NCBI GenBank assembly: GCA_016871535.1
Contig: VHCZ01000034.1
Coordinates: 1-36,429, forward strand
Origin: Verrucomicrobiota bacterium
GTDB taxonomy: Bacteria; Verrucomicrobiota; Verrucomicrobiia; Limisphaerales; SIBE01
DNA: 36,429 nucleotides
Direction: 5' to 3'
Of the stretch, positions 1 to 36,429 are shown one piece after another. The translations under genes were made by a program, and so were the position numbers. The notes beneath the pieces were generated by a model that saw only the letters and a program-made list of their open reading frames with translations, did not search any database and was not told the origin of the DNA. How positions within the stretch are numbered: the first letter of the stretch is position 1; each line of letters begins with the position of its first letter.

Positions 1-88
1 GTATCCATGACCTTAGCCTAACTGTTGCGTCGGCATTGTCGAGCGCGCGATTGTTGGATTTGCCGAACGTTGATTGGACGACCTAATC

Positions 89-106
89 GCCGCCTTTTAA
101 GGCGGC
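89..106. repeat. Short palindrome in non-coding flank
   Basis: GCCGCCTTTTAAGGCGGC can fold into a hairpin of 7-8 bp. No T-run follows on either strand, so it is not a convincing terminator. The rest of 1-275 holds no gene I can support. An AAGGAGGT at 161-168 resembles a ribosome-binding site, but the ATG at 183 opens only nine codons. Around 200-225 there is a degenerate 'TTCAAAGTTAAAAGGTTCAAAG' type repeat that looks like intergenic filler. Confidence 0.5.
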
Positions 107-275
107 ATGCTGGAAAAATATCGTTGCCTTGGGGCTTGTGCACGAAATAGTTTCACAAAAAAGGAGGTTAATAGTAAGTTAAATGGGCAATGCGTTTCGG
201 GTTCAAAGTTAAAAGGTTCAAAGCTCGATGCACGCGAGGGCGCTTGCGCTCTCCATCTCAGACCGCATGGTTCCG

Positions 276-3200
276 CTACGGAATCAAGACGGCGCGGAAG
301 AAGGAGGATGAGGCGGTGGGGCGGATCGGGATTCTCATCACGCGGTCGGACGGCGCCGGGGGGATGTCGGCGAGTTTTTGCCAGGCGCCAGTTGTCAGGG
401 AATTGCGAAGTTCGATGGCGTAGGCCCGGTTCGCGGCGGCCGTGAATTCGAGAGTCAGGCCGCCGCTGGCATCGGCGCGCACACCGGTCTTGAGGACGCT
501 GGCGGCGTCGCGGGGATTGGTGCCGGCCAGGTACTCCTGCGCGTTGCTCAGGCCGTCGGCATCGGAATCGGCGGCGGCGTCGGAAGGATCGTTGGGATTG
601 AGGCCGTGGGCGATTTCCCAATCGTTCGGCAAGCCGTCGTGGTCGGAATCGCCCGGAGCGGCGAAGCCTGCGCCAGGATTGGGCGGCGCGGCGGTCCAGT
701 TCGCGGGATCGTTACCGTAGAGGGTGGCGCTGCGCCGGTGCAACGAATGACCGCTGCTATCGGCTGAGGCGGGCCACGGAGAAGCGTCGCTGTAGTCGAT
801 TCGTTCCACGGTGACGTAAGGGATCAAACCGAAGTCCGGGCCGGGCAACGTCTGCGGCGCATCCGGCTTTTGAAGTTCGAGGGTATCGCCGGCCCGGTTG
901 AGCTTGCCGCTGAAAGGTCCGATCAACGCCGCGCCGGTTCCGTAGGCCTTCTGGAATTCCGAGACCGCGACGGTGTCGGAACGCGGATCAAAACTTACGA
1001 CCACGAGGAAACCGCCGGCGGGAATGCTGGCATCGAGCGGGAAATCGAAATCAACTCCTTTGCGCAGCCGCCAGGTGTGGGCGGGATTGGCCGGATCATA
1101 AAGCGGCACAGCGACGGCGCTGAAATTGTGCAATTCGACAAATTCCAGCGCGGCGTTGGTTTTGGCGGGATGATACATGATTTCACTGAAGACGACAGGG
1201 CCGACTTTCGCGGACGAATTGGCTGCGCCGGCGCCGAGTTTGAATTCGTTGGTGGTGGCCGGGTTGTCCTTTCCGAAAGTGCGTTGCGCCAACGGCACGA
1301 AATGAGAGCCTAGTCTGGTCTGGAATCGCCCAAAGGAAACGCCATTCTCCGCCGGGCCGAACGCCGCCGAAGCACGATAGCCCGTGAGCGTGCCATTGAC
1401 CGCCTGCGACAGAAAGACCTCATCGCCTTTCGCGGAGCTGAACGAGAACGGTTCGCCGGCGCCGCCGGCGCGGTTGAATTGGTCTTCGTAAAACACCGCG
1501 AAGCCGCCCGGCGCGATCACGGCGCCGGCCGGAATCTGAAACTTGCGGAGGTTGGACGCGGAGTCGCTCAGGAACCAGCCGCTGAGATCGACGGCGGACG
1601 CGCTGGCATTGAAAAGCTCGACGGCGTCCATGAGCGGCGGATCGCTGTGGCTGAGCAGTTCGTTGATGACAACGTTACCGAGCGGCAAGTAATTCCCGCT
1701 CCCTGGCGTGGGGGTGGCGGCGAAGCTCACGAGGCTTGCGGCGCCATCGGGGAATCGGCCTTCGGAGACATCCGGGAGCTGCGGGCCGAAGCTGAGGCCG
1801 TCGATCAACCCGCCGTTCGCGGTGGAGAGCGCGAGCGATTCGCCGGAAGCGCTCAGTTTGAAGTTCACGTGGTTGGCGCCCGCTTCCGGCTGCTCGTCAG
1901 CGACGAACTTCTGAAAGCCATGCAGGCCGATGCCGATGAACGAGAGCGGCGGCAGCAGATGTTTCATTGGGTCGGCGAGGTTGTCGGAGAGCCAAAAACC
2001 GCTCAGGTCCACCGGTTCGGGATTTGGGTTGAAGATCTCAAACCAATCGCCCGGCTCGGCGGGAGCCTCGCCCCACCGGACGCCGGCCTTCGCGTCAGCC
2101 ATCCATTCGTTGATTTTGAGCAACCGCGGATTTCCCAGAGTGGCGGCGCGGTTCGCGGCGCCGACGGTCGGAACCGTGAGCGTCCAGTTCGTTGTGCCGT
2201 CGGGCACGCGGCCGATCGACCAATCCGCAGGCTGCAACCCGTAGGTCACTGAGCTTTGCAGGCTGCCGCCTTCGGCTGGGCGACCAAACAAGAAGACCGC
2301 GCCGCCTCCGGCGTTGAGGCCGAATCCGGTGTTGGCCGGTGCCGCGGCCGTGGCTGCGTCGAAGCGAACTTTGAGAAAGCCTTTCGCCGGGATGATTGAA
2401 CCGCCAGGGAACGACCAGCGCCGCGGGTTCGCGGCGTTGTCGGTCAAGCTCAAGCCCGCAAGATCGACGGCGGTCGCAGAAGGATTGTAGAGTTCGACCC
2501 AATCCGGGCGGCTGCCGTCGGGTTCGGCGAACGTGGCATTGTTCGCGAGCACTTCGTTGATCAGAACGCCGGACTGGGCGGCGGTGTTGGCCGTCATTAG
2601 CGCGTCGATCTTGAGTCCAAAAACGACGGCGCTGCTGGTGGCGTTGATCTGGTGGACTTCGACGGCGAGGAAGTTTGCGCCGGGGCGCAACTGGTCCGCA
2701 GGCAGGGTGAAGGTGCGCAAGGCGGCGTCCCCCAGATTGGCGGCGGCGAAAGACTCGTACGTGGCGCCGGCCGCGAGATTGTAGCGCGCCACTTCGCGTC
2801 CGTTCAGATAAAACGCCGCGCCGTCATCAACCAAGTGGGAGACCTGGACGCTGCTGGGCGCGAGCGCGGGATCGACGTTGAACTGCGCCCGAAAATAGTA
2901 AGTGGCGTAGCGCGCGGTCGGGAGCACCGTCCGGATCGGTTCGGGCAAAGGATTGGTTTTGACGCCGAGCAAGCCTGGTCCGGAGTTCCAGGCGGCGGCG
3001 TCGAAACCGGGATTGAACCACGCGGTGCCCAGGTCCGTGCCCGACGCCTCAAACTTCCAGACGTGATTGTAGGGAACCAGCGTGATCGACTGCGGAGGGG
3101 ACGCCTCGAACGGGCATTGATTCGGGCCGCCCGGAGTCGGCGCGTCGAGCGCCTTCAGCGCCGCATCGCCGTCCGGACAGCGGCCGGTCGAGACGCCGGT

Positions 3201-6200
3201 CCGTTGCGGGCCATAAACGACGGAATCGATCAAGGATTGGTCCGGCGCGAACAGCGCAATCTCGCCCTGGTCCGGATCGAGGCCGAAGTTGAATTCGTTC
3301 GCTCGATTGCCATTGCCTGAGACAAAGAGTGCGAAACCTTTCGCGGGAATAAAACTCAGAGGAGCGATGCGGCGGCGTGCCGGCGCGCCGATGGGTTGGT
3401 CCGTCAAGGAACATCCGCCGAGGGCGACGGGCCGCGATTCCGGATTGTAGAGTTCGACGAAGTCGTCCGGATACGGGCTGATGCCGGAGGCGAGCCACTC
3501 GTTGATGCGGATTTGCCGGAGATCGCCCACGGGCTGGATCACGTTGGCCGATCCGAAAGTTGGCTGCGTCAGTTGCCAATCACCGCCCTCGCCGACGCGT
3601 CCGAGGGAGAGATCGGCCATCTGCGCGCCGAACTCCACGAAATCGAGCAACGCTCCGCCGGCGGCGACGCTGTTGAGGAGATAAACGCCGTCGCCCGCGG
3701 CATCGAGCGAGAATCCGAGTTGCGCCGAATCCAAAACCAGAAAAGCGCCCCGAGCGAGCGTGGCGGGACCGAACGTAAAAGCGTTCGGCTTCCTGAGATC
3801 GTCCGTGAGGCGCAGGCCGGCAAGATTCACGGTCGCGGCGCCTTCGTTGAGCAACTCGACCTGGTCGCGCAAGGCGCCGGTGCGGCTGGCGATGATTTCA
3901 TTGAGCCGGACGCCCAGCCAGGCGGTGTTCACGACCCAGGAAACACGAGTGGCGTTGTTTGCATCCTGGTACACGCTGGCGGCGTTCCGGCCAATGACGG
4001 CGACGGTGTTCGTGCCGTTGGCCAGATTGGAAAGCGCAATCGGCGTATCGACCAACAATTCCGCGCCGAAGGCGCCCCCATTCAAGCTGAAGCGGTAATG
4101 AGTGATGCCGGCGCCGCCGACGTCAAGTGTGGCGGAGGTTCGGGGCGTAGGAGAGCGCGGCGCGCCGGAAACATTCGCCAACGGGACGCTTCTCGTGGTG
4201 CGGGCGGGGAGCTGCGACTGCACATAATTGCGGCGCCCGTCCATCCACGTTTTCACGCTGCTGATCGTGGCTTGAGGCACGTAGCTGCCGAGCACTTGAT
4301 CGATGAGCGTGTCGAACTGTGGTTTGGAAAAGGTCGTGTCCAGGAGGCGCTGCAGCGTGGCCAGGTAAAGCGGCCCGAAGTCCGACGAGCGCAGGAATCG
4401 TGTCATCGCCCGCCACGAACCTTCGGTGTCACCGGAGATCGGGCAGCAGGTGCCGCGAAAGATTTCGACGTTTTGCGCGAGCGATCCGGGCTGGCCGAGA
4501 ATCTGATCGAGATCATGAAACAACAGGATGAATCGCGGGTCCGACTCGCCGCGATAGAGGAAATAATCGTCGTTGTTCCCGGTGTTCAGGCCGGACTCGC
4601 CGTTGGCCATGAGGTTCATGACCGCGAGATGCGTCAGCCATTGGTCCACGTTGACGACTTTGCGGACGTTCTCGGTGGTGAATAGGGCGCTGCTGTTCTC
4701 GCCCATGATCTGGAGCATGCCAATCAGGTCGCGCCAATCGTCCTCGGTGACGTTGGTCTCCTTGAAGTAGGTGTTCGTGTAGGAGTTTTTGACGGCGCCG
4801 CGATAGTCGAAGTTGGGCGGGCGAATATCCCGGACGATCCGGTAGAGATTGCCGCCGCTATCGGACGGGAAGTGACGGTCGGCCCAGTCCGCGCTATAGA
4901 CTTCGTTCGCGGCGTAAGAGCCGAACATTGGGGCGCCGGGCGTGGCGCGGTTGGCGTTGTTCACGCGCACCTGGACGGCGCGCGAGTAAGTCCCGGCCGC
5001 GCCGGATTTGATCGCCAGCCAGCTTCCGAAATTCTGCATGTGAACCTGGCGGGTATTCAGATTGATCGCGGTCACGGCTTTCCACGGATCGTCGGTGCGG
5101 AAGTTGACGCGATAATTCGGCGGATTCGCCGTGCGGCTGCCGTGGCCGCGATTGCGAACGCCCGTGAGGTAGCGGAGGTTCGTCTCCGTGCCGTCGAAAC
5201 TGATGAACGTGCAGTTCATCTGTGAGTTTGGACCTTCGGCGTTGCTCTGCGAAGGGATGACCGCGAGCTCCGCACGTTCGGCTTCAGTCATGATGAGTTT
5301 GTAGAGCGGCTGGCTGCCGGAATAGACGGCGTCATCGACTTGAAGAAGCGCGTTGGCGACTTGACCGGATGGGCCTGCGCCATCAGCCGCCGCGATGGCC
5401 GGGGCAGGCCAGGTGCGGACATTGTCCGGCGAATCCCCGGCCTCGACGTAGAATTCTACGACGGCGCTATTCGTCTGAGGCGGCAAGACTACGCTGAAGA
5501 TCCCGTCACGAGGCGAAGCATCGCCGTTCTGGCCGTCGTCGCGCATGAGAACGGCGGCAAAAGGCGGCGGGGTCGCGCGGTCCACGCGGTAATGCAGCGC
5601 AACCGAGGCTGGCCTGGACTCGCCGCTCACTTCCGCGGTCACCAGAATCGGCTCCGTGGACTTTGGCACGATTGGGAAGTGCGCGACGTTGCGGATCAAA
5701 GGGGGCGTTCTGGACGCGAGAACCGAGTTGGCTTTTCCTGGCGTTCCCTCGGGGACACGGCTCGAAGCCCAGTTCTGGCCGGAATTGTTGGAGACGTTCG
5801 GGTTGATGAGTTCGAGGGATTTTCCCAGGCCGTCGTGCTCGGCGAACCAGACCCAGCCGCGATGCCCGCGATCGAGCGGTCCGCGCCGGCGCGCCGCCCA
5901 ATCGCCTTCGTCCGCGTAGCGCACGCTGTCCGCGCGACGGCCCTGGGCATCGTCGAGGTCGATGTCTTCGCGGCTGTTGCTGAGGAGGCCGGTCCAATTG
6001 CCCACGACATTTGTGACGGAGGGGTACTTGGTTTTGAACGTGGCGAGGTCAGCCGCGACGACCAGGTAACCGCCGGATGGCAGCGTGAGGTTTGGAAAAG
6101 TAAACTCCACGCCGTCGCTCAAACGCCAGCCCCGCAAATTCACGGCGGACGGGCCGCGATTGAACAGCTCGATAAATTCCTCACGCGGATTCTCCGAGGC

Positions 6201-9197
6201 GGGGTGGTACATGATTTCGTTGATCGCGACGCCGAGTTGCGCGGGATCGAGCACATAATTCCAACCGCCGCCGCCGAAGGCATTGCCCTGCAGATCGCGA
6301 ATGCCGTGCGCTGCCGCCCAGCGAACGGCCACAGTGCCGGGTTCGGGTTGCTGGAAGGTGAACGTGTATCGGCTGCCAGAACCCGCGACCGCCTTGGCGG
6401 GCGCGCCATTGATCAAAAGATCGGCTGCGTCCACGCCGAGGACATCTTTGGCAAACGTGACGGTGATTTCCGTCAGACTCGTGACGATGCCGGGCGGTGG
6501 CGATTGCGTGGTGATGGCCAGCGGCGCGTCCTTGGCGCTGACCGTGATATTGACGGCGCTGGACGTGGCGGACAGTCCGAGCGCGTCCGTCGCGACGGCG
6601 GTGAGCGTGTAGGCGCCCGCAGTGATGTTATTCCAGGAATAGGCGAAGGGACTGCTGAAGGCTTCGCCAATCTTCGAGCCGTTGGCGTAAAAGGAAACAC
6701 TGGCCACGCCGCCGTCAGGATCCGAGGCGTCCGCCGCCAGCGCAATCGTGGCGGGCTCGTTAAAGGCGCTGTTGTTGGCCGGACTGCTGATCTCGATGAG
6801 CGGGCGGGCATTCGGAGGCACGGAACGCACCGCGTTGAGTTCCAGATCGAAGCTCAGGTCCGAGCTGGTGGGATTGGCCTGGTGAATCTCCACCGCGAGG
6901 AGATTGGGTCCCGCCACGAGCAGAGATCGGTCGATGTCCTGACTGAAGAAGTTGGTGGTCTTGTCGGCAGGTTCGGCGTTGGCGGACGAGCGAGTAGCCG
7001 CGGTAATGGCGCCCGCCGGCATATTGCTGCGAAACACTTCGGTCCCGTTCAGATAAACGACTCCGCCATCATCGCGCAGCAGGCGGACGGTCAGCCGCGT
7101 GATCGACGACAGATCTGTGGCCGAGAAAGCGCGGCGGAAATAGGTCGTGATGTAACGGTTGTTCGCGTTGGGTCCAAAGCCAACGACGGTGACCTCGTCG
7201 CCGTCACCGTAGCCGAGTTGGGCTTTGCCCGAATTCCACGAACTATCGTCGAAAGTCGGTTGTCTCCAGGCCGCACCCAGATCGGCGCCCGTATCGAGGT
7301 ACTTCCAATCACTGCCCGCCGCGACCAGGATGTTCGTGGACGACCCCTCGTCCGAGGTGACGACAACGTTCACCGGCGCTGAGGTGGCTATGAGGCTCGC
7401 CGACTGAGTGGCCACGGCGCGCAACGTGTATTTACCCTCGCGAACGTTGCTCCAGAGAAAGGAGTAAGGCGCGGCCAGGTCTTCGCCCAATTTCGTGCTG
7501 CTCTGAAAAAATTCCACGCGCGTCACGGTTCCGGAGAGCGCGTCCGCGGTGGCAGTGATCGTGATGTTGGTCGGGCCGGCGAAAACCGCGCCGGACGCAG
7601 GAGAGGTGATGCGGACCGACAGCTCGCGCGGCGGCGCTGAACCGGCGAAATACCCGATGTCAGTCCGACTCCCGTCGGGATCGGGTGGAGCGGCCGGGGC
7701 GCCCGCGTTGAGGCACGGCGAGTTCGGCAACAACCGGTAATCGCCTGCCGCGGCATCGACGAACAACGGATCGGCCGTGGTGTTTCCCGTTCCGGGCCAG
7801 ACTTCGGAAAGCGCGTTGTAAGTCACGGAAACGAATTTTTCTGGGCCGAAGTCCGAGCGCAGAGCATCGACCGAGCGGACAATGGAGTTGGTCAGGTAAA
7901 TGTTGATGTTGCCGGCGGAGGCGTTGGACTTGGTCGCCGCGGCGACGCCGTGATCGATTCCGGCAATGGTGCAGTGATCGATGCGCACGACTGCCAGCGG
8001 CCCACTGCTCTTGGCCGACACGCCCGCGAAGCAATTGGCAATGAGACAACGCCGGAGCAGGACTTCGCCGTTGAAGACGCTGACGCCTTTGGCGTCCTCG
8101 TTCGCGTTCGGCCAATCGCGAATGAGACAATTCTCGACCGTGACGGTTGAATCGAGCGTATCGATGGCATCGTCGGCGCCGGACGCGATGACGCAGCGGG
8201 AGAGCGTGAGCGGGCGTCCGGCGGCAGTGTGAAGATAAATGCCGTCGGCGTCGTCCGGCCCGGTCATTTCCAGCAAGTAACTGTTCGTGCAGACCAAACC
8301 TGTGCCGGCGATTTCGGGTCCCATGCGCGCCCGCGTCAGGACGCAATCGCGGAACGTCAGGGTCGAGGCGTCCGCCATCATGATTTTCCCGATAGTGGCG
8401 CCGCCTGCCGTGAGGTCGGAAATGACGCAGCCATCGAAGGTGAGCGTGGCATTGTTAAGGCGAAAGGCTGGACCGGTGCCAGTGTGGCCTTCGCCCGGGG
8501 CGCGGCCCGCCTTGCTGATGAAGGTGTGTTGATAGGTGGATGGCTGGGAATCGGCATGCCGGATTTGCCCCCAATTCAGATTGGCGTCCGAACACGTGAT
8601 GACCACGGGACCGAGTTCAGTGCCGAGCGATTGAACCGAGCCGTTGACGGTGAGGCTGAAGCCGGTCGTGCCGGAAGCCACGCCGTTGATCAACACGAGC
8701 GTGTTCGGCTGAATCGTCAGGGTGTGTCCGGACGGGACGGTGACGTTGCCCGTGACCGAAACGATCCCGCTCCAGGTAGTGCTGGCGCCCGGCAGCGTGC
8801 CCTGGACAGAGACGGATGGCTGGCCGGTGAGATTGCGGACGGTCCGGGTGGCGCGCTCGCCGTTCACGGTCGCCGTCAAAGTGAAATCTGTGTTTCCACC
8901 AATGGTGAGCAAGGCGGTGCCCAGGCCGTTTCGCACCGCCACGCGGCTTGGGGAAAGACTGATGCCGGGTTGATCCGCTGTGAGGAGAGCTTCGGCGTCC
9001 CAGAGATTCCAATCCCGCGCGCCGGTGTTGTCGCGCACCTCCACGCACACAAGGAAAGGGACCGCAGGCCGAGAGCCGGATGGGGTGATTAGCCTGACCT
9101 CGGCCAAAGCGTTCCCGGTTGTGCCCAGAATCGCGCAGGCGAAAAAGGCCGGGAGAAGTCCGAGCTGCTTGTGGCCACGCAAAAGAAATCCGCTCAT
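276..9197 (-). CDS. Giant exported protein: beta-helix, Ig-like, lamin-tail and CotH kinase domains
   Basis: Predicted 2973 residues. I start at the ATG at 9197 because it opens a signal peptide (MSGFLLRGHKQLGLLPAFF, AL-A cleavage near residue 32); the frame stays open up to 9281 but that extension looks like non-coding sequence. Approximate layout: parallel beta-helix 225-480; Ig-like 526-610; jelly-roll 'DSSWNSG' domain 622-790; Ig-like 800-885; a SwmB/Big_5-like segment 890-975; lamin-tail domain (LTD) 988-1105; CotH-type kinase 1290-1630 with NDDYFLYRGESDPRF and the metal-binding HDLD; LTDs near 1760, 1894, 2210, 2360, 2510 and 2665; a second jelly-roll 2040-2200; a calcium-binding DxDxDG (thrombospondin type 3) stretch 2850-2895; and a C-terminal module. 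LTDs are recognised by INE(W/I/V/L) starts and F(I/V)EL(F/Y)N motifs. It is probably a cell-surface or secreted protein; CotH kinases phosphorylate proteins, but the substrate here is unknown. Confidence 0.88.
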   Translation of the reverse strand: MSGFLLRGHKQLGLLPAFFACAILGTTGNALAEVRLITPSGSRPAVPFLVCVEVRDNTGARDWNLWDAEALLTADQPGISLSPSRVAVRNGLGTALLTIGGNTDFTLTATVNGERATRTVRNLTGQPSVSVQGTLPGASTTWSGIVSVTGNVTVPSGHTLTIQPNTLVLINGVASGTTGFSLTVNGSVQSLGTELGPVVITCSDANLNWGQIRHADSQPSTYQHTFISKAGRAPGEGHTGTGPAFRLNNATLTFDGCVISDLTAGGATIGKIMMADASTLTFRDCVLTRARMGPEIAGTGLVCTNSYLLEMTGPDDADGIYLHTAAGRPLTLSRCVIASGADDAIDTLDSTVTVENCLIRDWPNANEDAKGVSVFNGEVLLRRCLIANCFAGVSAKSSGPLAVVRIDHCTIAGIDHGVAAATKSNASAGNINIYLTNSIVRSVDALRSDFGPEKFVSVTYNALSEVWPGTGNTTADPLFVDAAAGDYRLLPNSPCLNAGAPAAPPDPDGSRTDIGYFAGSAPPRELSVRITSPASGAVFAGPTNITITATADALSGTVTRVEFFQSSTKLGEDLAAPYSFLWSNVREGKYTLRAVATQSASLIATSAPVNVVVTSDEGSSTNILVAAGSDWKYLDTGADLGAAWRQPTFDDSSWNSGKAQLGYGDGDEVTVVGFGPNANNRYITTYFRRAFSATDLSSITRLTVRLLRDDGGVVYLNGTEVFRSNMPAGAITAATRSSANAEPADKTTNFFSQDIDRSLLVAGPNLLAVEIHQANPTSSDLSFDLELNAVRSVPPNARPLIEISSPANNSAFNEPATIALAADASDPDGGVASVSFYANGSKIGEAFSSPFAYSWNNITAGAYTLTAVATDALGLSATSSAVNITVSAKDAPLAITTQSPPPGIVTSLTEITVTFAKDVLGVDAADLLINGAPAKAVAGSGSRYTFTFQQPEPGTVAVRWAAAHGIRDLQGNAFGGGGWNYVLDPAQLGVAINEIMYHPASENPREEFIELFNRGPSAVNLRGWRLSDGVEFTFPNLTLPSGGYLVVAADLATFKTKYPSVTNVVGNWTGLLSNSREDIDLDDAQGRRADSVRYADEGDWAARRRGPLDRGHRGWVWFAEHDGLGKSLELINPNVSNNSGQNWASSRVPEGTPGKANSVLASRTPPLIRNVAHFPIVPKSTEPILVTAEVSGESRPASVALHYRVDRATPPPFAAVLMRDDGQNGDASPRDGIFSVVLPPQTNSAVVEFYVEAGDSPDNVRTWPAPAIAAADGAGPSGQVANALLQVDDAVYSGSQPLYKLIMTEAERAELAVIPSQSNAEGPNSQMNCTFISFDGTETNLRYLTGVRNRGHGSRTANPPNYRVNFRTDDPWKAVTAINLNTRQVHMQNFGSWLAIKSGAAGTYSRAVQVRVNNANRATPGAPMFGSYAANEVYSADWADRHFPSDSGGNLYRIVRDIRPPNFDYRGAVKNSYTNTYFKETNVTEDDWRDLIGMLQIMGENSSALFTTENVRKVVNVDQWLTHLAVMNLMANGESGLNTGNNDDYFLYRGESDPRFILLFHDLDQILGQPGSLAQNVEIFRGTCCPISGDTEGSWRAMTRFLRSSDFGPLYLATLQRLLDTTFSKPQFDTLIDQVLGSYVPQATISSVKTWMDGRRNYVQSQLPARTTRSVPLANVSGAPRSPTPRTSATLDVGGAGITHYRFSLNGGAFGAELLVDTPIALSNLANGTNTVAVIGRNAASVYQDANNATRVSWVVNTAWLGVRLNEIIASRTGALRDQVELLNEGAATVNLAGLRLTDDLRKPNAFTFGPATLARGAFLVLDSAQLGFSLDAAGDGVYLLNSVAAGGALLDFVEFGAQMADLSLGRVGEGGDWQLTQPTFGSANVIQPVGDLRQIRINEWLASGISPYPDDFVELYNPESRPVALGGCSLTDQPIGAPARRRIAPLSFIPAKGFALFVSGNGNRANEFNFGLDPDQGEIALFAPDQSLIDSVVYGPQRTGVSTGRCPDGDAALKALDAPTPGGPNQCPFEASPPQSITLVPYNHVWKFEASGTDLGTAWFNPGFDAAAWNSGPGLLGVKTNPLPEPIRTVLPTARYATYYFRAQFNVDPALAPSSVQVSHLVDDGAAFYLNGREVARYNLAAGATYESFAAANLGDAALRTFTLPADQLRPGANFLAVEVHQINATSSAVVFGLKIDALMTANTAAQSGVLINEVLANNATFAEPDGSRPDWVELYNPSATAVDLAGLSLTDNAANPRRWSFPGGSIIPAKGFLKVRFDAATAAAPANTGFGLNAGGGAVFLFGRPAEGGSLQSSVTYGLQPADWSIGRVPDGTTNWTLTVPTVGAANRAATLGNPRLLKINEWMADAKAGVRWGEAPAEPGDWFEIFNPNPEPVDLSGFWLSDNLADPMKHLLPPLSFIGIGLHGFQKFVADEQPEAGANHVNFKLSASGESLALSTANGGLIDGLSFGPQLPDVSEGRFPDGAASLVSFAATPTPGSGNYLPLGNVVINELLSHSDPPLMDAVELFNASASAVDLSGWFLSDSASNLRKFQIPAGAVIAPGGFAVFYEDQFNRAGGAGEPFSFSSAKGDEVFLSQAVNGTLTGYRASAAFGPAENGVSFGRFQTRLGSHFVPLAQRTFGKDNPATTNEFKLGAGAANSSAKVGPVVFSEIMYHPAKTNAALEFVELHNFSAVAVPLYDPANPAHTWRLRKGVDFDFPLDASIPAGGFLVVVSFDPRSDTVAVSEFQKAYGTGAALIGPFSGKLNRAGDTLELQKPDAPQTLPGPDFGLIPYVTVERIDYSDASPWPASADSSGHSLHRRSATLYGNDPANWTAAPPNPGAGFAAPGDSDHDGLPNDWEIAHGLNPNDPSDAAADSDADGLSNAQEYLAGTNPRDAASVLKTGVRADASGGLTLEFTAAANRAYAIELRNSLTTGAWQKLADIPPAPSDRVMRIPIRPTASSSFFRAVLIP

Positions 9198-9323
9198 TCG
9201 CTCAACAAACAGCAATTCGCAGTCCAGAAAGCGAGGGAATTCGTGAGGTTGGTGGGAGCGGTCGCATCTCATTTCCTGCACGACTCACTCGAAACGAACC
9301 CGTCGAGGAGTGCCGGAGATTCT

Positions 9324-9428
9324 CCCTCACCTTAATCCTCTCCCGCTGGGAGAGGAAATCTCGTCGTCCGTGCCCGCACAAACCCATCGTTTTCCCTCTC
9401 CCAGCGGGAGAGGGTATATGGGTGAGGG
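9324..9428. repeat. Inverted-repeat element between two minus-strand genes
   Basis: The left arm begins CCCTCACCTTAATCCTCTCC and the right arm ends GGGTATATGGGTGAGGG; the inner arms CTCTCCCGCTGGGAGAGG and CCCTCTCCCAGCGGGAGAGG are themselves palindromic. This is the widespread 'CCCTCTCCC...GGGTGAGGG' class of dispersed repeat, carrying no reading frame. It occupies most of the 364-base gap between the DUF1080 gene and the giant protein gene; the rest of the gap shows no gene and no clear promoter. Confidence 0.75.
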
Positions 9429-9561
9429 CGAACCAACCGATTTCACAGCCGTGCAGAAAAGTGAGATGCGCACGCTGGCGCGAGTGCTGATGGCAAGGGC
9501 CAAGACTTCGGTTGGCCACACCCAGGCGCGGCGGCGCGTCAGCGCCGCCCTACCGAGCGCC

Positions 9562-10386
9562 CTACGGTTTGTCGTATTCGCCGAGGGAGCGCAGCCAGAT
9601 ATTCCGGAAGCGCATCGGATTGCCGTGATCCTGCAACTGGATGAACATTTCCGGCGCTTGCTTCTTGTTGTAAGTGCCGTTCTCGCGGTGAGGCGAGTGG
9701 CCCAGGAATTCGCGCTTGTGGTGCAAGACGAGGCCGTTGTGGATCACGGTGACGTTGGCTTTCTTGATCAACTTGCCGCTCTCGTCCCAGCGCGGCGACT
9801 CGAAGATGATTTCGTAGCTCTGCCACTCGCCGGGCGGTTTGCTGGCGTTGACCAGCGGGGGTGTCCAACTGTAAAGCGCTCCGCATTGGCCGTCGGGATA
9901 CGTTTTGTTGCCGTAGGAATCGAGGACCTGGATTTCGTACATGCCGTTGATGAGGACGCCGCTGTTCCCGCGCCCCTGGCCGTTGCCTTTGACGACGGAC
10001 GGCGTGGCGAATTCCAGGTGCAACTGGAAATCGGCGAACTTGCCTTTGGTCTGAATGCTGCCCGTGCCGCCGACGACTTCCATGTAACCGTTCTCGACTT
10101 TCCATTTCGGTTCTTTTCCGCCCAGGAGTTCCCACTTTGAGAGGTCTTTCCCATCGAACAAGATCACCGCGTCCGAGGGCGCGGGCGCCAGGTGGCTGAA
10201 GGTTGCAGCCGGCGCGACGATGCGTGGCTGCGGGCGATCGCCGTCATGGACGTGCCATTGCGTGCCGGGAATCATGGGCGTGTCTTTGTAGCCGAGACCC
10301 TGGAGTTCCGCGGCCTGGAGGGAGAGAGGCGCGCCAAAGCCAATGAGAGTGACAAGGAGTTTGTGAAAGCAATGTTTTGAGGTCAT
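9562..10386 (-). CDS. Secreted DUF1080 (3-keto-disaccharide hydrolase type) protein
   Basis: 274 residues. The ATG at 10386 is chosen because it directly precedes a signal peptide (KLLVTLIGFGAPLSLQAAE, cut near residue 25-26); the open frame extends 12 codons further upstream without benefit. The body has the DUF1080 hallmarks: 'ILFDGKDLSKWE' near residue 75, 'WKVENGYMEV', 'GNSGVLINGMYEIQVLDSYG', 'QSYEIIFESPRWDESG', and 'NGTYNKKQAPEMFIQLQDHG' before the final 'FRNIWLRSL'. The family has a concanavalin-like fold and in Planctomycetes and Verrucomicrobia is greatly expanded among exported proteins; some members act on 3-keto-glycosides. The exact substrate cannot be read from the sequence. It lies upstream of the giant protein gene on the same strand, but 364 bases of repeat DNA argue against one operon. 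Confidence 0.88.
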   Translation of the reverse strand: MTSKHCFHKLLVTLIGFGAPLSLQAAELQGLGYKDTPMIPGTQWHVHDGDRPQPRIVAPAATFSHLAPAPSDAVILFDGKDLSKWELLGGKEPKWKVENGYMEVVGGTGSIQTKGKFADFQLHLEFATPSVVKGNGQGRGNSGVLINGMYEIQVLDSYGNKTYPDGQCGALYSWTPPLVNASKPPGEWQSYEIIFESPRWDESGKLIKKANVTVIHNGLVLHHKREFLGHSPHRENGTYNKKQAPEMFIQLQDHGNPMRFRNIWLRSLGEYDKP

Positions 10387-10473
10387 GCGGGGACTTTCTC
10401 TCACGCCATCCAAAAAAGGCAAGCCCTCTTCGACTTTCTAGAATATCGCTTAAGCTGAGGGAATTCGCTTTGA

Positions 10474-10551
10474 CCACGGATGACACGGAGAGCACGGATT
10501 GGAGAGGTCACGGCGCGATTCACTCCAGCTTCCCATCCGTGTGATCCGTGG
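10474..10551. repeat. Inverted repeat of 'CCACGGAT' type
   Basis: The left arm CCACGGATGACACGGAG and right arm ATCCGTGTGATCCGTGG are inverted, enclosing about 45 bases. The building block CACGGAT recurs every 8-9 bases. It lies in the divergent gap between the DUF1080 gene and trxB and has no reading frame. Similar ACACGGAT units are common intergenic filler in this phylum (from memory). Confidence 0.65.
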
Positions 10552-10582
10552 AGAACTTCCCTGCAATTCTCAGTTTGACTTC

Positions 10583-10668
10583 GGTAGGGCGAGCCTGTCC
10601 CCAGCGAGCCGCCTCCAACGTGTTCCCGCGACGTCGGACACGGCTCGCCGGGACGGACTCGCCCTACC
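10583..10668. repeat. 86-bp palindromic element with GGTAGGGCGAG ends
   Basis: The left end GGTAGGGCGAGCCTGTCCCC and the right end (GGGACGGACTCGCCCTACC) are inverted. Inside, AGCGAGCC faces GGCTCGC. It sits about 100 bases upstream of trxB. A partial relative in opposite orientation is seen at 36319-36345 (GGCTCGCTGGGACAGGCTTG). No gene is encoded; it is a non-autonomous palindromic repeat. Confidence 0.72.
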
Positions 10669-10774
10669 CTGGAAACGTTCGCCTTCGTGGGAAGCAGTCC
10701 ATAAAGGGAATTGCTGGAAAACCCCAGCCCGCGCTTGCCAAGATCATCGTGGAACTCTACGTTCAGATTTCTTT

Positions 10775-11704
10775 ATGGAAAAAGTGGTTATCGTTGGAAC
10801 CGGTTGCGCAGGCTTGACCGCGGCGCTTTACACGGCGCGAGCCAACCTCAGCCCGCTCGTTTTTACCGGCGTCATGCCCGGGGGATTACTCACGACCACC
10901 AGCATCGTGGAAAACTATCCCGGATTCCCCGAAGGCATCGACGGGTATGAGCTGATGACGAGGATGCAAAAGCAGGCGGAACGGTTTGGAGCGCGGGTGC
11001 AATTCGGAACGGTGGAAGCCGTCGATCTTTCGCGCCGCCCGTTCAAGTTGACCGTGGATGGCGAAGCGCTCGACGCGCAGACGCTCATCATCGCCAGTGG
11101 CGCCAGCCACCGTCACCTGGGATTGGAAAGCGAGTCGCTCCTGGAGAAAAAGGGCGTCACTTACTGCGCGACGTGCGACGGCGCGCTGCCGGTGTTTCGG
11201 AATCAACCTTTGGTGGTCGTGGGGGGCGGCGACTCGGCGTGCGAAGAAGCGACTTATCTGACGCGGTTCGCGTCGGTCGTGTATCTGGTTCACCGACGAG
11301 ACCAATTGCGCGCCTCGAAAATCATGGCGGAACGCACGCTGTCGAACGCAAACATCAAACCGGTGTGGGATTCCGTCATCACTGAGGTCTTCGACGTGAA
11401 GCTCGACAAGGTAACCGGCGTGCGTTTGAAGAATCTTAAGACAAACGGGGAGAGCACGCTGGACTGCGCCGGGGTTTTCGTGGCCATCGGGCACGTGCCC
11501 AACACGCAGATTTACAAAGGCGTTCTCGACATGGACGAAAACGGCTATCTGATTACGAAGCGCGGGACGGAGACCAATGTTCCGGGTGTGTTCGTCGCGG
11601 GGGATTGCGCGGACCACGTGTACCGCCAGGCCGTGACGGCAGCGGGCACGGGCTGCGGCGCGGCGATCGATGCCGAGCGTTACCTGGCCCGGTTGAATCA
11701 GTAA
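10775..11704 (+). CDS. trxB: Thioredoxin reductase (NADPH, FAD)
   Basis: 309 residues, a normal length for the low-molecular-weight enzyme. I take the ATG at 10775, which places the FAD-binding GTGCAG at residues 8-13 next to the N-terminus; the open frame runs back to 10499 but that part is repeat DNA. The redox-active pair is C131-A-T-C134 (E. coli Cys135/Cys138), the NADPH-binding GGGDSACEEA follows near 150, and the C-terminal FAD motif GVFVAGDCAD is present. It transfers electrons from NADPH to thioredoxin in the cytoplasm. No strong ribosome-binding site is visible. hisB follows after 35 bases on the same strand, so the two may be co-transcribed although their functions are unrelated. 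Confidence 0.95.
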   Translation: MEKVVIVGTGCAGLTAALYTARANLSPLVFTGVMPGGLLTTTSIVENYPGFPEGIDGYELMTRMQKQAERFGARVQFGTVEAVDLSRRPFKLTVDGEALDAQTLIIASGASHRHLGLESESLLEKKGVTYCATCDGALPVFRNQPLVVVGGGDSACEEATYLTRFASVVYLVHRRDQLRASKIMAERTLSNANIKPVWDSVITEVFDVKLDKVTGVRLKNLKTNGESTLDCAGVFVAIGHVPNTQIYKGVLDMDENGYLITKRGTETNVPGVFVAGDCADHVYRQAVTAAGTGCGAAIDAERYLARLNQ

Positions 11705-11739
11705 TCAGTTTCGAGTTTCATGTTTCGTGTTGGTTGTTC

Positions 11740-12402
11740 ATGAAAGTCCGCCAGGCCGAAATCAAACGAGTGACGAAGGAGACGGACATCGTTCTCAAGT
11801 TGCGGATCGATGGTTCCGGGGCGGGCCGGATCAAGACGGGGGTGGGTTTTTTCGATCACATGCTGACGCTTTTCGCCAAGCATGCGGTGGTGGATCTCTC
11901 CTTGCGCTGCCGCGGGGATCTGGATGTGGACGCGCACCACACGGTCGAAGATTGCGGGCTGGCTTTGGGCCAGGCGTTCAGTCAGGCGCTTGGCGATAAA
12001 AAAGGTCTGCGTCGTTACGGAGCCGGATTTCACCCGAAGAATCCGTTCAACGGAGAAGCTTACGTTCCGATGGACGAATGCCTGGCGCGGTGCGTGATCG
12101 ATTTCAGCGGGCGCCCGTATCTGGTCTGGCGGGGAATGGCGGCCCAGGCGCAGAGGAGGATCTCCCCAGCGGACAAGCGGCAGGATATGTCTTCCGCGTT
12201 TCGCTTCGGACTGGCGCGGGAGTTTTTCCAGGCTTTCACGATCGAAGCGCGCTGCAATCTGCACCTGGAACTGCTTTACGGCGATGAGCCTCACCATATC
12301 GTAGAAGCGTTGTTCAAAGCCTTTGCAAAGGCGGTGGACGCGGCCTGCCAGCGAGATCCTCGGATCGCGAACGCAATTCCGAGCACGAAGGGGAAACTGT
12401 GA
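11740..12402 (+). CDS. hisB: Imidazoleglycerol-phosphate dehydratase
   Basis: 220 residues; converts imidazoleglycerol phosphate to imidazoleacetol phosphate in histidine synthesis. Family signatures are clear: 'GVGFFDHML' near residue 35, the first metal-binding motif DAHHTVED, 'VPMDECLARCVIDFSGRPYL', the second metal site EPHHIVEALFKAFAKA, and the terminal STKGKL. It is the single-domain form without the histidinol-phosphatase half found in E. coli HisB. It is somewhat longer than the usual 190-200 residues: relative to the usual pattern there is an extra stretch 'FHPKNPFNGE' before VPMDE, and a longer loop containing 'AQRRISPADKRQDM' between the two beta motifs. The catalytic histidine clusters are intact, so I expect an active enzyme. 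No other his gene lies in this window. Confidence 0.93.
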   Translation: MKVRQAEIKRVTKETDIVLKLRIDGSGAGRIKTGVGFFDHMLTLFAKHAVVDLSLRCRGDLDVDAHHTVEDCGLALGQAFSQALGDKKGLRRYGAGFHPKNPFNGEAYVPMDECLARCVIDFSGRPYLVWRGMAAQAQRRISPADKRQDMSSAFRFGLAREFFQAFTIEARCNLHLELLYGDEPHHIVEALFKAFAKAVDAACQRDPRIANAIPSTKGKL

Positions 12403-12442
12403 TTTGTGCTGAATATGCTTCCCAGCGGGGGCGTCCATTCCA

Positions 12443-13045
12443 ATGACAAAACGCGTCGCATGTTCTGAAATGGAGGACGCAGGGTTAGTCGCGGCGGCCA
12501 AGCGGGGCCGGATGGACGCCTTTGAAGAGTTGGTCGCGCGGCACCGGGACAAAGTTTATGCCCGGGCTTACAGCATGATGCGGAACGAGGATGAGGCCAT
12601 TGATCTTTCTCAGGAAGCGTGGGTGAAGGGCTGGCAGAGGCTGAAGCAGTTCCAGGGCGAAGCAAGCTTCGTGACCTGGATTACGCGGATCGTCATCAAC
12701 CTCTGCCTGGACCAGTTGCGGAAGCAGAAACGAGTTCGCGCGGAGTCCATCGAGCAACTGGATGAGGAACTGGGCGGCGTCGAGCGGCAAATGCCGATCG
12801 TGAATCCGAACCCGACGGAGAAACTGGAGCGCGTCGAACTTCGGCAGAGAATCGACCGGGCGCTCGGCCAGTTGTCCTACCAACACAGGACCGTGCTGGT
12901 CTTGCACGAATTTGAAGAGTTGGAATATAAAGAGATCGCCAAACGCATGGAATGCTCGATCGGGACGGTGATGTCCCGGCTGTTTTACGCGCGACGAAAG
13001 ATGGCGGCTTTGCTCGCCGGGTTGAAACGGGAAGAGTTACGATAA
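12443..13045 (+). CDS. ECF-type RNA polymerase sigma factor (RpoE-like)
   Basis: 200 residues with the two expected regions. Sigma-2: 'DAFEELVARHRDKVYARAYSM' with 'DEAIDLSQEAWVKGWQRL' and 'FVTWITRIVINLCLDQLRK'. Sigma-4: 'LSYQHRTVLVLHEFEELEYKEIA' with the helix-turn-helix 'CSIGTVMSRLFYARRKM'. A linker rich in Glu, Arg and Pro joins them. The next gene starts inside its stop codon (TAATG at 13043-13047), so sigma and anti-sigma are translationally coupled. ATG 12443 is taken as the start; M10 (12470) is possible. The gene starts 40 bases after hisB. The sigma factor presumably directs transcription of an envelope-linked regulon when released by its partner; target promoters were not identified. 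Confidence 0.93.
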   Translation: MTKRVACSEMEDAGLVAAAKRGRMDAFEELVARHRDKVYARAYSMMRNEDEAIDLSQEAWVKGWQRLKQFQGEASFVTWITRIVINLCLDQLRKQKRVRAESIEQLDEELGGVERQMPIVNPNPTEKLERVELRQRIDRALGQLSYQHRTVLVLHEFEELEYKEIAKRMECSIGTVMSRLFYARRKMAALLAGLKREELR

Positions 13046-13521
13046 TGAACACAGAAAACCTCCTGAAATTACAAGCCTGCCTGGATGGCGAGTTGACGGC
13101 CGAGCAAGCTCGGCAAGTGAACGCCTGGCTTGCGAGCGACACGGAAGCTCAAGCGGTTTGCCAGCACCTGCGCGACACAAAAACCTTGCTCGCCGGAAAT
13201 GAGTTGCCGGCCGAGCTGCCCGAAACGCGGGAGTTTTACTGGTCCAAAATCCAGCGAGAAATCACCCGGCTGGAGGCGGAGTCAAATCGCGAGCCTGCGC
13301 CGGTTTCAGCCCGATGGTGGATGCGGCTGGCGGTGCCGCTTGCGGGAGTCACGGTGTTGGTTGTTTTCCTTCTCCTCATGGTCAAGCCACTCTCTCCGTC
13401 AAGTGCCATTGCCGGCTATTTTCACGAGATTGATACACCCGTCGAAGAAGCCAATGCGATTTCGTTTCATTCTCAAGCCGCGGGTATGACTGTGGTGTGG
13501 ATTGACAGCGGCTCCAACTAG
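13045..13521 (+). CDS. Membrane anti-sigma factor partner of the upstream ECF sigma
   Basis: 158 residues. The N-terminal cytoplasmic part (LQACLDGELTAEQARQVNAW, residues 9-28) resembles the helical anti-sigma domain of zinc-finger anti-sigma factors, but the HxxxCxxC zinc ligands are absent. One transmembrane helix lies at about residues 92-115 (RLAVPLAGVTVLVVFLLLMV). The periplasmic tail of about 43 residues ends in SFHSQAAGMTVVWIDSGSN. Overlap with the sigma gene by one base and the topology make an anti-sigma role likely, holding the sigma factor at the membrane; this is inferred from context and domain pattern rather than a family match I can prove. Confidence 0.75.
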   Translation: MNTENLLKLQACLDGELTAEQARQVNAWLASDTEAQAVCQHLRDTKTLLAGNELPAELPETREFYWSKIQREITRLEAESNREPAPVSARWWMRLAVPLAGVTVLVVFLLLMVKPLSPSSAIAGYFHEIDTPVEEANAISFHSQAAGMTVVWIDSGSN

Positions 13522-13549
13522 TGGTTAACAACGCCGACGTAACGCGCAA

Positions 13550-14008
13550 ATGCCGCCGATGAGAGCCGACCTCTTCTTCGTGCCGTTGTTCCTGGGGCTG
13601 GTTTTCACACTCGGAATCGAAAGCGCCGAACCCAAAGGTGGAGACCGAAAATTCGAGGCTCAACTGATTTGGGGAACGGACAAGGAGAAACCTGATGACC
13701 CCAAATTGAAAAAGGTGGATCCGGAATTGGTAGCTGGACTTCAGAAAATCTTCCGATGGGCCCATTACTATCAAGTGACCAACGTTACTTTCGTTGTTCC
13801 GCTCAAGCCGAAGCCAGGCACAAGGGTCAAACTTAGCGATAAGTGTGATATCGAAGTAAGTGACAAGGGTAAACCCATGACCGAAGTCAAACTGTTCGGC
13901 GAAGAGAAGCTTGTTAGGACAATCAACCAGGCGATCCCCCAATGCCTGGTCATCGGCGGGGATGTCCCTAATCAAACGGCTTGGTTCGTGGTTTTGACCC
14001 CGAAGTAG
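13550..14008 (+). CDS. Small exported protein of unknown function
   Basis: 152 residues starting MPPMRADLFFVPLFLGL; M4 (13559) is an equally good start. A signal peptide covers roughly residues 5-27 (LFFVPLFLGLVFTLGIESAE). The mature part has many Lys and Asp/Glu (KGGDRKFEAQLIWGTDKEKP near 29-48), then alternating beta-like segments (VTFVVPLKP, CDIEVSDKGKP, AWFVVLTPK). I do not recognise a family. It follows the anti-sigma gene by 28 bases and probably belongs to the same transcription unit, so it may be a target or accessory of that sigma system. A candidate terminator lies 45 bases downstream. Confidence 0.7.
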   Translation: MPPMRADLFFVPLFLGLVFTLGIESAEPKGGDRKFEAQLIWGTDKEKPDDPKLKKVDPELVAGLQKIFRWAHYYQVTNVTFVVPLKPKPGTRVKLSDKCDIEVSDKGKPMTEVKLFGEEKLVRTINQAIPQCLVIGGDVPNQTAWFVVLTPK

Positions 14009-14053
14009 GCGTTTTTGTCCCTCAAGGCTGCATTTTCCCTTATGCGAAGCGCC

Positions 14054-14075
14054 AGGGCCCCGCACGGGCTCTTTT
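14054..14075 (+). terminator. Candidate intrinsic terminator after the sigma operon
   Basis: AGGGCCC (14054-14060) pairs with GGGCTCT (14066-14072) around a five-base CGCAC loop, with one G-U pair, and the T-run is TTTT at 14072-14075. It lies 45 bases after the stop of the small exported protein and well upstream of gyrB. The T-run is short, so the call is tentative. Confidence 0.45.
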
Positions 14076-14077
14076 GG

Positions 14078-14122
14078 TCTCCACAATAGGCTGTGGTGAA
14101 GAGGCAACATCTCCACAATAGG
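14078..14122. promoter_or_regulatory. Two 13-bp direct repeats upstream of gyrB
   Basis: TCTCCACAATAGG occurs at 14078-14090 and again at 14110-14122. The 32-base spacing is close to three helical turns. The repeats stand about 150-190 bases upstream of gyrB in an otherwise non-repetitive, relatively AT-rich gap. Each copy overlaps a 7-of-9 match to a DnaA box (TTATCCACA). They may bind a regulator of gyrBA, or DnaA, or be coincidental. Confidence 0.4.
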
Positions 14123-14258
14123 TAGTGTTTTTCCCGCCAAGAAATATGAGAATATCATTGTGTTGGGAGCACGGTTTTCTTAGTCTTTGAATCACCTGGA
14201 TTTTGAATCATTCCGACGCCTGGAAACGCATCGGGCGAAGCCGTCGGAGAAGTGGTAA

Positions 14259-16745
<2,487 letters not shown>

Positions 16746-16753
16746 TTTGCCGT

Positions 16754-19393
16754 ATGCCCGAGTCCGACGGTCCCAGCAACATTCCCCAAGGAGGCGACGC
16801 ACCTCTTTTTGCGGCGAACGAAAAGATCGACAAGATCAACGTCGCGGATGAGATCAAAAACTCATTCCTCGACTATTCGATGTCGGTCATCATCTCGCGC
16901 GCGTTGCCCGATGCCCGTGACGGCTTGAAGCCTTCCCAGCGCCGCATCCTGTATGCGATGCACGACCTGAGCCTGTTCCCGAACCGGCAGCACCGGAAAT
17001 GCGCCAAGATTTGCGGCGACACCAGCGGCAATTACCATCCGCACGGCGAGGCCGTGATTTATCCCACCCTCGTCCACATGGCGCAGCCTTGGGCCATGCG
17101 CGAGCCGTTGGTCGATGGGCAGGGGAATTTCGGCTCCGTCGAAGGCGATCCTCCCGCCGCCATGCGGTACACCGAAGCGCGGATGACGCACCTGGGCGCG
17201 GTCCTGATGGAGGACATGGACAAGGACACGGTCGATTTCGTCCCGAATTATGACGAGACTCGAACCGAACCCACCGTTTTTCCGGCCGCGTTCCCGAACC
17301 TCCTTATCAACGGCGCCACCGGCATCGCTGTCGGCATGGCGACGAATATCCCGCCCCACAACCTCGGCGAGATCATCGACGGCATTTGCGCGCAGATCGA
17401 TAACCCCGAAATCACAACGGCGCAGTTGATGAAATTCGTCAAAGGACCGGACTTCCCCACGGCCGGCATGGTCTGCGGGATCGATCCGATCAAACAGTAT
17501 TTCGAGACTGGCCGCGGCAGCCTGAAAGTGCGCGGCAGGGTCGGCCTGGAGCAATTGAAAGGAGCTCGGGAGCAGATCGTCATCACGGAGATCCCCTACA
17601 TCGTAAACCGGAAGACGTTGGTCGAGCGCATTGCGGAGTTGGTCAACGAGAAAATCATCACGGACATCACAGCGGTCAGGGACGAATCCGACGAGCACAC
17701 GCGGGTCGTGATCGAGTTGAAGCGCGATGGGGTCCCCAAGGTCGTGATCAACAACCTTTACAAATATACCCAGCTCGAAACTAATTTCGCGGTCAACATG
17801 CTGGCCATCGACCATGGCCGGCCCAAAATTCTCAATCTCAAGGAACTGATCAATTGCTACATCGAGCATCGCCGCGAAGTGGTGCTGCGGCGGACGCGAT
17901 TTGAACTTAAGAAAGCTGAGGAACGGGCCGAGACGCTCGAAGGCTATTTGATCGCGCTGGCCAACCTGGACGAATTCATCCGCATCATCCGCACCTCGGC
18001 CAACCGAGAGGAAGCGAAGGTGAAACTGCTGGCCTTCGAGTTCACCCGCGCCATGGTCGAACGATTCGGCGTGTTGATCCGCAGCGAAGCCCGCCTCACC
18101 AATGGCCGCTATGCGTTCAGCGAGGCCCAAACCGCCGCCATCCTTGAACTGCGGCTGTATCAACTCACCGGCCTCGAACGCGACAAGGTCAAAACGGAGT
18201 ACACTGAAATCCTTAGCCGAATTGAGGATTTGACGGACATTCTGGCTAAAGAAGCGCGCGTCAAAGCCATCATCAAGGATGAGCTAAAGCAAATCAAAGA
18301 GAAGCATGCCGGGCCGCGCTTGACGGAACTGGTGCCGGACGAAGGCGAGATGGCCATCGAAGACCTCATTGCGAACGAAGGCGTCATCATCACCATCACG
18401 CACAACGGCCTGATCAAGCGCACGAACATCAGTTCCTATCGCTCCCAACGGCGCGGCGGCCGAGGGGTCATTGGCATGGCTACGCGCGAAGGCTCGGCCG
18501 CCGAGGGCGACCGCGAGGATTTCATCGAACACCTCTTCACAGCCAGTACCCACGACTTTCTGATGTTCTTCACGAACACGGGCCGCGTCTATGTGGAGCG
18601 GGTCCATGAGATTCCCGACATGGGAAGGACAGCGAAGGGGCGGAGCATCGCGAACTTGCTCGAGCTGCACACGGGGGAGAAGATCGCCGCGCTGATCCGG
18701 ATCAATTCCAAAACCGGGCCGAACAAGGAAGACATCACCTGGGAACAACCCTTGTTCCTGTTCTTCTCGACGGAAAAGGGCACGGTCAAGAAAACCGCCC
18801 TCGCTGAATTCGCCAACGTCCGCAAAGGCGGAATCATCGCCATCAGCATTGAATCCGGCGATACGCTGATTGATGTCAAGCTGACCAACGGCGCTAATGA
18901 GGTCGTGCTGATCACGCGCGAGGGGCAAAGCATCCGCTTTCACGAGGAAGACGTGCGCCCGATGGGCCGGCCCGCGACGGGAGTCCGCGGCATCACGCTC
19001 GAATCGAGCGACGCGGTGGTTGCGTTGGCCGTTGTGGTTTCTCGCGGCACACTGCTGGTCGCGGGCGAGAACGGAATTGGCAAGCGGACGGATTTCGAGG
19101 AGTACCGGCTCCAGTCCCGCGGCGGCAAAGGCATCATCACGATGAAGACGACGGACCGCACGGGCCACGTCGTCGGGGCGTTGACGGTGCAGGAGGAGGA
19201 CGAAATCATGCTGATCACCGCCGGCGGGCAGATGGTGCGCATCTCCGTCAAGGACATCCGTGAAACCGGCCGCAACGCCCAGGGCGTCAAACTCATCGAC
19301 CTGGTTGAAGGCGACAAACTCCAGGCCATCGCGCCGGTGATCAGCGAAGAGAAAGAAGACCAACAGGAGGAGTTGCTTCCTATCCCATCCTAA
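16754..19393 (+). CDS. gyrA: DNA gyrase subunit A
   Basis: 879 residues. The breakage-reunion domain carries the catalytic tyrosine at Tyr139 in AAMRYTEARM (E. coli Tyr122). The C-terminal DNA-wrapping domain has the GyrA box QRRGGRG at 565-571, which marks gyrase rather than topoisomerase IV, and a later SRGGKGIITM repeat. In the quinolone-resistance region the sequence is HPHGEAVIYP: the E. coli Ser83 position is Ala100 and the Asp87 position is Pro104, so both residues that anchor the drug-bound water-magnesium bridge are missing. The N-terminus (MPESDGPSNIPQGGDAPLF) is a short unstructured extension. The stop codon overlaps by four bases the end of the convergent FecR-TPR-barrel gene. Confidence 0.97.
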   Translation: MPESDGPSNIPQGGDAPLFAANEKIDKINVADEIKNSFLDYSMSVIISRALPDARDGLKPSQRRILYAMHDLSLFPNRQHRKCAKICGDTSGNYHPHGEAVIYPTLVHMAQPWAMREPLVDGQGNFGSVEGDPPAAMRYTEARMTHLGAVLMEDMDKDTVDFVPNYDETRTEPTVFPAAFPNLLINGATGIAVGMATNIPPHNLGEIIDGICAQIDNPEITTAQLMKFVKGPDFPTAGMVCGIDPIKQYFETGRGSLKVRGRVGLEQLKGAREQIVITEIPYIVNRKTLVERIAELVNEKIITDITAVRDESDEHTRVVIELKRDGVPKVVINNLYKYTQLETNFAVNMLAIDHGRPKILNLKELINCYIEHRREVVLRRTRFELKKAEERAETLEGYLIALANLDEFIRIIRTSANREEAKVKLLAFEFTRAMVERFGVLIRSEARLTNGRYAFSEAQTAAILELRLYQLTGLERDKVKTEYTEILSRIEDLTDILAKEARVKAIIKDELKQIKEKHAGPRLTELVPDEGEMAIEDLIANEGVIITITHNGLIKRTNISSYRSQRRGGRGVIGMATREGSAAEGDREDFIEHLFTASTHDFLMFFTNTGRVYVERVHEIPDMGRTAKGRSIANLLELHTGEKIAALIRINSKTGPNKEDITWEQPLFLFFSTEKGTVKKTALAEFANVRKGGIIAISIESGDTLIDVKLTNGANEVVLITREGQSIRFHEEDVRPMGRPATGVRGITLESSDAVVALAVVVSRGTLLVAGENGIGKRTDFEEYRLQSRGGKGIITMKTTDRTGHVVGALTVQEEDEIMLITAGGQMVRISVKDIRETGRNAQGVKLIDLVEGDKLQAIAPVISEEKEDQQEELLPIPS

Positions 19394-22300
19394 AAGTCGA
19401 ATTTCAGACTCACTGTCAATGTCCGTTCTCGCGGCAGCTCCGCGTGAAGGTTGAGCGGATTCAATCGATAGTTCCGGTCGGTGAGGTTGAGCAGGCCGAC
19501 TCTAATCTCCGCGCGCCGGCGCAGAAAACGGTAGCCGACATACGAGTTGAACTGCCAGAAATCATCGCCAGGGCGGTCAACCAGGTAGCCTCGATTGCTC
19601 TGCACGTTCCACAACGCCTCCGCCCGCGCAAAGCACCCGCTCGGGTGGTTCATCAAGGCAAACAACACGAGTTGTTGGAGGTCTGCCGCGATGGTGCTGT
19701 CGGCAGCCGCAAAGGCCGAAACCGGGAGTTCCCGGAAATCGGTCTCCAGTTCAGCGTCACTGAGCCGATAGGCCGCTCCCATCGCCCAACCGTCGCCGAA
19801 CAGTTGATTCACTGTCACCGTGAGTGTTCTTTCTGTGAAAGCCAGACCCTCGCGCGTCGTGGCCGGTATGCCGCTCGATCCAGGCAGATCAAACACTCCG
19901 ACGCTCCGATCCGCGTCCGATCGGAGAATCTCTCCGGCGAGACTGACATGCGTTCGCGTGGGGAACTTCAGATCCAGTGCCAATCCTCCCGTCTCAAACT
20001 CTGAACCCGCGACCGGGCCCGCGACGGATTCAGGAATGGCACTTCGGAAACTCTGAAGGAAGCCGGCCAGTTGCGAAGGTTCGAGCCGCACACTCGAATC
20101 GTAATACACTCCGCCCAGGGAACGGGTATAGGCGCCCCGCAAGGTTGTGGCCGGAGTCGGAGTCCATCTGAAGCCAATTTTCGGTGAGAGTTGATCTCGG
20201 CTCTCTTCCCCATCCGCGATTGGCGGATGGTCGATGTTAGCCGGAAACCGCAGCCGATCGTAGCTCAGGCCGACGCTCACTTGCAGAGGATCCACAACCC
20301 TCCAATGTTCGTATGCATAGATGCTGAGGCGTTCGAGGTCCGTTGAGTTCGCTTGCACGACGGAATGGGTCAGCAGATTTGCCGGGAACAGCGTTGGATC
20401 ACGAGAGATTTCGGAGACCGTGTCCGCCTGGCCGATCTGGTAACGCGCTCCCGCGATCAAGGTTTGCGGCGCCGTGGCCCAAATGTCCTGCAGTTCGGTG
20501 GAGTAAGCCGTGAAGTCGCTGCGGTAGCTCTGGGAGAAATCAAAGTCTCGCACGCGGCGAATCGAGCCGTCCGCGTTCCGCGCCACCGTCAGAAGGCGCG
20601 CCTCCGGATCATGCGCCGTGACTTGATCATCCAGGTGTCCCGCCAGAAGAAGCGTATGGCTCCTCGGCGCCCACTCGTGATGATAACCGACCAGCACGGT
20701 CGGTTCCTGCTTTTCCGTGAACCGCAACCGGCCATGCGCTTCGGCCGGATCGTAGTACTGCCGCACATCGCCGGATTCATTCTCGTACCACAGCATCTGG
20801 ATGAGCAGCGCGTCTTGCGGGCTGAGCTGTTGTTTGAATTTGCCCCAGAGCGTGGTCTGGTCGATGTCCTCATTCGGCCGCTGGCCATTTTGCGAGAGGT
20901 GGATGGCGTCGAGCGAATAGCCCGTGTTGCCGAAATTGCCGTACTGCGAACCGGCCTGGAGCCAGTCCCCGCGACTGGAATACTCGGTGAACGAGCTGAC
21001 TCCGAGACGGTCGCGCTCGAACAGCCGCGCGTATTCCTGTTGTGAAATATTTTGCGAAAGCGAACCGCCGCCGACCGGAGCAAGCAGATTGGCCAGGAGC
21101 AATTCGTTGAACCAGGGCGTTTCATACCGCAAGTTGATTTGCCGCGGGTCCCGAAGCTCCGCGTAGCTGTTGGCCAGGAAAAGATGAGCGGAGAAATTCC
21201 CGTAGTCATCCGCCACGGCTCGCGCGGCTTCGCGCACGCTCACGTCCACCATGCCGGCGTCCCGGTAGATCGAGGCGAGATTGGCGCCGCGCACCGCGCG
21301 ATCCCGGTCCAGCAACAATCGCGAGCGAAAAATCCGGCGATTATCGTTGAGTTGGATCGAACGCTCGATCTCGGCCATGGCGGCGTTGATCTGCCTGCGG
21401 TCCTGGAGAATCAAGGCCGAATAAAGCCAGGGCGTTGGGTCAGCCGGGTCCAACTGCTTGGCCAGATTCATCTCCCGCTCCGCACGGTCAAAGTCGCCGG
21501 CCAGGCCGAAGGCTTTGCCCAGGTAGCTTCTCGCCAACGACCAATCGTGACCCGATTGGGGGGCGGACGCGCCTCCCTGTCGGGGCGGCAGGGACGCTGC
21601 CGCCATCAACAAATCCTGCCGACCCGCCTCCGCGTGGCCCTGGCGAATCCGGACCAGCCCGCGGCCAAGCCAGGCGTGGCCGAGCGAACCGTTCAAAGCG
21701 ATCGCGCGCTCGAAGTGCGTCAGGGCTTCGTCCGAGCGATTCGAGGCGGCATGAATAAAACCCCTGGTTGACAGCGCCGGGGCATGGTTGGGCGACAACT
21801 GGAGCGCGCGGTCCAGACTCTGGCGAGTTGGACGCAACTGACCAAAGCTGAATTGCAGCTCAGCGAGTCTCGCCCAGGCCAGGCCGAAATCTGGCGATTG
21901 GTTCACCGCTTCTTGAGCCGCTTGCAGGGCGAAGACAAGCTGGAAACGGGATTGTTGAGAGTACGATTCCGCCAACCATTCCGTGGCAAGAATCCGCGCG
22001 CGTTGAGCTTTATCCGGGCTCCCGTCCGGCAACAGTGTCGAAGGCACGGAACGGAACTTGACCGCTGCAATCACTTTGCGCAGCGCTTCCGCGGCTCGGG
22101 CGGCTCGGTCATCTCCCGACGTGCGCTTGATCCTGGCCAAGAGCTGCTCCGCCTCTTCCACTCTCCCCACCGCCAACACGAGGGCAGCCAGATAAACGGA
22201 CTCGGCTTCGGAAGCAGGCGTTCGCGGGTCAGGGTAAGCACTCAGGGCCCGCAACACATCGCCACTGCGATAATGCGCGAGAGAATCGCGCAGGACATTC

Positions 22301-22986
22301 AACTCGTCCGCTGTCAATGGCAGCTCGTCCGGATCGAGCACCCCGGGATAGTGAAGGCACCACTGAATCACGTCGTTTCGGGCGGAAGCCAGGAGCGCCG
22401 TTTTCACAGGCGGTTTGCCCGGTTCAACCACGGCCTGTTGTTCGCGCTCGACGACGTTCGTCCCGAAGGCATTCGTCAGTTCGACCGAACCATCGAACAT
22501 CGTGAACGTCGTAGTGCCGTCCTCCGCGACTTTGAGGTTGAACTCCGTTCCGCGAACCACGGCGGAGACGGTCGGTGTCTGCACGTCAAGTTCGCCGGGG
22601 CGATCCCGGTGGAAAAAATAGAGCGCCCCTCTCAAAAGGTTGAACCCCGTCCTCCGCCTGGGCTCGCGCGGGACTTGAAGCAGACTGTGCTCGTCCAGCC
22701 GCTTCACCGTCAAATCGGTCCAGCGCACCGCGGCGCGGCTGCGCGGCCCAGTCTGTAACTGATCCCCGGGATCCAATGTCGAATTCACCTTGATCGGATC
22801 CCAGCGCTGCGCGCCGAAGCGGAGCACCTCGACCACGCCTTCGATCTCAACCACGGTGATGTTTGTGGCGGACGATTTCAGGGTCTCGGCTGCTTTCGCA
22901 GATACTCCCAAAGCCAGACCAAGGGCCAAAAGAATGCGCACGGCCACGCTGGTCTTCCGGCAACCGCCTGGGCTTTGTTCACTCAT
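19390..22986 (-). CDS. Exported FecR domain - TPR - outer-membrane beta-barrel fusion
   Basis: 1198 residues in three parts. (1) A signal peptide (VAVRILLALGLALGVSAKAAE, cut near residue 33) and a FecR-like domain at about 44-190, with 'GDQLQTGPRSRAAVRWTD', 'LLRGALYFFHR' and 'TPTVSAVVRGTEFNLKV'. (2) TPR-type helical repeats at about 220-620, e.g. 'ALSTRGFIHAASNRSDEALT', 'GHAWLGRGLVRIRQGHAEAG', 'LAKQLDPADPTPWLYSALIL'. (3) About 560 residues of alternating amphipathic strands ending in LTVSLKFDF, the terminal aromatic signature of outer-membrane barrels and typical in length for a 22-strand TonB-dependent receptor barrel. I see no plug domain and no TonB box. The FecR part is thus periplasmic rather than a membrane sigma regulator. 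A GAGGAG abuts the ATG with no spacing. The gene follows the ECF sigma gene by 52 bases on the same strand. Confidence 0.85.
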   Translation of the reverse strand: MSEQSPGGCRKTSVAVRILLALGLALGVSAKAAETLKSSATNITVVEIEGVVEVLRFGAQRWDPIKVNSTLDPGDQLQTGPRSRAAVRWTDLTVKRLDEHSLLQVPREPRRRTGFNLLRGALYFFHRDRPGELDVQTPTVSAVVRGTEFNLKVAEDGTTTFTMFDGSVELTNAFGTNVVEREQQAVVEPGKPPVKTALLASARNDVIQWCLHYPGVLDPDELPLTADELNVLRDSLAHYRSGDVLRALSAYPDPRTPASEAESVYLAALVLAVGRVEEAEQLLARIKRTSGDDRAARAAEALRKVIAAVKFRSVPSTLLPDGSPDKAQRARILATEWLAESYSQQSRFQLVFALQAAQEAVNQSPDFGLAWARLAELQFSFGQLRPTRQSLDRALQLSPNHAPALSTRGFIHAASNRSDEALTHFERAIALNGSLGHAWLGRGLVRIRQGHAEAGRQDLLMAAASLPPRQGGASAPQSGHDWSLARSYLGKAFGLAGDFDRAEREMNLAKQLDPADPTPWLYSALILQDRRQINAAMAEIERSIQLNDNRRIFRSRLLLDRDRAVRGANLASIYRDAGMVDVSVREAARAVADDYGNFSAHLFLANSYAELRDPRQINLRYETPWFNELLLANLLAPVGGGSLSQNISQQEYARLFERDRLGVSSFTEYSSRGDWLQAGSQYGNFGNTGYSLDAIHLSQNGQRPNEDIDQTTLWGKFKQQLSPQDALLIQMLWYENESGDVRQYYDPAEAHGRLRFTEKQEPTVLVGYHHEWAPRSHTLLLAGHLDDQVTAHDPEARLLTVARNADGSIRRVRDFDFSQSYRSDFTAYSTELQDIWATAPQTLIAGARYQIGQADTVSEISRDPTLFPANLLTHSVVQANSTDLERLSIYAYEHWRVVDPLQVSVGLSYDRLRFPANIDHPPIADGEESRDQLSPKIGFRWTPTPATTLRGAYTRSLGGVYYDSSVRLEPSQLAGFLQSFRSAIPESVAGPVAGSEFETGGLALDLKFPTRTHVSLAGEILRSDADRSVGVFDLPGSSGIPATTREGLAFTERTLTVTVNQLFGDGWAMGAAYRLSDAELETDFRELPVSAFAAADSTIAADLQQLVLFALMNHPSGCFARAEALWNVQSNRGYLVDRPGDDFWQFNSYVGYRFLRRRAEIRVGLLNLTDRNYRLNPLNLHAELPRERTLTVSLKFDF

Positions 22987-23038
22987 CTCCTCAATATTCG
23001 TAACAGGCAGGGAAAATCTTTCAGCAAAAAGACTGGCG

Positions 23039-23677
23039 TCAGATCGGCTGGGTCTCCAGCTTTCGCACCTCCTTCTTGATCAAGGCCCCTACGCGATGCT
23101 TGATGAGATAGACCTGCCCGGGATTGACGTGAAGCGCAGCCGCGACTTTTTCCACCGGCCATCGTTTCACGGCGTAGAGATCGAAGATTTGATACTGTTT
23201 CGGAGGCACGCGCGCGCGAATTCTTTCCATCGCTTGCTCCAGCAAGCACTGGTTCCATTCTCGATCCCAAACCGATTCCAAAGGAAGGCTGGCCGGATCG
23301 GGGATCCGCTCGATCGGAGAGGTTCCTGTCTGGGAGGCGACAGGTTGCGGTCTGCGGGCATCCGCAGGCCGTCGTTTGCGGAATTGGTCTGTGATCTTCC
23401 AGCGAGTCAACTGGAGCAGCCAGCCCTTGAATGAGCCTCGGGCTCGGTCGTATTTGAAGCCAAGCATGGCCTTGGCCACCGCGATCAATGTTTCCTGCAC
23501 GACATCCTGCGCTTCGGCTTCGGCCAGCCCGGCCTGAAGTGCAACGCCGTAAATCAGCTTCCAGTACAGGTCAAAGAACTCGCGCCAGCTTGCTTGATCC
23601 TCCCAATTCTTCAAGCGGCTCAGCAGCGTTTGCCGCGTCGAGGTCAATGTGCCGCTGTGGAACGCCACGGATTTCAT
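23039..23677 (-). CDS. ECF sigma factor linked to the kinase and FecR-barrel genes
   Basis: 212 residues from the ATG at 23677. The frame is open to 24073, but the upstream part is palindromic repeat DNA, and MKSVAFHSGTLTSTRQTLLS is the usual start of this Planctomycete/Verrucomicrobia sigma group. Sigma-2: 'RLKNWEDQASWREFFDLYWK', 'EAEAQDVVQETLIAVAKAM', 'FKGWLLQLTRWKITDQFRKR'. Sigma-4: 'RVPPKQYQIFDLYAVKRWPV' and helix-turn-helix 'EKVAAALHVNPGQVYLIKHR'. Relatives of this group are often encoded beside Ser/Thr kinases, and here a kinase locus lies upstream on the same strand (438 bases of repeats between) and the FecR fusion 52 bases downstream. No classical anti-sigma gene is adjacent, so control by phosphorylation or by the neighbour kinase is a reasonable inference. 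Confidence 0.9.
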   Translation of the reverse strand: MKSVAFHSGTLTSTRQTLLSRLKNWEDQASWREFFDLYWKLIYGVALQAGLAEAEAQDVVQETLIAVAKAMLGFKYDRARGSFKGWLLQLTRWKITDQFRKRRPADARRPQPVASQTGTSPIERIPDPASLPLESVWDREWNQCLLEQAMERIRARVPPKQYQIFDLYAVKRWPVEKVAAALHVNPGQVYLIKHRVGALIKKEVRKLETQPI

Positions 23678-24115
23678 TTGAACGAGGTGATCCTGGGAAG
23701 TTGCCTTGGTCTGATTACTATGCACACAGCCCATGAACCACGCCCTGCATGTAGTCCCGGCTTTAGCCGGTCCGGTGCGCCGGGGCCGCCTAAAGGCGGG
23801 ACTACAAACCAACGCAGGTTCATGGGAAGCTTCCACGGCCTGCGAGCCGTGCGCACGGCCTTTGAACCCATCGCTGGTAGGGCGGTGCTGCCGCGCGGCC
23901 GCATCGACAGAAAACCGGCTGCGCGGCAACGCAGCCCTATCGGGTTCCTGGGAAGCCTCCGGTTCCTCACGGACCTGCTCACGGGCCTTGAACCAAAACC
24001 CGTGCGGACCGCAGCCTTCAGGCTGCTTCTGCGCACTCTCCGCAGTCGAGCGTTGAAGCGGCCTAAAGGCCACGGTCCGAAGAGACGGTTCATGGGATGA
24101 CGATTCACGGAAAAG
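23678..24115. repeat. Cluster of palindromic repeats between kinase and sigma genes
   Basis: No gene is supported here, although several frames stay open. A 55-bp hairpin lies at 23751-23805: GTAGTCCCGGCTTTAGCCGG facing CCGCCTAAAGGCGGGACTAC. A second inverted pair spans 23877-23940 (GTAGGGCGGTGCTGCCGCGC against GCGCGGCAACGCAGCCCTAT). The string GGTTCATGGG recurs (23818-23827, 24088-24097, and inverted as CCCATGAACC at 23730-23739). These are nested dispersed elements; a promoter for the sigma-FecR pair must lie within or beside them. Confidence 0.7.
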
Positions 24116-26914
24116 TCACTTAGCCGCGTGACCGCGCCGTTCCGTCTGAAGGCGCACAAGATCGACCTGCATCTGGTCCGCGCATGGATAGCGCGCCTGG
24201 ACGTTCGGGTCGCACGCCTTAAGAATGATTTCATTGAGCTTCAACAAGGCCTCGCAGTCCGCCCGCTCAGCCAGCGAGGTGGGCAATTCCGGGAATTGCT
24301 TGCGATCTTTGCCCATGCTCGCTTCGTAAAGCACCTTGCCCAGGCTATAAACATCGCCCGCCGCAGTTCCTGGTCCTTCCGGCGGAATATAGCCCTCCGT
24401 GCCGACGTAGGTTGTGGCCGGGCTGCGCTCGTGCAAATCCGTGACCAAACCAATGTCGGCAAATTTCGGCTGGCCATTCACAAAGACGATGTTGGACGGT
24501 TTGATGTCGCGATGGATCAGTTGATGTGAGTGCAAGTGCTGCAAGGCCTCGGTCAACGCCAGACCCAGTTCGAGAGATTCCGCAAAAGAGAGCTTGCCTC
24601 GTTTCTTGAGTTCCTGCGCGAGATTCCGGGCGGAGTAAGTGGCGGGGTTGATCTTTTGCCCGGACACTTCGTCGTCCCCCAACTTTATGATGTAAAAGAA
24701 CCAGCCCTCGCGGTCGTTCTTGCCGACGTGAAGAATGTGGATCAGGCCTCGATGCGTGCGCGAAATCGGCGTGAACTTTTGAATGCCGCGAAACTCGCGC
24801 TCGTACGGCTCGGCGTTGGAGAATTTGCGTCGATAAACAACCTTCACCGCGTGATAACTCCCGATCACGTCTCTGGCCAGCCACACCTGGCCGTACCCGC
24901 CTTCGCCGATCATCCGGATCAACTCGTGATCCGGGATCGCAGGAGCCATTGACGCTGCCGTTACCTCCGGCGCGCGTGAACCGGCCGAATCGAGTTCTGT
25001 CAGGGCCGAACCGTCCGCAGTGGTTCTTTCTGCTCCCGCGTGAGAAGGCGATGGGGCGGTCTCCGTTGCGGCTTCGGCGAGCGCTGAGCTGCCGGCGAGT
25101 CTGGCTTGTTCAACTGGAATGGCCGCTCGCAGCAATTCTCTCTCTGCGTAAAGCCGTTTGCTGTTCACCAGGACGGACCAGCCCAGCGCGCAGGGAATCT
25201 GAACGCCGCAGACGATCAGCCAGGGAAACCAGAGGTGCTGCTGCCAGACCAACCACAGCGCCAGGCCCGCAATCAGGCAAACGCCAGCCGCGCCGATCCA
25301 GGCGGCCACTGAGGTCCGGAACATCGTGAGTCCAAACCCAAAGACAATTCCTAAGAATCCCAGGACAATGACCTCGGCGAACGGGCTGAGCTCGGTGAGC
25401 CACTCGCCTCGCCACAGATTGAGAAACGCCGTCGCCTGGAGTTCGACTCCTGGCGACAACAATCCGGTCCATCTCGTGTAAGGCGTGCCATGCTCGTCGA
25501 AAGATCGGACGCCCGCCGGAGTGATCGCTTTGCCTTGTCCCACGAAGACCACCTTGTCGGAAATGTAAGAACGCTGCGCGGCGTTGGTTTCCAAAACCTC
25601 AAAATAGCTCATGCTGGGAATGATTCCGGGAGGGCCGTAAAAGTTGAGCCACGGAGAACGAGTTCTGTCGCCTGGCCTGCTCCCCAACACCTCAATAGTT
25701 TTCAAAGGTAATTCCACCAACGCGCCCCAAGAAGGGTTCTGAGGCCGGCGCCGAATGCGCGTGTCCAGCTCGCCCGGAAATTCAGCGAGCCCAAACACAC
25801 TGGCCGATCGAATCGGCTCCACGGGAAGGATCCCTCGCCTGGTGATCGGCCCGCCCTGCGGATGCGTTGTTTCAACCGTGGCTGCGGTCACCACTTTGCC
25901 GTGCGCACGCATGGCCGCCGCGAGTTGCTCATCCACTTTCGGATCAGGCCACGGCGACTCGAAAAGGATGTCAAACACGATAGCCTTGGCTTTCCACCGA
26001 GTCAGTTGGTTCACCAGGTTGACATGCAAACTTCGATCCCAGAGACGGCCGAGGTCTTGGCCCAAACGTCTCCGCGACTCGTCGTCCATGTAAACAATCA
26101 AGACTTCGCCAGGTCTGATGTCGGGTCGAAGCGCAAAAGGAAGATCGAAGCTCAACGCTTTTAGACCAAAATCGAATCGAGAAATCAGCAAACACCAACC
26201 AGCCAGCACCGTCAGCATCGCGCCCATCGTCGCTTGCCGCCAGTTCAACGTCAGCCCGCGCTTTACCTTCAACACCTCCCGCAATGCCGTTTCCCGGCGG
26301 GCCGAGTCCTGAGCTTCTCTTTCTGCCTGAGCGGCGCGTCGTTCTGGCAAGGAGCGAAGGTTCGTTGCCAGCTCACCTGCCCGCGCGAAACGAGCCGTTG
26401 GATTCCCGGCAAAACATCGCTTCAAGTCCTCGCGGAGCAGCGGATCCTTCACCTCCTCGCTCCAATCCGTCGTCACGGGTCGCGCCAGATCTCCCGTGAC
26501 CAACTGATAAAAGACCACTCCCAGAGAGTAGATGTCCGCCTGCGCCGAAGCCGGTTTGCCCGCCAGGAGTTCCGGCGCCATGTACACGAAAGTCCCGGTC
26601 TGCGACGACGAGCTGGGGCCCACAAGCGTTTGCGTAAAGCCCGCCTTCGTGACCTGAGCCAGGATTTCTTCCGACACGACCTGGCCGATGCCAAAGTCGG
26701 TCAGCTTCGCGGTCGATTTCGGGTTTCGGATTCTTGAAATCCGCACTCCGCACTCCGCACTCCGCACTCCGCAATCAGATTGTTCGACGGCTTCACGTCC
26801 CGATGGATCACGCCTGCGTCGTGCGCCGCCTGCAATGCGTCCGCCACCTGTGCCACGATCTCCAGCCGCGTCTCCAGCGGAATACGCTCCACGCCCCCAC
26901 GCTCCACGCTCCAC
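24116..26914 (-). CDS. C-terminal part of split cyclase-kinase locus: kinase C-lobe, CHASE2, second kinase
   Basis: Open frame of 932 codons; meaningful coding begins near 26773, because upstream of that it is a shadow of the preceding frame, so no true start is evident. Content: rest of a Ser/Thr kinase domain from KLTDFGIG (about residue 70) through 'GTFVYMAPELLAGKP' and 'DIYSLGVVFYQLVTGD'; a transmembrane helix at about 227-250; a CHASE2 extracytoplasmic sensor domain at about 250-500 ('EVLIVYMDDESRRRLGQDLG', 'AKAIVFDILFESPWPD'); three transmembrane helices at about 510-582 typical of CHASE2 proteins; then a complete second kinase at 661-925 with GEGGYGQV, AVKVV, HRDIKPSN and ADIGLV in place of DFG (the metal-binding Asp is kept). 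It ends 438 bases upstream of the sigma gene. It joins to the cyclase frame if one heptamer copy is added at 26741-26773. Confidence 0.82.
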   Translation of the reverse strand: MERGAWGRGAYSAGDAAGDRGTGGGRIAGGARRRRDPSGREAVEQSDCGVRSAECGVRISRIRNPKSTAKLTDFGIGQVVSEEILAQVTKAGFTQTLVGPSSSSQTGTFVYMAPELLAGKPASAQADIYSLGVVFYQLVTGDLARPVTTDWSEEVKDPLLREDLKRCFAGNPTARFARAGELATNLRSLPERRAAQAEREAQDSARRETALREVLKVKRGLTLNWRQATMGAMLTVLAGWCLLISRFDFGLKALSFDLPFALRPDIRPGEVLIVYMDDESRRRLGQDLGRLWDRSLHVNLVNQLTRWKAKAIVFDILFESPWPDPKVDEQLAAAMRAHGKVVTAATVETTHPQGGPITRRGILPVEPIRSASVFGLAEFPGELDTRIRRRPQNPSWGALVELPLKTIEVLGSRPGDRTRSPWLNFYGPPGIIPSMSYFEVLETNAAQRSYISDKVVFVGQGKAITPAGVRSFDEHGTPYTRWTGLLSPGVELQATAFLNLWRGEWLTELSPFAEVIVLGFLGIVFGFGLTMFRTSVAAWIGAAGVCLIAGLALWLVWQQHLWFPWLIVCGVQIPCALGWSVLVNSKRLYAERELLRAAIPVEQARLAGSSALAEAATETAPSPSHAGAERTTADGSALTELDSAGSRAPEVTAASMAPAIPDHELIRMIGEGGYGQVWLARDVIGSYHAVKVVYRRKFSNAEPYEREFRGIQKFTPISRTHRGLIHILHVGKNDREGWFFYIIKLGDDEVSGQKINPATYSARNLAQELKKRGKLSFAESLELGLALTEALQHLHSHQLIHRDIKPSNIVFVNGQPKFADIGLVTDLHERSPATTYVGTEGYIPPEGPGTAAGDVYSLGKVLYEASMGKDRKQFPELPTSLAERADCEALLKLNEIILKACDPNVQARYPCADQMQVDLVRLQTERRGHAAK

Positions 26915-27912
26915 GTCTTAAGGTCCTTCCCCTCGGCGTAGTCCATCACGAGGTAATACGGCGGCTCGTTCAGGAAGACGTCATGCACCGCGACAATGTT
27001 CGGATGATTCCCGATGCGCTCTTTCAAAACGCGGAACAGAGTGACTTCGCGCTTGAGCGAACGCACCCGGTCAGCCCGAAAACAAAACTTAAACACCTGG
27101 CGCTTCTTCAACGCTTGATGGCAGCCCACCCAGACTTCTCCGAATCCGCCCTCCCCGATCTTGCCTTCGAGGACCCACTGCGTGTTCGGGATGGCTTGGC
27201 CGTTCGCCGGACGCCAGCCGAGCACCGGCTCTTTTTCCACCGCGACGAACCGTTGCGCTTTGTCCGTGTCCTTCGGCGGCAAAAGACGGGCCAGTCCCGT
27301 CTCGCCCACTTCGCATAGATCCAGGTGTTCCTCGACGCCTTTCAGCGAGTAGGTGCCGTGGTTCAACCAGGAAAGCGATCCGAGGCCTTCGAGTTCCTGT
27401 CCTTTCAACACTTGCCGCGCATTGTCGAAAGCAAACCGGGTCATCAGGATTTGATCGCCGTCAGCGAGCGACATGACCCGCGCGCAGGTATCGACCTGAA
27501 TGCCGAACAGGTCCTTGGATCGGCCCGCAGTTTGGTCTTCCTCAATGAAAACCTCGCCCACGTGAATGCCGATGCGATCGAAGACAGGCGCGGGGGCAGT
27601 CTTGGCCAAACTCCTCAGCCTGGATTGCAGCAGCAGACTGAACTTCACCGCATCGGACGGCTTGGCGAAGATGATGAAAAAGGAGTCGCCCGCTGTCTTG
27701 ATCTCCTCCGCTTCGTTGAATTGGCCGAGAAATTTCCGGGCAATGGAATGATGCTGCTGGATCAGGAACAGCCCTTGTTGGTCTCCAAGGCTCTGCTTGA
27801 GTTTGGTCGAGCCGACAATGTCCGTGAACAGCAAAGTGGCCAGCCCGGTGCGATGGCGGCGTCGAAATTCCTCGACCTGCGCATGATGTTCGAGGACCGA
27901 GTCGAGGTTCAT
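26701..27912 (-). CDS. N-terminal part of split locus: class III adenylate cyclase and kinase N-lobe
   Basis: 403 codons from a good ATG (MNLDSVLEHHAQVEEFRRRH). Class III cyclase domain at about 22-190: metal-binding Asp31 (LLFTDIVGST) and Asp76 (KTAGD), substrate-specifying Lys72 and Asp134 (the Lys/Asp pair of adenylate cyclases), and transition-state Arg145. The Asn four residues before that Arg is Asp141 here (VDTCAR), an unusual change. A Ser/Thr kinase begins near residue 245: Gly-loop GEGGFGEV at about 251, Lys in VFKFCF at about 274, and HRDVKPSN at 369. Immediately after the catalytic loop the frame runs through tandem heptamers and stops in junk (QESETRNRPRS), so DFG and the C-lobe are in another frame. 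As written, the product would be a cyclase with half a kinase. No operon partner lies upstream; the 27913-28284 gap is repeats. Confidence 0.85.
   Translation of the reverse strand: MNLDSVLEHHAQVEEFRRRHRTGLATLLFTDIVGSTKLKQSLGDQQGLFLIQQHHSIARKFLGQFNEAEEIKTAGDSFFIIFAKPSDAVKFSLLLQSRLRSLAKTAPAPVFDRIGIHVGEVFIEEDQTAGRSKDLFGIQVDTCARVMSLADGDQILMTRFAFDNARQVLKGQELEGLGSLSWLNHGTYSLKGVEEHLDLCEVGETGLARLLPPKDTDKAQRFVAVEKEPVLGWRPANGQAIPNTQWVLEGKIGEGGFGEVWVGCHQALKKRQVFKFCFRADRVRSLKREVTLFRVLKERIGNHPNIVAVHDVFLNEPPYYLVMDYAEGKDLKTWSVERGGVERIPLETRLEIVAQVADALQAAHDAGVIHRDVKPSNNLIAECGVRSAECGFQESETRNRPRS
26741..26773. repeat. Tandem heptamer (CCGCACT)4 plus CCGCA inside the kinase gene
   Basis: Four exact CCGCACT units at 26741-26768 followed by a partial CCGCA; on the coding strand this reads GCGGAGT. 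It lies between HRDVKPSN and DFG codons of the first kinase domain. Seven is not a multiple of three, so each unit gained or lost shifts the frame. On the 26701 side the adjoining TTTCAAGAATCCGAAACCC (coding strand) looks like degenerate heptamers of the same repeat family, so the inserted segment may be about 55-60 bases in all. Confidence 0.92.
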
Positions 27913-27967
27913 CGCTTGAGTGCAAGATAGCAGGAAGACCTCGCGATGAAAGCAGGAATCTTATGGC

Positions 27968-28248
27968 AAACTTATGGCGTGCCACGCCGCGGCGCATCTC
28001 AGGTTTTGCAGTCGCGGAGCGACTTGAAGACGGTAGCCGTGGGCTTCAAGCCCACGGGTGGGGTGCGATGTCGGTCACGTCGCGAAGCGACGCTCGAAAG
28101 GCTCCGGCCGAGCCCATTGGGCGGGTTCAAACGTCGCTCGGCGACGTGCGGCCGACACGCCTTGATCCGTGGGCCAAGGCCCACGGCTCCCGTCGCAGCA
28201 TCGCCCTGCGCGGCCCGCGGTTCCGGCCATTGCCGGAAACTTATGGCG
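27968..28248. repeat. Hairpin-rich repeat element bounded by 12-bp direct repeats
   Basis: AAACTTATGGCG occurs at 27968-27979 and 28237-28248. Between them are several palindromes: GTCGCGGAGCGAC, CCGTGGGCTTCAAGCCCACGG (28037-28057), GTCGCGAAGCGAC, CGTCGCTCGGCGACG, and CCGTGGGCCAAGGCCCACGG (28167-28186). No gene is supported. It fills the divergent gap between the cyclase gene and the nucleotidyltransferase gene, and looks like one composite non-autonomous element whose outer direct repeats could be a duplication made on insertion. Confidence 0.68.
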
Positions 28249-28284
28249 CTCCCGCCGCATCAGGCTTGATGGAGATTGTGAAAC

Positions 28285-29022
28285 GTGCCGGAGCGTGCTC
28301 TAATCCGTGCGTCCAAGATGCAAACAAGGCAGCCAGTCAAACCCGCGCAGGTGGATCCGTTCGCGGCGGAGTTGCTTCTGGGCCTTGGCCAGTATCCCTG
28401 CGCGCAACACATCGTGCTGGGCGGATATTTCGCCTTGAAGCATTACTGCGACTACCGCCTGACCCATGATGTGGATGCGTGGTGGTCGGAGGAGAGCACG
28501 GAACGAGATCGCGATGACGTTCGCCAAGCATTGAAGTCGGTGATCAGCCAGATTTGTCAGCAGCACCAGTTGCAGTGGAACCAACGCCGATTTGGCGATA
28601 CCGAGTCCTGGGAATTGATCCGGGCGGGCGTCAAACTGTTTTCCTTCCAAATCGCGGCCCGCACGATTCGTTTGGAACCTTATCTCATCAGTCCGTGGCC
28701 CCCGCTGCGCATTGAAAGTCTGGCGGACAATGTGGGCTCGAAAATGAACGCTCTGGTGCAGCGCGGCGCTCCGCGCGATTTCATCGATATCCGTCAGTTG
28801 GTGATCTCGGAGTTGGCGTCGCCCCACGAATGCTGGGGTCTTTGGTCCCGAAAAAATCCTGACTTGCGACTGGAGCAAGCCCGCGCGGAAGCGGCGCGCC
28901 ACTTGCAAGAACTCGAACTTCGCCGCCCACTTGAGACCATTCCGGATCCAAACCAACGAGAACGCGCTCGCGAAACACGCCTCTGGTTCCGTGACGCGTT
29001 CCTGCCGGCAGCGCAGCTATGA
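28285..29022 (+). CDS. AbiEii-type nucleotidyltransferase (possible toxin)
   Basis: 245 residues from the GTG at 28285, which has GGAG ten bases upstream; the ATG at 28318 (residue 12) is the alternative. The nucleotidyltransferase core is visible: Gly46-Gly47 in LGGYFALKHY, then Asp62 and Asp64 in RLTHDVDAWW, the metal-binding DxD. Further on, 'ADNVGSKMNALVQRGAPRDF' (about residues 150-170) matches the conserved 'K..AL..RG..RD' part of the AbiEii/AbiGii family. Those proteins act as toxins of type IV-like toxin-antitoxin or abortive-infection systems; some family members have other roles. Its stop codon overlaps the next gene's start (ATGA), so the two are co-translated. The usual AbiEi antitoxin is not present. 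Confidence 0.75.
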   Translation: MPERALIRASKMQTRQPVKPAQVDPFAAELLLGLGQYPCAQHIVLGGYFALKHYCDYRLTHDVDAWWSEESTERDRDDVRQALKSVISQICQQHQLQWNQRRFGDTESWELIRAGVKLFSFQIAARTIRLEPYLISPWPPLRIESLADNVGSKMNALVQRGAPRDFIDIRQLVISELASPHECWGLWSRKNPDLRLEQARAEAARHLQELELRRPLETIPDPNQRERARETRLWFRDAFLPAAQL

Positions 29023-29336
29023 CTCTGGACCACAGCGTTTATCCGGACCTGGAAGCGCCCCCGACCGAACTCCGCACGCCCGAGGAGAAGGCGGAGTACG
29101 TGCAACGCCTCTGCGCCCAGTGGGACTACGGGATTCTTCCCGAACCGTGCACCTTTACCTTGTTGGTGGATTGGAAAGCGATTTTCGACCGGTATCCCAT
29201 TCGCCACTCGCCGGCCTACCATGCCTTTCGGCTGTTGTTCGGTTGGGAGCCGGTGCCCGGCCAGGTCCTGCGCGCCGGATACGAAATCGATGACCTCAGA
29301 GAAGGCCGCACCGATCCATGCGTAACCTGGATTTAG
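29019..29336 (+). CDS. Small protein of unknown function paired with the nucleotidyltransferase
   Basis: 105 residues beginning MTLDHSVYPDLEAPPTELRT; the start overlaps the nucleotidyltransferase stop by four bases. The sequence is acidic and soluble, with no signal peptide or membrane segment. A predicted helix near 20-35 (EEKAEYVQRLCAQWDYGIL) is followed by 'FTLLVDWKAIFDRYP' and 'HAFRLLFGWEPVPGQVL'. I do not recognise the family. The overlap implies that the two proteins are made together; an antitoxin or accessory role is possible, but gene order (partner second) is the reverse of typical AbiEi-AbiEii. Confidence 0.7.
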   Translation: MTLDHSVYPDLEAPPTELRTPEEKAEYVQRLCAQWDYGILPEPCTFTLLVDWKAIFDRYPIRHSPAYHAFRLLFGWEPVPGQVLRAGYEIDDLREGRTDPCVTWI

Positions 29337-29500
29337 TTAGCTGCAGTCCATTTCAAGAAACATTCACCTTCCCCGTCGTGTTCGCCCGTTTCGCTCGGGC
29401 GATTCCGAACATTCGACATCCAATTTCGAGCGGCGCCGGCTGAACGTCGAATCTTTGAAAGATCGGCCTCGGTTCATCCGAATCTTGATTGAATGGATAA

Positions 29501-29752
29501 GGGTCTGCGAAAAAATTACCTCGCCATTTGCTGGAGGCGCGAGCGACGAGCAGACCCGCAGCGGTCTGTAAGGAGCGAGCAACGAAGCCAGAGCGCCAAA
29601 CAGCCCCAGCCCTGCGGGGCGGTGCGGCGCTTGGCCTGCTGCTTCGTGGTTCGCTCGGTCACAGCCCGCTGCGGGGATGCTCCCTCGCTCACGCCTCGCA
29701 TCAGGCCAAGCGACGCTCCCGCCAAATGGCGAATTAATTTTTTCGCAGACCC
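29501..29752. mobile_element. 252-bp MITE with about 30-bp terminal inverted repeats and TAA duplication
   Basis: The left end GGGTCTGCGAAAAAATTACC and the inverted right end GGGTCTGCGAAAAAATTAAT agree over about 30 bases, continuing as TCGCCATTTG. TAA at 29498-29500 and TAA at 29753-29755 flank it as a 3-bp target duplication. It encodes no transposase. Its interior shares blocks with the element at 33817-34089: GAGCAACGAAGCCAG, GCTCGGTC, CAGCCCGC, GGGGATGCTC. TNA target duplications are typical of part of the IS5 superfamily, a possible source of the mobilising enzyme. Confidence 0.85.
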
Positions 29753-29755
29753 TAA

Positions 29756-30400
29756 AGCAATGAAGTTGCGCTCCGGCTCGGAGTTTGTTACCGCTAAGCT
29801 GGTTTCGGAAATCAATCGTGGTCGAACACAGCGTCGCCGACCTATGAACTCCCTGACTGGAGCGCGGACTGCCCTGTCCGTGAGTTTCTTGACCGAAGCG
29901 CCGGTCCGCGCAGACGCACCTGCCCAGGGTAGAAGTGCCGCGGAGGAGTGCCGCGCATCCAAGCCGCAAGTGAGTAATTTAGCCGCAAAAGAACCCAAAG
30001 ATCGCAAAGATTTCTTCGCCCTGCTATTGCCCTTTCTGCATCACTATTTGTCAAGACCACGCATCTCCGAGAGCATGCACCGCGGATGTCGCGGATGGGC
30101 ACGGATAGGAGTGGCGCGGGATCGGTCAATCCTGTTTTTATCCGCGCTATCCGCGAGATCCGCGGTTTGTTTGGATGCGGTTTCAACGCACTGTGTTCCT
30201 TTGCGGCCACAGAAATTCGCGCGAGAACGAGTGGTTTGAAAGGATTGCAGCGCTGGCTTTTGCTGACGCTTCGGTCGGAGCAAGGGGCTTCGCAGCCGCG
30301 CACAGAAGCAAACAAACAGAACAAATGCTCTTTTGTTGTTCGATTGCTTCGCAACAGAAACGGGGCCTTTGCGCTCTCTGCGTTCTTTCGTGGCTCGCTA
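29756..30400. other. Repeat-derived intergenic DNA before the FlgG-like gene
   Basis: Open frames exist, but their sequence looks like remnants of several dispersed repeats. Near 29994 there is a 'CAAAAGAACCCAAAGATCGC' unit; 30079-30165 has CGCGGATGTCGCGGATGG facing ATCCGCGCTATCCGCGAGAT; near 30361-30395 there is a 'GCGCTCTCTGCGTTCTTTCG' unit. I see no gene that I can defend in 29756-30085. The stretch 29337-29500, before the MITE, likewise shows only degenerate repeat sequence. Confidence 0.55.
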
Positions 30401-31447
30401 TGCAGCCGGTTAGGCTTCGCGGTGGTTGTGCTCGCGATCATGGAATGGGGGACCACGACTTGGGCCGCCGCCCCGAGCAACCAAGCAGGCACGAGCAATG
30501 TGGTGGCTCGGTTCTATCGGGTAAAGTTGAAGCCGTTTCCGACTCAACCCACCGACGCCGGTAATGCGCAAAACGCCGCGACGATCCGGATTGAGGAGCC
30601 TTACTTTCGCGACGCAGAACGAACTTATGGCGGGTCGGCTCCCGAGGCCATAATCGGCGACGGATTCTTCCAGGTGCAATTGCCCGACGGAACACAAGCT
30701 TATACGCGCGATGGCAACTTCAAGTTCGCCGGCAACGGTCTCATCGTGACTCAGGAAGGTTATCCCGTTTTGGGAGGTCTGCCGCTTTTTCCCCCTTCAA
30801 CGAGGGGCGTGATCTTCAGCTCACAGGGTGAGATCGCCCTCACCACTGCCGGTGGAGGCGTAAATGTCGGAAGAATCACTCTGACTCGCTTCCAGAATCC
30901 GGCTGATCTGAAGCCAATCGGTTCAAACTTGTTTGTTGAAACGCTGGCTTCAGGTCCACCCGAGACTGGGAATCCGGGCGAAAACGGATTCGGAGAATTG
31001 TGTGGTGGATTTTTTAGGTTGCCCGGGTCCGTTGGCTTCACGGTGCGGCTCTCTGAACAAGGCCGAATCGAGGTCGAGTTCTGCCTGGACCTGCGAGATT
31101 GGACGGTTGTGGCCAGTGCTCCGGTGTCTGCGCGAGGACCACTGTTCGCAGGAGGCACACTGATCGTTCGCGATCTGCAGCCGTTTGCGGGCGGGCCGAC
31201 TACGGCCGGGACTCTGATCGACGTGGATGTCTCAGAAGCTTTGAAGCTCTTCGGCCGACGGCTTCCGGACGGCAGATTCAGCGTCTCGATCAGTGGCAGC
31301 GCCGCCTCGAACGCGGTCCTTCAGGCTTCGACCAACCTGGTCAATTGGCTGCCCATCTTCACGAACTCGGGTTCAGGTGGACGGTTTGAGTTTCTGGACA
31401 CGGCTAGCGGAAATCAGCCGTGGCGTTTCCACCGGGCCATTAGGTGA
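30086..31447 (+). CDS. Exported protein with a flagellar FlgG-like core and shared C-terminal module
   Basis: The open frame has 453 codons, but residues 1 to about 105 are repeat-derived, so the true start is unclear. A hydrophobic signal-like segment GFAVVVLAIMEWGTTTWAAA lies at about 108-127; the only nearby in-frame ATG (30440) falls inside it, so a non-ATG start upstream is likely. Residues about 188-310 closely follow the distal-rod protein FlgG: 'AIIGDGFFQVQLPDGTQAYT', 'RDGNFKFAGNGLIVTQEGYP', 'GRITLTRFQNPADLKPIGSN', 'FVETLASGPPETGNPG', 'NGFGELCGGFF'. The terminal rod helices of FlgG are missing and no flagellar genes are nearby. Residues about 385-453 form a C-terminal module (LQASTNLVNWLPIFTNSG ... 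WRFHRAIR) shared with the next gene, which starts 7 bases later. Function unknown; probably surface or secreted. Confidence 0.8.
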   Translation: MSRMGTDRSGAGSVNPVFIRAIREIRGLFGCGFNALCSFAATEIRARTSGLKGLQRWLLLTLRSEQGASQPRTEANKQNKCSFVVRLLRNRNGAFALSAFFRGSLCSRLGFAVVVLAIMEWGTTTWAAAPSNQAGTSNVVARFYRVKLKPFPTQPTDAGNAQNAATIRIEEPYFRDAERTYGGSAPEAIIGDGFFQVQLPDGTQAYTRDGNFKFAGNGLIVTQEGYPVLGGLPLFPPSTRGVIFSSQGEIALTTAGGGVNVGRITLTRFQNPADLKPIGSNLFVETLASGPPETGNPGENGFGELCGGFFRLPGSVGFTVRLSEQGRIEVEFCLDLRDWTVVASAPVSARGPLFAGGTLIVRDLQPFAGGPTTAGTLIDVDVSEALKLFGRRLPDGRFSVSISGSAASNAVLQASTNLVNWLPIFTNSGSGGRFEFLDTASGNQPWRFHRAIR

Positions 31448-31454
31448 GACGGAG

Positions 31455-32315
31455 ATGAAAAGGCTGCTTGTTTGCAAGTTTAAACGACTGTTGTGGTCGG
31501 GACTGTTGCTTTACCTCGCCTCTACTCCTGGCGATCTGTGTGCCCAACCTTCCAGCATCCCACGCGAGGATTTTTGGGTGCCAAACTATGCCAATAGCCC
31601 GTTTTACCTGGCCGAAAAGGATGGAATCCTTTACGTGAGCGGATGGTTCAATGGCGCGGGGCGCCCTGCCGCTCATGCACTGGTCGTGGATTTTGGCACG
31701 GGAGCAGTCAGCACGGCATTGCCGGAGCTTCGCGGACCATGGGTGACCCCCGATCAGGCTGGGGGCTGGTATACCGTAGTTCCCCTTCCTTTGAGCGGCG
31801 GAGAGACTCACTTTGGTTTGGCGCACATGCGCAGTGATCAATCCTTAGATGCAGATTGGACGCCCTCGCCCATATTGTCAGTTTTCATTTCAGCCATTGG
31901 CGTCGGAGGTAACAAAGTGTTTGTGGCCGGTAGAAACCGGGGCAGCACTGACTCAGTTGTCGTCGCTTTGGATTCTGTGACAGGCAAAGTGAGCGACCTA
32001 AAACTCCCAGCGATTGATATTTCGAATGTCACCAAACTTGCCGTGTCGGACAATGCCCTCTTCGTAGCGGGTTACTCTTCATCCCCGCCGCCCAAATCCC
32101 TCCTCGCTGCTTTCGATATCAAAACTGGTCAGCGCTTGCCGTGGAACCCGATCACTTCGATAATAGACAAATTCGGAAGGGGGGAGGAGGAGGAGCGTAT
32201 CTGGCGGATTTCGCAGTTACCTGCGACAAAGTTTTTGTGGGTGGCGCGTTTACAGAGATCAATGGAGAAGTTCGCAACAGTCTGGCTTCTTTCGACCGCA
32301 CTACCGGCAGGCTAA
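31455..32315 (+). pseudogene. Frameshifted exported repeat protein, segment 1 (signal peptide, first propeller repeats)
   Basis: Opens with a signal peptide (MKRLLVCKFKRLLWSGLLLY ... LCAQ) 7 bases after the FlgG-like gene, so both form one operon. The coding sense runs to about 32184: 'DGILYVSGWFNGAGRPAAHA', 'NKVFVAGRNRGSTDSVVVAL', 'NALFVAGYSSSPPPKSLLAA' are blades of a propeller-like repeat of the type 'vyvaG.f....g..r..laalD..tG....w.p'. After the run of six G at 32179-32184 the frame turns to nonsense and the real continuation lies one base back. Adding one base there and one near 32788 makes a continuous frame of 1606 residues to 36273. The breaks may be genuine mutations or base-calling errors. 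Confidence 0.72.
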
Positions 32316-32839
32316 TGCCTTGGAACCCGAATACGTCCTTCAGCGGGAGGACTGATGTCTGGATCCACCGGGTTATTGCGCAGAGCGACATCGTTTGCGT
32401 CAACGGCAATTTCGATAAGATCGGAGGAGAATCTCTCTGGAGTTTTGCCGCCTTGGATTCCTCATCCGGTAAACCGCTCGATTGGAGGAAACCGGACAGG
32501 AACGCCGAATTCTATCCGATTGCGCTCTCTGGAAACACCCTCTACGGGACATTCGATGGAGTCAACGAACTCGGATTCTTCGAAGATGACCTCCGTGCGC
32601 TCGATGCCACGACGGGCAACACAATTTCGAAAGTACCATTGAACATTTCGGGTTTCGGCGTTCCGGTAATTTCCGGCAACTTGGTCTTACTGAGCGGGAA
32701 TCTTACCTGGGGTGGCGTCCGTCGATCTCCTGGTCTCATGGCTTTTGACACCTCGACTGGAAAAGCCACAGATTGGAATACGGCCCATTCATTGGCGGGG
32801 TCTCCGGCGTCGGGAACCCGGACAAAATTTATCAGGTGA
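32141..32839 (+). pseudogene. Frameshifted exported repeat protein, segment 2 (propeller repeats)
   Basis: Real coding content from about 32185 to 32785, continuing segment 1: 'DKVFVGGAFTEINGEVRNSL', 'ASFDRTTGRLMPWNPNTSFS', 'DIVCVNGNFDKIGGESLWSF', 'GNTLYGTFDGVNELGFFEDD', ending in 'GLMAFDTSTGKATDWN'. The repeat pattern then resumes in the next frame as PFIGGVSGVGNPDKIYQVKI, so a second single-base loss is indicated close to the CCC at 32788-32790. It has no start signal of its own. Confidence 0.7.
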
Positions 32840-33816
32840 AGATTCAGGGCAACAGAATTTACGCCGCGGGTGGGTTCTGGATTGATTCAGAGGTAGACCC
32901 TGGCCTCGATTTTCACGTGGGCCTCGCAGCTTATGATCTCAGCACGGGTAAGCTTGTCAAAGACTGGAATCCCAGTGCTGCCTTCATCTCGACGAACGTC
33001 CCATTCTCTATCGAAATTGAGGCTTTCGACGTTTTGGGCAACACCATGTACGCGGGGGGCCCCGGAGGCTCTCTCTTCAACAGTGATGAGCTACTCTCAA
33101 AGACGAGGCCTCTTGCCGCTGTGGATTTGCGGACTGGAAAGGCAATAGACTGGAATCCAATTCTCGGAGGCGCTCGATCCAGCGTTAGGGCGATCGCCGT
33201 GGGCGAAAAGGCGGTGTACCTTGCGGGCTCCTTCCAAACTGTGAACGGCCAGCCTCGGAATAGTCTTGCCGCCCTTGAGCCAGTTACTGCTGTTCCTCTT
33301 CCCTGGAATCCTGAGGCTGACGGTCCGGTCCGGACCTTGGCGGTTTCTCACAATCGAGTTTACATCGGTGGCTACTTCACGAGGGTTAATGGTAGGGCAC
33401 GCAATGGTCTCGCGGCGCTCGACCCAACTACGGGCGAATGCCTGGATTGGAACCCAGCCGCGTCCAGCAGTTCTCCAACTGGATCGTGGCTCGAGAGTCT
33501 CTACATTTCGGACAACACAATTTATGTGAGCGGCAACTTCGAAAGAATTGGAGGAGAAAGCAGGACGAACGTTGCTGCCTTGAACGCGACGACTGGCCGA
33601 GCAACGGACTGGAGCCCGAGTATAAACTGGAACCCGAGCAAATTCATCGGAAGGGGCTTAGCGTTTGTTCAGTTCCGCGACACAGTCGCGGTCGCGGGAA
33701 CCTTCTCTGAGGTCAACGGACGGTTCCACCCGAACTTGGCTATTTTTCCGCCTGTCGGTGAACCGGTGATCACGCAGCAACCGCCGAACCGAACTGCTGG
33801 GCTCGGAGAAAGCTTA

Positions 33817-34089
33817 GAGCGTGTCCGAAAATTCCGCGGGGTCCTGTTTTCGCGCCAAAGGCCGGATGGCGAGGCGCGACGAAGGAGAATATCCTCCCTG
33901 GATCTTCGACTGAGGAGCAACGAAGCCAGGCGGCCTTTGGCGCGAAAACCCTCCGGGCGGCGGGTCTTTTGTCCGTGGCCTGCGTTGGCTCGGTCCTTAC
34001 AGCCCGCGTTGGGGATGCTCGGACCTCGCCGCCTTGGCCACAGCCAAAATCCCTCGCCGCAGGACCCCGCGCAATTTTCGGACACGCTC
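33817..34089. mobile_element. 273-bp MITE inserted in frame in an Ig-like domain
   Basis: The left end GAGCGTGTCCGAAAATTCCG and the inverted right end GAGCGTGTCCGAAAATTGCG match, continuing CGGGGTCCTG. TTA at 33814-33816 and TTA at 34090-34092 are the target duplication. Element plus one duplication is 276 bp, exactly 92 codons, and has no stop in the host frame. Joining the flanks on paper gives GLGESL-VLGVVADGVTPLSYQW, the standard start of an Ig-like domain. It shares its core with the element at 29501-29752 (GAGCAACGAAGCCAG, CAGCCCGC, GGGGATGCTC). Confidence 0.88.
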
Positions 34090-35301
34090 TTAGTCTTGGG
34101 CGTTGTGGCCGACGGAGTAACTCCGCTGTCCTACCAATGGCAATTCAACGGAGCCAATCTAGTCGGAGCCACGAACTCAATTCTGGTCCTAACGAATCTT
34201 CAGGTGGGGAACTCGGGCCGCTATAGCGCGGTGGTCACGAATCGTCTCGGGCTTATCAACAGCGCCGAAGCATCGATCGTAGTAGTTATGCCCCCGCGCA
34301 TCGACATTCAACCGCTAACCCAAATCGCGACAGTGAGCTCGTCCGTCAGGTTTGGCGTCGCAGCCCCAGCCAATCCGCCTCCGTCCTACCAATGGCTGCT
34401 CAATGGCACCAAAATCACGGGAGCAACTGAATCCACGCTCACGTTGACGAATCTCCAACCGACCGATGGCGGGAGCTACAGCGTTGTCGTCAAGAACATC
34501 GGCGGCGCGGTCAACAGCGACATTGCCGGACTCGTCATTCCCAGTCCGCGGCTGCCTCTCTCGGATAACCTGCGGGATCGCATAGTGACCAATTCTTTCT
34601 CCAGCCTTGGAAGCGCCAACAGTACCAACGGGACGAAGGAAGTTGGCGAACCAGATCATGTGGGCAAGCCCGGACGCAAATCCCTTTGGCTCGGTTGGCG
34701 AGCGCCGGCCAATGGCGTCGCCACCTTCAGCACGCGCGGCAGCGGGTTCGACACGTTGCTGGCGGTCTATACGAACGCGGCGCCGAACCTACCGCCGGAT
34801 TATTCGAACTTGCGCTTCGTCGCTGGCGACGATGATCGCGGCGGGTTCGCCACCAGCGAGGTGGCGTTCAGCGCGGCGGCCGGCGTCGAGTATTTGATCG
34901 TGGTGGATGGTTTCGGGAAATCGTCGGGGAACATTGTGCTGAGTTGGAAGTTTGATCCGGTGATTACGGAAGCCCCGAGGATTTTCCAACAACCCTTGGG
35001 CCAGACGGTGGCCGTCGGGGAGATGGTGAGTTTCTCGGTGACCGCGTTCAGCACGCGTCCGTTGACCTACCAATGGTATCAAAACTGCGCCCCGATTCCC
35101 GGTGCGACCAACGCGACATTGACAGTGACCAATGTGCAAGCGCACCTGGTGGCCCGATACCGCGTGCAAGTCGGCAATGGTCAGGAAGGCGTGGAGAGCG
35201 AGCCGGCGTTTTTGGAGATCAACTTCAGCGGCGACGCCGGGCTAGTGCAAAAGGTGGCCAGCCGAGACAAGCTGGCGGAGGTGGTCGTGATTGGAGGAAA
35301 C

Positions 35302-35401
35302 GTAGCGCGGGCCTCCTGGCCTGCGGGTTCACCGGGCGTCCCGCCCGGTGAACGTTCGCTGTTGAGCCAGACGGGCTGGCAGGCTGGGAAGCCTGCCCTA
35401 C
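35302..35401. repeat. 100-bp palindromic element inside the coding sequence
   Basis: The left end GTAGCGCGGGCCTCCTGGCC is inverted relative to the right end, which reads GTAGGGCAGGCTTCCCAGCC on the opposite strand. An inner hairpin CACCGGGCGTCCCGCCCGGTG (35329-35349) lies between. In the host frame it reads ARASWPAGSPGVPPGE ... GWQAGKPALLS, unlike the surrounding domain sequence but free of stops. No target duplication is visible. Confidence 0.65.
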
Positions 35402-36273
35402 TTTCGCCAGGATTCGGCGGCGCGCCGGCGCGCGGATTTGTGGGGACACAGATTTTCCACACGTTTGGAAAAACCAAAGAGATTGGCGATCCCAATCACG
35501 CGGGGGAACCCGGCGGCGCCTCGGCGTGGTATTCGGTGCTGGCGGACGAGGACGGCAAGATGCTGGTGAGCACCGAGGGAAGCGATTTCGACACGGTGCT
35601 GGCGGTGTATGAAGGGCCGCCCAATCCGCTGGGTTACGATGAACTCGTGATGCCGGCGCTGGCATCGGATAACAACCGAGGCTTTGATCGCAAGAGCAGC
35701 CGGGTGATTTTTGATGCGGCGCCGAATCGCACGTACCATATCGCGGTGGATGGGGTGAGTGGAGTGCAAGGGCAAGTGGTGCTGACGTATCAGTTGGGTT
35801 CGCCGCCGGAATTGGCGGCGCAGCCGGCGAGCGGCGTGTGGAAAGTGGGGAACGTGGTCATCCTGGAGGTGCGCGTGCGGAGCCGTGTGCCGGTGGTTTA
35901 TCAGTGGCGATTGAACGGGCTTCTGTTGAGCGGAGCGACCAATGCGACCCTGGTGATCCCAGTGCTCCAGTTGCCGAATGTGGGCAAGTATAGCTGCGTG
36001 GTGAGCAATTTTGCGGGCGTGGCGACGAGCGCCGACGCGCAAGTGAGTGTGGAGTTGACCGAAGCCTTGAGGCTGTCAGGACGGCGCCTACCAGATGGGA
36101 GCTTTGGGATCCTGATCGGCGGCACTGCCCTCACAAACGCAGTCCTTCAGGCCTCGACCGATCTGATCAACTGGCTGCCGGTGTACACCAACGCCGGGCA
36201 AAGCGGTTTTGGCGAGTACATCGACCGCTCGGCCTCGAACCATTTCTGGAGATACTATCGCGCGGTCCGATAG

Positions 36274-36429
36274 TTCCAGGTCTCCTTCCAGACGCGGTTG
36301 GAAAGCACGCCCGAATACGGCTCGCTGGGACAGGCTTGCTCGCTAATGAATGATTTCAACAAAGTCGGGAAACTCGGATTCGCGTGATCGCGTGAGGGGT
36401 GCGATTAAAACTGTCGGTCAACAAAGTCT
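36274..36429. other. 3' flank of the operon; partial palindromic repeat only
   Basis: No gene is visible. GGCTCGCTGGGACAGGCTTG at 36319-36338 is a partial relative, in opposite orientation, of the arm of the element at 10583-10668. No hairpin plus T-run terminator is seen directly after the stop at 36273. Confidence 0.5.

Follow-up and report, generated by a model that had tools for sequence, protein, structure and literature searches.

Results

FlgG-like frame and its neighborhood

The window, by which we mean the whole analyzed stretch of 36,429 nt from the Verrucomicrobiota bacterium assembly GCA_016871535.1 (contig VHCZ01000034.1, positions 1-36,429, forward strand), contains at 30086-31447 of the + strand a long frame of 453 aa that encompasses a core homologous to the flagellar rod protein FlgG, with unrelated sequence on either side (Table 1). 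The next gene begins 8 bases downstream.

Table 1. Features of the 30086-31447 frame and its downstream neighbor, in window positions.
Feature	Position	Strand	Evidence
Interspersed intergenic repeat, traversed by the long frame	30076..30180	.	DNA search of own genome
Candidate start region and signal-like hydrophobic stretch (LGFAVVVLAIM...WAAA)	30344..30484	+	In-frame starts, hydrophobicity, comparison with G006 N-terminus
RFYRVKLKPFPTQPT, resembling the G006 C-terminus	30509..30553	+	BLOSUM62 score 54, reached by 0/2000 shuffles
FlgG core, residues 188-310, including the PF22692 D1 domain	30647..31015	+	Profile, sequence, AlphaFold, Foldseek, invariant residues
Non-FlgG tail (RLPGS.GFT...VRDL), common to the G006 protein	31016..31180	+	Alignment score 96, 0/2000 shuffles
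C-terminal module (LQASTNLVNWLP...RFHRAIR)	31250..31444	+	55% identical to end of next gene
Downstream neighbor: propeller-type repeats, Ig domains and the same C-terminal module, in three reading frames	31455..36273	+	

A FlgG core without its rod helices

The original prediction, that residues of about 188-310 follow FlgG nearly block by block, is confirmed by several lines of evidence. In searches with profiles of the FlgG/FlgF families, the TIGR02488 FlgG profile matched the segment significantly (8.5e-32, profile positions 94-215 of 259), as did PF22692, the D1 domain of FlgE/F/G (67.9 bits, 8.8e-19, above its curated cut-off of 27), and the core matched solved FlgG chains at 3.9e-25 with phmmer. 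The AlphaFold model has a pLDDT of approximately 86-97 in the core and low values over most other parts of the protein, and FlgG chains are the top PDB matches of a Foldseek search with this model. The core, which comprises about 123 residues and is 56% identical to the genome's own FlgG with the same predicted fold, retains 27 of the 31 residues that are invariant across 21 true FlgGs, and its 16-residue loop ASGPPETGNPGENGFG is identical in the own FlgG. Five near-invariant residues are lost, three of them at the C-terminal edge, next to the foreign tail. The whole protein scores 110.7 bits against TIGR02488, below the curated cut-off of 252.75, and 91.7 bits in two stretches against TIGR03506, a flagellar hook-basal body subfamily, above the cut-off of 70.25.

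The terminal rod helices are absent, as had been predicted. Neither PF00460 (N-terminal rod helix) nor PF06429 (C-terminal rod helix) matched the protein even at E<=1, and the genome's own FlgG, serving as positive control, matched both (1.5e-10 and 1.1e-20, respectively); a tblastn search with the first 92 and last 43 residues of FlgG found nothing across the whole window. Packing between FlgG subunits involves D1 and also D0, the domain made of the terminal helices (PMC5288503), and the core alone is therefore not expected to form a rod; a protein that has lost D0 is unlikely to polymerize in this way. Crystals have nevertheless been obtained from a Salmonella FlgG core fragment (PMC6681337), and so the core can fold alone.

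The genome has flagellar genes of its own, which were assigned by reading open reading frames: flgF, flgG (261 aa), flgA, flgH, flgI, flgK, flgL and fliD on contig C5, and flgD, flgE, fliL, fliM, fliN and fliO on contig C150. The window gene is on a different contig from the C5 cluster and outside any flagellar cluster, and since a separate full-length FlgG is encoded in that cluster, the window protein does not fill the FlgG role, in agreement with the non-flagellar status originally proposed for it. As a separate observation, several genomes of genus g82 in family f7 contain two FlgG-sized matches on different contigs, which possibly represent two flagellar systems.

Sequences flanking the core

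The core had been described as framed by a signal-like segment and a C-terminal module, and both are found, a hydrophobic signal-like stretch upstream and the module downstream; roughly the initial 100 codons of the long frame, however, consist of interspersed intergenic repeat DNA, which places the gene start later, within 30344-30440. The in-frame candidates are TTG 30344, GTG 30422, GTG 30428 and ATG 30440, none of which is preceded by a convincing ribosome-binding site or stands out as a convincing start. A DNA search of the own genome places further interspersed repeats at about 29976-30014 and 30368-30395. More generally, 29976-30395 holds several short interspersed repeats with many genome copies, and copies of the ~30076-30180 family are 73-81% identical. 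Between the signal-like stretch and the core, the segment RFYRVKLKPFPTQPT resembles the C-terminus of the G006 protein (see below). It is probably the remnant of an earlier tandem duplication that involved an internal deletion.

The tail that follows the core may represent a degenerate version of the C-terminal module. The protein bears, at its extreme C-terminus, the W, D and R..R pattern of the ASTN..W...RFYRA module, which a profile search located at 48 places in this genome. This module looks like a general tail of exported proteins because it forms the extreme C-terminus in nearly all checked occurrences; a profile search of the PDB with it gave weak matches only (best E 0.017). The propeller/Ig gene named in the original prediction as operon partner is indeed adjacent and has the module in common, but it is frameshifted over three reading frames, which reflects either assembly errors or a decaying gene. 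A further out-of-frame stretch lies near 33780-34080 of this neighbor.

The same fusion in a congener

The only known ortholog of the window protein is a 269-aa protein of the congener G006 (contig C199), which combines a signal-like start, a FlgG core and the same non-FlgG tail. It differs in being without the second C-terminal module, and in that its end segment is found near the N-terminus of the window protein. Because the fusion of core and tail recurs in G006, an assembly chimera or chance can be rejected as its source. A first tree recovers the cores of the two proteins as sisters (99/97) and groups them with the FlgGs of their own genus (99/88); a second tree agrees on the sister pair (97/95) but gives weak support (63/3) for joining it to those FlgGs. 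The two cores differ by 0.31, 0.20 and 0.65 at codon positions 1, 2 and 3, respectively, with dN about 0.31-0.35 and dS about 1.35 or saturated, and the gene has therefore been under purifying constraint for at least much of its history. When the core-tail junction by itself was searched across the class, only chance-level matches resulted (the genomes searched apparently did not include G006), and a GTDB scan returned essentially true FlgGs.

Similar proteins across the phylum

Proteins of a comparable kind were found in G042, G185 and G770 in addition to G006. In a survey of 196 genomes of the order, the frames far longer than FlgG or FlgF among the matches listed were those of the window, G042 and G185; the list was limited by E-value and may lack weaker cases. 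The G042 lipoprotein (C520, 578 aa) contains two tandem FlgG-type cores, a lipobox and traces of the rod helices, and the G185 lipoprotein (C25, 673 aa) contains four tandem cores and a lipobox with no helices. Like the window protein, both are apparently exported, have FlgG-type cores and are encoded away from flagellar clusters, but they do not contain the ASTN-W C-terminal module. Among 388 genomes of the phylum, PF22692 was detected in 48, with more than three matches only in this genome and in G770, a member of another class, where the extra match lies in a 1656-aa protein (C324). This long, apparently exported protein has several FlgE/F/G-type D1 copies and an InlB-like repeat (PF18998), and its cores are FlgE-like rather than FlgG-like, their best matches elsewhere looking like FlgE by elimination from FlgF-FlgG pairs. 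The 1656-aa protein and a 64% identical tandem paralog are encoded at 4285-9252 and 770-2440 of C324, with a gene for a ShlB-type transporter and a transposase-like open reading frame nearby. The G042, G185 and G770 proteins all carry signal or lipobox sequences, and flagellar genes are present in each of the five genomes with such apparently exported core proteins.

In tests of common origin, grouping all seven rows as one clade gave p 0.011, which disfavors a single origin of the FlgG-like cases; grouping the window pair with G042 was marginally rejected (p 0.037), and grouping it with G185 was not (p 0.155), so that the independence of the window pair from the G185 case is no more than suggested. 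The reuse of the rod core in these relatives seems to have arisen separately, several times.

Discussion

That a protein which is non-flagellar and apparently exported has reused a rod module is well supported. We consider it somewhat probable (roughly 58%) that the window gene is an exapted flgG copy, which after duplication lost its helices and whose product was redirected to export, to serve as a domain of the envelope or surface. Under this proposal flgG would have been duplicated in an ancestor of this genus, and the copy would have retained the compact beta-rich core, lost both terminal helices, and acquired an N-terminal export signal and the C-terminal module found on dozens of other proteins in the genome. 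Its product would most likely be exported by the general secretory (Sec-type) route and would serve as a domain in the periplasm or attached to the surface, in which the core acts as a binding or structural unit and not as a rod subunit. The original prediction that a rod module has been reused for a surface structure is upheld as to reuse by the separate FlgG and by the G006 fusion; the surface structure, like the Sec route, the location in the envelope and the role of the core in binding or structure, is what we infer for the protein. Searches of the open-licence literature turned up no description of a FlgG core in an exported protein outside flagella.

Several features count against exaptation, namely the absence of a clean start or ribosome-binding site, the repeats abutting the 5' end, the frameshifted neighbor, the rearranged appearance of the tail and N-terminus, the differing support for nesting within the genus's FlgGs (99/88 in one tree, 63/3 in the other), and the fact that a single ortholog is known. 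All but the last two of these would fit an unlikely but still considerable alternative, in which the gene is decaying or non-functional, a flgG fragment fused by repeat-driven rearrangement, without a proper start and next to a broken gene spread over three frames. On the other side, the frame is open across 453 codons, differences between the window gene and the congener gene are far more frequent at third codon positions than at the other two, and the G006 copy opens with a clean signal-like start. Given the repeats, the lack of a convincing start and the neighbor's frameshifts, recent decay is possible, and it could have affected the window copy alone.

A slightly less probable alternative is that the protein is a flagellum-associated accessory, a periplasmic rod mimic that touches the P/L ring or the rod and tunes assembly. 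The FlgG outer surface is reported to contact the P ring during assembly (PMC8298488), and the surface of the window core is largely retained, including the loop shared with the own FlgG, but only one of three Salmonella FlgG patch residues (PMC8298488), Asp109, is clearly present in our reading of the phmmer alignment. The window gene is, moreover, not in a flagellar cluster and its C-terminal module is a general one. The presence of flagellar genes in all five genomes is also consistent with a rod mimic, but such co-occurrence says little because flagellated genomes are the sole source of the domain. A broader and rather speculative proposal, to which we give still less weight, is that the rod/hook core has become, repeatedly within Verrucomicrobiota, an exported and often tandemly arranged building block, and that some of these proteins are ring-docking, assembly-regulating periplasmic rod mimics. 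That the protein is an ordinary FlgG or a second flagellar rod protein, as automatic annotation might name it on the strength of the TIGR03506 score, is very improbable, being contradicted by the loss of both D0 helices, the sub-cut-off TIGR02488 score, the foreign C-terminal modules and signal-like N-terminus, and the true FlgG elsewhere in the genome.

Flagellar axial proteins are usually regarded as dedicated parts, and the exapted flgG copy would represent one such core outside the flagellum, without its polymerizing helices and with its export route probably switched. Together with the comparable proteins in three other lineages of the phylum, it offers a comparison set for the change from a rod domain to an ordinary exported domain. 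It is also a warning for annotation, in that a protein unlike a flagellar part passes the TIGR03506 cut-off.

Elsewhere in the window, 24116-27912 contains two adjoining protein-kinase open reading frames, the upstream one ending in a repeat-like stretch, AECGVRSAECGF, that seemingly interrupts the kinase domain. An open reading frame of 3001 aa at 276-9281 of the - strand encodes seven lamin-tail domains, bacterial Ig domains and a CotH kinase domain.
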